DNA from: Acrocarpospora macrocephala
GTDB lineage: Bacteria > Actinomycetota > Actinomycetes > Streptosporangiales > Streptosporangiaceae
Assembly: GCF_009687865.1 (NCBI RefSeq)
Contig: NZ_BLAE01000074.1
Location: forward strand, 1 to 58,500
Length of the DNA stretch: 58,500 nucleotides
Direction of reading: 5' to 3'
Both the position numbers and the translations under genes were made by a program. Under the pieces are notes generated by a model. The model was not told the origin of the DNA. It saw only the letters and a program-made list of their open reading frames with translations, and did not search any database. Every line of letters starts with the position of its first letter. The stretch's first letter is position 1. Below, piece after piece: positions 1 through 58,500 of this stretch.

Positions 1-50
1 CCCACCCAGCCCTTTTGTTTCCCTCGGGCTCCGCCCGGCCCCACGATCGC

Positions 51-80
51 CGTGGTTGCCGCATGGAAACGACAACCACG
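51..80. terminator. Stem-loop at left edge
   Basis: An 8-bp inverted repeat, CGTGGTTG at 51-58 and CAACCACG at 73-80, encloses a 14-nt loop. It could end transcription of a gene lying left of the window. No U-tract follows. Confidence 0.3.
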
Positions 81-239
81 GCGGCGTGGGTATTTCGCTC
101 TCTCGTCGTCTTTCTTGGACTCTGCCTGGCTCTCGGCATGGGATTCGCGTTGGTTAGCTCTCAGGAGCAGTCGAACATATGGTCGGTTTTGGCTCGGCGT
201 GCCCTCGGGTCACCCGGAGTACTCTCCTCCCAGGAGTGA
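63..239 (+). CDS. Possible small membrane peptide (58 aa)
   Basis: An ORF from ATG 63 would encode a 58-residue peptide with one hydrophobic stretch (about residues 10-32) and a polar tail. There is no clear ribosome-binding site, and the start lies inside the loop of the 51-80 hairpin. It may be chance. The region also carries CGAACATATGGTCG at 172-185, one base away from an actinobacterial LexA box. Confidence 0.2.
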   Translation: METTTTAAWVFRSLVVFLGLCLALGMGFALVSSQEQSNIWSVLARRALGSPGVLSSQE

Positions 240-240
240 G

Positions 241-252
241 GTACCTAGGTAC
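241..252. promoter_or_regulatory. 12-bp perfect palindrome upstream of RHH gene
   Basis: GTACCTAGGTAC is a perfect palindrome 20 bp upstream of the ATG of the ribbon-helix-helix gene. The position fits an autoregulatory operator for that DNA-binding protein. The link is inferred from position only. Confidence 0.45.
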
Positions 253-272
253 TATGAGCTCAGGAGGAAGCT

Positions 273-557
273 ATGACCATGCCCCACCCGGCCAAGCGGC
301 AATCACCCCTGAAAGTCGACCCGGCAACCGATGAGCTGATCTCCCAGGGAGCCCACTTCCTCGGGATGACCAAGAAAGACCTGGTCGCCGTCGCCGTCCG
401 TGTCTACCTGGACCAGCAGCGCGAACAAATCCGCCGCGGGATGATCGAGTCGATGAAGGTCCTGGACGGCTCGCTGTCTTCCAGCGTGTCCCTGCTGACC
501 GGCCTGTCGCCCGAACGCATCGAGGAGCTCGGCGGCACTGGCGACTGGGAGGAATGA
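273..557 (+). CDS. Ribbon-helix-helix-type small DNA-binding protein
   Basis: Encodes 94 residues. The N-terminal half (about 12-50) has the look of a ribbon-helix-helix regulator: a basic strand, a helix rich in Asp/Glu/Leu, a turn around GMTKKD, then a helix ending in VRVYLDQQREQ. Such proteins are often antitoxins or plasmid/element repressors that bind palindromes as dimers. A good Shine-Dalgarno (AGGAGG, 262-267) precedes the ATG, and a 12-bp palindrome lies just upstream. The C-terminal tail (about 60-94) is acidic and could bind a partner. The next gene starts 7 bp after the stop, so the two are probably one operon. I do not recognise the exact family. Confidence 0.65.
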   Translation: MTMPHPAKRQSPLKVDPATDELISQGAHFLGMTKKDLVAVAVRVYLDQQREQIRRGMIESMKVLDGSLSSSVSLLTGLSPERIEELGGTGDWEE

Positions 558-564
558 CATCCCC

Positions 565-1332
565 ATGCTCCGCGTCCGTCCCACATTGCGCGTCCTCCGC
601 GAGGACCTGAAACTGTCCTTCCCCTCCGCTCAGATCCCATTGGACACGATCAGCCACCCTCTGCTGGACAAGGCCTCCGATCAGTTCGCCGATCCCGGCA
701 CCGCGCACGAGCGCATCCGTGCCATCGACGATGTGGTGCTGTTCAAGGTGAAGGTGCAGCGCTGGCGCGGAGCCGTATGGATCGATGATCCCGACGCCGA
801 GGTCCCCACATGGCTGGTCGCCGCAGGTGTCCGCGAGGACGGCTCCGGCGATGACTTCTATGCCGCTCTGGGAGCCGCCGGAGAAGCGGCCCATGCCCGC
901 TACAACAGTGAGCACAACCAAGCCCTGACCACCAGCACCTACAGCGGGCACCTCCTGCCCAGCCGTGCCGACCATGACCGCTACCTACTCGAAGCGGCCA
1001 CCAGATTCGCCCTGCGCCTCAACTCCACCATCCGCGATCTCGCACGCGGTTCCCTGCACGACGGCCACGAACACGCCGCCGACTTCCCCGGCTTCCGGCT
1101 CGGCATCCAGATCCGCGCCGATGACGGCAACGAAACCTACGCGGCGATCCGCATCACCGGCTCGGCTCCGGCCAACCTGACCGCGATGATCCTGGGCCGG
1201 GTTCCCGGCTGCGAGGCGGACGGCTGGTTCCCCGAGTACGCGCTGCCCGAACGCGATCTCCTGCCCGCCGAACAGGTTTGGTCCAACATCATGGATCCCA
1301 AGGCCGCCGCCGAACTCCTCGAAGAAGCCTGA
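565..1332 (+). CDS. Hypothetical protein, partner of the RHH gene
   Basis: Encodes 255 residues without a signal peptide or membrane segment; the composition suggests a soluble mixed alpha/beta protein. The start ATG 565 has a Shine-Dalgarno (GGGAGG) inside the end of the preceding gene, so the two are likely translated from one mRNA. No catalytic motif was recognised. The pairing of a small RHH protein with a larger unknown protein resembles toxin-antitoxin or other addiction modules in layout. At 255 residues this would be large for a classic type II toxin. Function unknown. Confidence 0.6.
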   Translation: MLRVRPTLRVLREDLKLSFPSAQIPLDTISHPLLDKASDQFADPGTAHERIRAIDDVVLFKVKVQRWRGAVWIDDPDAEVPTWLVAAGVREDGSGDDFYAALGAAGEAAHARYNSEHNQALTTSTYSGHLLPSRADHDRYLLEAATRFALRLNSTIRDLARGSLHDGHEHAADFPGFRLGIQIRADDGNETYAAIRITGSAPANLTAMILGRVPGCEADGWFPEYALPERDLLPAEQVWSNIMDPKAAAELLEEA

Positions 1333-1453
1333 CCCTCCAGGCACGACGAGCCTTCTGACCGAGCCTTCTGGCGTAGCAGCGCTGCGCGGCTGGCGTCAGC
1401 CCGGCAAGGTCAGACAGCCAGGAGGGCACATTTGTTAATGGCTCAGTGCTGTG

Positions 1454-1491
1454 ACCATGTGCGCCAGTGCGGGAAGGCTGGCGCACATGGT
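1454..1491. terminator. Bidirectional terminator-like hairpin
   Basis: A perfect 14-bp stem, ACCATGTGCGCCAG at 1454-1467 and CTGGCGCACATGGT at 1478-1491, with a 10-nt loop. It sits between the converging ends of the unknown gene (stop at 1332, plus strand) and dapD (stop at 1513, minus strand), as expected of a shared terminator. A U-tract is absent, as is common in actinomycetes. Confidence 0.7.
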
Positions 1492-1512
1492 GGGCGTCGC
1501 TGGGGCTGGGGT

Positions 1513-2478
1513 TTAGTCGTTGGCGTGTAGGGCGGCGTTTAGTTCGATGCCGGTGCCCTTGTGGGGGACGGCTTCGACGGTGCCGGTGGTGGAGTTGCGG
1601 CGGAGGAGGATGCCGGGCTGGCCGGAGAGGGTGCGGGCCTTGGTGATGGTGCCGTCGGGGAGGGTGACCTTGGTGCCGGCGGTGACGTACAGGCCGGCTT
1701 CTACCACGCAGTCGTCGCCCAGGGAGATGCCGACGCCGGCGTTGGCGCCGACCAGGCAGCGTTCGCCGATGGTGATGGTTTCCTTGCCGCCGCCGGAGAG
1801 GGTGCCCATGATCGAGGCGCCGCCGCCGATGTCGGAGCCGTTGCCGACGACGACGCCGGCCGAGATGCGGCCTTCGACCATGGAGGCGCCGAGGGTGCCG
1901 GCGTTGAAGTTGACGAAGCCCTCGTGCATGACCGTGGTGCCGGAGGCGAGGTGGGCGCCGAGGCGGACGCGGTCGGCGTCGGCGATGCGGACGCCGGTGG
2001 GCAGGACGTAGTCGACCATGCGCGGGAATTTGTCCACGCCGTAGACGGTGACGAGGCCGCGGGGGCGCAGGCGGAGCCGTACCGACTCGAAGTTCTCGAC
2101 CGCGCAGGGGCCGTGGTTGGTCCAGACGACGTTGGCGAGCAGGCCGAAGAGGCCGTCCAGGTTGAGGCCGTGGGGGCGGATCAGGCGGGTGGACAGCAGG
2201 TGCAGGCGGAGGTACGCGTCGTGGGCGTCGGCGGGGGGCTCAGCGAGCTTGCCGATCCCGGTTCGTACGGCTACGACGTCCACGCCACGATCGGTGTCGG
2301 GGCCGATGAGCGTGGCCAGCTCGCCTGCCTCGTCGGGGGAGAGGCGCTGGGTGCCGATGGAAGGCGGCTCGCCCAGGGTGGGCGCGGGGAACCAGGTGTC
2401 CAGAACCGTGCCGTTGGCGGCGATCGTCGCCAGGCCTATGCCGTGCGCACCGGTGGTGCCGGGATCAATAGCTGTCAC
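1513..2478 (-). CDS. dapD: 2,3,4,5-tetrahydropyridine-2,6-dicarboxylate N-succinyltransferase
   Basis: The cytoplasmic acyltransferase that transfers a succinyl group from succinyl-CoA to tetrahydrodipicolinate in the succinylase branch of lysine and diaminopimelate synthesis. It aligns by eye with the actinobacterial DapD type: an N-terminal segment containing GIGLAT and DTWFPAP, a central WTNHGPC and [14 protein letters not shown], then hexapeptide repeats of a left-handed beta-helix (about residues 165-275) with [15 protein letters not shown] and [14 protein letters not shown]. The first ORF codon is a TTG at 2487; I chose GTG 2478 because homologues begin only a few residues before GIGLAT. 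At 321 residues it has the usual length. The sialidase-like gene upstream on the same strand is separated by a strong hairpin. Confidence 0.95.
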
Positions 2479-2521
2479 GGCGTCCAAAATACCGGGCGTG
2501 CCTGTTACCCGGGTGAGGGGA

Positions 2522-2569
2522 GGAATCGGGCGCGCCTGCTATTTGAGCGAATAGGGCGTGCCCGATTCC
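2522..2569 (-). terminator. Long imperfect hairpin between sialidase-like gene and dapD
   Basis: GGAATCGGGCGCGCC (2522-2536) pairs almost completely with GGCGTGCCCGATTCC (2555-2569). An inner stem, CTATT/AATAG, closes a 6-nt loop. It begins 5 bp past the stop of the upstream sialidase-like gene and ends about 45 bp before the dapD start. It is best read as the terminator of the former gene, or an attenuator ahead of dapD. Confidence 0.6.
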
Positions 2570-2574
2570 CGAGT

Positions 2575-4224
2575 TCATGGCGAGGGCGAGATCGTTGGGG
2601 TGACCTTCGTCCAGGCGATGTGTGCTTCGGCGATGTTGCCGCCGGGGGTGCCGGCCACCCAGTGCGTCAGGCCGGGTTTCTCGCCGCTGTCCTGGATGAT
2701 CCAGGTGACGCCGGTGTCCTCCTCGTCGCGGAAGAGGCGGGCCAGTCCGGCGCTGTCCGTAATCACCTTCCACGTCGCTTCGGCTAGGGGCGCGGAGTGC
2801 ACGCGTTCCCAGGTCGTCGAGCCCTTGCGCATCGTCCAGACGCCGCCACGCTGGATGGTCAGCATCAGGCGTCTGGCTCCGTTGCAGACTTTCGTGCCCA
2901 GGCTGACGCCTTGGCCGGTACGGGGATCCAGGGCGCTGTCGTTCACGACGCGGCCGTGGAACTCCACGGTGAAGTCGCAGAGGGCGATCAGCGGCGTGGT
3001 GGCCTTGACCGGGGTGGCGGTGGTGCTGCGCAGGTGGAGGCCGGTTTCGTCCTGGAGGGCTCCATGGTCGAGGGTCCAGGGGCCGGGGGCCAGATCGACG
3101 GGGAGGTCGTGGTCGAGGTCGAGGATCGCGACCTTGATGTTGATCTGGTTGTGTTCCCAGACGATGGCGAACTTGCCGGGGGCGAATTCGTCGCCGCTGG
3201 GGTAGACGTCCCAGCCTCTGGCCGCGCCCTTGGTCAGGCGGGGGCCGTCGGCGAAGAGCCTGCCTGGCTGCCAGGGCTCGCCTGGTTCGCGGACCTTGTA
3301 GTGGAGGACTTCGCGGTGCCGGTCGGGCTTGCTCTGAGCCGAACCGGCGAAAGGTCCGGCGAGCGTGTTGTATATCGCCAGATGTCGCCCGTCGGCGGCT
3401 CTCGCGTAGAAGGTTTTCACGTAGTAGTTGGGCAGATCGGGGTCGAGGGTCATGGGCGCCCAGGTGAGGCCGCCGTCAGTGCTGGTGGTGATGGCGGAGT
3501 AGGCGGTGTGGGTGCGGTAGTACTCGTCGCGCTTCTCCGGCGACGCAGTCCGTACCAGCGCGCGGGTGACCATGAGCAGAGTGTCACCATCCGCGATGAT
3601 CTGGGGTTCCTCCACGCCGATCCCCTGCGGGGTCTCCGCGAGCGCGCCGGATGTCCAGGTGCGCAGGTCCGACGACCGCAGCACGCCCGCTTGCGACACC
3701 CGGGTCCCCTGCCGCCAGTACGGAATGAGCCACACGCCCTGGTGTTTCAGCGGCTTACCCGCCACGACCACACCCCGGTTATTACCAGGAACATCCACAG
3801 TTATCGGGAAATCTGACCATGTCTCACCACGGTCGGTGCTTCGTTTCATGGCCAATCGAGTCGGGAAGCCGTCCACGTCGATGCCGTCCCGGTCCTCCGC
3901 GATCGTGATCCGGCCGAGCAGGGCGTAGAGCACGCCGTCATCGTTGAGGAACACGCAATAGTGGAAACGATGGGTGGCCGTCGCCGGAGCGAGCGTGCCC
4001 TTCGTCCAGGTGCGTCCCCCGTCGTTCGACCGGGCGTACCGAATCGAACCCTGATCGGTCGCGGCCGGATCACGATCGTCTCGCAGGCCCGCCCGCCACG
4101 CCACCACCCAGCGGTCCGCGTCCAGCGTGACGATGTCCGGCACCCGGTTGCCCTCGTGCCGGAGTTCACCGGAACCATCCCGCTCGGCCGTCGAGTCCAC
4201 AATGACCGGTTCGCTCACGTTCAT
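2575..4224 (-). CDS. Sialidase-like (Asp-box/BNR repeat) protein
   Basis: Encodes 549 residues. Three Asp-box motifs (S-x-D-x-G-x-T-W) occur: SNDGGRTW near 66-73, STDRGETW near 129-136 and STDGGLTW near 245. These mark the turns of a six-bladed sialidase-type propeller. The early segment RVPDIVTL and the glutamate in GVEEPQII fit exo-sialidase-like hydrolases. The C-terminal 170 residues look like a beta-sandwich (laminin-G/concanavalin-like). There is no signal peptide, so it either acts in the cytoplasm or leaves by an unknown route. It lies 54 bp downstream of the flavoprotein gene on the same strand, so the two may be cotranscribed. The true substrate is unknown. Confidence 0.75.
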   Translation of the reverse strand: MNVSEPVIVDSTAERDGSGELRHEGNRVPDIVTLDADRWVVAWRAGLRDDRDPAATDQGSIRYARSNDGGRTWTKGTLAPATATHRFHYCVFLNDDGVLYALLGRITIAEDRDGIDVDGFPTRLAMKRSTDRGETWSDFPITVDVPGNNRGVVVAGKPLKHQGVWLIPYWRQGTRVSQAGVLRSSDLRTWTSGALAETPQGIGVEEPQIIADGDTLLMVTRALVRTASPEKRDEYYRTHTAYSAITTSTDGGLTWAPMTLDPDLPNYYVKTFYARAADGRHLAIYNTLAGPFAGSAQSKPDRHREVLHYKVREPGEPWQPGRLFADGPRLTKGAARGWDVYPSGDEFAPGKFAIVWEHNQINIKVAILDLDHDLPVDLAPGPWTLDHGALQDETGLHLRSTTATPVKATTPLIALCDFTVEFHGRVVNDSALDPRTGQGVSLGTKVCNGARRLMLTIQRGGVWTMRKGSTTWERVHSAPLAEATWKVITDSAGLARLFRDEEDTGVTWIIQDSGEKPGLTHWVAGTPGGNIAEAHIAWTKVTPTISPSP

Positions 4225-4278
4225 GGGAACTCACCGAACCGTCACTCTGGCGCTCCCCGCAAGGAACTCCAGGTGAAC

Positions 4279-5691
4279 TTAAAGGCCGTATTCCTCCAGC
4301 AGGCGCAGCCAGATCTCGCTGACCGTGGGGAACGTCGGGACAGCGTGCCAAAGATCGTCCAAGGTCACCTCGGCGGTGACGGCGATCGTCGCGGCATGCA
4401 GCAACTCCGCCGCCCCGGGCCCCACGAACGTGACCCCCAGCAGCACCCGCCGATCCTCGTCCACCACGGCCTTGGCCCGGCCCTTGTACCCATCTCCCAG
4501 CAGGTACGCCCCTTCCACCGCACCCAGGTCGTACTCCACGCTCCGGACGTTGAAGCCCTCCCGGCGCGCCCGCTCCTCGGTACGCCCGACCGCGCACACA
4601 TTCGGATCGGTGAAGATGACCTGCGGAGCGCCGATTATGTCAGAACGGTCCCGCATCGACGGCAGATCCTCTTTGCCGCCGGTGGCCCGAGCCACGATCA
4701 CATCCCCGCACAGCCGCGCCTGATATTTCCCCATATGGGTAAGGATGTTCCGCCCGTTCACATCCCCGACCGCATACAGCCAGCCATCCTCGACCGCCGT
4801 CGCCCGCATGCTGTCATCGACTGCCACCGGCCCTTCCTGCGCCAGCCCGATCGACCCGAGCCCCACATCGAAACTGGCCAGATTCCGCCCGGCGGCCACC
4901 AGGATCTCATCGGCGACGATCCGCGACCCGTCCGACAGATCGACCGTCACCTCGCCCCCCGGAACCGGCCGCGACACCTTCTGGATCGTCGTGTTGAACC
5001 GCACGTCGATCCCGTACTCGCGCAGGGACTCGGTGACCATCTCGCTCGCGAACGGCTCGACCCGTCCCAGCAGCCGGTCACCCCGGACCACCAGCGTCGT
5101 CTCCTTCGCCCCCAGGGCGTGCAGCGCCTGCGACATCTCGCACGCCACCACGCCGCCGCCCAGCACGACCAACCGCTCCGGCACGTCCTTGACGCCGGTC
5201 GCCTCCCGGTTCGTCCACGGCTGGGCGTTCGCCAGCCCCGGCACCGGCGGGATCGCCGCCGTGCTCCCCGTCGCCAGCACGACCGCGTGCCGCGCGGTGA
5301 GCAGCCGCTTCCCGCCGTCCCCGTCGGTGACCTCGACCTGGCGCGGCCCCGCCAGCCGCCCCTTGCCCCGGAACGGCGTGCCGTTGACCGACTCGATCCA
5401 GCGGATCTGGCCGGAATCGTCATACCCCGACACGGTCTCGTCCCGCCGGGCGAGCACCGCCGCCACATCGATCGGCCCGAGCTTCAGGCCCGGCATCCGG
5501 CCCGTCTCCGCGACCAGCTCCATCGGGCGCAGCAGCGCCTTGCTCGGCACGCAGGCCCAGTAGGCGCACTCACCCCCCGCCAGCTCCTGCTCCACGATGG
5601 CGGCCGTGAGCCCGCCGCGCGTCACCCGGCCCACCACGTTCTCGCCGGCCGGCCCGGCGCCGATCACGATCACGTCGAAGACGTCAGACAT
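4279..5691 (-). CDS. NAD(P)/FAD-dependent disulfide-oxidoreductase family protein
   Basis: Encodes 470 residues in the pyridine-nucleotide:disulfide oxidoreductase fold. It has an N-terminal FAD site (GAGPAG, about 11-16), a redox Cys pair C42 and C47 (C-x4-C, in GGECAYWACVPSK), a central NAD(P) site (VLGGGVVACE), a second FAD motif (LYAVGDVNG) and a C-terminal dimerisation domain. ATG 5691 was chosen because it has a GGAGGA Shine-Dalgarno and a canonical N-terminus; the frame is open further upstream. The C-terminal HPTxSE motif of lipoamide dehydrogenase reads FPTVSE here, so the catalytic His is replaced by Phe. It is therefore unlikely to be a true dihydrolipoamide dehydrogenase. The substrate is unknown. 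It is divergent from an ABC exporter operon. Confidence 0.85.
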   Translation of the reverse strand: MSDVFDVIVIGAGPAGENVVGRVTRGGLTAAIVEQELAGGECAYWACVPSKALLRPMELVAETGRMPGLKLGPIDVAAVLARRDETVSGYDDSGQIRWIESVNGTPFRGKGRLAGPRQVEVTDGDGGKRLLTARHAVVLATGSTAAIPPVPGLANAQPWTNREATGVKDVPERLVVLGGGVVACEMSQALHALGAKETTLVVRGDRLLGRVEPFASEMVTESLREYGIDVRFNTTIQKVSRPVPGGEVTVDLSDGSRIVADEILVAAGRNLASFDVGLGSIGLAQEGPVAVDDSMRATAVEDGWLYAVGDVNGRNILTHMGKYQARLCGDVIVARATGGKEDLPSMRDRSDIIGAPQVIFTDPNVCAVGRTEERARREGFNVRSVEYDLGAVEGAYLLGDGYKGRAKAVVDEDRRVLLGVTFVGPGAAELLHAATIAVTAEVTLDDLWHAVPTFPTVSEIWLRLLEEYGL

Positions 5692-5743
5692 AGCTCCTCC
5701 AGATGCTCGCTTCCGACCGTACACGTTGGGTGATCGACTCCCT

Positions 5744-5760
5744 GCTAGATCCGATCTAGC
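5744..5760. promoter_or_regulatory. 17-bp palindrome in divergent promoter region
   Basis: GCTAGATCCGATCTAGC has 8-bp arms around a single C. It lies between the divergent flavoprotein (start 5691) and ABC ATPase (start 5801) genes. It is a candidate dimeric-regulator operator; no regulator gene is adjacent. Confidence 0.45.
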
Positions 5761-5800
5761 GGTGTCTCTCGCGCCAGCAGGGTGACAGAGAGGGTCACCC

Positions 5801-6802
5801 ATGATTCAACGAGAAACCGCCCCGGCCATCGAGACCTCCGGCCTGGTGAAAGTATTCGGCACCACCCGCGCCGTCGACGGCCTCGACCTCACCGTCCCCG
5901 CCGGCTCGGTCTACGGCGTGCTCGGCCCCAACGGCGCGGGCAAGACCACCGCCGTCAGAATGCTCGCCACCCTGCTCCGCCCCGACGCCGGCGAAGCCCG
6001 CGTCTTCGGCCTCGATGTGGTACGGCAAGCCGACGCCGTCCGCGGCCTGGTCAGCCTGACCGGGCAGTACGCCTCCGTCGATGAGGACATGACGGGCACC
6101 GAGAACCTCATCCTGCTCGCCCGCCTCCTCGGCTACCGCAAACCCCCCGCCCGCGCCCGCGCCGCCCAGCTCCTGGACGCCTTCGGCCTCACCGACGCCG
6201 CCGACCGCCAGGTCAAGAACTACTCCGGCGGCATGCGCCGCAGACTCGACATCGCCGCCAGCATCCTCAACACCCCCCGCCTGCTCTTCCTCGACGAACC
6301 CACCACCGGCCTCGACCCCCGCAGCCGCAACCAGGTCTGGGACATCATCCGCGCCGTCGTCGTCCAGGGCACCACCGTCCTGCTCACCACCCAATACCTG
6401 GACGAAGCCGACCACCTGGCCGCCCGGATCGCCGTCATCGACCACGGCCACGTCATCGCGGAAGGCACCCCGGGCGAACTCAAATCCTCCATCGGCGCGG
6501 GAACCGTCCACCTCCGCCTCCGCGACCCTGGCCAGCGCCAGGACGCCGAACGTGTGCTGGCTCGGGTTCTTAATGTTCCCGTGCAGTTGGACGCCGATCC
6601 TGTCGCGCTCACGGCACGCGTGATCGGTGACGGGACTGATCGGGAGCTCGACATGGGAGCCGCGGAACAGGCGTCCCGGGCCCTGTCCGAGCTCGCCGCG
6701 GCAGGGATCGTGGTCGACGACTTCTCCCTGGGCCAGCCCAGTCTGGACGAGGTGTTCCTCGCTCTCACTGATCGCTCTACCCCTGCGGATGCGGCCGCGT
6801 GA
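5801..6802 (+). CDS. DrrA-type ABC transporter ATP-binding protein
   Basis: Encodes 333 residues, the ATPase of an ABC-2 exporter of the daunorubicin-resistance (DrrA) type. It has Walker A GPNGAGKT (about 42-49), the signature [12 protein letters not shown], Walker B LLFLDEP followed by TTGLD, the switch region TTQYLDEAD and the extended C-terminal domain (about 230-330) typical of DrrA. AGAGAGGG precedes ATG 5801. Its stop overlaps the start of a small ORF that leads to the permease gene at 7083. The transported compound, possibly a drug, lipid or natural product, cannot be told from sequence. Confidence 0.92.
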
Positions 6803-7086
6803 TGGCTGGACGACAGCGCGGGGATATGGCTGAACGCCAGCAAGTGAATGCCGTCGAGCGCCTGCGGATCGGCGGAGCAGAGCGGCGGAATGCCGTCGAG
6901 CGCCTGCGGATCGGCGGAGCGGAGCGGCGGAATGCTGGCAAGCGCTTGCGAATCGGCGGGGCCGAGCGGCGGCGGATGGATGTCGTCGAGCGGCAGCGAG
7001 CGGGTGGGGCTGAGCGCCAGCGACCCAAAGGGCGGGTGGGTGGGAGAACCCCCCGAACGAATTTCTATAAGGAGAGCGCGGTATGA
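6799..7086 (+). CDS. Small Arg-rich repeat ORF between ABC ATPase and permease
   Basis: A 95-residue ORF whose GTG start (6799) overlaps the ATPase stop and whose stop (TGA 7084-7086) overlaps the permease ATG (7083). It would be translationally coupled on both sides. Residues about 17-72 consist of 14-residue units of the form [14 protein letters not shown], rich in Arg, Glu and Gly. The 42-bp DNA repeat keeps the reading frame. No Shine-Dalgarno stands out for the GTG, and the ORF may only be a by-product of repeat expansion in the intergenic spacer. No homologue was recognised. Confidence 0.35.
6847..7017 (+). repeat. 42-bp tandem repeat array
   Basis: Two nearly identical 42-bp units (6847-6888 and 6889-6930) are followed by a diverged third (6931-6972) and a degenerate 45-bp fourth (6973-7017). 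Each unit starts near AATGCCGTCGAGCGCC and ends in GAGCGGCGG. The period is a multiple of three. Confidence 0.85.
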
Positions 7087-7934
7087 GTGCCACTACGGAG
7101 AATCTCGCTCCTGCTGTTCCCTATGTGCCGGCCGCCGAGACCATTGGGGCGGTCATGGCGCCGGGGGAGCGGCCGCCCCGGCCGAGTGCGTTGTCGGCGT
7201 CGATCACGTTCGGCTGGCGGGCGATGCTGAAGATCAAGCATGTGCCTGAGCAGCTGTTCGACGTGACCGCGTTCCCGATCATGATGACGCTGATGTTCAC
7301 GTATCTGTTCGGCGGCGCGCTGGCGGGGTCCACGGGGGCATACCTGCAGTATCTGCTGCCAGGCATCATGGTGATGAGCGTGGTGATGACCACCATGTAC
7401 ACCGGCGTCGCGGTCAACACCGACATCGCGAAGGGCGTCTTCGACCGGTTCAGGACGTTGCCCATCTGGCGTCCGGCGGCCCTGGTCGGAAACCTGCTCG
7501 GCGACCTCCTCCGCTACGTCCTGGCTTCCACGACGATCATCATCGTCGGCCTGATCATGGGCTTCCGCCCTTCCGGCGGCATCCTCGGCGTGCTCGCCGG
7601 AGTTGCCCTCCTGGTCGTGTTCTCGTTCGCCTTCTCCTGGATCTGGACGATGTTCGGCCTGTTCCTGCGCAGCGAGAAGTCCGTCATGGGCGTGAGCATG
7701 CTGTTCCAGTTCCCGCTCACCTTCCTCAGCAACGTCTTCGTCGAGCCCACCACGATGCCCGGCTGGCTCCAGGCATTCGTCGACGTCAACCCCATCACCC
7801 ACCTGGTCACAGCCGTACGCGCCCTGATGGCGGGCACCTGGGACACTGGCGAGATCACCTGGGTCCTGATCTCCTGCGTGGTCATGACCGCCATCTTCGG
7901 CACCCTCACCATGCGCCTTTACAACCGCAAATAG
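7083..7934 (+). CDS. DrrB-type ABC-2 transporter permease
   Basis: Encodes 283 residues, the membrane partner of the ATPase at 5801. After a roughly 45-residue cytoplasmic N-terminus it has about six membrane segments in the ABC-2 layout: FPIMMTLMFTYLFGGAL, the LPGIMVMSVVMT segment, two helices around 140-190, SMLFQFPLTFLSNVFV with the conserved FVEPTTMPGWLQAFVDVNPIT loop, and a final helix. AAGGAG is well placed before ATG 7083. The start overlaps the stop of the small repeat ORF. A strong hairpin follows the stop. Confidence 0.92.
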   Translation: MSATTENLAPAVPYVPAAETIGAVMAPGERPPRPSALSASITFGWRAMLKIKHVPEQLFDVTAFPIMMTLMFTYLFGGALAGSTGAYLQYLLPGIMVMSVVMTTMYTGVAVNTDIAKGVFDRFRTLPIWRPAALVGNLLGDLLRYVLASTTIIIVGLIMGFRPSGGILGVLAGVALLVVFSFAFSWIWTMFGLFLRSEKSVMGVSMLFQFPLTFLSNVFVEPTTMPGWLQAFVDVNPITHLVTAVRALMAGTWDTGEITWVLISCVVMTAIFGTLTMRLYNRK

Positions 7935-7965
7935 TCCAAAGGTGTCCACGATCTCAAAGAGCCAA

Positions 7966-7996
7966 GGTGTCCGTGATCATGATGATCGCGGACACC
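7966..7996. terminator. Bidirectional terminator-like hairpin
   Basis: GGTGTCCGTGATCA (7966-7979) pairs with TGATCGCGGACACC (7983-7996) across a 3-nt loop, with one T-G wobble. It separates the exporter operon from the convergent AAA regulator gene (stop at 8022). Confidence 0.75.
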
Positions 7997-8021
7997 AAGG
8001 CCCGTTCTCATGAAGCCGCCG

Positions 8022-11000
8022 TCACAGCCGCCAGTCGATCTCACGTTCCGGCTGGTAGCGGCAGGTGGAGCCGGTGGAGACCGCCGAGCGGAGATGTCTG
8101 GCCAGTTCAGGATGGCGGTCGTCTAGTTTGCGTAAGGTGTCGCGGATGCGGGCGGTCACCGTCTTGCGGGCTCGTTCGGCCTCGTCGCCCAGGCGGCGAT
8201 CCCGGCCTGCCAGCCCCGCGGCGGCCCGCAGTTCGGCCAGGAGGGCTTGACGCTCCTGATCGAAGGCGACGGCACGCCGGTCGTCGCCCAGTTCGGCGGC
8301 CCGGTCGATCTCGTCGTCCAGCTGGGTGAGCCGTCGCCGGAACTGGGCTTTGGCCTCCTCGTCGAGGACGGCGTCGCCACCGAAACGCCGGGCGGCCACC
8401 ACGACCTCCCCGCCCTCCGGATCCAGCAGGCGCACGGCCGGAATGTCACCGCCAGGACTGCCAAGCAGATAGTGCAGATCGCGCAACCCTTTGGCGTCCG
8501 GCATATGAATGGTCAGCCCGCCGAAGCCCAGCGACCAGACTCCGCTCTCCATCCGGAACACCCCGCTCGGCTTCGGCGCCGGAGCCGCCGTGGCGTCGGC
8601 GTCGGCTTCGCGGCGCATCCGCCGGACCCGCTCGACCACGTGCCGCATGCCGATGGCCACGGCCTCCCGCTCCACCTCATCGATGAGTTCCTTCGCCACG
8701 GCCACATCCTCGCCGTCACCCCGGTCCACCAGCGTCGCCGCCAGCTGCATGCGCGCCTCGATCGACCACGGCCGCGCTTTCAACCGATCGGCGGACCGAT
8801 AAGCGGCGGTGAACTCCTCGACCGCGTCCGCGAACCGTCCCTGGGCGGCGTCGATCCTGGCCAGCCACAGATCGATGGGCCCACTGATGTCGCATCCGTA
8901 CAGCGAAACCAGCCACTGCCCCCGGTAGGGCGCGAGCTCTGCCCGCGTCCACGCGCACAACCGCGCATCGCCCGAGGCCACCGCGGCGTGCGCCAGAAAT
9001 CGCAACCCGAGCGCCATGACATTCCGCGGATACGGATCCACACCCGGGACGATCTCCGGCAACAAGCCCAGTGCCGCGGACACGTCCCCCTGATTCAGGG
9101 CCGTGATCCCCTCCAGCAGCTCGGGATACGGATGCCCGTGCTCCACGAGCTTCGCGTGCACCTCGCCCAGCTCGTCGAAACGACCCTGCATCAGCAGAAA
9201 GGCCCAGCGCAAATGATTGACCATGAACGGGAAGAAGGAATCGCCCTCCTCCCCGGCCGCGTCGATGGCCTGCTCAAGGAAGGTCTCCGCCTCCTCGAAC
9301 CGGCCCATCAGCGTGGTGATGATGCTCTGGTCGACGAACGCCGCGAACGTCAACCGGGGCATGCCGTCCCGCTCGGCGAACGTGGTCGAGGTGTCGTACT
9401 GCTCCAGATAGCTGGGATCGCCCTGCTCCAGCAGCGACACCCACCGCAACGACGCGGCGAAATGTTCCCCGTCGTGATCGCCCCTGCGGCGTGCCGTCTC
9501 GATCAGCTCGCCGGTGATCGCCGTCCGCTCCGCCGCGGTCCCCAGCCGCCAGATGGCGTCAAACCGCGAGCTCAGACTGAACGCCAGCGCCTCATCGTCC
9601 TGGTCGCGGCGAGCCAGCTCCGCCATATGCGCGGTGAGTTCTTCCGCCAGCGAGTCCAGCGAAGCCTGACCCGGGGGCCCAGGGTCGGCCACTCCCAGCA
9701 TCCGGGCATGCGCCTCCCGGATGAGATCGGTGGTCATCTGCGGGTTCCGGCCGGTTCGCAACCCGGGCGCTTCAGACCGATACATGCTGAGCGCGACCCG
9801 CGTCAGAAGATCCGGCGCGTCCACCTCCCTGGCCAGCTCCACGGCGATGCGGAAAACCCGTCTGGCCTCTTCGGGCTCCCCGGAATGATCGAGCGCCTCG
9901 CCGAGATCAAGAGCGATCATCGCCCGGCTGCGGGGATCCAGCGCCGCCGACACGTCGAACGCCCGGCGCAGATGCCCCATGCCCTCCTCGGAGGCCAGCC
10001 GCCTTCCGGCATCCCGCTCGGCCGCCCGCAACGACTGCACCACCCGCGCCGGATCCAGCTCATCCCCGGCCAGGTAGGCGTGATGCGCCTGATCCGCCGG
10101 AAATATCCACTCGGTCAACGCGGCCGACTCATCAAGGGCATGGATCACCGCGGCATGCCGCCGCCGCGCCTGCGGACCTTCGATCGTCGCGTACAACGTC
10201 TCCCTGACCAGGTCGTGCGCGAACGAGAACCGCCCGTCCTCCCCCGCCACGACCAGCCGGGCGTTCACCGCCTGGTTCAGCAGCGAGCCCACCCGTCCGG
10301 GCGGCGTGCCCGACGTGGCCGCCAGCACCTCCCGATGGAACTCGCGCCCCAGCACGGACGCCGCGGTCAGCAACTCGACCAGCGGCGGCGGCAGCAACGA
10401 CAGCCGCCGCTGCAGCGCATCCCTGACCCCCGGCGCGATCGCGCTCACCGATCCGCTGCTCCGCCACAGCCGAGCCGTCTGCTCGACGAAGAACGGATTA
10501 CCGCCGGTCCTGCGGTGAACCTCGTCCACCAGCTCCGGCTCCGGCTCCCGCCCGGCGGTCCGGGCCATCAGCGTGCCCACCTCGTCGCGGGCAAGCCCGG
10601 TCAACGTCACCGTCGTCGCCTTGGCCACCAGCGGCATGATCAGCGTCTCCAGCGGATGCCCGCCCGACTCGACCTCCACATCCCGGTACGTCCCGACCAG
10701 CAGTAGCCGCTCGAACCAGGTGTGCTGAGCCGCGAACTCCAGCATGCGCAGCGACGCCGTGTCAGCCCAGTGCAGATCGTCGAGTACGACCACCACCGGC
10801 CGCCGCTGTGACACCGAGGCCAGGGCAGCGGTGACCGCGTCGTACAACTGGAAAGCCTCGGCCGACCCCGGCGCGGGCTGCTCGCCCAGCAGCACGGTCA
10901 GATTGCCCCCGGCCGCCGCCGCGGCCGCCTCCCACTCCTGCGGCGTCGCGCTCCGCCGCAGCCCTCGCACGACCTGCACCCAGGGCCAGAACCCGGGCGC

Positions 11001-11204
11001 CCCCTCCGAATGCCAGCACGACCCGCTGAGCACCAGCGCCCCCAGCCGCCTGGCTTCCTCCACCGCCCCCGTGACCAGCGTCGTCTTCCCGATCCCCGCC
11101 TCACCCGTGACCAGCACCAGGCCGCCGTGGCTGTCCGCGGCCCGTTCGATCTCGGACCGCAGCACTCCCGCCGGGTGGTCTCGCCCGATGAGCACAGCCG
11201 TCAT
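8022..11204 (-). CDS. Large AAA/STAND-type ATPase regulator
   Basis: Encodes 1060 residues. The N-terminus has a MalT/LuxR-associated AAA module: Walker A GEAGIGKTT near residue 36, Walker B VVVVLDDLHWAD near 138, and the sensor-like segment TGGNPFFVEQ. A long helical region with TPR-like repeats (about 380-860) follows. The C-terminus lacks the usual LuxR helix-turn-helix. Instead it has the actinobacterial module that begins GLTIHMPDAKGLRDLHYLL and ends in a helical segment with ERARKTVTARIRDTLRKL. The frame extends to 11300, but ATG 11204 has a Shine-Dalgarno (GAGGTGG) and the canonical start IGRD soon after. It is probably a signal-responsive transcriptional activator; ligand and targets are unknown. 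Confidence 0.8.
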   Translation of the reverse strand: MTAVLIGRDHPAGVLRSEIERAADSHGGLVLVTGEAGIGKTTLVTGAVEEARRLGALVLSGSCWHSEGAPGFWPWVQVVRGLRRSATPQEWEAAAAAAGGNLTVLLGEQPAPGSAEAFQLYDAVTAALASVSQRRPVVVVLDDLHWADTASLRMLEFAAQHTWFERLLLVGTYRDVEVESGGHPLETLIMPLVAKATTVTLTGLARDEVGTLMARTAGREPEPELVDEVHRRTGGNPFFVEQTARLWRSSGSVSAIAPGVRDALQRRLSLLPPPLVELLTAASVLGREFHREVLAATSGTPPGRVGSLLNQAVNARLVVAGEDGRFSFAHDLVRETLYATIEGPQARRRHAAVIHALDESAALTEWIFPADQAHHAYLAGDELDPARVVQSLRAAERDAGRRLASEEGMGHLRRAFDVSAALDPRSRAMIALDLGEALDHSGEPEEARRVFRIAVELAREVDAPDLLTRVALSMYRSEAPGLRTGRNPQMTTDLIREAHARMLGVADPGPPGQASLDSLAEELTAHMAELARRDQDDEALAFSLSSRFDAIWRLGTAAERTAITGELIETARRRGDHDGEHFAASLRWVSLLEQGDPSYLEQYDTSTTFAERDGMPRLTFAAFVDQSIITTLMGRFEEAETFLEQAIDAAGEEGDSFFPFMVNHLRWAFLLMQGRFDELGEVHAKLVEHGHPYPELLEGITALNQGDVSAALGLLPEIVPGVDPYPRNVMALGLRFLAHAAVASGDARLCAWTRAELAPYRGQWLVSLYGCDISGPIDLWLARIDAAQGRFADAVEEFTAAYRSADRLKARPWSIEARMQLAATLVDRGDGEDVAVAKELIDEVEREAVAIGMRHVVERVRRMRREADADATAAPAPKPSGVFRMESGVWSLGFGGLTIHMPDAKGLRDLHYLLGSPGGDIPAVRLLDPEGGEVVVAARRFGGDAVLDEEAKAQFRRRLTQLDDEIDRAAELGDDRRAVAFDQERQALLAELRAAAGLAGRDRRLGDEAERARKTVTARIRDTLRKLDDRHPELARHLRSAVSTGSTCRYQPEREIDWRL

Positions 11205-11411
11205 GCCGTCCAGCCACCTCAGGTCCGGAAACGCGTACTCCGCACACGGTAGCGAGCCCGTATGACAAAACCAGAGGGCTCGGAGGCTGGTCACGCTCAT
11301 ACAGCACCGCGAGATCGGCGTCGCGCCCGCAACAACGTACCCACCGGACCGGAAAGCCCGGTACGTCCGGGGCGATCAGCTCGCCAACCGGACGCGCCGG
11401 GCCATACCCCG

Positions 11412-14171
11412 TCAGACGGGGGTGATGTTGTAGGTCGAGCCCTCCTTGGTCGAGAACTCGATCGTGTTGCCGCTGTCGTACGAGACCTGCTTGGTGCCCA
11501 CCCGGATGATGCGCACCTTCTGGCCCCAGGGGTTCACCAGCTTGACGTCGCCGCCGGCCTCGCTGGTGATGTCCACATATGTCACTCGGCCGGCGCTGAT
11601 CTCGCTGGAGATGACCAGGCCGCCCTTCTCCCGGAGCTTGACGAACGAGCCGTTCTTGCCCACTGGCCAGACCGGGAAGACCTTTACGGTGCCGTCGAAG
11701 CTCTGCACCAGCATGTTGTTGACGGCCTCGATGGTGCCGGCCTTCTCCAGGCCGTGGTTGCCGTCCGTGATGCGCAGGTTGCCCGCCATCCGGTTGTTGA
11801 TCTGCGTCTTGAGCCGGTCGATCAGGGTCTGCGCGGGGTAGCCCACGCGGGCGGCCTGGAGGAAGATCTTGGGGAAGCTGTTCTCCTGGCCCCACGAGTT
11901 CATCGCGTCGATCGTGTCGATGGCGATCTGCCGGTCCGCTTCGGGCGAGGTGATGCCCATCTGCTCACCCGGGTGGATGAACTCCAGGTTGATGGTGTTG
12001 TCGCCGGGGCGGATGTCCCGCCCGTCGCTCACCGTGCCGGGGTCGGCCAGCGCGAACACGGTCTTGCCGTTGTGCACGATCGTCGGCGCCGGCGGCAGGT
12101 GCTTGAGGATCTGCTTCCAGACCGGGCGCTTCTCCTTGTCGGCCTTGAGCAGCTCGCTGGCCTCGATCGTCTTGGTCAGCAGGAGCTTGAGCATGCCGAT
12201 GTCCGGGCTGGAGTTCTTCGCCCAGATGCCCTCATGCGGCCCCGAGTAGAGGTTGTACTGCTTCGCGGCCTTGTCCCACTCCAGGTAGTGCTCGAAGAAC
12301 TCGGCCACTTCCTTCATGACGGGGTAGGCCGTCATGGCCAGGAACTCGCGATCCCGCGTGTAGTCCCAGTACGCGATGTGCTGCGTCACCGTGAAAAGCC
12401 CGTTGACGACCTGCTGGTGGTAGTTGTTGTCGCTGGTGGCGCCGAAGGGCGAGATGCCGACCGGGAACAGCACGCCGCCGGGCACGCCGCCGCTCGGGAA
12501 ACGCGGGGTGATGTAGTCCGGTTTGACCCTGACCAGGTCCTCCTTCGCCCGCCGCCTGGCCTCGGGCAGGAAGTCCGCCACCAGGTCGTAGTACGGCAAC
12601 GCCAGGTCGGCCCGGTTGCTGGAGTACACGCCGTAGTAGTTGGCCTGCCAGTTGTAGTTGAGGTGCATGTCGCCACCCCACTGCGGGAAGTCCGAGGTGG
12701 CCCAGATGCCGTACAGGCCGGACGCCGTCTTCCCCTCACGCAGCGAGGAACCGAGCAGGTAGAGCTGGCCGTAGTAGAACTTCTCCAGCACGTCGTCGTC
12801 GAGATCGACATACGACTTCAGCCAGTACTGCTTCCACCAGTCGAGATGCGCGTCGTAGAGCGCGTCGACGGTGGCGCCGGTCTGCGCGCCGGCCAGCGCC
12901 AGCGCGGCCGGGGCCGGGTCGGCCGGATTCTGGCCGCCGCCCGCGACACCGGTGACGATGTTCACGGTCTCACCCGCGGGCAGGTCGAACACGATCTGAC
13001 CGGCCGGGCCGTTCGCGGTCGGCGAGCCGATCACCTGGCCGCCGATGACGCGGGTGGCGAGCGAGGCGCGGGTGGTCCAGCGCGGTGCCGCCAGGGTGGT
13101 ACGGGTGGCCCACACGCTGTCGCCGGAGACCCCGGAGGTGCTGGTCAGGCCGCCGCGCGCGTCGACGGAACCGGTCGAGGTCCGCGCCTGCAACCGCACG
13201 GTGTGGCTGCCGAGCGAGCGGATCTGGGTGACCACGATGTTGTCGTCGGCGCCGGTCCACGTCTTCATCGAGACCGGCTGGCCGCCGATGGTCATCGAGG
13301 TCTCGACGTCGCCCTTGAGGATGTTCTGCTCCTCGAGGAAAGGGTCGGTGGGCTGGGTCGGGCCCTCGGTGTCGTACAGCTCGAACTGGCCGATCCTGGC
13401 GCGCGGGTTGTTGATCGAGTCCGGGGTGGTGGCCTGGGTCGGCTCGGCGAGGTGTAGTCGCAGGTACCGCGCGGTGACCGGGGCGAACGTCCGGTCGGTG
13501 GTCGGGAGGTTGTTGCCGGTGACGGTGTCGACCGTGGTGTAGTTCTGGCCGTCGGTGCTGACCGAGAGCGTCCAGTCCTTGCTGGTGTTGGCGCTCTCGT
13601 TCGGGCGGGCGGCCGCGTCGTGCTTGAGGATGTAGCGCTTGAAGGTCTTGGCCGAGCCGAGGTCCAGGTTGAGGGTCTGCGGCTTGCCGACGTTCGACAC
13701 CCAGCCCTCGTAGCCCGCGCCCCAGTTGCCGTTGACCGCGCGGCTGGGCGGGAAGGAGGGGTGCGACGAGGAGGCCGTGGCCGTCGCCCCGATCGCCAGG
13801 TTGGCGGAGTTCTCCGCGCCGGTCGCGGGCGTGATCGTCACCGATCCGAGGGCGATCAGGGACGGCGACTGGGTGCCGATCCAGAAGTCGCCCTTGGAGA
13901 TGTAGAACGTCTTGTAGCCGACGCCGCCGCCGGAGGTGACGCCGATGTCGCCGTTTCCGAGCAGCGCGGTGTCCGGCATGGTGCGCGTGATCGAGTTCGC
14001 GTATGCCGGGGTCGTCCAGCGGCCCTTGATCGCGCCGACGAGCTGCTGGACCTGCGCCCACTGCTGGTCGGCGGTGGGGGTCGCCGCCCTGGCCGGGGTG
14101 GCGGTCAGCAGCGAGCCGGTGAGTGCCGTCGCGAGAGCGGCGGCTAACACAATGCGTCGCGGTCTTCTCAT
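11412..14171 (-). CDS. Secreted GH95-like glycoside hydrolase with inserted F5/8-type domain
   Basis: Encodes 919 residues. An N-terminal Sec signal (about 30 residues: twin Arg, hydrophobic core, ATPARA cleavage site) shows export. The region AYANSITRTMPDTALLGNGD is the start of a GH95-type N-terminal domain. About residues 110-275 form an F5/8 type C (CBM32-like) domain (LDLGSAKTFKRYILKH, TARYLRLHL, RIGQFELYDTE). The (alpha/alpha)6 region follows from about 395 (DAHLDWWKQYWLKSYVDL, NYNWQANYYGVYSSNRADL). A C-terminal beta-sandwich closes the protein. GH95 includes alpha-L-fucosidases and galactosidases; the substrate here is not determined. ATG 14171 was chosen for the signal peptide. A LacI-type palindrome lies 163 bp upstream. 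Confidence 0.75.
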   Translation of the reverse strand: MRRPRRIVLAAALATALTGSLLTATPARAATPTADQQWAQVQQLVGAIKGRWTTPAYANSITRTMPDTALLGNGDIGVTSGGGVGYKTFYISKGDFWIGTQSPSLIALGSVTITPATGAENSANLAIGATATASSSHPSFPPSRAVNGNWGAGYEGWVSNVGKPQTLNLDLGSAKTFKRYILKHDAAARPNESANTSKDWTLSVSTDGQNYTTVDTVTGNNLPTTDRTFAPVTARYLRLHLAEPTQATTPDSINNPRARIGQFELYDTEGPTQPTDPFLEEQNILKGDVETSMTIGGQPVSMKTWTGADDNIVVTQIRSLGSHTVRLQARTSTGSVDARGGLTSTSGVSGDSVWATRTTLAAPRWTTRASLATRVIGGQVIGSPTANGPAGQIVFDLPAGETVNIVTGVAGGGQNPADPAPAALALAGAQTGATVDALYDAHLDWWKQYWLKSYVDLDDDVLEKFYYGQLYLLGSSLREGKTASGLYGIWATSDFPQWGGDMHLNYNWQANYYGVYSSNRADLALPYYDLVADFLPEARRRAKEDLVRVKPDYITPRFPSGGVPGGVLFPVGISPFGATSDNNYHQQVVNGLFTVTQHIAYWDYTRDREFLAMTAYPVMKEVAEFFEHYLEWDKAAKQYNLYSGPHEGIWAKNSSPDIGMLKLLLTKTIEASELLKADKEKRPVWKQILKHLPPAPTIVHNGKTVFALADPGTVSDGRDIRPGDNTINLEFIHPGEQMGITSPEADRQIAIDTIDAMNSWGQENSFPKIFLQAARVGYPAQTLIDRLKTQINNRMAGNLRITDGNHGLEKAGTIEAVNNMLVQSFDGTVKVFPVWPVGKNGSFVKLREKGGLVISSEISAGRVTYVDITSEAGGDVKLVNPWGQKVRIIRVGTKQVSYDSGNTIEFSTKEGSTYNITPV

Positions 14172-14333
14172 GGTGGTGCCTTTCAGTACCTTTCGGTGAC
14201 CGGAGTTGAGCTCGGCGTGTTGGGAAACGGGGCCGGGCAGCAGGTATCCGCCCACGTCGGAAGCGGGCCGCTGAGCTCGAAGGTGGGTGGCGGTCGCCCT
14301 GGCTGGATGTTCCGGGTTGTCCGTAATGGCCTT

Positions 14334-14349
14334 GGGATAACGTTATCCC
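14334..14349. promoter_or_regulatory. LacI-family-type operator
   Basis: GGGATAACGTTATCCC is a perfect 16-bp palindrome centred on AACGTT, the form typical of LacI/GalR-family operators with a central CG. It lies upstream of the secreted glycosidase gene, which would suit sugar-responsive repression. No LacI-family gene is present in the window. Confidence 0.65.
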
Positions 14350-14502
14350 GAAGGCTAGAGTGTTACCGCGAGGTTTCAAAGAGCGAGCTTGGCAACAGAT
14401 TGGTCACGACGGGATCGGCTCGTTGGGGCGGGCTCTCGTTGATCAGCGGGTGCCGGATGCGAGAACGCCCGCCCACGATCTCTTCGGGGCGGCGTCGCCC
14501 TG

Positions 14503-15042
14503 TTATGCCACGCGGCGACCTACGTTCTGCGGGAATTGGCCGGTGACGTTACCGGGCGGACTGTAACGTGCCACCACGAAATAGGATGCGAATGGAAATA
14601 TGCTGCCCGCGGGGCATTGAGCAACAGCAATCGCGAGTTTGGTGGTGCTCTTCCATACCACTTGAGTGAAATTACCTGTTGCTCCAGAAAAGCCCGGATT
14701 GTTGTAGTTGTAGCTGGATGCCTCGGACATCCAGGATTTGAAGGCGTCCGTGAGTGCGGCGGTGGCGCTGGTGGCGCCGTACGTCGCAAACAGGCTCTCG
14801 CCATAGCGGCCTGCGGTTCGTGGATGCTGGAACCGGCATCCACGCGCCCACTGGTCGGCGGCCGGATACAGCGCATCGCTCCATGCCAGTGGCCTGGCAC
14901 CATACTTGGCCCGATTACTGTTCGCGCTAGCGAGGGTTTGGTCCTTCAGCCCCGGAGGCGGCTCCACCGAAGCCTGAGCGACAGCCGGCATGAGACCGAC
15001 GGCGAGAAGGGCTGAGGTTGCAACGAAGCGCATACGTGTCAT
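14503..15042 (-). CDS. Secreted CAP/SCP-domain protein
   Basis: Encodes 179 residues with a signal peptide (about 1-25, ending AQASV) and a CAP (cysteine-rich secretory/PR-1) domain. Typical elements are LASANSNRAKYGARPL, AADQWARGCRFQH, GESLFA, and the signature GNFTQVVWKSTTKLAIAVAQC. The CAP His and Glu positions appear intact (CRFQH, GES). This short form resembles fungal and plant PR-1 more than the long bacterial YkwD type. Alternative start: ATG 15033. The gene is flanked upstream by a decayed toxin remnant, and its base composition looks less GC-rich than its neighbours, so horizontal gain is possible. The molecular role of bacterial CAP proteins is not settled. Confidence 0.85.
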   Translation of the reverse strand: MTRMRFVATSALLAVGLMPAVAQASVEPPPGLKDQTLASANSNRAKYGARPLAWSDALYPAADQWARGCRFQHPRTAGRYGESLFATYGATSATAALTDAFKSWMSEASSYNYNNPGFSGATGNFTQVVWKSTTKLAIAVAQCPAGSIFPFASYFVVARYSPPGNVTGQFPQNVGRRVA

Positions 15043-15123
15043 AACTATATGTTGTAGTATGACTACACAAAGTAATCAAGGATCTCGTGATCAAGGTACC
15101 TGCCGCACACCTCAGCCCGCTCA

Positions 15124-15230
15124 TTAGAACTGAACCCGCACCAGGTCCAAGATCTCCACGTGGCGCTGATTTTCAAGAATCAAGTACGTGATCATGCCCT
15201 GATTCTTCGCCCGGCGTCGTCGGTGTCGCG
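15124..15230 (-). pseudogene. Remnant of RelE/ParE-like toxin C-terminus
   Basis: On the minus strand this stretch reads a peptide ending ITYLILENQRHVEILDLVRV. It matches the pattern of the C-terminus of the intact toxin at 18848-19102 (LYLILEDQRRVAVLQITWIG). The DNA is also visibly similar. The upstream part is unrelated Arg-rich sequence with no proper start, so this is a truncated copy. Confidence 0.6.
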
Positions 15231-15661
15231 GTGGGGAAGATGCCATGGCCTTACTCGTGGTGCAAGAGAGATTCACTGCGGCCGGCTCCCGGCTCTTCGG
15301 GGGAGCCGGCCTCCCGGTCGCACGGATGACCGACTCCGTCAACTCCGGGACCCGTCGTCCATGACCCAGCGTGCGACTTCGACGATCAGCCTGCCCAGGC
15401 TGGTGATCGCCTGCACGACCTGCCATCCGGACGTCCGGCGGTGCATTTCCTGGTTACGCTCATCCTGTCGGTCCACGGCTTCCTCGATTCGTCGTGATCT
15501 GTTTCCTCGGGAGAATTTGATGGGAAAGAGGCGGCCACTCGACAGGCATTCCGGACACCGGCCGCTGACGTTTTCTCAACTGCGCAGATGACGGGCGTCG
15601 GATTTAGTGGGCAACCGTCCGGGGCATTCGGACACGACAGCCGGTGGACAGGGGAGGCACC
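15231..15661. other. Gene-poor spacer
   Basis: I see no supportable gene here. The ORFs present have biased, Arg-rich translations and no ribosome-binding sites. The right end holds the leader of the NTPase gene at 15662 with its GGGGAGG Shine-Dalgarno. Confidence 0.4.
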
Positions 15662-18547
15662 ATGCGGCGACCTGGTCCAGAGGACTTCTGCCTTCGGTTC
15701 TCCGCGCTGGTGGACTCTTCCGGACTGAGTGACCGTCAACTGGCGGATCAAAGCGGTGTCGGACACGCGACGATCTCCGACTGGAAGAAAGGGCTCAATC
15801 TCCCGCAGTCGGAGGACCGTCTTCTCCGTGTCGTACGCGCTTGCGTCCGAGCCGCTGAACGACGGCGGGCAGGACTGACCGAGGCACAGCGAAGCGAGCG
15901 GGAATGGACCGTGCTGCTGTCCTCCGCCAAGAGCGTTCGGGACAACCGCATATCGCCTGATCGCACCTCGCCGCCTTCGGCGCCGTACGCCCGCCACACG
16001 ATCCGCGACCTGTCGCCACGGCTTCTTGGCATTCACCGTGCGGTCCTGCCCGCTGGCGATATCGAGCCGACTGACCTGCCGGAACTGACGAAGTATCTGA
16101 CCCGCGTGCACGACCACCGGCTCCGCGCGGTCATCTCGTCCGTGAAAGACGGCGGATCCGCAGCTTTCGCCCTACTGACAGGGGAATCGACGACGGGCAA
16201 GACCCGCGCGATGTACGAGGCGGTTGCCGCGTTGGCCGGAGACTGGCCTCTGATCCGGCCCGAAGACGCGGAAGACTTACTCCGTCTCCTCACGAAGAGC
16301 ACGATCCAGCCAAGAACCGTGCTGTGGCTCAACGAAACGCAGCGGTTCCTGTACGGCCCATCCGGTCAGCGAGTCGCCCGCCTGCTGATTAGCCTGTTGG
16401 ACCGGGCATCCGAGGTCCTGGTGATCGGATCGATGTGGGAGCACCCCTATCTGAGCGAGTTCCTTGCCCGCGGCCGTTTCCCGGATGGTCACGCGAGCGT
16501 CCGGGACCTGTTGGAAGGGCCCGCCACGGCGCGGATTCCCGTACCGCCGAACTTCGAGCCCGAGCAGTTGGGCCGGCTGGCCTCCGACGATCCCAGACTC
16601 GAAGCCGCGGCCCAGGCAAGCGGCGAAGACGGGCGGTTGACCCAGCGTCTCACCGGCGCCAATGAACTCTTGGACGCCTACCTTCATGGAGGACTGTTCT
16701 CCCCTGTCGAACATGCCTTGATCACCGCGGCGCTCGACGCGCGCCGACTAGGACACCACCGGCCTCTGCCCGCAGTTCTGCTGGAAGCGGCTGCCGACGG
16801 GTACCTGACCGACCGCCAGCGCCCCGGCGATCCGGACTGGGCAGTGACAGCCCTGAACAACATCACGTCGGGCGTCCGTACCGACGGATCCAGGACCGAC
16901 ATAAGACGCACGCTGACGGCACTCACCGCGCTACGGCAAAGGTCGGGCGACCTCGGCGCGTACTACGAACCCGAGGACTTTCTCGTTCAGTTCGCCCTGA
17001 CCGGACGCTGGCAGGTCGAACCGCCGCGCACGCTACTGGAGGTACTCGTCCGCCATGCCGACCCGCAGAGCGCACGGACTGTTGGTTTCTATCTGCAAGG
17101 CATCGACTACTACCGCGACGCGGCCCGCGCATTCCAGCGAGCTGTCATGACACTCGGCGACGCGTACTCCGGCAGCGGTCTGGTCGAGATCATCCATCAG
17201 GTGGACCCCGCCAGTACGGCCGACGTGAGCCGCTGGGTCGTGGAACAAGTGTCAGGGGGAGAGGGAATCGGCACCCTACTGGAAACTCTCAAGGACACCG
17301 GGGCCGACGACGCCCGATCGACACTTCTCGCACACGCGGCGGTTATAGCCGCCGATGTCGATACATGGTCGTCGGTCAGCGTACTTCGAGCGTTGGCGGA
17401 CGAAGACCACGAAGCAGCCGAAGCCTTCGCCCTGCGGGCGCCGGCGGCCATGACGTTCGATCACCCTGACACCCTGTGGCCGTTCCTGACGGCCCTGACC
17501 GAGACACGCTGTGCGAGCGCGGCAGCCGCCCTCGCGGCACGCCCAGATTTGGTCACTTTCTGCGAGCAGGTCACGCTCGATGATCCCGAGCCATTGGGCT
17601 TCTTACTGGACGGTCTGTACGAAGCGCACGCGCATGAGGCGGTCGCGGCGCTAATCGTTCGCGACCCCGGAGCCCACTGCCGGCTCACTGACGCCAGCGG
17701 GGTCGCGCTCTTAATACAAAGTCTTTGGTATTGCGCTGGGCCCGATGTCGCGTTCGAGTGGTCAGGCCGGTTCGACCCGTCGGCAGAAGTTCCCGAAGAA
17801 CTCGCTCACATCGGCGCCCTGCGCACGTTACACAACCTGCTGGCGCGCAACCCTGCCCTGGAAGTCGACCTCGAGGTCGGGGAAGGGGTGGGCTTCCTTC
17901 TCGAAGCCCTCCACGGAATCGGCGCAGATCGTGCGATCTCCCAGCTATTAGACCGTGACCTCCCCTACCGTGTCCCGTTCGTCGCGCGCGAACCCCTTGG
18001 GTGCTACGGCTTCGCTCACCTCCTCAGGGCTATCGAACCCCTCGCGGCTCCCCCCTACTGGGTGTTGTCATCGGCTCCGGAAGGCTTCAATTCGTTTCGC
18101 GACCTGGACCTGCTTCCCGAGACGCCCTTCCGCACGACCTTCATACGCATGGTCGACCGCCTCGCGCACGCCCCCACCGATGACGACTGGCAGGTGATAT
18201 TGCTGCTCGATGTCTTGGAAGCGGGCGACGCACGCGACGCGATCGAGGACCTGTGCCGATGCACCGCTGCCGAGATACCGCTGACCGAGCCGCTCATCGA
18301 TTCGCTGTTGGACAAACTCCGCCGCTTGGGACAAGACGCCGCGGCGGATGTCCTCGAACAACGCCTGACCGAGGCGAATCTTGTCCGTACCCCACTCGGA
18401 GGCTTCCGTCATCTGTCGAATATCGGCGACGCCAACATCGCCCGACTAACCTTCGGCCTGTCAGCCGACGGCCGCCCCGCCGACCATTGGGGCTGGGCCG
18501 ACATATGCGGTCACAGGTCCGATACCACGCCCTGGCCACAGCCCTGA
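15662..18547 (+). CDS. XRE-HTH, P-loop NTPase and helical-repeat protein (STAND-like)
   Basis: Encodes 961 residues. Residues about 22-60 are an XRE-type helix-turn-helix (SDRQLADQSGVGHATISDWKKG). A P-loop NTPase follows, with Walker A GESTTGKT (about 174-181), followed by RAMYEA, and a Walker-B-like TVLWLNETQRFL near 226-237 in which the usual Asp is Asn. From about 470 to 940 there are recurring helical units with phrases such as GTLLETLKDTGADDA, GFLLDGLYEAHAHEA and GFLLEALHGIGADRA, about 110-130 residues apart, resembling TPR/HEAT-like superhelices. This layout suits a sensor or regulator of the STAND type, possibly in defence. The ATG has GGGGAGG before it; an in-frame GTG lies at 15644. 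It has no operon partner. Confidence 0.7.
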   Translation: MRRPGPEDFCLRFSALVDSSGLSDRQLADQSGVGHATISDWKKGLNLPQSEDRLLRVVRACVRAAERRRAGLTEAQRSEREWTVLLSSAKSVRDNRISPDRTSPPSAPYARHTIRDLSPRLLGIHRAVLPAGDIEPTDLPELTKYLTRVHDHRLRAVISSVKDGGSAAFALLTGESTTGKTRAMYEAVAALAGDWPLIRPEDAEDLLRLLTKSTIQPRTVLWLNETQRFLYGPSGQRVARLLISLLDRASEVLVIGSMWEHPYLSEFLARGRFPDGHASVRDLLEGPATARIPVPPNFEPEQLGRLASDDPRLEAAAQASGEDGRLTQRLTGANELLDAYLHGGLFSPVEHALITAALDARRLGHHRPLPAVLLEAAADGYLTDRQRPGDPDWAVTALNNITSGVRTDGSRTDIRRTLTALTALRQRSGDLGAYYEPEDFLVQFALTGRWQVEPPRTLLEVLVRHADPQSARTVGFYLQGIDYYRDAARAFQRAVMTLGDAYSGSGLVEIIHQVDPASTADVSRWVVEQVSGGEGIGTLLETLKDTGADDARSTLLAHAAVIAADVDTWSSVSVLRALADEDHEAAEAFALRAPAAMTFDHPDTLWPFLTALTETRCASAAAALAARPDLVTFCEQVTLDDPEPLGFLLDGLYEAHAHEAVAALIVRDPGAHCRLTDASGVALLIQSLWYCAGPDVAFEWSGRFDPSAEVPEELAHIGALRTLHNLLARNPALEVDLEVGEGVGFLLEALHGIGADRAISQLLDRDLPYRVPFVAREPLGCYGFAHLLRAIEPLAAPPYWVLSSAPEGFNSFRDLDLLPETPFRTTFIRMVDRLAHAPTDDDWQVILLLDVLEAGDARDAIEDLCRCTAAEIPLTEPLIDSLLDKLRRLGQDAAADVLEQRLTEANLVRTPLGGFRHLSNIGDANIARLTFGLSADGRPADHWGWADICGHRSDTTPWPQP

Positions 18548-18847
18548 ACAACCTCGACAACCGCCTGCACTGCGTCGAAACGCCGGTGTCGTGAGGCAGC
18601 TAGCGCCGCGTGCCGGACCGCGCGTTTGGCCCCCAGCGGAGCCAAACGGACCAGCCGCAGGCGCAAAGCTCCAGTAGAGCCGGCCGTGAAGGAGATTGGA
18701 GCGAAGCAGCAGACGAATGACAGCCAGTCCGCCGCCAAACGTGTGACAGTTCCGGACGCTTCCCCGCGCCAGGGCTCTCTGCTGGTCAGCGTACCGACGG
18801 TCTGCCGCGTACCCCAGCTTGGCCGGCGAACTCGCGGGTCCGGGCCG
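18548..18847. other. Spacer without recognisable gene
   Basis: About 300 bases between the NTPase gene and the convergent toxin gene. Short imperfect inverted repeats occur (for example TTTGGC near 18626 and GCCAAA near 18642), but no credible ORF does. Confidence 0.4.
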
Positions 18848-19102
18848 TCAGCCGATCCAGGTGATTTGCAGCACGGCCACCCGGCGCTGATCCTCCAGGA
18901 TCAGGTACAAGGCCATGCCTTCACCGCGTTCGCCGAACGAGTGGATGCGCATGTTCGCGTCCGGCTTCTCCCTGCTGGCGGAGTCGCCGCTCCATGGATG
19001 GAGTTCGAGAAGGTCCCATAACGCCACGAACGCGTGCCTGGCTTCTGCGGGAGCTTCCAAGAGTTGGGCGGAGGCTTCCTCCAGCACCTCAACGACGTAC
19101 AC
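18848..19102 (-). CDS. RelE/ParE-like toxin
   Basis: Encodes 84 residues in the RelE/ParE ribosome-dependent RNase or gyrase-toxin fold. It starts YVVEVLEEASAQLLEAP, continues with a two-helix hairpin (ARHAFVALWDLLELHPW) and ends with strands (MRIHSFGERGEGMALYLILEDQRRVAVLQITWIG). The GTG start directly follows the antitoxin stop codon (TAG GTG), so translation is coupled. In the antitoxin-first order it forms a standard type II module. Whether it cuts mRNA cannot be decided from sequence. A broken relative lies at 15124-15230. Confidence 0.75.
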   Translation of the reverse strand: MYVVEVLEEASAQLLEAPAEARHAFVALWDLLELHPWSGDSASREKPDANMRIHSFGERGEGMALYLILEDQRRVAVLQITWIG

Positions 19103-19423
19103 CTACAGACCCAGCCGGGCCATCGTCTCAGCCCGCGAGAGCGTGGGGACGTGCTCGCCGCGCTCAAGCCGGGCGGCCTTGTCCATGGCGCTTCGGTGAC
19201 GCGCAGGATCACCACACAGGCGCGCCAACCGCCACCAGTGTTCGATGAAGTCGGTGATCAGGGACAGATCCAGGGTCTCTGTCGCGTCCGCCATGACCTG
19301 ACGGAACTGGCGGTCGAAGTCCGGGTGGTATTCGGGCAGGAGAGCGACCCGGATCGCCCGCAGGTTCTTCTCCGGCGGGACCAGGAACGGCACCGGCCCT
19401 TCGTGCGCGGGCTGAGCGGTCAT
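19103..19423 (-). CDS. Antitoxin-like protein (DUF6247-type)
   Basis: Encodes 106 residues, acidic and helical, with a segment IRVALLPEYHPDFDRQFRQVMADATETLDLSLITDFIEHWWRLA typical of the DUF6247 proteins that accompany RelE-like toxins in actinomycetes. It sits directly upstream of the toxin with no gap, consistent with the antitoxin of the pair. I do not see a classic helix-turn-helix, so the DNA-binding mode is unclear. The family name is from memory of the pattern. Confidence 0.65.
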   Translation of the reverse strand: MTAQPAHEGPVPFLVPPEKNLRAIRVALLPEYHPDFDRQFRQVMADATETLDLSLITDFIEHWWRLARLCGDPARHRSAMDKAARLERGEHVPTLSRAETMARLGL

Positions 19424-20079
19424 AAAGCCATGCTAGCCCCGACGCTAAGTACCCGTACATCAGCGGGCAGGAGAGCCTGCCTGGGGTGGAGAAAAACCAC
19501 CCTCGAAGGGCTGCTCCGTCGCCCAGCATCGATGGCGAACTAGATCACGCTCGGTCTGAATCTACTCAAGTCCGGCATTGCCGTGCATATAGCTGAAGTG
19601 ATCACACTGGTGAGCCCTACCAGGCTGGACGAACTGACGGAAGACGACTTTGTCCGCGTCGGCGAGATTGCCAGCGTTCCCGGCACTCGCCTTCATGATC
19701 ACCTCCGGCCGCCTCGTCCACGCGAGCTACGGAGGTGACGTGGGCGGAACTCACCACGGCGCCAGGAACAATCACTCGCCGTCTGACGGGACGTTTCCTT
19801 CGGGCACTTGCTCGTGAAGAGCAGCACGAAGAGTTCCTCACTGATGCGGCGTAAAGGCATCGGGCCAGGCTGGATTGACATGACCTGCGCGAACGCCAAC
19901 ATATGTTCAGCTGAACGCGATTGAGCCCGCCGTGTGCGGGCCGTTCGCATGCCCGGAGTTTCCTATGACGGAGGGCGCTTACGAAGGGCTGTGGCTCCCT
20001 GTCCTCCCATGCGGGCCGTGGCGCTAGCTGGCTCCAAGCTGGGGGCCACCTCGCCGGCTGAGTGCGCTGATCGGTCGGT
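19424..20079. other. Gene-poor 650-bp spacer
   Basis: No gene can be supported. A frame with GTG 19735 (39 codons, ending in EEQHEEFLTDAA) follows a GGAG, but the spacing is too short. The perfect palindrome GTTCAGCTGAAC lies at 19905-19916. The stretch is likely remodelled DNA next to the toxin-antitoxin pair. Confidence 0.4.
19905..19916. promoter_or_regulatory. 12-bp perfect palindrome
   Basis: GTTCAGCTGAAC lies directly next to CATATG. It could be an orphan operator; no promoter-proximal gene on either strand is obvious. Confidence 0.25.
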
Positions 20080-20679
20080 TCAGCGGACTCGGTCGTAGAT
20101 GAGAGCCAGCGTGCCGTGCTCGCCCGCGGCCTGGCTGACGAGCGTCCACTGCCCCGTGGGCAGGCCGTCGTCGAAGAGGCGCGGTCCGCCGCCGAGGAAG
20201 ATCGGAAAGATCGTGATCGCCAGCCGGTCGACCTTGTCGGCCGCCAGCAGCGCCTTGATGACGCTCGCGCTGGAGAGCACGAGAATGTCGCCGCCCTCGG
20301 TCGTCTTGAGGTCCGCGACCACCTCGGCGGTCGGCTTGTCGACGATCGTCGTCCGCTCCCACGGCGCCTCGCCGAGGGTGGAGGAGAGGACCACCTTGTC
20401 GGTGTCGACGAGCCATTTCGCGAAGCCCTCGTCGCGCGGGTCGGCGCCCTCCATGCCGATGACGGTGGGCCAGAAACCGAGGAACCCCTCGGCGTTGACC
20501 CGCCCGAGCAGGGCCGTCGTCGCCGGCTCCCAGAGGCTGGTCAGGTGGTCGCGGGCGACGTCGGTGACGGCGTACGGCATCACCCAGCCCATGTCCAGAG
20601 GGTCGTCCGGCTTGGCGTAGTGGCCATCCAGGGAGAGGCTCATGTTGGTGACGACTCTGCGGCCGGTCTGGTCTGTCAC
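20080..20679 (-). CDS. Dihydrofolate reductase-family (RibD C-terminal) protein
   Basis: Encodes 199 residues of the RibD C-terminal/DHFR-like reductase fold. Features are VVTNMSLSLDGHYA at the N-terminus, the nucleotide-binding segment LLGRVNAEGFLGFWP, VVLSSTLGEAPWERTTIV, and the late segment DILVLSSASVIKALLAADKVDRLAITIFPIFLGGGPRLF. Members reduce pteridine- or pyrimidine-like substrates with NAD(P)H, but most stand-alone versions are uncharacterised. The start overlaps the stop of the ArsR-SRPBCC gene by 4 nt (ATGA), so the two form an operon. Confidence 0.88.
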   Translation of the reverse strand: MTDQTGRRVVTNMSLSLDGHYAKPDDPLDMGWVMPYAVTDVARDHLTSLWEPATTALLGRVNAEGFLGFWPTVIGMEGADPRDEGFAKWLVDTDKVVLSSTLGEAPWERTTIVDKPTAEVVADLKTTEGGDILVLSSASVIKALLAADKVDRLAITIFPIFLGGGPRLFDDGLPTGQWTLVSQAAGEHGTLALIYDRVR

Positions 20680-21542
20680 TTCGTGCTCCTTGTGTCGGTG
20701 TCGTGCTCGGTGTTGTCGGTGCTGTAGGAATCTGCGGCGAGGGTCGCCGCGAGCTTGTCGAGGCTCTGGCCGAAGCCGATCTCGATGCCTGCGATGAAGT
20801 CCGCGGAGTCGACTGTGCTGTCGGTGATCCGGTAGTGGACGTCGAGGTCCGTGCCGGTGTCGGTGGGCCGGAGGCCGAGGTCGACGTGGGCGGTGAAGGC
20901 GAGGCCGCCGCCGGGAAGCAGCGGGGAGAGCCGGTAGGCGAGGCGCTCACCGGGGCGTACGTCGTCGACGACTCCCTCCGCGCGCCCGGCGACCAGGTCG
21001 GAGCCGTCGGCGTCCTCGGCATCGCGGTACTCCTGGACGATCCGCCCACCCGGTCGCGCCTCGAATACGAGCTCGGAGACGCGGAGGTCGTCGGGCGTCC
21101 ACCAGCGGGCGAGCAGAGAGGTCTCGGTCAGGTGGCGCCAGACCAGCTCGGGGCGCCCCGTCAGTGACCGGAGGAACCTGAACGAGCGGCCGTCGGCCCA
21201 CCCCGACTCCTCCGCGGCGAGCCGCTCTGCGTGGAGGCTGAGCCCGTAACGGTCGTAGGTCTCGCGTAGGCCACCGACCTGGTCCGCGGTGTCGGCGAGC
21301 CGGTTGAGCGCAGCCGCCAGGTCCCGCAGCGGAGCGGGCCGTAGCGCGTAGATGCGGCGCTGGCCGGTGCGCTGGGAGGTGACGACGCCGGCGCGCTCAA
21401 GGGCCTGCAGGTGCTTGGTCGTCTGCGGCTGGCGCGCCTCGGCGAGCTGGGCGAGAACGCCGACCGAGCGGGGCCGCTCGGCCAACAGACTCACGAGCCG
21501 CCAGCGGGCCGAGTCGCCCAGTGCGGTAAGGAGTGCGTCCAT
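20676..21542 (-). CDS. ArsR-type HTH fused to SRPBCC (AHSA1-like) domain
   Basis: Encodes 288 residues. About 1-95 form a winged helix of ArsR type (MDALLTALGDSARWRLVSLLAERPRSVGVLAQL, then QPQTTKHLQALERAGVV). Residues about 120-275 form an SRPBCC/START-like ligand-binding domain (LTGRPELVWRHLTETSLLARWWTPDDLRVSELVFEARPGGRI). In most genomes these two functions are adjacent genes; here they are one polypeptide. It is likely an autoregulatory repressor sensing a hydrophobic ligand. An 18-bp palindrome lies directly upstream of the ATG. It is cotranscribed with the reductase gene. Confidence 0.88.
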   Translation of the reverse strand: MDALLTALGDSARWRLVSLLAERPRSVGVLAQLAEARQPQTTKHLQALERAGVVTSQRTGQRRIYALRPAPLRDLAAALNRLADTADQVGGLRETYDRYGLSLHAERLAAEESGWADGRSFRFLRSLTGRPELVWRHLTETSLLARWWTPDDLRVSELVFEARPGGRIVQEYRDAEDADGSDLVAGRAEGVVDDVRPGERLAYRLSPLLPGGGLAFTAHVDLGLRPTDTGTDLDVHYRITDSTVDSADFIAGIEIGFGQSLDKLAATLAADSYSTDNTEHDTDTRSTK

Positions 21543-21551
21543 GGACAGAAG

Positions 21552-21569
21552 TATTCTCTTCAGAGAATA
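21552..21569. promoter_or_regulatory. ArsR-type operator
   Basis: TATTCTCTTCAGAGAATA has 7-bp arms around TTCA, and lies 9 bp upstream of the ArsR-SRPBCC start codon. Its size and position fit autorepression by the winged-helix protein. Confidence 0.65.
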
Positions 21570-21639
21570 TTCGTGTCAAGGAATATCAGTCCGGTAGCGT
21601 CGGGATCGGCCAGACCGGATTCTCGAAGTCGTACGCCGC

Positions 21640-22524
21640 TCAGTATGGTTCCGGGTCCAGACAGGTCCCGGTCTCGTGCACCTGGTCCGGCGGTGGGGAG
21701 TCGATGAGCACATCGCTGCCCCAGTCGGTGAAGTCGACCTCGGCCACGGCGGTCTTGGGCTGGTTGTCCTCGGCCATGGGATGGGTGAAGGTGAGGCGCA
21801 CCCGACGGGGAAGCCGGTCCGGTCCGACCCACAACTGCCAGGAGACCTGTATCGAGCCGAGCCGCTTGAGCAATTGGGCGGCGAGCACGGGGTCGTCGTG
21901 TGGAGCCGCGATGCCGAACTCTGCCTGCGAGCTGCTCCCGGCGTGCACGACGGTGGCAACTCCGTCGATGGCCTCCCCCGCAGAGGGAACCGGGGCCGCC
22001 AGCTTTCGCAGCACCTCCGGTGAGACGAGGTCGAGTACGCCGAGCGAGCCGATGGCGCGCAACCGCTGCTCGCACCCGGAGCTGCGGCTGTGAAGCCAGG
22101 ACTTGCCCGCGGGAACATCCTGCCGATCAGCCCGGTACCTGTAGGTGCCGGAGCCTGCGATCGAGATCGCCCGGGTCGTCATGTAGGACAGGTCGGTTGG
22201 GAAAACGCTCTTCAGCTCATCGGGGACGTTGGTCTGGTAGTAGGTCGTGGTCAGGTCGGAGGCAGCCGCGCTTAGGACTCCAGCGGTACGGCTCTCGCTG
22301 TATTCGCCGATGTTGACCGGCACGATGAAGTCGTCCTCCGCTGGAGGGGTGAACACGTTCTCGCCGTAGTCCAGGCGGACGAGCCTGGCGACCTTCACGC
22401 CGGTCGAGCCCTTCATCCGCTGAGCCACCGCCTCGGCGGGCGTTCGCGCCGTGACCGCATCGCCTCCGCAGCCGACCGTCAGGGCGAGCATCAGGACGAT
22501 CGCTGCGATCCTCGGCAAGGCCAC
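21640..22524 (-). CDS. Putative lipoprotein
   Basis: Encodes 294 residues from GTG 22524; the frame is open upstream, with ATG 22569 as an alternative. The N-terminus is a lipoprotein signal: positive residue, hydrophobic core IAAIVLMLALT and lipobox TVGC with Cys about residue 19. The mature part holds acidic and polar segments and ends in strands (SWQLWVGPDRLPRRVRLTFTHP) that recall LolA/LppX-type lipid-binding lipoproteins. That link is weak. It is monocistronic, with the ArsR operon transcribed away on the same strand downstream. Confidence 0.7.
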   Translation of the reverse strand: MALPRIAAIVLMLALTVGCGGDAVTARTPAEAVAQRMKGSTGVKVARLVRLDYGENVFTPPAEDDFIVPVNIGEYSESRTAGVLSAAASDLTTTYYQTNVPDELKSVFPTDLSYMTTRAISIAGSGTYRYRADRQDVPAGKSWLHSRSSGCEQRLRAIGSLGVLDLVSPEVLRKLAAPVPSAGEAIDGVATVVHAGSSSQAEFGIAAPHDDPVLAAQLLKRLGSIQVSWQLWVGPDRLPRRVRLTFTHPMAEDNQPKTAVAEVDFTDWGSDVLIDSPPPDQVHETGTCLDPEPY

Positions 22525-22577
22525 CCGGTGATCATAAGGGGTTGCCTGGCGAGACTTCCGACGAGGCATCTCCCTGA

Positions 22578-24244
<1,667 letters not shown>

Positions 24245-24256
24245 TCCCAACCTCCT

Positions 24257-24282
24257 ATATCACTAACAAGTTTTAGCGATAT
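24257..24282. promoter_or_regulatory. Operator-like inverted repeat in divergent promoter
   Basis: ATATCACTAA at 24257-24266 and TTAGCGATAT at 24273-24282 form a 10-bp inverted repeat with one mismatch and a 6-bp spacer. It lies just upstream of the DUF2231 ribosome-binding site and about 80 bp from the divergent HTH regulator start, in an unusually AT-rich stretch. Confidence 0.6.
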
Positions 24283-24362
24283 AAAGGCACGGGGTCAATC
24301 ATCAGGGCACAATCAGCAACATGTCGTGTTTTGACTACGAGAGTAGGTGTTAACCTGGTTTG

Positions 24363-25058
24363 GTGACCCCCGATCGCGCCACGCTGGAAGCGGTTGCCGT
24401 ACTCAGTGACGACCTGCGGCGCCGGATGTATGAGTTCATCCGGCGGTCCGGCCGCCCGGTAACGCGGGACGAGGCCGCGGAAAGCGTGGGCATCTCCCGG
24501 AAACTCGCGGCCTTTCACCTGGACAAACTCGTGGCCGTCGGCCTGCTCACCGCCGATTACGCGCGACCGGACGGGCTACGCCAGGTCGGCCGGGCGCCGA
24601 AGGTCTACCGGCCGGGCGCCGCGAGCGTCCAGGTGAGCATTCCGCAGCGAGAGCACGGCCTGCTCGCGGACATTCTCCTGGATGCCGTGCGCCTGCAGGA
24701 GCCGGGGGAGACCGGGCGGGCGGCCGCCCTCCGCGTGGCCACCGAGCGAGGGCGGATGGCGGGCGAAGCGGAACGTGCCGAGTTGAAGCTGGGCCGCCTT
24801 GGCACCGAACGGGCCCTGACCTGCGCGGGGCTGATGCTGGAACGCCACGGTTTCGAGCCTTCGCGGACCGCGCCGACCCTGGTCCGGCTGCGGAACTGCC
24901 CGTTCCACCCGATGGCGGCCAAGGACCCCGACCTGGTTTGCGGGATCAATCACGCTTTCCTCACCGGCTTTCTCACCGGCCTGGGCGCCGAGACCGTCAA
25001 CGCCATCCTGGCGCCGCGGCCGGGCGCCTGCTGCGTCGAACTCAGCGGCAGACCGTGA
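24363..25058 (+). CDS. HTH regulator with Cys-rich C-terminus (SufR-like)
   Basis: Encodes 231 residues. The N-terminal winged helix (about 8-75: LSDDLRRRMYEFIRRSGRPVTRDEAAESVGISRKLAAFHLDKLVAVGLL) is ArsR/SufR-like. The C-terminal domain carries spaced cysteines: NCPFHP, LVCG and ACCVEL near the end. This pattern is known from Fe-S-cluster or metal-sensing regulators related to SufR. GTG 24363 was chosen over TTG 24360. It is divergent from DUF2231 and membrane genes, which are probable targets. Whether it binds an Fe-S cluster or a metal is inference. Confidence 0.75.
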   Translation: MTPDRATLEAVAVLSDDLRRRMYEFIRRSGRPVTRDEAAESVGISRKLAAFHLDKLVAVGLLTADYARPDGLRQVGRAPKVYRPGAASVQVSIPQREHGLLADILLDAVRLQEPGETGRAAALRVATERGRMAGEAERAELKLGRLGTERALTCAGLMLERHGFEPSRTAPTLVRLRNCPFHPMAAKDPDLVCGINHAFLTGFLTGLGAETVNAILAPRPGACCVELSGRP

Positions 25059-25084
25059 GGCCGGTCAGTCGCCGTGCCCGATGG

Positions 25085-25198
25085 ATCTAGGCCGCCGTCA
25101 ACGGTATGGCCCGCCGTCTGACCCGCAGAGGACCCGCCACACGCCAACGGGCTCGAACCCTCGCATAGCCCGCAACTGACCCATCTCAAACACTCACG
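25085..25198 (+). pseudogene. IS5-like element 3-prime end remnant
   Basis: This stretch closely matches the end of the transposase fragment at about 31034-31139: the same GCCGCC-TCAACGG start, the CCAACGGG segment and the shared tail GCATAGCCCGCAACTGACCC continuing to CTCAAACACTCA. Nothing else of the element remains here. Confidence 0.7.
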
Positions 25199-25238
25199 GA
25201 GCCGACACCTCGCCGCCCCCGCGCGTAACAGGCTGGAG

Positions 25239-26444
25239 TCATTTGATCGCGGTAAGGTTGACCACGATCTGCTTGCCTTTCAGCGGGTACGTGTAGAGGT
25301 TCTGCGTGCCGCCGTTCAGCATGGTTTGTTTCTGGATCCTGCTGGCCGCCGTCGTGCCGAGGGTGCCGGTGATGCCGAGGTCGCCGGTGTCGCCGGTCGT
25401 GATGTCGTGTAGGGCCAGGCGGTAGGTGCCGCCTTTGCTCTTGGTCAGGATGATGAAGCGATCGTTGGTGGGCGGGCCGGTCAGAAGGCTCGGGCCGAAG
25501 ACTTCGCGGCGGGACGTGCCGTCGCGTTTGACGATGGCGACGGGGTCGAACTGGCCGCGCGTTTGCATGCACCAGGTGGGGGAGCAGATCCAGCGATCCC
25601 CCTGGAGTGCGGTGATGTCGCGTTTCTCGCCGGTCAGCATGTTGACGATGTGCTGGTTTCTGGCCGGCCATTCGGCGTGGGCGATTCCGGCCCAGGGCCA
25701 TTCGAGCAGGTGCAGGCCGGGCAGGGAGGACGGGAGCGGGGCCGGGTCGCCGCCGGTCAGCGGGACCTGGTAGATGCCGCCCGGATTGCGGCGGGAGTAG
25801 ATCACGCTGCCGTTCTGGATGGTGAGGGCGTCGAGGTCGCCGTACTTCATGTTCTGGCGGATGGTGGTGACCTTGGTGACTCGGCCGCCGGTGGCGGGGA
25901 CGGTCCAGAGGTCGAGGGCGCCCTTGATGGCTCCCCAGGAGACGGTGTACCAGACCAGGCGGCCTTCGCCGAAGGTCACACCCGAGGTGTAGTCGGTCGC
26001 GGGGGGCGCGGTGAAGGTGAAGAGTTCCCTGGCGCGGAAGCCGTCCAGCTCGTAGGCCCAGTATCGGGGCTTCTGCGCGGGGCCGGTCCTGGCCAGCAGG
26101 GTGTCGGCGTCAAGGAACACCTCCGGCGTGAAGGTCAGGCCGTTGGGCAGTTTCCGCGGCACGGTGTGGACCGCGTCCGGCCAGACTTTGGCCAGCGGCA
26201 CGGTTCGGGGCTCGCTCGCGGGTGACGGAACCACTGCGGGCCGCGGCGGCGCGTCCTGCGAGGTCAGTCCCCGGACCGCGTACGTGGACCCGGCCACCAG
26301 CACGACGATCGCGACCGCCGCGGCCAGCGCCAGCCACGGGGGGCGCCGGACCGGCCGGGTGACCAGAAACCTGGACGGATGGGGCGGGGTCTCGTCGTCG
26401 GCCATGTCGGCGAGGGTTTCCCGGAGCAGATCCTCGATGTTCAC
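25239..26444 (-). CDS. Membrane-anchored partner of ECF sigma factor
   Basis: Encodes 401 residues. A short cytoplasmic N-terminus (about 40 residues, NIEDLLRETLADMADDETPPHP) precedes a single membrane helix (PWLALAAAVAIVVLVAGSTYAV) and a large extracytoplasmic domain with repeated beta-strand units resembling a TolB/NHL propeller (GRLVWYTVSWGAIKGALDLWTVPATGG, GSVIYSRRNPGGIYQVPLTGG). The GTG start overlaps the sigma-factor stop (GTGA, 26441-26444), so the two are coupled. It may be an atypical anti-sigma or sensor; no zinc anti-sigma HxxxCxxC motif is visible. Confidence 0.75.
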   Translation of the reverse strand: MNIEDLLRETLADMADDETPPHPSRFLVTRPVRRPPWLALAAAVAIVVLVAGSTYAVRGLTSQDAPPRPAVVPSPASEPRTVPLAKVWPDAVHTVPRKLPNGLTFTPEVFLDADTLLARTGPAQKPRYWAYELDGFRARELFTFTAPPATDYTSGVTFGEGRLVWYTVSWGAIKGALDLWTVPATGGRVTKVTTIRQNMKYGDLDALTIQNGSVIYSRRNPGGIYQVPLTGGDPAPLPSSLPGLHLLEWPWAGIAHAEWPARNQHIVNMLTGEKRDITALQGDRWICSPTWCMQTRGQFDPVAIVKRDGTSRREVFGPSLLTGPPTNDRFIILTKSKGGTYRLALHDITTGDTGDLGITGTLGTTAASRIQKQTMLNGGTQNLYTYPLKGKQIVVNLTAIK

Positions 26445-26947
26445 CTGAGCTCCCTTACCGCGCTGAGTTCCGGCGCGACCTTCCTGAGCCGCTCCAGCGA
26501 GCGGTAGATCTGACTGCGCACCGTGCCGATCCGCATCCCGAGCACCCGGGCGATCTCGGCCTCGGACAGGTCCTCGAAGTAGCGCAGCACGAGCATGGCC
26601 CGCTGCTTCGGCGTCAGCCGGGCGAGCGCCCCCCGCATGACCAGCCGCAGGTCGGCCGTGTCGGCGTGACCTTCGGCGATCTGGTCGGGGAGGTGGCCGA
26701 AGGCGACCTCGGTCATCTGCCTGCGCCGCCGCCACGAGCTGACCTGCTCGTTGTACATGACCCGCCGCACGTAGCCTTCCAGCGCGCTCGGGTCGTTCAG
26801 GCTGCGAAACTTCGCCGCCGTCTTGGTCAGCGCCGTCTGCACTAGGTCCTCTGCCGTGTGGCGGTCCCCGGTCAGCAGGTACGCGGAGCGGAACAGCGCC
26901 CCCGACCGTTCGGTGACGAACGCCCGGAAATCCGGTTCCAGATCCAC
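26441..26947 (-). CDS. ECF RNA polymerase sigma factor (SigE family)
   Basis: Encodes 168 residues. Region 2 (FVTERSGALFRSAYLLTGDRHTAEDLVQTALTKTAAKF) and region 4 (RLTPKQRAMLVLRYFEDLSEAEIARVLGMRIGTVRSQIYRSLERL) are complete. This short form is the SigE-family ECF factor common in Streptomyces and relatives. GTG 26947 follows AGGAGG; GTG 26968 is an in-frame alternative. The downstream overlapping membrane protein is its probable regulator. Confidence 0.92.
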   Translation of the reverse strand: MDLEPDFRAFVTERSGALFRSAYLLTGDRHTAEDLVQTALTKTAAKFRSLNDPSALEGYVRRVMYNEQVSSWRRRRQMTEVAFGHLPDQIAEGHADTADLRLVMRGALARLTPKQRAMLVLRYFEDLSEAEIARVLGMRIGTVRSQIYRSLERLRKVAPELSAVRELR

Positions 26948-27023
26948 CTGTCCTCCTTGCGGTATCACCCATCAAGGACGCGGGCGGCCCGCCAATCTAT
27001 GCCGGACCCGGGAAAGCACGGAC

Positions 27024-27193
27024 AATGGCGGTATATCTCGTCGTCTTCTGGGTTTCGCCGGTGGGGGCGTCGCGCTGACGGCCGTGGTGGCGCTGGTCGT
27101 GTACTTGGTGGTCGCAGGCCTGGAGAAGGCGGATGTGCTCGCGGTAGGTTTCGCCGGTTCCGTCCTGGGCCATGGCTTCGGCCCAGTTTGACG
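27024..27193 (+). pseudogene. Fragment of a small membrane protein
   Basis: A plus-strand frame reads ISRRLLGFAGGGVALTAVVA followed by a hydrophobic segment VVYLVVAGLEKADVLA, which looks like the N-terminus of an actinomycete membrane protein with the pattern helix-GLEKAD-helix. There is no in-frame ATG or GTG at the start, and the frame ends early at 27191. It lies between the sigma gene and the interrupted transposase, in disturbed DNA. Confidence 0.35.
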
Positions 27194-27254
27194 ATCATCA
27201 GGAAGTATCCTCCGCCGGGCCAGCTACATGATCAACCCACGAAGGACTTCCGGA

Positions 27255-27310
27255 GCCGACCACTAAAGGGCGCCGACACCATCCCGTGCGCCACCCGCGG
27301 CTATGCCGCC
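27255..27310 (+). pseudogene. IS5-like transposase fragment, left of RIT insertion
   Basis: The plus frame reads LKGADTIPCATRGYAA, the stretch that in IS5-family (IS427-like) transposases directly precedes the DxGKKxNGRKR motif. That motif continues on the other side of the RIT element at 30644. Everything upstream of this short piece is missing. Confidence 0.6.
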
Positions 27311-27399
27311 GGCAATTATCTGGGGTGGTGGGTTATGCCGGGCCGAGTGCGGGTCGGCTGGTCGGCGGGGACGTGACTGGCAGGAACGCCGTCATAACT
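27311..27399 (+). repeat. Left 89-bp terminal inverted repeat of RIT element
   Basis: Begins GGCAATTATCTGGGG and ends GCCGTCATAACT. Its reverse complement is identical to 30555-30643. The stop codon of the third recombinase (27398-27400) lies on its inner edge. Confidence 0.92.
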
Positions 27400-28384
27400 A
27401 CAGGTTCTCAAGGAAGGCGAGTAGGCCGTCGGTGGGTTTGTATCGGCCGGGGCGGGGTTCGTGGAGGGTGGTGCGGGCGAGGGCTTGTTCCTTCATGGCC
27501 AGGTCGGCGTGGAGGTAGACGTCGGTGGACTTGGTGTTGGCGTGTCCGAGCCAGAGGGCGATGGTGGAGGTGTCGATGCCGGCTTGGAGGAGCGCCATAG
27601 CGGCGGAGTGACGCAGTGTGTGCGGGGTGACGTGCTTGGAGCCGAGGGTCGGGCATGTCGCTGTGGCGGCGGGCAGGTACTTGGTCAGCAGATCGGCGAC
27701 AGCGTCTCTGCTCAGGTGCCCGCCGGTGCGGGTGGGAAACAGCGGATCGGCTGGGTCGGCGTGCCGGTGGGTGATCCACTGCTGCAGCAGCCGGGCGGTG
27801 GGCTTGGTCAGTGGGGTGCACCGCTGTTTTCGGCCTTTCCCCGTGCAGCGCAGGTGAGCACCCGTGCCGAGGGCGGTGTCGGCGCAGGTCAGGGAGGTCA
27901 GCTCGGAGACGCGCAGGCCGGTCTGGATGGCGACGAGCAGTAGCAGGTGATCGCGTCGGCCCAGGGTGGTCGTGCGGTCCGGGGCGGCCAGGAACGCGTC
28001 GCTCTCCTGCCGGTTCAGGAAGCACATCTGGGTGGAGTCGCGTCGTTTGTGCGGGATCGCCAGGACACGCTGGATGAGCAGGGCGTGTTCGGGGCAGCGT
28101 AGGGCGGCGTAGCGGAACAGGGAGTGGATCGCGGCGAGCCGGGCGTTGCGGGTGGTGATGGCGTTGCCGCGCTGGTGTTCAAGGTGGTCGAGGAAGGCGC
28201 CGATGAAGACGGCATCGAGATCGTTGAGATCCAGCGCCGAGGGTGGACGGCCGAGCCGCTGCTGGGCGTGGAGCAGCAGCAGGCGGAAGGTGTCGCGGTA
28301 GGCGCTGACGGTGTGCGGGCTGACCCTGCGCTGGGTCAGGCGTTCGGTGAAGAAACCCTGCAAGACGGGGGCTAGAGCGGTCAC
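27398..28384 (-). CDS. RIT tyrosine recombinase, third gene
   Basis: Encodes 328 residues from GTG 28384, which overlaps the stop of the second recombinase (GTGA); ATG 28399 is an alternative. The N-terminal SAM-like core-binding domain (about 5-100) contains SPHTVSAYRDTFRLLL. The catalytic domain has Arg I in TGLRVSELTSL, Lys in GKGRKQRCTPL, HTLRHSAA (H-x-x-R), WLGHANTKSTDVY with His and the nucleophile Tyr. All catalytic residues are present. It acts on the element ends with its two siblings. The tail lies at the inner edge of the left inverted repeat. Confidence 0.9.
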   Translation of the reverse strand: MTALAPVLQGFFTERLTQRRVSPHTVSAYRDTFRLLLLHAQQRLGRPPSALDLNDLDAVFIGAFLDHLEHQRGNAITTRNARLAAIHSLFRYAALRCPEHALLIQRVLAIPHKRRDSTQMCFLNRQESDAFLAAPDRTTTLGRRDHLLLLVAIQTGLRVSELTSLTCADTALGTGAHLRCTGKGRKQRCTPLTKPTARLLQQWITHRHADPADPLFPTRTGGHLSRDAVADLLTKYLPAATATCPTLGSKHVTPHTLRHSAAMALLQAGIDTSTIALWLGHANTKSTDVYLHADLAMKEQALARTTLHEPRPGRYKPTDGLLAFLENL

Positions 28385-29310
28385 GCCGACTCCTTCCATA
28401 CCTCCTCCAGGCGGGTCGCGGCGGCCGCGATCAGCTGCGGGCAGGCGTGCAGATACCAGTAGGTGGTCGCCGGGCTGATGTGCCCCATGTAGGTGGAGAG
28501 CGCCGGAAGGAGGTGGGTCACGTCCGCGTCCTGGGAGTACCAGGTCACCAGGGTGGCGACCGCGAAGGAATGGCGGAGATCGTAGAGGCGCGGCTTGGCC
28601 GCGCCCAGCAGTGTGCAGATGCCGGTGGCCCGCAGCAGACGGTTGAAGGTCTTGCTGGCGTTGGTGTGGGTGAGACGGGTTCCGGCTCCGGACAGGAAGA
28701 ACGCCAGGGTCGATGGCCGCGAGCAGAGCTCGTCGCGTCGCCGCGCGTAGCTCCGCAGCTGGTCGGTGGTGCTGGGGTGCAGCGGCACCAACCGGGACTT
28801 GCCGAACTTGGTGCCCTGAACGAGCAGGACGCCCTCGGCGAGGTCCACCTCGTCGCGATCCAGCCCCATCGCCTCACCGGTCCGCAGCCCAGTCACCGCC
28901 ATGAGGCCGATGAAGGCGGTGAAGGTCGCGGCCCGCAGCGGCGAGGTCAACGCGCCGGCCTCGCCCACCAGGGCGGTGATCTGCTCGGGCGAATACAGAT
29001 ACGGTGTCGTCGGCCGTTGGTGGCCGCGGGGAAGGAGATCCGCTGGCGGGACCTCGGTGCGGGTGTCCATGGTCGCCATGTGGCGGGCGAATACGCGCAC
29101 CACCGTCAGCCGTTTCGCCCACCAGGATGGATCGGCTTCACTGGGCGAAGTGGCCCACTCCAGCGCGGCCTCGATGGTCAAGTGCTCCAAACCGTGCCCC
29201 TCGCCGAACGCGACGAACTGCCGGAGCATCCGGCCCTCCTGCCGCAACTTGTAACCCAGACCGCGCCGCATCGCCAGGTACTCCTCGGCTGCCTCCCGCA
29301 TGGTGCTCAT
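28381..29310 (-). CDS. RIT tyrosine recombinase, second gene
   Basis: Encodes 309 residues from ATG 29310, in a TGATG overlap with the stop of the first recombinase; GTG 29313 is in frame. It has a SAM-like N-terminal domain (EEYLAMRRGLGYKLRQEGRMLRQF). The catalytic residues are Arg in TGLRTGEAMGL, Lys in KFGKSRLVPL, the box RLYDLRHSFA, and YMGHISPATTYWY with His and Tyr. In most family members the box reads HDLRH; here the first His is Tyr, which may weaken catalysis or be a lineage trait. Part of the RIT trio. Confidence 0.9.
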   Translation of the reverse strand: MSTMREAAEEYLAMRRGLGYKLRQEGRMLRQFVAFGEGHGLEHLTIEAALEWATSPSEADPSWWAKRLTVVRVFARHMATMDTRTEVPPADLLPRGHQRPTTPYLYSPEQITALVGEAGALTSPLRAATFTAFIGLMAVTGLRTGEAMGLDRDEVDLAEGVLLVQGTKFGKSRLVPLHPSTTDQLRSYARRRDELCSRPSTLAFFLSGAGTRLTHTNASKTFNRLLRATGICTLLGAAKPRLYDLRHSFAVATLVTWYSQDADVTHLLPALSTYMGHISPATTYWYLHACPQLIAAAATRLEEVWKESA

Positions 29311-29990
29311 CACTCACCTGCCCCGGGCCATGGCCGGACGACCGCCGCGAGCGCGTCCCGGTCGACCTTGGCGTAAATCGCTGTGGTCTCCTCGCCGTGG
29401 TGGCGCAGCAGCTGCGCGACCTCTGCCAGGTTCCCGCCATTGGCCAGGACCTGAGATGCCGCACGATGCCGCAGCTGGTGCGCACCGACCGTGGGAATCC
29501 CGGCCCGAGCAGAGGCCCCGCGGGTGGCCATGACCACCGACTGGCGAGACATCGGCGTGTCCGGGCCGCACGAACGCAGGAACACTTCCCGGACCGCCGA
29601 GGGCCGACGGCCGTTACGCAGGTAGCCGACAAGCGCGGCACCCACATCGGCGGGCAGCGGCAGCCGATCGATACGGCCGCCCTTCCCATGAATAACGAGC
29701 TCACCGGCCCGCCATTCGACGTCGTCCAGGCGCAGCGCAGCCACCTCCCGCGCGCGCAGGCCCAGCCGCGCCATCAACATCAGCACGGCGAAGTCCCGGC
29801 ACCCGACCTTGGTGGTCTGATCACAGGCGGCCAGCAGTGTGGTCACCGTTTCGGTGTCCACGCCCTTCGGCAGGGCGCTCATCCGCCAGCTGGCGACCGA
29901 CGGCACCGCCTCCGCCAGATCCCGGTCTGCGACCTCGGTGACGAACAGGAAGCGCAGCAGCGACCGCAACGAGCAGGTCGTCACCTTCAT
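29310..29990 (-). CDS. RIT tyrosine recombinase, first gene, catalytic part
   Basis: The frame from ATG 29990 encodes 226 residues. It contains the remaining core-binding helix (SLRSLLRFLFV) and the full catalytic domain: Arg in LGLRAREVAAL, Lys in GKGGRIDRLPL, HQLRHRAA, LLRHHGEETTAIYAKVD with the Tyr. Its ATG overlaps the stop of the N-terminal ORF as ATGA (29987-29990). It could be made as a separate polypeptide by reinitiation, by -1 frameshifting, or be the product of a one-base deletion in a once single gene. The continuous helix across the junction favours a single ancestral gene. Confidence 0.7.
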   Translation of the reverse strand: MKVTTCSLRSLLRFLFVTEVADRDLAEAVPSVASWRMSALPKGVDTETVTTLLAACDQTTKVGCRDFAVLMLMARLGLRAREVAALRLDDVEWRAGELVIHGKGGRIDRLPLPADVGAALVGYLRNGRRPSAVREVFLRSCGPDTPMSRQSVVMATRGASARAGIPTVGAHQLRHRAASQVLANGGNLAEVAQLLRHHGEETTAIYAKVDRDALAAVVRPWPGAGE

Positions 29991-30508
29991 CGACGGCGCC
30001 GCGACTCCTCGATGATGAAGCAGATGACGGCAGCCGCTTCCAGCCGCTCCAACCGCAGTGCCTCCCCGACGACCAAGGTCCTCAAGAACCTGCGGGCGAC
30101 GTCCACACGCTGGCGTGCCGTCCGCTCGGCCAACCGACGCTCGCGACGCAGGTAGACGCCGTAGGTCTGCAGCACGTGCTCGACCGGGCAGTCGATCTCC
30201 TCGCAGTCCACCTCCGGGATCACGCCGATCTCCCGCAGATATCCCAGCTGCGGCTTCAACGCCCGAACGGTCACCCATCGCTGATAGCCAGCGGCACGCC
30301 GTGCCTCCACGAATCGCTCCACCTGCTGCCCGGTCAGCTCCGTGGAAGACATGCCTTCCGACTCCAGCCAGCGGCTCAGGTGCGCCATCACGTAGGCGTT
30401 GTCCTGCGCGACCCGCGGCGTGTATCCCAGCCGGACCAACTCCGCCCGAAACCCTGCCACGTACGACGCCAACGGACCTGACACCCGAGCCGGATATCGA
30501 TCCATCAT
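29987..30508 (-). CDS. RIT tyrosine recombinase, first gene, N-terminal part
   Basis: Encodes 173 residues from ATG 30508, which has a strong AAGGAGG 5 bases upstream; the frame opens at 30532. It contains a core-binding SAM-like domain (ASYVAGFRAELVRLGYTP, then RQRVDVARRFLRTL). It ends in CFIIEESRRRR at TGA 29987. Related trio recombinases continue here into the catalytic domain, which is in the -1 frame. No obvious slippery heptamer is seen at the junction. Confidence 0.7.
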   Translation of the reverse strand: MMDRYPARVSGPLASYVAGFRAELVRLGYTPRVAQDNAYVMAHLSRWLESEGMSSTELTGQQVERFVEARRAAGYQRWVTVRALKPQLGYLREIGVIPEVDCEEIDCPVEHVLQTYGVYLRRERRLAERTARQRVDVARRFLRTLVVGEALRLERLEAAAVICFIIEESRRRR

Positions 30509-30554
30509 GTTTGCCTCCTTCGGTGCGCTCACGAAGAAGCCGACACACTCGCGC

Positions 30555-30643
30555 AGTTATGACGGCGTTCCTGCCAGTCACGTCCCCGCCGACCAGCCGA
30601 CCCGCACTCGGCCCGGCATAACCCACCACCCCAGATAATTGCC
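30555..30643 (-). repeat. Right 89-bp terminal inverted repeat of RIT element
   Basis: Begins AGTTATGACGGCG and ends ATAATTGCC. Identical, as reverse complement, to 27311-27399. Confidence 0.92.
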
Positions 30644-30670
30644 GTTATCCCGGCACCGGGATAACGGCAA
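30639..30670. repeat. Palindrome across right RIT/IS junction
   Basis: TTGCCGTTATCCCGG and CCGGGATAACGGCAA are perfect 15-bp arms around CA. The left arm spans the last 5 bp of the RIT repeat plus 10 bp outside it; the right arm is transposase coding sequence. It may be part of a recombinase core site. Confidence 0.75.
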
Positions 30671-31112
30671 GAAGATCAACGGCAGGAAGCGGTTCATCGT
30701 CACCGACACCCTCGCGTTGCTGCTGGTGGTGTGTGTGATGGCTGCCTCGGTCCAGGACCGCGACGGCGCCAAGACCACCCTGCTGTCCCTGTATCTGCTG
30801 ACCCCGGTCCGGTTCGTCTACGCCGACGCCGGCTTCGCCGGTGCCCTGGTGGAGTGGGCCCGGCGGGTCCTGGCCTCCACGCTGGACATCGTGCGCAAAG
30901 CGCCTGGCCAGGTCGGCTTCGCCGTGATCGCCCGCCGTTGGGTGGTGGAACGCTCGCTGGCCTGGCTGACCGGCCATCGCCGCCTGGCCCGCGACTACGA
31001 ACGCCACCCCGCCACCGCTGAAGCCATGATCCGCTGGGCCGCCATCAACGGCATGGCCCGCCTCACCCGCGGAACACCCGCCACATGCCAACGGGCACGA
31101 ACCCTCGCATAG
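30644..31112 (+). pseudogene. IS5-family transposase, C-terminal half
   Basis: The frame reads DNGKKINGRKRFIVTDTLAL, continues through VQDRDGAKTTLL, VYADAGFAGALVEWARR, RRWVVERSLAWLTGHRRLARDYERHP and ends in TRGTPATCQRARTLA at 31112. These are the DDE region (second Asp in YADAGFAG; Glu in WVVERSLAWL) and basic tail of an IS5/IS427-type transposase. The N-terminal half is separated by the RIT insertion, with only 27255-27310 surviving. The 3-prime end also occurs as a fragment at 25085-25198. Confidence 0.85.
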
Positions 31113-31156
31113 CCCGCAACTGACCCATCTCAAACACTCACTAAGAGCCCAAGTGG

Positions 31157-31439
31157 ATGAATTCGAAGAACCGCCTCCCGGAGTCCAACAGGGCGGGAAC
31201 AGGAAGCTAAGGGAAAAGGGATCAACGGAATCTACTCCGGTGGCGGGCTTCCCAAAAATCCTGGAAACTCGCTCTACTACGTGGAATCGGATGTGTGGCC
31301 GGTGGAGCCGGGCAAGACACGGGAGGACTATAACGGTCGCCTGGTGTTCGGCGGGGGCAGAGAGGTGTACTTCTCCAAGCACTACGATGACGACGGTGGA
31401 GCGTTCGTCCAGATCAGGGGTGGATACCCCGGATGCTGA
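31157..31439 (+). pseudogene. Remnant of secreted RNase (N1/T1 barnase-like) toxin C-terminus
   Basis: The frame ending at 31439 reads INGIYSGGGLPKNPGNSLYY, then VESDVWPV, REDYNGRLVFGGGREVYFSKHYDDDGGAFVQIRGG. It matches the microbial guanyl-specific ribonuclease pattern with Glu (YVESDV), Arg (GRLVF) and His (SKHY) in the expected order. Upstream, the peptide SKNRLPESNRAGTGS, typical of a polymorphic toxin linker, is in another frame that stops at 31210. The toxin is thus frameshifted and has lost its N-terminus next to the IS fragment. The barstar-like gene follows 15 bp later. Confidence 0.65.
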
Positions 31440-31454
31440 TTAAAGGTTGCGAAC

Positions 31455-31889
31455 ATGAGCTACCTGGAGGTCCTAGCGGCGGCCCCTGAGGTGGGCGGAG
31501 GGCGTCCCTACCTGGTAAACCAGTCAAACCAGTCACGATTGGGCGAACTCTTGGACGGTCTGGGGTTCCAGGTCTCCGCCGTCCGGGTGACGGAGGACGC
31601 TTCCGTGGCCGAGTTGCTAGACGACATAGGCGATCGGCTCGGATGGCCGCATCCGACCGGTGGTAACTGGTGGGGATTCCAGGATTACTACGGGAATATC
31701 CCCGATGAAGGGCGGGGGCCTTATGCGATTCTGCTTGAAAATTCTGATAATCTTTTGCGAGTGGGCCCGAGACGCTTCGCGACGGTGATCCACAAACTGC
31801 TCTCGATTACCGAGGAAATCGGCCCATGGCCGAACATGGAAATTCCCTTGGAGTTCTTCTTCCTGGGCGCATGGGATGCAGATGATTAA
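31455..31889 (+). CDS. Barstar-like RNase inhibitor / immunity protein
   Basis: Encodes 144 residues. The stretch SVAELLDDIGDRLGWPHPTGGNWWGFQDYYGNIPDEGRGPYAILLENSDNLL has the barstar layout: a helix, the GxNWxxFxD turn, then a central strand. Barstars bind and block barnase-type ribonucleases in the cytoplasm. The preceding sequence is a broken RNase toxin domain of the matching type, so this is probably its cognate immunity protein, now an orphan. The ORF looks intact. Confidence 0.7.
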   Translation: MSYLEVLAAAPEVGGGRPYLVNQSNQSRLGELLDGLGFQVSAVRVTEDASVAELLDDIGDRLGWPHPTGGNWWGFQDYYGNIPDEGRGPYAILLENSDNLLRVGPRRFATVIHKLLSITEEIGPWPNMEIPLEFFFLGAWDADD

Positions 31890-31904
31890 TGAGCCGTTTC
31901 ATCC

Positions 31905-32110
31905 GTCCGGGCGTCGACTCGGCGGCAATGAGCGGAACGGGACGGCTTCCGGGTTCGAAAGGCGGATCGGCCACCTTGGAGACGTCTGAGCGTACGAGCA
32001 GCGCGAGTGCACAAGGGAGCCGGATGAAGATCAGATAGGTCAGTCGCAGAGTCAAGAACCCGAATCCGGCGGCTCCCAGCAGGGCCTGTCCGCTGAACGG
32101 GCAACCCAGG
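31905..32110 (-). pseudogene. Possible N-terminal remnant of integrase-core transposase
   Basis: The minus frame includes LTLRLTYLIFIRLPCALALL followed by VRSDVSK, which resembles the hydrophobic leader found upstream of EVAVLRRQ in actinomycete rve-type transposases. The expected continuation is absent. It could equally be a chance membrane-like ORF. Confidence 0.3.
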
Positions 32111-32158
32111 TCACACAGATGACCCACTTCTGTGGACCTATAGGGGCTGAAGTGCGTG

Positions 32159-32232
32159 CGCGCCCAGAGGGATTCGAACCCCCGACCGTCGGATTAGAAG
32201 TCCGATGCTCTATCCGGCTGAGCTATGGGCGC
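32159..32232 (-). tRNA. tRNA-Arg (anticodon TCT)
   Basis: The minus strand folds as a full cloverleaf: acceptor GCGCCCA/TGGGCGC, D-stem GCTC/GAGC, anticodon stem TCGGA/TCCGA with loop CTTCTAA (anticodon TCT), and T-arm loop TTCGAAT. CCA is not encoded. It is a common attachment target for integrative elements; a tyrosine recombinase gene lies 95 bp from its 5-prime side. Confidence 0.95.
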
Positions 32233-32326
32233 TTCCGCTGCTGCGTTGACCAGCTTATTTGGCGGTCTTGTGCGAAGCTAGCATAGCTGGGTTGTGCCGG
32301 AACAGCGTCGGATTTTTGGAGGAGCG

Positions 32327-33292
32327 ATGGTCCGCCCCCGAAGACAGGTGCCCGTGTCCCCCACGCTGCTGGAACTGCTTCCGTCGTGGGAGCTGTCGTT
32401 GCAGGCAGGGCACAAGTCGCCGGGAACCATTCGCAGCTACCTGGACAGCGTACGCGGGCTGTCGGCGTTCCTGATCGACGGGGGGATGCGGGCGGATGTG
32501 GAGGGGGTCAGCCCCGAGGAGATTCGTGCGTTTCTGGCCCGTTCGCTGGAGGTTTCCTCGCCGGGTAACGCGCACAAGCACTTCCGCAACCTGCGGGTCT
32601 TCTTCGGGTGGCTGGTCGCCGAGGGGGAGCGGGCGGAGGGGTCGCCGCTGGCCGAGGTGGAACCGCCGAAGGTGGACCGGAAGCCGGTCCGGCCGCTGAC
32701 CGAGCAGGAGCAGGCCCGGCTGCTGGCGGTTTGTGCCGGTGATTCGTGGATCGATCGGCGGGATACGGCGATCATGCGGATTTTGATGGACAACGGGATG
32801 CGCGTGTCGGCGCTGGCGGGGCTGCGGTACAGCGCGTCCGATCCCGAGGCGAACGATGTCTGGCTGGGACGGCATGTGCTGCGGATCATCCTCGGGGGAG
32901 GGGATGTCTATCTGGCTCCGCTTGGGCGGAAGTCGGCGGCGGCGGTCGATCGGTATTTGCGGGCTCGTACGCGATTGAGGCATGCGTCCTCACCGTGGCT
33001 CTGGCTGCCGGAGCGGGGGGTGACCGCGCATGGGGGAGATCGGCGGCTGACCGCCACCGGGATCCAGCAGATGTTGCACCGGCGTGGCGAGGAGGCGGGC
33101 ATCCCCGGCGTGTTTCCGCATCGGTTCCGGCACACGATGGCGAGCGGGTATCTGCGGGAGGGCGGGGATCCGCTCAACCTCATGCGGGTCGGGGGCTGGA
33201 AGACGCCGGTGATGGCACGCCACTACGCCGAAACCGCGGGAACCGAAGCGCTGGCGGAGCACGCCAGGCTGTCGCCTGGCGATCGAATCTAA
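32327..33292 (+). CDS. Tyrosine recombinase/integrase near tRNA-Arg
   Basis: Encodes 321 residues from ATG 32327, which follows GGAGGA; the frame opens at 32294. The N-terminal SAM-like domain contains LQAGHKSPGTIRSYLDSVRGLSAFL. Catalytic residues are Arg in DNGMRVSALAGL, Lys in LGRKSAAAV, PHRFRHTMAS (H-x-x-R) and GGWKTPVMARHYAE, where Trp takes the second His position (a common variant) before Tyr. It is unlike the RIT recombinases. No other phage or conjugation genes are near, so it is a solitary XerC/D-like integrase or the survivor of a lost element. Confidence 0.88.
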   Translation: MVRPRRQVPVSPTLLELLPSWELSLQAGHKSPGTIRSYLDSVRGLSAFLIDGGMRADVEGVSPEEIRAFLARSLEVSSPGNAHKHFRNLRVFFGWLVAEGERAEGSPLAEVEPPKVDRKPVRPLTEQEQARLLAVCAGDSWIDRRDTAIMRILMDNGMRVSALAGLRYSASDPEANDVWLGRHVLRIILGGGDVYLAPLGRKSAAAVDRYLRARTRLRHASSPWLWLPERGVTAHGGDRRLTATGIQQMLHRRGEEAGIPGVFPHRFRHTMASGYLREGGDPLNLMRVGGWKTPVMARHYAETAGTEALAEHARLSPGDRI

Positions 33293-33452
33293 CGCTTACT
33301 CGACCCAAGCCGAGCCACTCTGGCTGAGCTTGTTCCGCGCGGCCAGACCATTGTGCCGATCGAATCAGAGCCGCCTGCCCGGCGCGGCCGGGCCACGCGC
33401 CGTACGAATGAAGACGCCCTGATCAACTCCTGACGTTCGCGATCGAGACCTC

Positions 33453-34160
33453 TCAGCCGTTGATCACCCATTCGCCCTGGTCTTTGCCGTAACCGCTGTC
33501 CAGGACGAACTGGTACTTGGCGAGTTTCGTACCCTTAGGGACCTCGTACACCAGGACGCCCCTGCGGCTGTCGCCGACAGACACTGTGACCATGCCGTTG
33601 AGAGAAACGCCGTCGCGTACCTCGGCGAAGGCCGCGTTGTACTGCTGGCCGTCCACGTCGATGAGCTTGCCGCTGTTGGTGGGCGCGTCGTTGTAGAGCT
33701 TCTCGCCCACGTTCTTGAGGACGAGTTCGACGGCGATGTACTGCGAGCCCTCCTTGGGCACGATGTACTGATTCGCTGGCCGCGCCGGGGCGATGATGCG
33801 CCGCGCGGTCACCTGGACCACGGTTTCCTCGGCGATGCCGTGCAGTTCGATGGCCTGGCCCAGCCGCCGCGCCCCCTCCGCCGGAGCCGCCGTCTCCTGG
33901 GGTTCTTCGGTCTCGTCCCCGGTGCCGGCGGTTTTCACCGTCTTGCTGGTACGCGGCGTCGCCGACGTCGTCGGTTCCGCCGTCACCGTCGACCGGTTGA
34001 TCGCCACCAGGACGCCGGCACTGACTGCCACCACCACGATGAAGATCCCGAGGACCAGCAGGATCAGCGGCGTGCTGCTCTTGCGGGGCGGCGGTGGTGG
34101 CGGCGGGTAGTAGTAGCCGGGCGGCCCATACCCCTGCGGGCCCTGCGGGTACTGCGACAT
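33453..34160 (-). CDS. Membrane-anchored DUF4352-type protein
   Basis: Encodes 235 residues. A Pro/Gly/Tyr-rich cytoplasmic head (MSQYPQGPQGYGPPGYYYPPPPPPP) leads to one membrane helix (LILLVLGIFIVVVAVSAGVLVAI), a Thr/Glu/Pro-rich linker and an immunoglobulin-like DUF4352 domain (EGSQYIAVELVLKNVGEKLYND and GVLVYEVPKGTKL). These proteins are extracytoplasmic and mostly uncharacterised. ATG 34160 is chosen because GGAG lies just before it and the head is canonical; the frame is open to 34334. Confidence 0.85.
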   Translation of the reverse strand: MSQYPQGPQGYGPPGYYYPPPPPPPRKSSTPLILLVLGIFIVVVAVSAGVLVAINRSTVTAEPTTSATPRTSKTVKTAGTGDETEEPQETAAPAEGARRLGQAIELHGIAEETVVQVTARRIIAPARPANQYIVPKEGSQYIAVELVLKNVGEKLYNDAPTNSGKLIDVDGQQYNAAFAEVRDGVSLNGMVTVSVGDSRRGVLVYEVPKGTKLAKYQFVLDSGYGKDQGEWVING

Positions 34161-34354
34161 GGTGGCTCCAGGCGATGGGAATGCCCGTCGGCGGCTATTG
34201 ATCTGTCTGACAACTGACATCATGCCGTCTCTCGACGACAAAGACCGGCATGCCGGTGTATCTCCTCGATGACGGACATGTTCCCATTCGGGTGGCCATG
34301 GGGTGTCGAACTTCCGACGATGCCCTCTTGACACTCGCGATGTATCTCGAAAAT

Positions 34355-34368
34355 ACTCGGAATCGAGT
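34355..34368. promoter_or_regulatory. Operator-like palindrome upstream of padR
   Basis: ACTCGGAATCGAGT has 5-bp arms around GAAT, and is preceded by GTAT-N7-ATAC. It lies directly before the ribosome-binding site of the PadR gene, the usual place for PadR autoregulation. Confidence 0.5.
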
Positions 34369-34382
34369 AAAGGAGGTCGGCC

Positions 34383-34976
34383 ATGGGGTCACGGCAACGC
34401 AGCAATCCGCTCGCGCTCGCGGTGCTCGCCCTGCTCTTCGAGCGGCCGATGCATCCGTACGAGATGGCCACAACCCTTCGCGAACGCCGCAAAGAGGACA
34501 GCATCAAGCTCAACTACGGGTCGCTCTACTCGGTCGTGCAGTCGCTGGAGCGCCGGGGCCTGATCGTGGCCCAGGAGATCCAGCGGGACGGATCCCGTCC
34601 GGAGCGCACTGTGTACGCGATCGCCGAGCCGGGCAGTGTCGAACTGCTCGACTGGCTGAGCGAGCTGGTCGCGGTGCCCACGAAGGAGTTCACCCAATTC
34701 GAGGCGGCGTTGTCGCTGCTGGGGTGTTTGCGGCCGGACGAGGCGGTACGGCTGCTTGAGGAGCGGGTGTCCAGGCTTGAGCAGGAACTGGCGGCGGCCG
34801 ATGGGTTGCGGGGGCACGCGTCCATGAGAAAGCTGCCGAGGCTGTTCTACATCGAATGGGAGTACCGGATCTCGCTTCGCCGTACCGAGCTGGAGTTCGT
34901 CTCGTCGTTGGTGCGGGAGATCCGGGAGGAGACCATCGAAGGGCTGGCGTTCTGGCACGACTTCCATAAGCAGTGA
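34383..34976 (+). CDS. PadR-family transcriptional regulator
   Basis: Encodes 197 residues. The winged helix (NPLALAVLALLFERPMHPYEMATTL, then LNYGSLYSVVQSLERRGLI and DGSRPERTVYAI) is a PadR domain, followed by a helical C-terminal dimerisation domain of the Vir_act_alpha_C type (about 95-195). AGGAGG precedes the ATG. PadR proteins commonly repress adjacent multidrug exporters; the ABC pair 120 bp downstream is the likely target. Confidence 0.92.
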   Translation: MGSRQRSNPLALAVLALLFERPMHPYEMATTLRERRKEDSIKLNYGSLYSVVQSLERRGLIVAQEIQRDGSRPERTVYAIAEPGSVELLDWLSELVAVPTKEFTQFEAALSLLGCLRPDEAVRLLEERVSRLEQELAAADGLRGHASMRKLPRLFYIEWEYRISLRRTELEFVSSLVREIREETIEGLAFWHDFHKQ

Positions 34977-34982
34977 CATAAG

Positions 34983-35017
34983 GCCCCCGGCGGGTGTTGC
35001 AGCACGACGCCGGGGGC
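34983..35017 (+). terminator. Strong stem-loop between padR and exporter
   Basis: GCCCCCGGCG (34983-34992) pairs with CGCCGGGGGC (35008-35017); the 15-nt loop contains a small inner stem. It is placed directly after padR and may attenuate read-through into the ABC genes. Confidence 0.6.
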
Positions 35018-35097
35018 GAGGAGCCAACAGGCCACCCGCGGCGACCCGTCAACGCATCAGGAGACATCGTACGCGCGTGGCCGGAAAGGTCACGTAA

Positions 35098-36045
35098 ATG
35101 ATCAACGCAGCAGGCCTGGTCAAGGAGTACGGCAAGGTCCGTGCCCTGGACGGGCTGAGCCTGGACGTCGAACCGGGCACGGTCTTCGGACTGCTCGGCC
35201 CCAACGGCGCGGGCAAATCCACCACCGTCAAAATCCTGACCACCCTCTCAAGAGCCACCAGCGGCACCGCCCACGTCGCAGGCCTCGATGTCACGAAATT
35301 TCCGGACAAGGTGCGGCGGGTTATCGGGTGTGTCCCGCAGCAGACCAGCGTGGACCCCGCCGCCACCGGCCGCGAAAACCTCAACCTCCAAGGCGCCCTG
35401 TACGGCTTGCGCCGCGCCGCCCTCAAAACCCGAACCGACCAACTACTGACCCGCTTCGGCCTCACCGACGCCGCCAACCGCCCCAGCCGCACCTACTCCG
35501 GCGGAATGCAACGCAAACTCGACGTCGCCATGGGCTTGATCCACCATCCTCGCGTGCTCTTCCTGGACGAACCCACCACCGGCCTCGACCCCGAAGCCCG
35601 CGCCGAGATGTGGACCGAGCTCACCCACCTCGCCGCCGAGGAGCGCATGACCATCCTCCTCACTACCCACTACCTGGAGGAAGCCGACAAACTGGCCTCC
35701 CGCCTGGCCATCGTCGACCGCGGCAAGGTCGTCGCCACCGGCACCCCCGACGACCTCAAGAACGAACTCCACGGCGACGCCATCACCATCGACCTCGCCG
35801 ACACCGCCACCATCCCCCAGGCACGCGCGCTGCTGGCCCGGATCGCCACCGAGGTCACCAGCTCCGGCCGCTCCCTCCGGGCCAGAGTCTCCGACGGCGC
35901 CACCGCAATCCCCGCCGTCCTGGCCGCCCTCGACTCCGCCGGTATCCCCGTCGCCTCCGTTTCGGTCGCCCGGCCGTCCCTGGACGACGTCTACCTCCGC
36001 TACGCGGGCCGCTCCTTCGCCGACGCGGAAGGGGTCGCGGCATGA
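35098..36045 (+). CDS. DrrA-type ABC transporter ATP-binding protein
   Basis: Encodes 315 residues. It has Walker A GPNGAGKS, signature YSGGMQRKLDVA, Walker B VLFLDEP with TTGLD, the TTHYLEEAD switch, and a DrrA-type C-terminal extension. It is the ATPase of an exporter under the upstream PadR gene. Its TGA overlaps the ATG of a 56-codon ORF (36042). The substrate is unknown, perhaps a xenobiotic judging by the regulator. Confidence 0.92.
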   Translation: MINAAGLVKEYGKVRALDGLSLDVEPGTVFGLLGPNGAGKSTTVKILTTLSRATSGTAHVAGLDVTKFPDKVRRVIGCVPQQTSVDPAATGRENLNLQGALYGLRRAALKTRTDQLLTRFGLTDAANRPSRTYSGGMQRKLDVAMGLIHHPRVLFLDEPTTGLDPEARAEMWTELTHLAAEERMTILLTTHYLEEADKLASRLAIVDRGKVVATGTPDDLKNELHGDAITIDLADTATIPQARALLARIATEVTSSGRSLRARVSDGATAIPAVLAALDSAGIPVASVSVARPSLDDVYLRYAGRSFADAEGVAA

Positions 36046-36212
36046 GCATGATCAGGATCATCACCAACCCGGTCCACGACATCGCCGCCGCAGCGGTCGC
36101 GAAACCTGTCCGTCCTACGCGGAAGGCATCCAGGCGCCGCCATGCGGCCATCTCCGCCGCGGCTCACCGAGACACGAGCACACCTACGCGAACCGAAGGG
36201 CGACGTCGATGA
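36042..36212 (+). CDS. Small basic ORF between ABC ATPase and permease
   Basis: A 56-residue ORF (MSMIRIITNPVHDIAAAAVAK, then an Arg/Thr/Ala-rich tail). Its ATG overlaps the ATPase stop (ATGA 36042-36045) and its stop overlaps the permease ATG (ATGA 36209-36212). The double coupling mirrors the ORF at 6799-7086 in the other DrrAB operon. No Shine-Dalgarno or family was recognised; it may be a real accessory peptide or only a ribosome bridge. Confidence 0.45.
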   Translation: MSMIRIITNPVHDIAAAAVAKPVRPTRKASRRRHAAISAAAHRDTSTPTRTEGRRR

Positions 36213-37039
36213 GCGGGGCAATCTCCACCATGAGCCCGGAAACCGTCCCCGTCGCCGGGGGATCGGCTCGCTGGGCGCTGGCGACACATTCGCGGTATCT
36301 CACGATGCAATCGGTCCGGGCGTTGTTGCGGCAGCCGTTCTTCGTCGCGATCTCGCTGGTCCAGCCGATGATCTGGCTGCTGCTGTTCGGGGAGCTGTTC
36401 AAACGGGTCGCGGAGCTGCCGGGCTTCGGCGCGAGCAGCTACATCGACTTCCTGATTCCCGGGATCATCGTGATGAACGTGCTCTTCGGCGCGAGCTGGA
36501 GCGGGATGACGTTCATCGAGATGATCGGCCAGGGCACGATGGATCGAATGCTCACCACCCCGTTGAAGCGAGGGGCGTTGATCATCGCGTCGCTCGCGTA
36601 CAACTCGATCACCATCGTGGTGCAGACGGCGATCATCTTCCTGGTGGGGTGGCCGCTGGGCGCGACCTACACCGCGCCGGGGATTCTCGTCTCGCTCGCC
36701 GCGACGATCCTGCTGACGGGGGCGTTCTGCTCGATCTCCAACGCGTACGCGCTGGTGCTGCGGAGCAGGGAGGCCCTCATCGGCTTGTCGATCATGCTCG
36801 CGCTGCCGCTGTCGTTCCTGTCGTCGGCGCTGATGTCCCAGGGCGCGGCGCCGGACTGGATCCGGAGCGTGTCCCGCTTCAACCCGGTCGACTGGGCGGT
36901 CGTAGCGTCTCGTGAGGCGCTGTCGGGCTCGCCGGACTGGGGTGCGGTCTGGGCGCATCTGGGGTATCTCGCGGTGATCGCTCTGCTGCTCGGTTACCTG
37001 GCCACGCGGGCCTTCGGCTCGTACCAGCGCTCGATCTGA
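36209..37039 (+). CDS. DrrB-type ABC-2 transporter permease
   Basis: Encodes 276 residues with about six membrane helices. Diagnostic parts are QPFFVAISLVQPMIWLLLFG, DFLIPGIIVMNVLFGASW, MDRMLTTPLKRGALI and LPLSFLSSALMSQGAAPDWIRSVSRFNPVDW, the ABC-2 signature loop. It pairs with the ATPase at 35098. The start is fixed by coupling to the small ORF at 36042. Confidence 0.92.
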   Translation: MSGAISTMSPETVPVAGGSARWALATHSRYLTMQSVRALLRQPFFVAISLVQPMIWLLLFGELFKRVAELPGFGASSYIDFLIPGIIVMNVLFGASWSGMTFIEMIGQGTMDRMLTTPLKRGALIIASLAYNSITIVVQTAIIFLVGWPLGATYTAPGILVSLAATILLTGAFCSISNAYALVLRSREALIGLSIMLALPLSFLSSALMSQGAAPDWIRSVSRFNPVDWAVVASREALSGSPDWGAVWAHLGYLAVIALLLGYLATRAFGSYQRSI

Positions 37040-37135
37040 CACCGAGGGCGGCGGCGCCAGGTCATGGCGCCGCCGCTCGCCGATGTTTCCCGAATCCCGT
37101 TCAGAAGAAGAGGCCGGCCACTACGCTGAGGTGGC

Positions 37136-37945
37136 ATGTTCGTCTCGACGAAGCGACGGGCCGAGTCTGAAACACCCCTCACCGGTGGCGATGTCACCGA
37201 AGGTGTCGTCCGTGTGGGCCTGACCGTGCGCCGTCCGCTCAAGCCGTCCACGCCATCGGTCCATGCCCTGCTCCGCCATCTGGAGTCCGCGGGGTTCGAC
37301 GGCGCGCCGCGCGTGCTCGGCATCGACGCGTACGGCCGCGAGATCCTCACCTACATCGACGGCGCCGCCGCCGTCCGCCCCCTCCCCGAGTACGCGGTCA
37401 CCGACGAAACCCTCATCACGCTCGCCCGCCTCCTGCGGCGCTACCACGACGCGGTCGTCACCTTTGTCCCACCCGCGAACGCCATCTGGGAACAGGGTTC
37501 CACCTCCGACGAAACCCCCGAGATCATCGGCCACTGCGACGTCACTCCCGAGAACGTCATCTTCCGCGACGGCCGCCCGCACGCGTTGATCGACTTCGAC
37601 CTGGCCCGCCCCACCACCCGCCTGTTCGACGTCGTCACCACTCTCCGCCACTGGGCCCCCATCGCCGACCCCCTCGACCGCGACCCCCGCCAGCGCGGCC
37701 TCGACGTCGGCCGCCGCCTCCGCCTCTTCTCCGACGCGTACGGCTTGACGCCCCGCGACCGCCGGAACCTCCTGCCGACCGCCCGCCTGCGATTCGACCG
37801 CTCCTATCTGGCCATGCGCCGCAAGGCGGAATCCCATGGCGGCTCCTGGGCCCAGCTCTGGGCCAACGGCGCAGGTCAGCGCATCAGACGGGCCAGCGCC
37901 TGGCTGGACGCCCATGAGGACGACCTGCGCGATCACCTGGTCTAG
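37136..37945 (+). CDS. Aminoglycoside-phosphotransferase-family (APH) protein
   Basis: Encodes 269 residues of the APH/choline-kinase fold. The catalytic loop HCDVTPENVIF (H-x-D-x4-N) near 137-147 and the metal-binding LIDFDLARPT near 155 are intact. The N-lobe is short and lacks a clear glycine loop. Substrates in this family range from aminoglycosides to sugars and homoserine, so a resistance role should not be assumed. Confidence 0.85.
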   Translation: MFVSTKRRAESETPLTGGDVTEGVVRVGLTVRRPLKPSTPSVHALLRHLESAGFDGAPRVLGIDAYGREILTYIDGAAAVRPLPEYAVTDETLITLARLLRRYHDAVVTFVPPANAIWEQGSTSDETPEIIGHCDVTPENVIFRDGRPHALIDFDLARPTTRLFDVVTTLRHWAPIADPLDRDPRQRGLDVGRRLRLFSDAYGLTPRDRRNLLPTARLRFDRSYLAMRRKAESHGGSWAQLWANGAGQRIRRASAWLDAHEDDLRDHLV

Positions 37946-38076
37946 CTCCTGCATTGAGCGGACGTGTGCGGAAGCGCGCACATACGAGGCAATGGGCGCC
38001 TATTTCGGGGGTGTGTGCGGAGGTGTTCCTATACCCCTGTCTGGGCTGATTGCGAGGGATGGGGGAGAATGCCCGG

Positions 38077-39045
38077 GTGATCAGGTCTGGGGCGGTCGCG
38101 GTGGGGATGGCGGTCGGGGTCGGGGTGGATGCCGTTGTCGGGGATCCTCGGAGAGGGCATCCGGTGGCGGTGTTCGGTGCCAGGGCAGCAGCCCTCGAAA
38201 AGCGGATATATCGGGATTCGCGGTTCCGGGGAGCCGTGTTCACAGGGGTGTGTGTCGGCGTCGTGGCCGGGATCGGCGTGGTCGCGGAGCGGGTGAGCCG
38301 CGGGCGGCCGGTCGTTAGTGCGGCGGTGACGGCTGCCGCCACCTGGGCGGTTCTCGGGGGAACCACGCTGGCCCGTGAGGGTGCGCACATGGCCAGCGCG
38401 CTCGAACGAGACGACATCACCGCCGCAAGGAGACGATTACCCCATCTGTGCGGACGTGACCCGTCCCAATTGATTTCGCCGGAACTGGCCAGGGCGACCG
38501 TCGAGTCCATCGCCGAGAACACCTCCGACGCCGTCGTCGCGCCGCTCTTCTGGGGGGCGATCGCCGGAGTTCCCGGGCTGGTGGCATACCGGGCCATCAA
38601 CACCCTTGACGCCATGGTCGGCCACCGCTCGCCGCGATACGAGCGTTTCGGCTGGGCCTCGGCGCGGCTCGACGACATCGCCAACTACCTGCCCGCCCGC
38701 CTGACCGCCCTGCTCACGGCCGCCCTGGCCCCCGCCGTCGGCGGCTCGCCCCGTACCACGATCAGCGTGCTGGCCAGGGACGGCCACCGCCACCCGAGCC
38801 CCAACTCCGGCCGCTGCGAGGCGGCTTTCGCGGGCGCTCTGGGCGTACGCCTCGGTGGTGTCAACAACTACGCCGGCCGCCTGGAACACCGCCCCGAACT
38901 CGGCGAAGGATCTCCCCCCGAGGTCCCCGACATCCGCCGCTCAATACGCCTCGCCAGAGCCGTCTCCTGGACCGCCGCCGCCCTGGCCGTCTTCACCAGA
39001 GCGGCACTGGCCACCCGGAAAGCTAGCGGGATCGGTGCCCGGTGA
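38077..39045 (+). CDS. cbiB: Adenosylcobinamide-phosphate synthase
   Basis: Encodes 322 residues. CbiB (CobD) attaches aminopropanol phosphate (or its threonine-phosphate precursor) to adenosylcobyric acid in cobalamin synthesis at the membrane. Typical parts are [17 protein letters not shown] near the start, the membrane helices, [76 protein letters not shown] and [26 protein letters not shown] 38077 follows GGGGGAGA; the frame opens at 38050. The stop overlaps the cobQ start (GTGA). Confidence 0.93.
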
Positions 39046-40535
39046 AGGGCGCGCTGCTGGTCGCCGGGACCACCTCGGATGCCGGAAAAAGCGTCGTGAC
39101 GGCGGGAATCTGCCGGTGGCTGGCCCGGCAGGGGGTGCGGGTGGCGCCGTTCAAGGCGCAGAACATGTCGCTCAACTCCTTCGTCACCGCCGACGGCGCG
39201 GAAATCGGCCGGGCGCAGGCGACCCAGGCCGCTGCCTGCGGGATCGAGCCGACGGCGGACATGAATCCCGTTCTCCTCAAGCCGGGGAGTGATCGCCGCA
39301 GCCAGGTCGTCGTGCTCGGGCGCGCGATCGCGGACGTGGACGCGATGGAGTACGGCGCGTTCAAAGCGCGGCTACGAGCCGTCGCCGTGGAGTCCCTGGA
39401 ACGCCTCCGGGCCGAGTACGACGTGGTGATCTGCGAAGGCGCGGGAAGCCCGGCGGAGATCAACCTGCGTGCGGGGGACATCGCCAACATGGGGCTGGCC
39501 CAGGCCGCCCGCCTGCCGGTGATCGTGGTCGGCGACATCGATCGCGGCGGAGTGTTCGCCTCCCTCTACGGCACGGTCGCGTTGCTCGACGCCGCCGACC
39601 AGGCGCTGATCGCCGGTTTCCTGATCAACAAATTCCGCGGAGCGCCCGAACTCCTCGCCCCCGGCCTCGACATGCTGCACGGGCTGACCGGCCGGGAAAC
39701 CTACGGCGTGCTGCCGTGGCTCGACGGGCTCTGGCTGGACGTCGAGGATTCATTGGCCCTCGACAACCGCCCCGCCCAGCCCTACCGCCCGCATTCGCTC
39801 CGCGTCGCCGTCGTCCGGCTGCCACGAATTTCGAACTTCACCGACATCGACGCCCTCGCGAGCGAGCCAGGGATCGTCGTGCGCTTCGTCCGGTCGGCGG
39901 CCGAACTGGAGGACGCCGACTTGGTGATCCTCCCCGGTTCCCGCGCGACGGTTTCCGACCTCGGCTGGGTACGGGAGACGGGTATCGCGCAAGCCGTACA
40001 GGAAAGGGCCGCCGCCGGACGGCCGGTGCTCGGCATTTGCGGCGGCTACCAGATGCTCGCCCGCACGATCCACGATTCCGTCGAATCCAGGAAAGGCCTG
40101 ATCGACGGCCTCGGGCTGCTCCCCGCCACCGTCCGTTTCGCCGCCGAAAAAACACTCGCCAGACCCGTCGGCACGGCGTACGGTCACCGCGTGGCCGCCT
40201 ACGAGATTCACCATGGCACCGTGACCGTGGACACGGCCACTCCGTCGCGGCCGTTTCTCGACGGCTGCCGGGCGGGCTCGGTCTGGGGCACGACCTGGCA
40301 CGGCGCTCTGGAAAACGACGCCTTCCGCCAGGCGTTCCTCACCGATGTGGCCGCGACGGCGGGCCGCCCTTTCACCCCCGCCCCCGGCATCTCCTTCGCC
40401 GATTTCCGAGCCGCCCGGCTCGACGCGCTGGGCGACCTTATCGAGCAGCATGTGAATACCGGCGCGATTCTCGACCTCATCGAGAACGGCCCGCCCCGGG
40501 ACCTCCCCCTCGTCCACCCAGGAGGCGCACGATGA
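39042..40535 (+). CDS. cobQ: Cobyric acid synthase
   Basis: Encodes 497 residues. CobQ amidates four side chains of adenosylcobyrinic acid a,c-diamide using glutamine and ATP. The N-terminal ATPase domain has [34 protein letters not shown] and [13 protein letters not shown]. The C-terminal class I glutaminase-like domain has Cys in GICGGYQML and His in YEIHHG. The GTG start overlaps the cbiB stop. Position before a short SHOCT gene suggests a three-gene operon. Confidence 0.96.
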
Positions 40536-40747
40536 CATCAACCGCCCTTCTTCTCATCGCGGGCTTGTTGTTCCTTCTCGCCGTGGTCGCCGGCGTGGTC
40601 ACGGTCGTCGTTCTCTCCCGCCGTCCCCGCCATTCCTTTGCCGCCCACCCCGACGACCCGCGAGAAATCCTCCGCCGCCGCTACGCCGCCGGCGAGATAG
40701 ACGAGGCGGAATACCGCCACCGCCTCTCCATCCTCTCCAACGGCTGA
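40532..40747 (+). CDS. Small membrane protein with SHOCT domain
   Basis: Encodes 71 residues: one N-terminal membrane helix ([23 protein letters not shown]) followed by a SHOCT motif ([27 protein letters not shown]). The ATG overlaps the cobQ stop (ATGA). SHOCT domains are short helical oligomerisation or targeting motifs. A link to cobalamin synthesis is by position only. Confidence 0.88.
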
Positions 40748-40752
40748 AGCCA

Positions 40753-41478
40753 TCAGGTTGTCGGTGTGGGGGTAACCGGTTCTGGTTTCGCGGAATCAGG
40801 GGCAGGTTCGGAGTCGGGTGGGAAACGCTTGAGCTTTTCCTGATCACCGTGGGAGAACCGCTTGCGGAGCTCCGGGCCGGGTCCCCACTCGAGCCCGCCG
40901 CCGCGCGGACCGACCCAGCCAGGCCACTCCGGACGCGTCATGTTGATCACCATCGTGGCCGTCGCCTTCCCGGCCTCCACCGTCGCGAGCACGGTCACCT
41001 GGTCATTGACCTCAACCGAGTCGATCCCCTCGCGACCGCCATTGACCCGCGTCGTGTCCGCGATCGTATAGGTCCGCGAGAACCCGTCCTCGCTCCGAAC
41101 CGTGACCGACGCCTGATCAACCGCCGTCACCGTCCCGTTCTGGGTGGAAACGGTCTGGAAACCGCCCTCCTCCTTGGGCACCACGAACTCGCCATGAATC
41201 GCCCCGAACATCCCGCCCTTCATCGGCCCCCAGATCCTCCCCGGCTTCTCGGAAGGCTCCACCGGACTGGGCGTCCCCGAAGGCGTCGGCGTCCCACTCT
41301 CACTCGGCGCCGGCGACCCGCTTTCGCTCGGCGTGGGCGACGAGGCGGCCGCGGCCACCCCAACCCCCGTGACGACGGTTAACGCCGCCGCCACCCCAGC
41401 GATCACGACCCGATTCTTGGACCGCCGAACAGGCTCATAACCCAGAACCTCCGCCGGCCTGAACTCAGGATCATTCAT
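40753..41478 (-). CDS. DUF5666-type membrane-anchored protein
   Basis: Encodes 241 residues. A short cytoplasmic head with a basic segment precedes one membrane helix (VVIAGVAAALTVVTGVGVAAAA). A long Ser/Pro/Thr/Glu linker with repeated TPSESGSPAPSESG-like units follows, then an OB-like DUF5666 domain (GTVTAVDQASVTVRSEDGFSRTYTIADTTRVNGG). The C-terminus is Pro-rich. The protein is extracytoplasmic; its role is unknown. Confidence 0.8.
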   Translation of the reverse strand: MNDPEFRPAEVLGYEPVRRSKNRVVIAGVAAALTVVTGVGVAAAASSPTPSESGSPAPSESGTPTPSGTPSPVEPSEKPGRIWGPMKGGMFGAIHGEFVVPKEEGGFQTVSTQNGTVTAVDQASVTVRSEDGFSRTYTIADTTRVNGGREGIDSVEVNDQVTVLATVEAGKATATMVINMTRPEWPGWVGPRGGGLEWGPGPELRKRFSHGDQEKLKRFPPDSEPAPDSAKPEPVTPTPTT

Positions 41479-41571
41479 TGCTCACCCCTTCCATTCAATG
41501 CCGATTGAAATAGGACAGGGGTAAGACGTACGTAAGCGTCCACGCCAGATTCTCAGGAACCGAAAGAAGCG

Positions 41572-41612
41572 GCCGCCGGGCTGTCCTCGGTGGTCGAGGA
41601 CAGCCCGGCGGC
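41572..41612. terminator. Strong terminator hairpin
   Basis: A perfect 18-bp stem, GCCGCCGGGCTGTCCTCG at 41572-41589 and CGAGGACAGCCCGGCGGC at 41595-41612, with loop GTGGT. It lies about 60 bp past the stop of the secreted nuclease-like gene (minus strand). Confidence 0.85.
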
Positions 41613-41672
41613 GCGCATCATCTGATCATCGCCGCGCGTGAGCGCGAACCCACCCGTGACTGCGGGGCCCGG

Positions 41673-43205
41673 TCAGCGGACGGCGAACGTGGTCAGCACG
41701 GCGGCGTGGTCGGAGGTCCAGGCGTTGTCCTTGTGGTTCGGAATCGGTGCCGGGGTGCCCTCGACGACCGCATCGGATGACTTCACCCTGAGATCGCCCT
41801 TGTAGTGGATGAAGTCGATGCGATCCTGCGGCTCGGGCTCACCCGTGTGGCCGTCGTGACCGTACCCGCCGGTAAACGTGGGGTAGACCGGCGACCAGGT
41901 GATGCCGGGGGCCGCGACCGGATCGGGGTGGGCCACGCGATAGGAGTCCTTCATCCCGTCCTGCTCGGGAGCGACCGAGGTGGGCCAGGGCACGGAGTCG
42001 TACCCGCATTTCTTGGTCGCCGGAGTCCAGTCCAGGTGCGACGGGGCGTTGAAGTCGCCGGTCAGCAGGACGGGTGTGCGATCCGCGGCCGCGAGGTCGC
42101 CGGACATGGCCGACATGATCTCCTGGATCTGGCGCGTGCGCTTCGACTCGGCCTCCCTGGCCATCAGCCGCTCAACGCTCCACTGTCCGAAGCACGCGTC
42201 GTACGGGCCATACGGGGTGTAGCCGAGGTGCACGTTCCAGATGGCCACCTCGTGCCGGTCGTCCAGCCTGATCTTCGCGTTGATCCCCGCCAGGCCCGAC
42301 TCGGAGGGGAGCGGCCCGCGCGAGACGATCGGGTATCGGCTGATGATGCCCAGGTCCGCGCCCGCCTGGTAGTAGTCCCAGCCGAGCGCCTCGGCCAGCT
42401 CCTTGGCGGACGTGGACGACGTCTCCTGCATGCCGACCACGTCGACGTCGCGGTCGAGCAGGAACTTCAGCTGCTTCTCCCGGCCGCCCTTGACCTGGCT
42501 ACCGCCGTGCCACAGGTTCCAGGACATGGTCTTGAGCTCGGGCACCAGCGGCCCGCCCGGAGGCCGTACGGGGACGCTGACCGTGGCGGTGTCGCTCTCG
42601 CCCGCGTCGTTGCGCGCCTCCACCGTGAAGGTGGCCGTCTTCGCCGACGCCGACGCCGGCGGCGTGCCGGTCACCGAGCCGTCCCCGCCGACCCGTACCC
42701 AGGCCGGGCCGTTCACCTTCCGGAAGGTCGCCTCGCCACGGACCGTACCCTTGACGCTGGCCGTGTACGGGGACTTGGCGCGGGCGTTGCGCAGGGTGAA
42801 TTCACGCGTCACGAAGTGGAGCGGCTCACTGCTCACGATCTTCAGCTTCGCGGGCTGCGCCAGCCACTCGTAGCCGTCCTTCGCCAGGGCGTAGGTGATG
42901 TAGTCGCCTGGTTCGAGCCCGTCGGTGGGCAGGGTGGCCGTACCCGAGCCGGAGGTGATGTACACCCACTTCAGCGAGGGACCGACGTACTTCTGGTCGA
43001 CGGGCCCGTTGCCCGGGTCGGTGTAGAGGCCGATCCAGTTCTTGGCGTGGGGACGCGGCGTGGAGTAGGACAGCTCGATCGGGTCACCCGCCTTCACGCT
43101 CGCTGTCCGGAGCGAGAGCGTGCCGTCGGGTGCAGCGGCGTGGGCCGGGAGGGCGGGCAGGGCCACAGCGGCCAGCAGCCCGATGAAGGCCAGAAAACGG
43201 GTCAT
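41673..43205 (-). CDS. Secreted endonuclease/exonuclease/phosphatase-family protein
   Basis: Encodes 510 residues with a signal peptide (about 1-24, ALPAHAAA). Two immunoglobulin-like modules follow (about 25-130 and 130-215). The C-terminal EEP domain (about 225-510) has TMSWNLWHGG, Glu in VVGMQETSS, GDFNAPSHLDW, DRIDFIHY and SDHAAVLTTF. These residues match metal-dependent hydrolysis as in DNase I, sphingomyelinase or inositol phosphatases. The substrate cannot be told. A hairpin at 43211-43242 covers its ribosome-binding site. Confidence 0.88.
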   Translation of the reverse strand: MTRFLAFIGLLAAVALPALPAHAAAPDGTLSLRTASVKAGDPIELSYSTPRPHAKNWIGLYTDPGNGPVDQKYVGPSLKWVYITSGSGTATLPTDGLEPGDYITYALAKDGYEWLAQPAKLKIVSSEPLHFVTREFTLRNARAKSPYTASVKGTVRGEATFRKVNGPAWVRVGGDGSVTGTPPASASAKTATFTVEARNDAGESDTATVSVPVRPPGGPLVPELKTMSWNLWHGGSQVKGGREKQLKFLLDRDVDVVGMQETSSTSAKELAEALGWDYYQAGADLGIISRYPIVSRGPLPSESGLAGINAKIRLDDRHEVAIWNVHLGYTPYGPYDACFGQWSVERLMAREAESKRTRQIQEIMSAMSGDLAAADRTPVLLTGDFNAPSHLDWTPATKKCGYDSVPWPTSVAPEQDGMKDSYRVAHPDPVAAPGITWSPVYPTFTGGYGHDGHTGEPEPQDRIDFIHYKGDLRVKSSDAVVEGTPAPIPNHKDNAWTSDHAAVLTTFAVR

Positions 43206-43210
43206 TTAAT

Positions 43211-43242
43211 ATCCTTCTTCGTCAAATGGTCGAAAGAAGGAT
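43211..43242 (-). promoter_or_regulatory. Hairpin covering the ribosome-binding site of the EEP gene
   Basis: ATCCTTCTTCG (43211-43221) and CGAAAGAAGGAT (43231-43242) pair with one bulge. On the minus strand the purine arm contains AAGAAGG or its complement next to the ATG at 43205. It could modulate translation, or be an operator. Confidence 0.35.
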
Positions 43243-43453
43243 CTAGTACGTGAGAGGCCGCAAGATTACCGTAAAGTGATCATATTGGGAACGCGTGATC
43301 ATAGGGCTCCGCGACGACGCGGCCGGCATCGTTCGGCAAGACCGTGATCATGCATGGACGGGCTTGCCGTCAGAGTCCGGCGGTTGGTGAATCCCGGCGT
43401 GCTGGTTCGTTCGTACAACAGGCGACGCACCTCGTCGATCCACGGAGGATCCC

Positions 43454-44164
43454 ATGGTGGAGATCATCGGCGCTGGTATGGGACGAACCGGCACATACTC
43501 CCTGCAAGCAGCCCTGGTGAAGCTCGGCTACGGCCCATGCCACCACATGTCCTCCCTGGGCGAGCACCCCGAACTGATCCCTCGGTGGGAGGCCGTAGTA
43601 AGAGGCGAGGAGGTGGACTGGAAAGATCTGCTGGCGGGATACCGGTCGGCCGTCGATTGGCCGGCGTGCTCGTTCTGGCGCGACCTGGCCGACACCTATA
43701 CCGACGCCAAGGTGGTGCTCACCATCCGCGACCCCGAAAGCTGGTATGTCAGCGCCCGCGAAACCATCTACCGATACATGGCCAGAAAGCCCGGCATCGA
43801 GGGCGCGATCATGCGCCTGGAGGAACGACTCTATCCGTCCCTCCGCCGCCGGCGCGCCCTGTGCGAGCGCCTGATCTGGGAGGACACCTTCGAGGGCCGC
43901 TTCGACGAGCCCCAATTGGCCATGGAAATCTTCCAACGACACAACACCGCCGTACAGCGAGTAATCGCCCCCGACCGCCTCCTGGTGTTCGACGTACGGC
44001 AAGGCTGGCAGCCCTTATGCGACTTCCTCGGCGTCGAGATCCCCGATGAGCCGTTCCCGCACCTCAACATCACCGACTCCTTCGTCCGCACGGCCGCCCT
44101 ACGCCGCCGCCGCGCCCTCACCCTCCGAAAGATGCACCCAGAAGAAGGCTCAGCGATCCGCTGA
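43454..44164 (+). CDS. Sulfotransferase-family protein
   Basis: Encodes 236 residues. The N-terminal phosphosulfate-binding loop GAGMGRTGTYSLQAAL and the later VVLTIRDPESWYVSARETI (3-prime phosphate-binding RDP-x3-W-x3-S) fit a PAPS-dependent sulfotransferase of the small bacterial type. It ends with LLVFDVRQGWQPLCDFLGVEIPDEPFPHLN, a conserved closing block. GGAGG precedes ATG 43454. The acceptor is unknown. Confidence 0.88.
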   Translation: MVEIIGAGMGRTGTYSLQAALVKLGYGPCHHMSSLGEHPELIPRWEAVVRGEEVDWKDLLAGYRSAVDWPACSFWRDLADTYTDAKVVLTIRDPESWYVSARETIYRYMARKPGIEGAIMRLEERLYPSLRRRRALCERLIWEDTFEGRFDEPQLAMEIFQRHNTAVQRVIAPDRLLVFDVRQGWQPLCDFLGVEIPDEPFPHLNITDSFVRTAALRRRRALTLRKMHPEEGSAIR

Positions 44165-44217
44165 CAGCCGCCCTTCCCCTTACCGAAGAGAATCCGGGCT
44201 CGGCGAATTGGTGAAGA

Positions 44218-45252
44218 TTATTTAGGAGCCGGTTGGGCGGTCCGGTTTTCGGTGATCCAGTTGTCGATTTGGGTCCACTGGTCGAAGAGCCAGGTGATTT
44301 GGGATTCGCGGGTGCGGGGGACCTGGTCGGAGGGGTAGCGCCACCATTTGGCGCGGATGTGGGTGCGGGCGGGGAGTTTTCGCCACACGTCGCCGACCGT
44401 GATCAGGTCGTCGAGGCCGGTGTGGGCTACGAAGATGACGTCGGCCGTGGGGCAGGACTCGATGGCGGCGATCGCGCCGTTGGGGCGGGGTGGGAGGAGG
44501 TGGTCGAGGGATTCGGCGCGGGCGGCTTCCTCGCGGAGGCCCTTTTCGCGGAGGCGGCCGATGGCGCGGTGGCGGCGGTGGGGGGTGAAGTTGCCGCCCT
44601 CCGGGAAGATGACGAGGGCGTCGACGGGGTTCATTCCGGCGGAGAGGCGTTGGATTTCGGTGATTATGCCGCTTTCGGCGATTTTGCGGGGGACGAAGGC
44701 GTTGGGTAAGCGGTTGATGACCACGTCGAGGGATGGGTCGAGTTGCAGGGCCGCTTTCATGACGATGCGGGGGCGTCTGCCGTACCGGGCCAGGAGGTGG
44801 TAGACGAGGAGGAACGAGTCGCCGGGGCCCGCGTGGCGGGAGAGGACGATCACGGGGCGGGTGAGGCGGCGGGAGGCTTCCTCGGGGGTGAACTCGGGTT
44901 CGTCGATGTCGACCGAAAGGCGGAAGATGCGTACGGCGGCGCCGTAGATGCGGGACAGGAACCAGCGGATCAGCGCGTAGTGGCGTTCCTGGTTGGCTTC
45001 GACATGGATGCGGCCGCCGAAGCCGCTCGCGATCCACAGCCCGAGGCAGGCGATCAGGGCGGCGGATTCCAGGGCCAGCCAGATGACCGCGAAGGCGATG
45101 AGCCGCATTCCCCGCCGCTGCGGGGGCGGTAGCCGGAGGGAGGCCAGAAAGCCGACTAGCAGCCAGATCGGCAGGGTCACGATGACGGCCAGCGTCAGCG
45201 CGATCACCAACGGCGCGAAGATCAGGCGCCGGATAATCCGGGGCGGCACCAT
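44218..45252 (-). CDS. PlsC-like acyltransferase (membrane)
   Basis: Encodes 344 residues. Two N-terminal membrane segments (about 8-32 and 48-75) precede the acyltransferase domain: VIVLSRHAGPGDSFLL with the H-x4-D motif near 138-143, KAALQLDPSLDVVINRLPNAFV, and FPEGGNFTP as the substrate-binding block. This is the glycerophosphate/lysophosphatidate acyltransferase fold acting in phospholipid synthesis or remodelling. It is next to a patatin-like gene transcribed the same way. Confidence 0.85.
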   Translation of the reverse strand: MVPPRIIRRLIFAPLVIALTLAVIVTLPIWLLVGFLASLRLPPPQRRGMRLIAFAVIWLALESAALIACLGLWIASGFGGRIHVEANQERHYALIRWFLSRIYGAAVRIFRLSVDIDEPEFTPEEASRRLTRPVIVLSRHAGPGDSFLLVYHLLARYGRRPRIVMKAALQLDPSLDVVINRLPNAFVPRKIAESGIITEIQRLSAGMNPVDALVIFPEGGNFTPHRRHRAIGRLREKGLREEAARAESLDHLLPPRPNGAIAAIESCPTADVIFVAHTGLDDLITVGDVWRKLPARTHIRAKWWRYPSDQVPRTRESQITWLFDQWTQIDNWITENRTAQPAPK

Positions 45253-45310
45253 GACCGGCTCCTAACTCCCGGCGGCTCTGCCGGAGAACAAACGTGCTGG
45301 GGCGACGCGG

Positions 45311-46141
45311 TCATGGTGCGGATGGGCTGGTCAGTGCGGCCAGGTAGGCCGTCGAGGAGTGGTACGCGCGAGCGATGTTGTCCCCGATTCGGGAGGAATC
45401 GCGGTAGCGCAGGTCGGACAGGCCGGGTTTGCCGTTAAAGCCCGCTGGCATGACATGCACCTCGACGTCGTCGGGCAGGGAGGCCATTTCCTCGGTGAAG
45501 CGGTGGCGGCGGGCGATCTCGAAGGCGACAAGCCCGACTTCCCACGGTTTGCTGGGCGGGGTCAGCGGGCGCTCGATCCGGCCCACGTGCAGCACGAAGA
45601 TCCGCCGCGCGCCGAGCTGCACGGCCCGCCCGACGGGGATGCTGTGCACGAGACCCCCGTCCAGGTAGTGCTCGTCCCCGATCCGTACCGGCGGCAGCAA
45701 CCCCGGAACGGCGCAGGAGGCGAGGACGGCGTCGGCGAGCGGCCCGGTGGAGAACCAGCGCGCGCTGGCGCCCTCGATGGAGGCGGCCACGCACTGGAAC
45801 GGGACCTGGAGCTCCTCGAACGTCTCGGGGATGGCGGCGCCGAGCAGCCGGCGCAGGGGTTCGATCGGGTGCAGGTGGGTGCCGGTCTTGGCGAGCGTGG
45901 ACAGCCGGGTCACCCACGAGCCGGCGAAAGCCGTACGAACAATGGAAGATCCCCACAGTTCGGTGAGGCGGTCGACGGCGTCGGCCGGGGAGGCGGCGAG
46001 GAGCACGCCGTTGAGGGCGCCCACCGACGTTCCGACCACCAGGTCGGGGGTGATCCCGGCCTCCGCGAGGGCGCGGAGCATGCCCACCTCGTGGGCTCCG
46101 AGCACCCCGCCCCCACCCAGCACGAACGCAGTGATATCCAC
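45311..46141 (-). CDS. Patatin-like phospholipase
   Basis: Encodes 276 residues. The oxyanion-hole GGGGVLGAHEVG near the start, the nucleophile motif GTSVGAL (Ser about residue 42) and the Asp of the dyad in YLDGGLVHSIP are all present. It is likely a cytosolic or membrane-associated lipid acyl hydrolase. GTG 46141 follows GGAGGA; the frame is open far upstream but without a better start. Together with the acyltransferase downstream it suggests phospholipid remodelling. Confidence 0.9.
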   Translation of the reverse strand: MDITAFVLGGGGVLGAHEVGMLRALAEAGITPDLVVGTSVGALNGVLLAASPADAVDRLTELWGSSIVRTAFAGSWVTRLSTLAKTGTHLHPIEPLRRLLGAAIPETFEELQVPFQCVAASIEGASARWFSTGPLADAVLASCAVPGLLPPVRIGDEHYLDGGLVHSIPVGRAVQLGARRIFVLHVGRIERPLTPPSKPWEVGLVAFEIARRHRFTEEMASLPDDVEVHVMPAGFNGKPGLSDLRYRDSSRIGDNIARAYHSSTAYLAALTSPSAP

Positions 46142-46246
46142 CAGATCCTCCGTCTCCCAACATAGGCATGTTGCCGGAACCGCGAAAGCAATCGGCGGGC
46201 AACTGTAGGACTGGGCACCTATCGGCGGCAGGCCGGGACGGCCACC

Positions 46247-47176
46247 ATGAACGGCATGACAGCGGTAGTGGAAGCCGAAGGACTGACCAAGTTCTACGGC
46301 CAGCGTAGAGGTCTGGAGGACCTGGACCTCGCGATCCAGCCGGGCGAGGTGTTCGGTTATCTCGGCCCGAACGGATCGGGGAAGACGACGACGATCAGGC
46401 TGCTCCTGGACGTCATCCGGCCGACCAGGGGCCGGGCCACGGTGCTCGGCCTCGACCCTGGGGACGCGAAGGTGCGGGCCAGGATCGGCTACCTCCCCGG
46501 CGAGCTGGCTTTGGCGGGGCGCGAGCGCGCGGGGCAGTATCTGCGCTTTCTGGCGGACGCCCGCGGCGGCGTCGCCCAGGCCAGGATCGACGAGCTGGCC
46601 GAACGCCTGGAGGCTGACCTGTCGGTCCCGATGGGCAAGCTCTCCAAGGGCAACAAGCAGAAGGTCGGGCTGATCCAGGCTTTCATGCACCGCCCCGAGT
46701 TCCTGATTCTGGACGAGCCGACCAGCGGCCTGGACCCGCTCGTGCAGCAGGAGTTCCTGGCGATGGTGCGGGAAGTGCGCGCCGATGGGCGTACCGTGCT
46801 GATGTCCTCGCATGTGCTGGCCGAGGTGGAGCATGTCTCGGATCGGGTGGGGATCGTCAGGTCCGGGCGGCTGGTGGCGGTCGAGGAGGTGGCCGCGCTC
46901 CGCGAGAAGGCGGTTCGCCGGGTCGAGCTGCACTTCGACGCGCCGGTGCCGCCGGAGGCGTTCGAAGGGCTGCCGGGCGTACGCGATCTGAGGGCGGCCG
47001 GGGCGAGCGTGACCTGCACGATCGACGGCCGCCCCGATGCGCTGATCAAGGCCGCCGCCCGGTTCACGGTGGTGCACCTGGTCAGCGCGGAACCCGACCT
47101 GGAAGAGATCTTCCTGACCTACTACAGCGGAGAAGAGGATCAGCATGCCCGCGTTGGTAGCGCAAAGCCTGCGTGA
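46247..47176 (+). CDS. ABC transporter ATP-binding protein (Bcr-type)
   Basis: Encodes 309 residues. It has Walker A GPNGSGKTTT, signature LSKGNKQKVGL (the LSKGN variant common in this exporter subfamily), Walker B FLILDEP with TSGLD, and SSHVLAEVEHVSDRVGIV. ATG 46256 is an equally good start. The reading frame overlaps the permease gene by 32 nt. It forms an export system with 47145, perhaps controlled by the PucR-type gene that follows. Confidence 0.92.
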   Translation: MNGMTAVVEAEGLTKFYGQRRGLEDLDLAIQPGEVFGYLGPNGSGKTTTIRLLLDVIRPTRGRATVLGLDPGDAKVRARIGYLPGELALAGRERAGQYLRFLADARGGVAQARIDELAERLEADLSVPMGKLSKGNKQKVGLIQAFMHRPEFLILDEPTSGLDPLVQQEFLAMVREVRADGRTVLMSSHVLAEVEHVSDRVGIVRSGRLVAVEEVAALREKAVRRVELHFDAPVPPEAFEGLPGVRDLRAAGASVTCTIDGRPDALIKAAARFTVVHLVSAEPDLEEIFLTYYSGEEDQHARVGSAKPA

Positions 47177-47945
47177 GTACCGGCGGATGCTGATCGGCTG
47201 GACCATCGGCATCAGCGTCTTCATGTCCATCTATATCGGCATCTACGCGAACATCAAGGAAAGCCCCGAGGTGTACGGCCCGGCCGCCCTCGCCAAATAC
47301 CCGGGCGCCCTCAAGGACCTGATGGGCGGCCTCGCCGACTTCACCAGCGGTCCCGGATTCCTGCAGTCGGTGGTCTACCAGCTGTTCGTCCCGATGTTGT
47401 TCATCGCCTGCGCCTGCGGGATCGGCAACCGGGCGATCGCCCAGCCGGAAGAGTCCGGCCTGCTGGAGCTGACCGTCACCCTCCCGATCGAACGTGTCCG
47501 CCTGCTCCTCCAGCGCTTCGGGGCGGGCCTGCTCGGGCTGCTGGCCGCGGTGGCGCTGACCTACCTGCTCGCCTGGGCGATCGCCACGAACGTGGGTGTC
47601 GGCGTGCCGGCGGATCGCATCCTGGCCGCGCACACCGGCGTGTTCCTGCTCGCGCTCTTCTTCGGCACGCTGACCCTGGCCGTCGGCGCGGCCACCGGGC
47701 GGAAGGGGCTGGCCTCGGCCGTGGCCGGAGTGTGGACGATCGGGGGGTACGCGGTCGTCACGATCGGCCAGAACGTGTCCGCCATATCGTGGCTGAAGTG
47801 GGTTTCGCCGTTCCACTACTACCTCGAAGGCAAGCCGATTTACCAGGGCTTTCCCGTTGGCGACTACCTTGTTCTGGCGGGGGCGACGGCGGTGCTGCTG
47901 CTGACGGCGGCACTGGCCTTCGACCGGCGCGATGTCGGAGTCTGA
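47145..47945 (+). CDS. ABC-2 family transporter permease
   Basis: Encodes 266 residues with about six membrane segments: MLIGWTIGISVFMSIYIGIYANI, LFVPMLFIACACGIGNRAIA, LLGLLAAVALTYLLAWAIA, GVFLLALFFGTLTLAVGAA, VAGVWTIGGYAVVTIG and YLVLAGATAVLLLTAALAF. The ABC3-type motif PHYYLEGKPI appears as SPFHYYLEGKPIYQG. It is the partner of the ATPase at 46247. Confidence 0.9.
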   Translation: MPALVAQSLREYRRMLIGWTIGISVFMSIYIGIYANIKESPEVYGPAALAKYPGALKDLMGGLADFTSGPGFLQSVVYQLFVPMLFIACACGIGNRAIAQPEESGLLELTVTLPIERVRLLLQRFGAGLLGLLAAVALTYLLAWAIATNVGVGVPADRILAAHTGVFLLALFFGTLTLAVGAATGRKGLASAVAGVWTIGGYAVVTIGQNVSAISWLKWVSPFHYYLEGKPIYQGFPVGDYLVLAGATAVLLLTAALAFDRRDVGV

Positions 47946-47958
47946 TGCGGAGTGTCCG

Positions 47959-48939
47959 ATGGGATTGCTCGGAGAGACAGCTGGCCGGCTGCCCGACCGG
48001 GCGATGCTGGACGAATACCGCTCAGCCGGGACGAAGGCCGCCCAGCAGGGCGTTCCACTGCGCACGATGGTGGACGCCGCGCTGCGCGAGGCCGAGCAGC
48101 TCGGCTCGGCCGCCGTGCTGCCCGCGCTGCGCCGCGCCGTCTCGGCCCTGATCGAGGGGTACGAGGACGCCCAGCGCCTGGCCCTGCGCTCGGAGGAGAC
48201 GGCCCGCAGGGAGTTCGTCGACGACCTGCTCCAGGGCCGGGCTGAACGGCTGGCCGAACGAGCCGAACATTTCGGGCTCAGGCTGGCCGAGTCGTACGTG
48301 GTGGCCGTGGCCCGCCCGGTCACCGGCGTGCCCGACGCGCTGGCCGGGACGATCGAGCGGGAGCTGATCGCGCGGTTCGGCTCGCACAACATCCTGATCG
48401 CGGTGCGGGCCGGGCTGCTCGTCTGCGTGGTGCCGGGCACGCTGGCGGCCGCGACCGGCGAGTTCACCCATCATGTGCGGTCCCGGTTCGAGCCGGGCTG
48501 GCGGATCGGGATCGGCCGCGCCCATCGGGGCCCGGGCGGCGTGGTCACCTCCTACCGGGAGGCGAGCAACGCGCTCGACCTGGGCGACCGGCTGGGACTG
48601 CGCGCGCCCGTGCTGAAGGCCGCCGACCTGCTGGTCTTCCCGGTGCTGCTGCGGGACAGGGAGGCCATAGAAGATCTGGTCACCAGCGTGCTCAGCCCGT
48701 TGCTCGACGCGCGCGGCGGCCCGGAGCCGCTCATCGACACGCTGGAGCAGGTCTTCGCGGCTCAGGGCAACCAGACGGCGGCCGCCCGCAGGCTGGGGAT
48801 CAGCACCCGGGCGGTCACCTACCGGCTGGAGCGGGTCCGCCGCCTGACCGGATTCTCCCCCGAGGACCCGACCCAGCGATTCACCCTGGAAACGGCCATT
48901 CTCGGCGCACGACTCCTGGACTGGCCGAACCAGCTGTGA
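47959..48939 (+). CDS. PucR/CdaR-type transcriptional regulator
   Basis: Encodes 326 residues from ATG 47959 (GGAG 6 bases before); ATG 47932 is in frame and would overlap the permease by 14 nt. The N-terminal half is helical, with a GGDEF-like central segment of the CdaR type. The C-terminus is a PucR helix-turn-helix (PLIDTLEQVFAAQGNQTAAARRLGISTRAVTYRLERVRRLTGFSP). It is likely the regulator of the upstream exporter operon or a nearby catabolic gene. Confidence 0.88.
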   Translation: MGLLGETAGRLPDRAMLDEYRSAGTKAAQQGVPLRTMVDAALREAEQLGSAAVLPALRRAVSALIEGYEDAQRLALRSEETARREFVDDLLQGRAERLAERAEHFGLRLAESYVVAVARPVTGVPDALAGTIERELIARFGSHNILIAVRAGLLVCVVPGTLAAATGEFTHHVRSRFEPGWRIGIGRAHRGPGGVVTSYREASNALDLGDRLGLRAPVLKAADLLVFPVLLRDREAIEDLVTSVLSPLLDARGGPEPLIDTLEQVFAAQGNQTAAARRLGISTRAVTYRLERVRRLTGFSPEDPTQRFTLETAILGARLLDWPNQL

Positions 48940-48941
48940 CA

Positions 48942-48975
48942 TTGGCCGCGCCTCCGGCACGGCGGGCTCGGCCAA
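48942..48975. terminator. Hairpin between converging genes
   Basis: TTGGCCG (48942-48948) pairs with CGGCCAA (48969-48975). It lies between the ends of the pucR-like (plus) and quinone reductase (minus) genes. Confidence 0.5.
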
Positions 48976-48979
48976 GCCG

Positions 48980-49939
48980 CTAAGGGATCAGCAGCAGTTT
49001 CCCCACGGTTTTGCGGCCTTCCAGGTCGTCGTGGGCGCGCGCTGCCTCGGCCAGTGGCAGCCGGGCGAACACATGCACGTGGAGCTGCCCGGACGCGAGC
49101 CAGCCCAGCACGTCGGAGGCCCGGCCCAGCAGCTCCTCCCGGTCCGCCGTGTACGGCCCCAGCGACGGCCGCGTCAGGAAGACGGAACCGGCCTGGTTGA
49201 GACGTTGCAGGTCGAAGGGGGGAACCGGGCCGCTGGCCGCGCCGTACACCGCGAGCAGGCCACGCGCGCGGACCGAGGCCAGCGAGCCGTCGAAGGTGGC
49301 CGCGCCGACGCCGTCGTAGACCGCGTCCACGCCTTCGGGAACCAGCCCGCGGACCCGCGTCGCGAAGTCGTCGTAGCCGATCACCTCGTCCGCCCCCGCC
49401 TCCCTGGCCATCTTCTCCTTCTCGGGCGTGGACACCGTGCCGATCACCCGGGCGCCGTGCAGCTTGGCCATCTGGGTGAGCAGCAGGCCCATCCCGCCAG
49501 CGGCCGCGTGCACGAGCACGGTGTCGCCGGGCCGTACCGGATGGGTAGAAGTGGTCAGATAGTGGGCGGTCAGGCCCTGCAGCAGGACGGCGGCGGCCTG
49601 CTCCGGGCTGACGCCGGGCGGCAACGGGATCGCCTTCGCGGCGGGAATGACGGCCTTCTCCGCATACGCACCCGGCACGCTCACCCAGCCCACCGCGTCG
49701 CCCACCACGACGTCGGCGACACCGGGGCCGACCTGGGCGACCGTGCCCGCGCCCTCGGAGCCGGGCACCAGCGGGAGCGGCATCGGGTAGCGGCCCTCGC
49801 GGTGATAGACGTCGATGTAGTTGACCCCGGCCGCCGCGACGTCGACCAGCACCTCGCCCGGCCCGGGCACCGGGTCGGGCGCCTCGGTGTAGTCGAGTAC
49901 GGAAGATCCGCCAAAAGCGGAAACGACGATGGCGCGCAT
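48980..49939 (-). CDS. Quinone oxidoreductase (MDR family, NADPH-dependent)
   Basis: Encodes 319 residues of the zeta-crystallin/QorA type: MRAIVVSAFGGSSVLDY at the start, GVNYIDVYHREGRYP, GSEGAGTV, the NADPH motif VLVHAAAGGMGLLLTQMAK and DAVYDGVGAATFDGSLA. The catalytic zinc ligands of alcohol dehydrogenases are absent, so it reduces quinones or enones. ATG 49939 has the family N-terminus; the frame opens at 49984. It is divergent from the DUF6504-dnaE2 operon; the SOS box lies 71 bp upstream and may or may not affect it. Confidence 0.92.
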   Translation of the reverse strand: MRAIVVSAFGGSSVLDYTEAPDPVPGPGEVLVDVAAAGVNYIDVYHREGRYPMPLPLVPGSEGAGTVAQVGPGVADVVVGDAVGWVSVPGAYAEKAVIPAAKAIPLPPGVSPEQAAAVLLQGLTAHYLTTSTHPVRPGDTVLVHAAAGGMGLLLTQMAKLHGARVIGTVSTPEKEKMAREAGADEVIGYDDFATRVRGLVPEGVDAVYDGVGAATFDGSLASVRARGLLAVYGAASGPVPPFDLQRLNQAGSVFLTRPSLGPYTADREELLGRASDVLGWLASGQLHVHVFARLPLAEAARAHDDLEGRKTVGKLLLIP

Positions 49940-50009
49940 GCGACTCCCCTCTGACTGGTCTTGCCCACGCTCATTCTCCAGCAACCCGAACTTGCGTTCG
50001 ATCTCCAGA

Positions 50010-50021
50010 GAACATATGTTC
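50010..50021. promoter_or_regulatory. LexA (SOS) box
   Basis: GAACATATGTTC is a perfect GAAC-N4-GTTC palindrome, the LexA site of actinobacteria and Gram-positives. It is followed by G, and lies 53 bp upstream of the DUF6504 gene that precedes the error-prone polymerase. Confidence 0.88.
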
Positions 50022-50073
50022 GATACAGCACCGCCCGTCTTCCCCCGGGTGGCAGTTGCCAGCCACAGGGAGA

Positions 50074-50346
50074 ATGACCGTGAGCCGACTCTATGGCGAT
50101 CCGATCGAGGTGTGGGTCAGAGACGGGCAGCCCGCTCGATTTGTCTGGCGTGACCGGCTTTATGTCGTCCGCCAGATCCTTGACCACTGGGTGGTCGCCC
50201 GCGAATGGTGGAAGACCTCCGAGACCGACCCCGGCGAGCGCCGGTTCTGGCGGGTTGAGGCCGCCGCCGGTCGGGAGGTCGGCACCTACGAGTTGCGGTT
50301 CGACACCGCGAGCGAGGCATGGCTCCTGCTCCGGGCGTGGGATTGA
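50074..50346 (+). CDS. DUF6504-type small protein upstream of dnaE2
   Basis: Encodes 90 residues, rich in Trp and Arg (RDRLYVVRQILDHWVVAREWWK, then RFWRVEA). It resembles DUF6504 proteins, which occur with imuB/dnaE2 mutasome genes of actinomycetes. ATG 50074 is preceded by GGGAGA; ATG 50056 is in frame. The stop overlaps the dnaE2 ATG as TGATG. It is SOS-controlled by the LexA box at 50010. Its molecular role is unknown. Confidence 0.75.
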   Translation: MTVSRLYGDPIEVWVRDGQPARFVWRDRLYVVRQILDHWVVAREWWKTSETDPGERRFWRVEAAAGREVGTYELRFDTASEAWLLLRAWD

Positions 50347-53300
50347 TGGGAACGTTCCACCCTGGCTTCTGTCACCTGCACGTCGCTTCGGCCTATTCGC
50401 TGCGGTATGGCTCGGCGTTCCCGGACGCCCTGGTCAAACGTGCCGCCGAACACGGCATGGACATGCTCGCGGTGACCGACAGGGACGGCCTCTACGGCGC
50501 GATCAAACACGTCCAGGCCTGCTACCAGGCGGGCATCACCCCGATCGTCGGCGTGGACCTGGCCGTGGAGAACGAGGAGACCAGGATCGTGGTGCTGGCC
50601 CGCTCCGACGGCTGGGGCGACCTGTGCCGCCTGATCACCGCCGCCCACCACGCGGGCGAGCGCGGCGCGCCGTTCGTCACCCCCGCGATGCTGGCCGAGT
50701 CCGGCCGCCTGACGGTCCTGCTCGGCCCCGACTCCGACGTGGGCCGGGCGATGGCCGCCCGCCGCGACGGCCAGGCCAGAACCCTGCTCACCACCTGGCG
50801 CTCCCTCGTCCCGAACCTCGCCGTCGAACTCGTCGATCGGTACGGCTACCGCGACGCCACCACCGCCACCCGCCTGCTCGCCCTGGCCGACAACCTGGGC
50901 GTCCCCGCCGTGCTGACCAACGCGGTCCGCCACCTCGACCCTGCCGACTACCAGATCGGCAACGTCCTGGACGCGGCCCGCAAACTCGTGCCCCTGCACG
51001 GGCGGCATATCCAGCCGTCCTCGCACGCATACCTCAAAAGCGGCGCCGAGATGGCCCGGGTCGCGGCCCGGATCTGCGGCGGCGACCAGGGCCGGATGCT
51101 GCGGCTGCTCGCCGAGACCCGGCGCACGGCCGAAGCGTCCGCGCTCGACCCGTTCGAGATCGTCCCGCTGCTGAAAAAGCAGGATCCGATCCTGCACCTG
51201 CCGGAGGTGGGCATGGATCCGGTGCCGTTCCTCCGCCACCGCTGCCAGGACGGGCTGCACGAGCGCGGCCTGCATCGTTCACGCGAAGCCAGGCGGCGGC
51301 TCGACGACGAACTGCGGATCATCGAAAAGAAAAGCTTGTCCGGATATTTCGTGGCAGTGGCGGGGATCACCGACATGATCCGCTCGCATGGCATCCGCTG
51401 CGCGATCCGCGGCTCGGGCGCGGGCAGCCTGGTCAACTACCTGATCAGGATCGGCGAGGTGAACCCGCTGGAGCACGGCCTGCTGATGGAACGTTTCCTC
51501 GCCGAGGGCCGCATCGGCCTGCCCGACATCGACGTGGACGTGGAGTCGGCCCGCCGCCTGGACTGCTACCGCCTCATCCTCGAGCGGTACGGCACGGATC
51601 GGGTGGCCTGCGTCTCCATGATGGAGACCTACCGCGCGCGCAGCGCGATCCGGGACGTGGGCGCCGCGATGGGCCTGCCGCCGCACGAGATCGACGCCAT
51701 CGCCAAGGCGTTCCCGCACGTCCGGGCCAGGCAGATCCGGGCCGCGCTGGACGATCTGCCGGAGTTGCGGGGAAGCGGGCTCAACGACCGGGCGCTGGAG
51801 ACGGTGTTCCGGCTGGCCGAACGGCTGGACGGGCTGCCCCGGCACATCGCGCTGCATCCGTGCGGCGTGCTGATCGGCAACTCCGGCCTCGGCGGCCGCA
51901 CCCCGATCGAGCGCAGCTTCCTGGACTTCCCGATGTCGCAGTTCGACAAGGACGACGTGGAGGAGGCGGGCCTGCTCAAGCTGGACGTGCTCGGCGTGCG
52001 CATGCAGTCCGCCATGGCCTATGCGGTGAGCGAAGTGCGCCGGGTGGACGGGGAGGAGATCGCGCTGGAGGAGGTGCCCCGGGATGACGTGGCCACGTAT
52101 GACATGATCTGCGCCAGCCGTACCCTCGGGTGTTTCCAGATCGAGTCGCCCGGGCAGCGGGAACTGGTCGCCAAGCTGGAACCGCGGACCATGCACGACC
52201 TGATCGTGGATATCTCGCTGTTCCGCCCAGGGCCGGTCAACTCGGACATGGTCACGCCGTTCCTGGAGTCCCGGCATGGGTTCAGGGCGGCCCACTATCC
52301 CCACCAGGACCTGCGGGAATCGTTGCGGGAGACGCACGGGGTGGTCGTCTTCCACGAGCAGGTGCTGCGGATCGTGGACGCGATGACCGGATGCGGCCTC
52401 TCGGAGGCGGAGAAGATCCGCCGGACCCTCTCCAGCCCCGACGGGCGGCGCAAGGTGCGAGCCTGGTGGGAGCTGCGGGTGCGGCCCGAGTTCGACGCCG
52501 AGACGGTGGAGAAGGTGTGGCAGATCCTGGACGCGTTCGGCGCGTTCGGCTTCTGCAAGGCGCACGCGGCGGCGTTCGCCGTGCCCACCTACCAGTCGGC
52601 CTGGCTCAAACGCCACCACACGGCCGCGTTCTTCGCCGGCGTGCTGACCCACGAGCCGGGCATGTATCCCAATCGGGTGATCCTCGACGAGGCCCGCCAG
52701 TGCGGGGTGCACATCCTGCCGCTGGACATCAACCACTCCGACCGGGACTGGCGGGTCGAGAAGCTCACCCTGACCGTGCGCCCCGAGGACCTCGGCCCGG
52801 CGAGCCCCGGCGACGCGCGGGCCAGCGCGGCCCGCGCCGAGGAGTTCGGCCGGGGGTACGGCTTGCGCGTGCCCTTCTCCGCGATCAAAGGCATCAGCGA
52901 GGCCGAAGTGGATCGAATGGTGGCGGGCAGGCCGTATACGTCGATGGCCGACTTCTGGGCGCGGGCGCGGCCGTCCCGGCCGGTGGCCGAGCGGATCGTC
53001 GAGGTGGGCGGGTTCGACGCGGTGCACGGCCTGCGGCCCGGGGAGCCCCGCTGGCGGCCCGGGCGGCTGACCAGGCGTGACCTGATCGCCCAGGTCGGGG
53101 TGCTGGAACGGGCGTCCAGGTCCGGGGTGAGCGCGCTGGCCGTGCAGCTGCCGATGGGGTTCGCCGAGCGGATCACGCCGGGGGAGTTGCCGGAGATGAC
53201 CGAGGCGGAGGCGGTCGAGGCGGAGCTGGCCGTGCTCGGCATGGACGTGAGCCGGCACGTGATCGGCTTCCACGACGAGCTGCTCGACGCGATCGGCGTG

Positions 53301-53801
53301 GTCCGGGCGCGCGACCTGCTCCGCCAGCGCAACGGCGCGGAGATCCTGGTCGCCGGGGTGAAGGTGGCGACCCAGACGCCCGCCGTGCGATCCGGGCAGC
53401 GGGTCATCTTCACCACGCTGGACGACTCCACCGGGCCGGTCGATCTGACCTTCTTCGAGTCGGTGCAGGGGCATACCGCGTCCACGGTCTTCGGGTCGTG
53501 GCTGCTGGTCGCCCGGGGGGTGGTGCGGCGCACGGGGGCGCGGGCGATCTCGATGCGGGCCGTGCACTGCTGGAATCTGACCGATCTCGACCGGCTCTGG
53601 CGTGCTCAGGGCATCCAGGCGGTGCATGCCGTCCTGGCGGAAAGGCCGGGGTCGGGAGATGGGGTCGGGGGGCGCCAGATCAGGTACGAGAACGGGTATC
53701 GGCTCTCGCCGTACGCGGATATCGGGCCTACGGCGGGGGTCAAGGAGCCGCCGCGGGTGTTGTGGCACGCCAGCATGGGCAGCTCAGGCCCCACACCCTG
53801 A
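50346..53801 (+). CDS. dnaE2: Error-prone DNA polymerase III alpha subunit
   Basis: Encodes 1151 residues. DnaE2 (ImuC) is the damage-inducible C-family polymerase used for translesion synthesis. A PHP domain is present (FCHLHVASAYSLRYGSAFPDALVKRAAEHGMDMLAVTD) but lacks several canonical histidines. The palm has GSGAGSLVNYL, LPDIDVDVE with two catalytic Asp, and GCFQIESPGQRELVAKL. VVVFHEQVLRI and FGFCKAHAAAFAVPTYQSAWLK are conserved fingers and tandem HhH parts. A C-terminal OB-fold follows (EILVAGVKVATQTPAVRSGQRVIFTTLDDSTG). The LexA box upstream and DUF6504 partner support DnaE2. No imuA or imuB is within the window. Confidence 0.9.
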   Translation: MGTFHPGFCHLHVASAYSLRYGSAFPDALVKRAAEHGMDMLAVTDRDGLYGAIKHVQACYQAGITPIVGVDLAVENEETRIVVLARSDGWGDLCRLITAAHHAGERGAPFVTPAMLAESGRLTVLLGPDSDVGRAMAARRDGQARTLLTTWRSLVPNLAVELVDRYGYRDATTATRLLALADNLGVPAVLTNAVRHLDPADYQIGNVLDAARKLVPLHGRHIQPSSHAYLKSGAEMARVAARICGGDQGRMLRLLAETRRTAEASALDPFEIVPLLKKQDPILHLPEVGMDPVPFLRHRCQDGLHERGLHRSREARRRLDDELRIIEKKSLSGYFVAVAGITDMIRSHGIRCAIRGSGAGSLVNYLIRIGEVNPLEHGLLMERFLAEGRIGLPDIDVDVESARRLDCYRLILERYGTDRVACVSMMETYRARSAIRDVGAAMGLPPHEIDAIAKAFPHVRARQIRAALDDLPELRGSGLNDRALETVFRLAERLDGLPRHIALHPCGVLIGNSGLGGRTPIERSFLDFPMSQFDKDDVEEAGLLKLDVLGVRMQSAMAYAVSEVRRVDGEEIALEEVPRDDVATYDMICASRTLGCFQIESPGQRELVAKLEPRTMHDLIVDISLFRPGPVNSDMVTPFLESRHGFRAAHYPHQDLRESLRETHGVVVFHEQVLRIVDAMTGCGLSEAEKIRRTLSSPDGRRKVRAWWELRVRPEFDAETVEKVWQILDAFGAFGFCKAHAAAFAVPTYQSAWLKRHHTAAFFAGVLTHEPGMYPNRVILDEARQCGVHILPLDINHSDRDWRVEKLTLTVRPEDLGPASPGDARASAARAEEFGRGYGLRVPFSAIKGISEAEVDRMVAGRPYTSMADFWARARPSRPVAERIVEVGGFDAVHGLRPGEPRWRPGRLTRRDLIAQVGVLERASRSGVSALAVQLPMGFAERITPGELPEMTEAEAVEAELAVLGMDVSRHVIGFHDELLDAIGVVRARDLLRQRNGAEILVAGVKVATQTPAVRSGQRVIFTTLDDSTGPVDLTFFESVQGHTASTVFGSWLLVARGVVRRTGARAISMRAVHCWNLTDLDRLWRAQGIQAVHAVLAERPGSGDGVGGRQIRYENGYRLSPYADIGPTAGVKEPPRVLWHASMGSSGPTP

Positions 53802-53988
53802 CGGGCGTGTTTCAGTGCCTGGGCTCTCCTGTGCAGTGTTGGCACATACCGAACAGACAAACTACGACAACTTCCACCGCGGCGACGTGGTCACCGTCGT
53901 GGGCACCGACCGGGGCCGCCGCTCTCGGCGCCCGGCGAGGACCATCACCTGCGTGAACGGCGCCGGATAACGGCGAGCGGCTTGGCTC

Positions 53989-54636
53989 CTATGCGATTCT
54001 TCTGGTGGAACCGGGTAGGGAGGTTCGGTGGAAATGTGCCATGGCTGAGGGTGTGTGGCTAATCGAGCGGGATTTGGCGCGGCTGGTGGTTATCTCGCGG
54101 ACGGTGGTGGCGCAGAGTAGCGCGGCGAGGGTGATCATCGACAGTTCGGATGGGCCGAGGCCGGTCAGGCCGGTGGAGCCGGGGAGGTGGATCAGGAGGA
54201 TCCACAGGACGATCAGCCAGCTGGTCCACCAGGTGGTGAGCAGGGTCAGCCAGCGGGTGCGGCCCTGGCGGTCGGTGTCCTGCCAGGCCCAGTCGGCGAG
54301 GAGGGGCGGGATGATCAGGTTGACGCCGGGCAGGAGCCAGGCGGCCAGCACGGAGGTCGCGGACGAACTGGGGCGGGCCCGGCGAAGCCAGACCAGGTAG
54401 GTCGCGGCGGCGATCAGGGTGGTGGCGACGATGATCATCATGAGGATGGCGAACACCGTGACCGCGCCGACCACCTCGGCGGCCCCCGGCGCGTTCGGGT
54501 CGCCGCCGAACGAGGCGAGTTGCTGGGCCAGGCGGTGACCGCGGGTCTCCTCGAAGATGACCAGTGCCGTGGTGGCGGTGACCTGTGCGGTGAGGGCGGC
54601 GTAGACCCCGGTCGCGGCTCTTTGAAGCGAGCGCAT
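53989..54636 (-). CDS. DUF4328-type membrane protein
   Basis: Encodes 215 residues with about four membrane helices: AALTAQVTATTALVIFEE region, VVGAVTVFAILMMIIVATTLIAAATYLVWL, LLTTWWTSWLIVLWILLI and LSMITLAALLCATTVREITT. The segment WLRRARPSSSATSVLAAWLLPGVNLIIPPLLADWAW is typical of DUF4328. ATG 54636 follows GGGGAGA. Function unknown; no operon partner. Confidence 0.85.
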   Translation of the reverse strand: MRSLQRAATGVYAALTAQVTATTALVIFEETRGHRLAQQLASFGGDPNAPGAAEVVGAVTVFAILMMIIVATTLIAAATYLVWLRRARPSSSATSVLAAWLLPGVNLIIPPLLADWAWQDTDRQGRTRWLTLLTTWWTSWLIVLWILLIHLPGSTGLTGLGPSELSMITLAALLCATTVREITTSRAKSRSISHTPSAMAHFHRTSLPGSTRRIA

Positions 54637-54811
54637 GAATTCTCCCCCCGGCACGCGAGCTCATCCTCCGGTCGCAGCCGGTCACCGAGCACTTGCCTCA
54701 CTTGTACTAACGAGAAACCCGTCCCACAGCCAGCCGCATAGTCGCTGACCAGGCGATTCGGCTGTCCAGATCACGACTTTCTCATTAATATCCCGGCAGA
54801 GCTCCCGCTAA

Positions 54812-55450
54812 TCAGGCCATGACACCGGACTCCCAGGCCCAAGCCGCGATCTCCACCCGATTTCGGGCGTCCAGTTTGATGAAAATACTGCTGAGATGCG
54901 TCTTTACCGTGGAAAGCGACACGAAAAGCTCCGCCGCGACCTCCTGGTTGGTACGGCCCCGGGCCACCAGACGCACGACGTCCAGCTCACGTTCGGTCAA
55001 CGATTCGCCGGTGGTCCTGGGGGCGACCGGACGGGACAGATGGGCCAGCAGGCGTACGGTCACCGACGGGGAAACCAGGGCGTCACCCGCCGCGGCGGCG
55101 CGGACCGCCTCGATCAGCAGGGCCGGGCCGCTGTCCTTCAGCAGGAACCCGCACGCGCCCGCGCGGAGCGCGCCATAGACGTATTCGTCCAGGTCGAACG
55201 TGGTCACGATGACCACACGCATCGGGTCGGGCACGCCGGGGCCCGCCAGGGCGCGGGTGACTTCGAGACCGTCAAGCTTGGGCATCCGGATGTCCAAAAG
55301 GCAGACGTCCGGCCGCAACCGCCGGGCTTCCTGCACCGCCGCCGCACCATCGGCGACCGCGGCGACCACCTCGATGTCCGGCTGGGCGTCGAGGATCATG
55401 GTGAAACCGGCACGGACGAGTTCCTGGTCATCGGCGATGAGCACCTTCAC
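54812..55450 (-). CDS. NarL-type response regulator
   Basis: Encodes 212 residues. The receiver domain has the acidic pair (IADDQ), phosphoacceptor Asp in CLLDIRMPKLDGLEV, Thr in VIVTTF and Lys in LLKDSGP. The LuxR helix-turn-helix (LTERELDVVRLVARGRTNQEVAAELFVSLSTVKTHLSSIFIKLDARNRVEIAAWAWE) is complete. A partner histidine kinase is not adjacent on either side, so it is an orphan within this window. Confidence 0.93.
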   Translation of the reverse strand: MKVLIADDQELVRAGFTMILDAQPDIEVVAAVADGAAAVQEARRLRPDVCLLDIRMPKLDGLEVTRALAGPGVPDPMRVVIVTTFDLDEYVYGALRAGACGFLLKDSGPALLIEAVRAAAAGDALVSPSVTVRLLAHLSRPVAPRTTGESLTERELDVVRLVARGRTNQEVAAELFVSLSTVKTHLSSIFIKLDARNRVEIAAWAWESGVMA

Positions 55451-55989
55451 GCGAGGAATATACGGTCTGTCCGGTGACTCTCGCCCGACGGCTGCTGCGG
55501 GGGACCTCTGTTGAGCGGCCGTTGGCGCGGTGGATTCGTCGCGTGAGAGGTGGCCTATCGGGGCTAATGGCTTAGGGGGGCGCCGGGGTCGCTCGCCGTT
55601 ATCCGGTGCCGTTAGCGCTGGTGGTGGTTCTCGCCGCTCTGGTGTAAGAGCGGCATTCTGCTACGTGTTCCTATCGGGGGTTACCGCGTGTTACCCGAGG
55701 ACGAGGCCGTGGATTTGGGGATTTGCCGGGCGCCGCTTCTGTCGGGTGGCGGCGGGTGGATGCTGGGTTCTTGCCGGGTGTCACCTCTGATCGGAAATGG
55801 AGACCTCGGGTAGGTATCTGGCAGAAACTTCGGTGTTGGCGGGCCCAATTTCACGCCTGTGTGGCGTCCCGGGAGGGACAGGGGCTGTTGGGCCTACAAC
55901 GAGCAGCGTCCCCCGCACGAGCGGCTCCGCTTCTACGCGGTGGCGAGTTAGCTGCCCGCAAGTCGCGGATGTTGGGGTCTTGCCGTGTG
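55451..55989. other. Spacer with partial duplication
   Basis: I see no supportable gene. The segment 55684-55714 (GTGTTACCCGAGGACGAGG) is about 87 percent identical by eye over 31 bases to 55984-56014, the 3-prime end of the LLM gene. A tiny GTG ORF at 55474-55575 sits where a sensor-kinase gene might be expected, but it lacks any kinase sequence. Confidence 0.4.
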
Positions 55990-57009
55990 TTAGCCGAGGA
56001 CGAGGTCGCGGATGCCGGTGAGGGTGGGTTCGTCGTGGGGGCCCATGATGAGGAGGTTGGTGACGGGGCTTTTGCGCCATAGGTCGAGGCGTTCGCGGAT
56101 TCTGGGGAGGGGGCCGAGGAGGGAGATGCCGTCGGCCAGCTCGTCGGGGATGGCCTGGAAGGCCTCGTCGCGGCGGCCGGCCAGGTAGAGGGCCTGGATG
56201 TGTTCGGCGGCTTCGGCGTAGCCCATGCGGCCGATGATGTCGGCGTGGAAATTGCGGGATTTAGACCCCATGCCGCCTATATAGAGGGTCAACATCATTT
56301 TTACTCCGTCCAGGGCGGCGCGGAGGTCGTCGGTGACGATGACGAGGACCATGGCGGCGATGTCGAAGCCGGGGGCGGCGTGTTCGAGGGCGTCGCCGTA
56401 CATTGATTCGATCTTCTCGGGGAAGACGAAGAGGGGGAGCCAGCCCTGGGCGATTTCTGCGGATAAGGCGACGTTCTTTGGGCCCTCTGCGCCGAGGTAG
56501 ATGGGGATGTCCGGGCGGAGCGGGTGGGTGATGAGTTTGAGGGGTTTGCCGAGGTTGGCGCCGCCTGGGTAGGGGAGCGGGTAGTGCGGGCCGTCGCTGG
56601 TCACGGGCTCCGCTCGGCGCCAGATCTTGCGCATGATCTCGACGTATTCGCGGGTGCGGGCCAGGGGCTGGGGGAAGGGCTGGCCGTACCAGCCTTCGAC
56701 GACCTGCGGGCCGGAGGCGCCGATGCCGAGCAGGAGGCGGCCGCCGGTGAGGTGGTCCAGGGTCATCGCGGTCATCGCGGTGGCCGCGGGGGTCCGGGCC
56801 GAGAGTTGGACCACGCTGGTGCCCAGCTTGATCCTGCTGGTGCGGGCGCCGTACCAGGCGAGTGGGGTGAACGCGTCGCTGCCGTACGCCTCCGCGGTCC
56901 ACACCGAGTCGTACCCCAGCCGTTCCGCGGTCTGGACGAGTTCGGTCGCGTCGGTCGCGTCCCGCTGCCAGTAGCCCAGGTTCAGTCCCAGCCTCAGATC
57001 GTTCGCCAT
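55990..57009 (-). CDS. LLM-class F420-dependent oxidoreductase
   Basis: Encodes 339 residues of the luciferase-like monooxygenase barrel: LGLNLGYWQRDATDATELVQTAERLGYDSVWTAEAYGSDAFTPLAWYGARTSRIKLGT, then HLTGGRLLLGIGASGPQVVEGWYGQPF, and IPIYLGAEGPKNVALSAEIAQGWLPLF. This pattern is that of F420-dependent members of mycobacteria and relatives, often in lipid or steroid catabolism. A TAGAACACGTTCTA palindrome directly upstream supports control by a TetR-type repressor. Confidence 0.9.
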   Translation of the reverse strand: MANDLRLGLNLGYWQRDATDATELVQTAERLGYDSVWTAEAYGSDAFTPLAWYGARTSRIKLGTSVVQLSARTPAATAMTAMTLDHLTGGRLLLGIGASGPQVVEGWYGQPFPQPLARTREYVEIMRKIWRRAEPVTSDGPHYPLPYPGGANLGKPLKLITHPLRPDIPIYLGAEGPKNVALSAEIAQGWLPLFVFPEKIESMYGDALEHAAPGFDIAAMVLVIVTDDLRAALDGVKMMLTLYIGGMGSKSRNFHADIIGRMGYAEAAEHIQALYLAGRRDEAFQAIPDELADGISLLGPLPRIRERLDLWRKSPVTNLLIMGPHDEPTLTGIRDLVLG

Positions 57010-57017
57010 GCCTGTAG

Positions 57018-57031
57018 TAGAACACGTTCTA
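57018..57031. promoter_or_regulatory. TetR/KstR-like operator
   Basis: TAGAACACGTTCTA has 6-bp arms around AC, 9 bp upstream of the LLM gene start. It matches the AGAAC-N2-GTTCT type of site used by KstR-like regulators of steroid and fatty-acid catabolism. Confidence 0.6.
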
Positions 57032-57195
57032 TATTTGCGTGGCCAGATTGTCGTATTGATGAGAAGCCCGGAACTGTGGGTCGGCCTGTGAACACCACCA
57101 GGACCAACTCGCCGAGTGCGGCCGAGACGTTCACCGAACCCGCGGCGGTGAATCGCCTGGTCGGTGGCTATGTGGCTGCCTGCGGGAGTTCGCGG

Positions 57196-57888
57196 TTAAT
57201 GAGTAATCGGCGGATACGCGCGCGCGAAATGTTCGGTTACGGCGGTTACGGCATCCGCCGGCGCGCCTGTGGTGATCGCGGTGTGGATGAGCCGGTGGTC
57301 GGTCTGCAGGTCGGTGGTGTGGCCCAGGCGGTGGACGGCTTCGACCGCGTACTGGCGGAGGGTGTTGCTGAGGGCTCGCATGATGGCCGAGTTGAGGGTG
57401 TTTCCGGCCCGGTCGGTGAGGGCGATGTGGAAGGCCATGTCGTGGTGGACGAAGTCTTCCGGGGTGGTGGCGTTGTCCATGGCGGTGAGGGCGGCGGCCA
57501 TGGCCTGGGTGGAATCGGTGTCGTGGGGTATTCGGGCGGCTTGGGCCGCCGACCATTGCTCGATCATGAGCCGGGTGTCGATGACCTCGCGCATGGTCAG
57601 GCTGGACAGGCCGAGGTTGAGCCGGAGCAGGTCGGTGAGGGTGCCGTCCGGGTCGTAGGTGAGGATCGCGCCCGCGTTGGGTCCCCGGCCGACCTGGCAC
57701 TCCACCAGCCCCAGGGTTTCCAGGACACGAAACGCCTCGCGTACCGAGGACCGGCTGACCTGCAGTTCTTCGGCCAGTTGTCGTTCGCCCGGGAGGCGGT
57801 CCCCCACGGTGAGACCCGATCTCGTGATCCGCCGCTCGATCTCGGCGAGAACCTGCTCAAAAGTTCGGGATCCGGTGAGTTTCGACAC
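57196..57888 (-). CDS. FadR-subfamily GntR regulator (LldR-like)
   Basis: Encodes 230 residues. The N-terminal winged helix (FEQVLAEIERRITRSGLTVGDRLPGERQLAEELQVSRSSVREAFRVLETLGLVECQVGRG) is GntR type. The helical C-terminal FCD domain (about 95-225) has the metal-binding pattern: Asp in DTRLMIEQ, HHDMAFHIAL, and TDHRLIHTAI. GTG 57888 follows GAGAGG; the frame runs to 58197 but would then read through its own operators. Divergence from a lutA-type gene suggests a lactate-responsive LldR-like repressor. Confidence 0.9.
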   Translation of the reverse strand: MSKLTGSRTFEQVLAEIERRITRSGLTVGDRLPGERQLAEELQVSRSSVREAFRVLETLGLVECQVGRGPNAGAILTYDPDGTLTDLLRLNLGLSSLTMREVIDTRLMIEQWSAAQAARIPHDTDSTQAMAAALTAMDNATTPEDFVHHDMAFHIALTDRAGNTLNSAIMRALSNTLRQYAVEAVHRLGHTTDLQTDHRLIHTAITTGAPADAVTAVTEHFARAYPPITH

Positions 57889-57915
57889 CCTGGGCCTCTC
57901 GGGGGGATCGGTGTA

Positions 57916-57941
57916 TGGTCTGACCATATTTGGTCTGACCA
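57916..57941. promoter_or_regulatory. Two tandem FadR/LldR-type operators
   Basis: TGGTCTGACCA occurs at 57916-57926 and 57931-57941, 15 bp centre to centre, between the divergent regulator (57888) and lutA-type gene (57959). The TGGT-N3-ACCA form is the FadR-subfamily site. Confidence 0.8.
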
Positions 57942-57958
57942 TACCTGCGGGAGCACCT

Positions 57959-58500
57959 GTGCGGGTCGCGCTGTTCATCACCTGTGTCAACGACACCCTC
58001 TTCCCCGACACCGGCCGGGCGGTCGTCACGCTGCTGCGCCGTCTGGGGGTGAACGTGGAGTTCCCGCAAGCCCAGACGTGCTGCGGGCAGATGCATGTCA
58101 ACACGGGGTATCCGGCCGAGGGGGTACGGCTCGCGCGGCATTTCACCGACGTGTTCGCGGAGTATGACGCGGTGGTGACGCCGTCGGGGTCGTGCACGGC
58201 GATGATTCGCGAGCAGTATCCGCGGTTGGCGGTGGCTGCGGGGGGGTCGAAAGATCGCGGTGGGGTGGCTGGGTCGGGTGGTCAGGTGTCAACCGCTCGC
58301 GATTCGGGTGGTCGGGTGTCAACCGCCCACGATTCGGTTGATCGTGGGTCGGATGGTCGGGTGTCAACCGCCCACGATTCGGTTGATCGTGGGTCGGGTG
58401 GTCGGGCGTCAACCGCCAACGATTCGGATGGCCAGGCGTCGATTGCTCACGATTCGGGTGGCCATGGGTCGGTTGGTGCGGGAGCGGCGCGCAAAAAGGG
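57959..58500 (+). CDS. lutA: Lactate utilisation (Fe-S)-binding protein LutA/LldE, partial
   Basis: The gene begins at GTG 57959 and continues past the window. The first 98 residues are a CCG domain: VALFITCVNDTLFPDTGRAVVTLLRRLGVNVEFP, AQTCCGQMHVNTGYP, and SGSCTAMIREQYPRL with Cys residues for Fe-S/heterodisulfide-type chemistry. LutA takes part with LutB and LutC in L-lactate oxidation. From about residue 99 to the edge the frame reads an unrelated Gly/Ser/Asp/Arg-rich repeat region with no stop. The normal protein would continue with a second CCG domain. Confidence 0.85.
   Translation, partial: MRVALFITCVNDTLFPDTGRAVVTLLRRLGVNVEFPQAQTCCGQMHVNTGYPAEGVRLARHFTDVFAEYDAVVTPSGSCTAMIREQYPRLAVAAGGSKDRGGVAGSGGQVSTARDSGGRVSTAHDSVDRGSDGRVSTAHDSVDRGSGGRASTANDSDGQASIAHDSGGHGSVGAGAARKK
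58281..58475 (+). repeat. In-frame 15/10-residue repeats inside lutA
   Basis: Five tandem units (58281-58310, 58311-58355, 58356-58400, 58401-58430 and 58431-58475) of 30 or 45 bp, each starting GTCGGGTGTCAACCGC or a variant and containing ACGATTCGG. Units two and three differ by one base. All lengths are multiples of three, and the reading frame stays open. Confidence 0.9.

Follow-up and report, generated by a model that had tools for sequence, protein, structure and literature searches.

What kind of element lies at positions 27310–30670 of the window (the whole 58,500-nucleotide stretch of Acrocarpospora macrocephala DNA analysed here), where does it end, and how could it have entered the gene that it interrupts? 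We identify it as a RIT (recombinase-in-trio) element, of a family known since about 2009, and the window copy is a decayed, ordinary member of it.

Gene content and ends of the window element

The features are listed below with their coordinates and strands.

27267..27315, plus strand: remnant of the N-terminal half of an IS5-family transposase (GADTIPCATRGYAAG)
27310..27399, plus strand: left 90-nt inverted repeat, ritC end
27310..27315, plus strand: CGGCAA, outer copy of the proposed 6-bp crossover repeat at the ritC end, coinciding with nucleotides 1–6 of the left repeat
At 27316: R1 (TTATCTGGGG) in the left repeat
17 nt inward of R1: R2 (TTATGCCGGG) in the left repeat
Near 27392–27398: inverted R3 in the left repeat
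27398..28384, minus strand: ritC, tyrosine recombinase; GTG start within the GTGA overlap (the upstream ATG at 28399 also fits)
28381..29313, minus strand: ritB, tyrosine recombinase
29310..29990, minus strand: C-terminal catalytic part of ritA, in a different frame from the N-terminal part, the stop of which its ATG overlaps (ATGA)
29987..30532, minus strand: N-terminal part of ritA (ORF); likely start ATG 30508 behind GGAGG, TGA end after the frameshift
30555..30644, minus strand: right 90-nt inverted repeat, ritA end
30639..30644, minus strand: inverted internal 6-mer (TTGCCG on the plus strand), between R1 and the palindrome
30645..30664, no strand: palindromic linker TTATCCCGGCACCGGGATAA, 20 bp, 9 of 10 pairs matching
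30665..30670, plus strand: CGGCAA, outer copy of the proposed crossover repeat on the palindrome side, which is the insertion end
30665..31112, plus strand: C-terminal half of the IS5-family transposase (GKKINGRKR...)

The region between the repeats contains only three tyrosine-recombinase coding regions, all on the minus strand. The ritA/ritB and ritB/ritC overlaps measure 4 nt each (GTGA at 29310–29313 and 28381–28384, respectively). Pfam Phage_integrase was detected in the catalytic parts of all three recombinases; a curated Rit model was absent from the Pfam/NCBIfam results for these proteins. The order RitA-RitB-RitC is collinear with the trio of A. aromaticum plasmid 2 (L130), and identity to the proteins of that trio is 47% for the RitA C-terminal part, 46% for RitB and 55% for RitC. 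The first-pass annotation had called this feature a RIT element, and the trio order, the repeats and the palindrome at one end bear this out. It had also described a trio on one strand with 4–5-nt overlaps and nothing else inside, which is accurate except that ritA occupies two frames.

The catalytic part of ritA, beginning at the ATG at 29990, sits in an ORF spanning 29310–30629, and the N-terminal ORF is in another frame. Based on comparison of translations and coordinates with relatives, the window ritA is about 10 nt shorter at the break than its single-frame counterparts. We considered conserved programmed frameshifting and rejected it, RitA being encoded in one frame in L015, L025, L026, L052 and L053. 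Judging from the sequence, reinitiation at the overlapping ATGA may yield RitA in two pieces. The lack of intact frames in all three genes is relevant to whether this copy is active but not to its descent; because ritA is split, the window copy is probably no longer autonomous, and the earlier description of the element as complete and undamaged does not hold. A genome search identified no second copy of the element in its own genome, the two further trios there (L063 and L064) being just 67–68% alike to it, and no intact copy of the target. Given these absences and the frameshift, its description as a good model copy is not supported.

In the 4.4 kb searched we identified a single pair of long inverted repeats, 90 nt in length and 100% identical. 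The next longest inverted pair has only 34 nt at 71% identity, so the 90-nt pair is not a product of chance. The repeats had been described as identical over 89 bp; the identity is correct and the length is one base more. Recent activity, which had been suggested from this identity, is a possibility.

The insertion interrupts an IS5-family transposase gene

The insert is bounded by the direct repeat CGGCAA, which recurs in inverted form between the right repeat and the palindrome. With one copy of this 6-mer counted, the insert spans 27316–30670 (3355 bp). Its right boundary lies 26 bp outside the right inverted repeat, contrary to the earlier view that both repeats mark the boundaries. When the flanks are joined with one CGGCAA, they form an in-frame IS5-family transposase motif, RGYAAGKKINGRKR, and the insertion site corresponds to the RGYxxGKK motif of this gene. 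Upstream of 27267 the transposase gene is not recognisable. A 157-nt joined-site query matched 118 plasmid records, 33 of which cover at least 80% of it; the best match (H91), an annotated IS5-family transposase gene, aligns 155 query bases with 155 record bases at 81%. The window element thus appears to have jumped into a gene of another mobile element. The first-pass annotation mentioned neither the palindrome nor the 6-bp repeats, nor that a transposase gene is interrupted.

A palindromic linker at one end and the proposed mechanism

Among 40 RIT loci (window included), a palindrome is present at exactly one end in 32, on the ritA side in 16 and on the ritC side in 16, counts that include related elements and are not independent data points. 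Eight further loci were dropped from 49 because an end was missing or unclear. The same 20-nt slot at the other ends has at most 5 of 10 pairs in 45 of the 48 ends scored, the exceptions being both ends of L127 and one end of L034. Eight of the 40 loci do not carry a linker at just one end (L067, L080, L127, L063, L055, L102, L112 and L114); in L114 the palindrome is off register by one base. In the archetypal RIT region, that of pHG1, one element features a 10/10 palindrome with an equal 6-mer (S6) on both sides; one element end in pHG1 is without a palindrome, and the ends of another pHG1 element could not be delimited.

We propose, with a probability of roughly 0.75, that RIT ends represent a tyrosine-recombination design with an S6 crossover and a palindromic linker, permitting excision, and integration in either orientation. 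The layout would read target X - S6 - R1 ... R1' - S6' - B'B palindrome - S6 - target Y, where S6 would be the 6-bp crossover region of the tyrosine recombinases, and B and R1 would serve as recombinase-binding arms in inverted arrangement (in the window, GATAA-N6-TTATC). With terminal repeats that are inverted, an exchange involving these two repeats alone could do no more than flip the element. A second arm, pointing the other way, would come from the palindromic linker; X-S6-R1 and B-S6-Y would then form a direct pair, and recombination between these would release a circle and leave the empty site X-S6-Y. The circle junction would contain two core sites that are mirror images of each other, R1'-S6'-B' and B-S6-R1, and each of them could integrate into a target matching all or part of S6. 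Both element orientations would be the outcome, while the palindrome would never change sides relative to the target. We infer strand exchange within S6, the circle and the assignment of recombinases to sites. No report of the mirror-core site design was found in the literature searched.

Co-variation of the three S6 copies

The 6-mer is identical in all three places in 12 of 30 scored loci and not in the other 18; these loci include related elements that are not independent data points, as well as L110, the other end of which is spurious. The outer copies match each other at a mean of 5.13 of 6 positions, and the internal copy matches the outer ones at 5.17 and 5.07, compared with 2.06–2.16 between elements. 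None of 20000 permutations over the 30 loci reached the observed S6 match. Positionwise identity is 0.72–1.00 in the six S6 columns and 0.03–0.38 at those positions outside them that compare unrelated sequence. Across the scored loci there is no arm-like target consensus outside S6, where no position stands out strongly, and target half X is dissimilar to the arms of the element.

These copies could also have arisen by a cut-and-paste or copy mechanism with 6-bp target duplication, in which case the palindrome would be a mere end feature and the internal 6-mer a by-product. At the target the outer copies do form a direct repeat, and six scored loci (L064, L073, L103, L115, L123 and L125) have agreeing outer copies with a different internal one. 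Nevertheless, we consider this origin unlikely. The three encoded proteins are tyrosine recombinases, which are not known to create target duplications by repair, and the internal copy matches the outer copies as well as these match each other. Moreover, target duplication would leave the two outer copies identical, whereas in four loci (L065, L077, L079 and L105) the internal copy equals one outer copy and not the other (3–5 of 6 matches).

Element orientation and duplicate copies

A related genome (G182) contains two RIT copies, at 1.50 and 3.83 Mb, that are 99.97% identical over 3364 nt. The palindrome is located at the ritC end in one copy and at the ritA end in the other, so the copies are flipped relative to palindrome and target; both carry the same 20-mer palindrome, read inverted. 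A single-base difference between the two end repeats keeps to the same element end in both copies. Further flipped pairs are L055/L056 and L121/L123. The empty-site match and the near-identical copies in G182, neither of them from the window element's own genome, support the mobility of elements of the window's kind as far as sequence comparison can. The flips could also be inversions after insertion.

Both orientations and the homogenised repeats could instead be the work of general homologous recombination acting on the inverted repeats, not of the Rit recombinases, given that identical 90-nt repeats could recombine, flipping the element between fixed flanks and equalising the repeats. We view this as very unlikely, because the matching part of the repeats in the G182 pair is only 36 nt long and contains mismatches, one of which, 13 nt into R1, keeps to one and the same element end and so confines any exchange to the outer 18 nt. 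The 6-bp limit and the empty site are also left without an explanation by homologous recombination.

Under the tyrosine-recombination design, recombination between copies is expected to produce chimeras. L067 and L080, with X on both sides, and L127, with palindrome and Y on both sides, are compatible with being such products, which would fit their not having a linker at just one end.

The palindrome belongs to the element

The palindrome of the window type is found in 3 of 341 family genomes, always adjoining a RIT, which indicates that it belongs to the element. A second type, TTATGCCGANNTCGGCATAA, occurs at six places in these genomes, two of which (L138 and L140) have no RIT within 1.5 kb on either side. 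That the palindrome is instead part of the target, or an independent small repeat of a REP or MITE-like kind, beside which RITs insert, would agree with its position on one side only and with these two RIT-free places, but is very improbable given the restriction of the window type to RIT flanks, its absence from empty-site relatives of the window's target, the match of its arms to the element's own R1, and a sequence that goes with the element and not with the target in both G182 copies. At L138 and L140, inverted 6-mers flank the palindrome, together with what appear by eye to be target halves; based on these flanks, both places may be leftovers.

Targets and comparison with known systems

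The insertions of a RIT lineage mostly lie at conserved motifs within the genes of other mobile elements, which suggests that RITs mostly prey on such elements. Reading frames in this target survey were chosen by eye, and Pfam target annotation covered 24 of the 32 linker loci, as 30 separate pieces. We lean slightly towards RITs being hyperparasites that use a circle with palindrome-made mirror cores and a target-matched 6-bp crossover, each lineage homing on one conserved motif; either end could lead, and the motif codons would belong to genes for transposases or intron reverse transcriptases, or to plasmid genes. If true, lineage-specific motif homing would offer abundant targets at little cost to the host. 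On the RitC tree, a quick tree with 11 of 35 inner branches open, loci with the IS66 target label do not group as a single clade (3 changes, a value no higher than which was reached in 92 of 500 shuffles); target loyalty is therefore not universal.

The comparison of relatives suggests how the poorly understood RIT family picks its targets and moves, and leads to a testable design in which the 6-bp crossover and the boundaries are defined and the circle junction and the targets are predicted. As in our model, mismatches between element and target are tolerated in the 6-bp crossover of Tn916-type integration with coupling sequences, but that system relies on one recombinase, without such inverted repeats or a palindromic linker. 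RIT insertion in IS66 tnpA and in a Tn6049-like transposase has been reported (PMC2864759, PMC3414803), and a 2012 paper noted that the RIT palindrome and repeats did not fit usual core/arm sites (PMC3414803). In a 2023 review table (PMC10214605), the target specificity, empty site and movement of RITs are all entered as not tested. In the sections of these three papers available to us, no crossover, boundary or target rule for RITs is given.

Tn554-like/SE elements share several tyrosine recombinases and take a 6-bp piece of their left flank along to the new site (PMC10214605). The accessible part of that review does not describe for them the combination seen in the window, in which inverted ends occur together with a palindromic linker and three copies of S6. 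They have partner proteins (TnpC beside two recombinases in the Tn554-like type, Srap or Tfp), none of which was seen in the window element, with its three recombinases and no further gene between the repeats. GInts share an operon of three recombinase-related genes and site-specific ends, but are described as large islands that need a fourth conserved gene, ginD, whereas the window element has three genes and no cargo (PMC5385486, PMC10214605, in the parts available).

The published RITs of Cupriavidus metallidurans CH34, C. necator pHG1 and Aromatoleum aromaticum plasmid 2 likewise contain a trio of tyrosine-recombinase genes that overlap and are ordered A-B-C, measure about 3.3–3.5 kb, and feature inverted repeats, a palindrome at one end and insertion in a transposase gene. 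The window element differs in its frameshifted ritA, TTATC-type arms and IS5-family target gene, and in repeats of 90 nt compared with 28–34 bp (PMC3414803, PMC10214605, in the parts available). Such repeats are less unusual than first thought, since lengths of 83–112 nt occur in 10 of 52 trio loci examined (window included), a count from which a 423-nt match at L130, the product of nested elements, was excluded.

Boundaries of the window element

The recombinase genes of the recombinase-in-trio (RIT) element in the window are enclosed by a single pair of identical inverted repeats of 90 nt each (27310–27399 and 30555–30644). The first-pass annotation had correctly read these repeats as identical, at a length of 89 bp that falls short of the measured one. 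The proposed crossover, a 6-mer (CGGCAA), and a palindromic linker are arranged at the ends as follows:

27310–27315, CGGCAA, start of the left repeat
30639–30644, reverse complement of CGGCAA, end of the right repeat
30645–30664, 20-bp palindrome, outside the right repeat
30665–30670, outer copy of CGGCAA, directly past the palindrome

Fused through one CGGCAA, the flanks read ...RGYAA/GKKINGRKR... in frame. An intact copy of this joined 157-nt site was not found in the element's own genome; plasmid records gave 118 matches, 33 of them covering at least 80% of the query, and the best plasmid match is an annotated IS5-family transposase gene (155 bases against 155 query bases, 81%). Based on the in-frame join and these empty-site matches, we place the insert at 27316–30670. 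The limits proposed earlier, 27311–30643, hold on the left to within a base and are 26–27 bp too short on the right. A Pfam DDE_Tnp_1 match identifies the right flank as a DDE transposase; its score against the NCBIfam IS5-family model was 82.5, under the cut-off of 110.

The 111 bp at 25087–25197 match 31034–31141, where the interrupted IS5-family transposase has its 3′ end, at 89% identity; we take them for a piece of another copy of this IS, situated 2.1 kb to the left of the RIT element. An ECF-type sigma factor also lies to the left (26441–26968, minus strand), and 1.6 kb to the right there is another tyrosine recombinase gene (Pfam Phage_integrase, 32294–33292), which neither its position nor its strand connects with the trio.

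Coding regions and the ritA frameshift

As previously annotated, three tyrosine-recombinase coding regions share one strand between the repeats. This is the minus strand, and neighbours overlap by 4 nt (GTGA). Both ritB and ritC could be aligned over their full length with four relatives, and by eye both retain the residues that tyrosine recombinases should have. The description of the element as complete did not survive examination of ritA, whose N-terminal and catalytic parts are in different reading frames:

29987–30532, minus strand, ritA N-terminal ORF
29310–30629, minus strand, ORF holding the ritA catalytic part

RitA is one open frame in five related loci (L015, L025, L026, L052 and L053), where 15–18 nt separate the last N-terminal from the first C-terminal aligned residue, compared with 5–8 nt in the window; by alignment coordinates, the window ritA is 10 nt shorter at the break. 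The gene is broken, not intact. Its N part ends in a TGA that shares bases with the start codon of the C part (ATGA), an arrangement from which RitA might still be made as two pieces.

The search for a second copy, suggested in the first-pass annotation, returned a single occurrence in the 12.1-Mb draft genome; the two other trios there (L063 and L064) are only 67–68% alike to the window element over the aligning parts.

A palindrome at one end of RIT elements

The comparison covered 49 trio loci, drawn from genomes of actinobacteria, from plasmid records and from a small number of other bacteria. Eight with an end missing or unresolved were dropped (L034, L036, L111, L118, L119, L128, L130 and L133), and L052 and L053, two contigs with an identical 3355-nt stretch in common, were merged, leaving 40 loci, window included. 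A palindrome required at least 7 of 10 pairs over 20 nt, 6 nt outside R1, a motif of the terminal inverted repeat placed by hand in L115 and L121. It was present at exactly one end in 32/40 loci, at the ritA end in 16 and at the ritC end in 16, and the analysed group takes in a Candidatus Sulfotelmatobacter MAG (L054) and a Halochromatium MAG (L056). The loci without a single linker were L055, L063, L067, L080, L102, L112, L114 and L127. Of the 48 other ends that were scored, 45 reach no more than 5/10 pairs, the exceptions being L127 (both ends) and L034 (one).

Allowing at most one mismatch, TTATCCCGGNNCCGGGATAA was present in 3 of 341 family genomes, adjoining a RIT every time. TTATGCCGANNTCGGCATAA occurred at six places in 4/341 family genomes, and its reversed control pattern had no match in the 341. 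Four of these places adjoin a RIT or RIT remnant; two (L138 and L140) have no RIT within 1.5 kb. The palindromes of the latter pair (positions 1501–1520 in each) have inverted 6-mers on their sides, followed by apparent target-gene halves, and are possibly scars of RIT loss.

Three copies of the 6-mer

The 6-mer occurs on the palindrome side (outer), at the other end (far) and inverted between R1 and the palindrome (internal). In the 30 loci with all three copies scored, including L110, whose other end is false, mean matches of 6 were 5.13 (far-outer), 5.07 (far-internal) and 5.17 (internal-outer), compared with 2.06–2.16 between different elements; these loci are not independent, because related elements share targets. 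In 20,000 permutations, none of the three pair means was ever reached. Identity of the two target sides was 0.76–0.97 within the six positions and 0.03–0.38 outside. All three places carry the same 6-mer in 12/30 loci; in the 18 with mismatches, far equals outer in six, internal equals outer in four, internal equals far in three and all differ in four, with L110 the remaining case.

Orientation, chimeras and a proposed mechanism

One related genome (G182) holds two RIT copies, at 1.50 and 3.83 Mb, 99.97% identical over 3364 nt. The palindrome is at the ritC end in one (L079) and the ritA end in the other (L144); both have apparently the same DALH target motif (by eye), and their outer 6-mers, one base apart, are swapped. 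A base distinguishing the two end repeats, 13 nt into R1, keeps to the same element end. Two further pairs have a common flank at opposite ends (repeat subtracted): L055/L056 (97.0% over 3403 nt; about 225 nt) and L121/L123 (98.3% over 3354 nt; about 400 nt). In L067 and in L080 both flanks are the same target half, and in L127 the palindrome and the same ritB-ritC flank stand at both ends; these are the reciprocal pair of outcomes that recombination of two copies, through the internal core and an outer core, would be expected to give. In plasmid pHG1 (L137:3215–12841), one RIT sits between two others that are 99.9% identical and inverted relative to each other.

Crossover at the ends of the terminal inverted repeats alone could only flip the element. 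With the palindrome, an arm pointing the other way would be added; the outer sites would then be paired in direct orientation and could excise a circle, in which two mirror-image cores would flank the palindrome. This mechanism, inferred from static sequence, would account for a palindrome on one side only and for a 6-mer in three copies, as well as for the two orientations and the two kinds of chimera. Published RIT inverted repeats measure 28–34 bp (PMC3414803, PMC10214605), and the first of these papers also notes that an overlapping palindrome “did not fit” the usual sites. Passages of PMC3414803, PMC10214605, PMC2864759, PMC8138268 and PMC5385486 report no demonstration of transposition, and describe RIT insertions into radC and into transposase genes of IS66 and Tn6049-like type. 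In the open-licence literature searched, neither the 6-mer rule nor the mirror-image cores were found described.

Target genes and target loyalty

Open frames across the insertion were chosen by eye, and 30 separate flank pieces from 24 loci, the window's own DDE_Tnp_1 target being outside this count, were run against Pfam (E 0.01 or better). Matches were obtained for 21/24 loci (27/30 pieces), 18 to mobile-element gene families and three to others; L054, L107 and L115 had no match at this threshold.

Pfam matches of interrupted target genes
IS4/5: L052
IstB: L064, L073, L105
Reverse transcriptase with group II intron maturase domain: L078
rve: L077, L120, L121, L124
DDE_Tnp_1: L079; L116 (below curated cut-off)
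IS66: L056, L109, L125
Transposase_mut: L106
Resolvase: L122
Phage_integrase: L129 (a ritB as read by eye)
DDE_5: L065
AAA_22 (not a mobile-element family): L081
HTH (not a mobile-element family): L082
MPTase-PolyVal (not a mobile-element family): L131 (ArdC-like by eye)

Where both pieces were scanned, the cut was precise: IstB profile positions 50–158 then 159–237 in L064, and IS66 positions 33–152 then 154–264 in L109.

Loyalty was tested on 21 rows, in seven target groups, of a 38-row RitC tree. Target changes numbered six, the least possible, compared with a shuffled mean of 14.4 (0/200 shuffles as low). The IS66 group is not one side of any branch of this tree; IS5, IstB, ArdC, AAA, RT and DALH each are. 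The RitC row nearest to the window is L068, at 86% identity.
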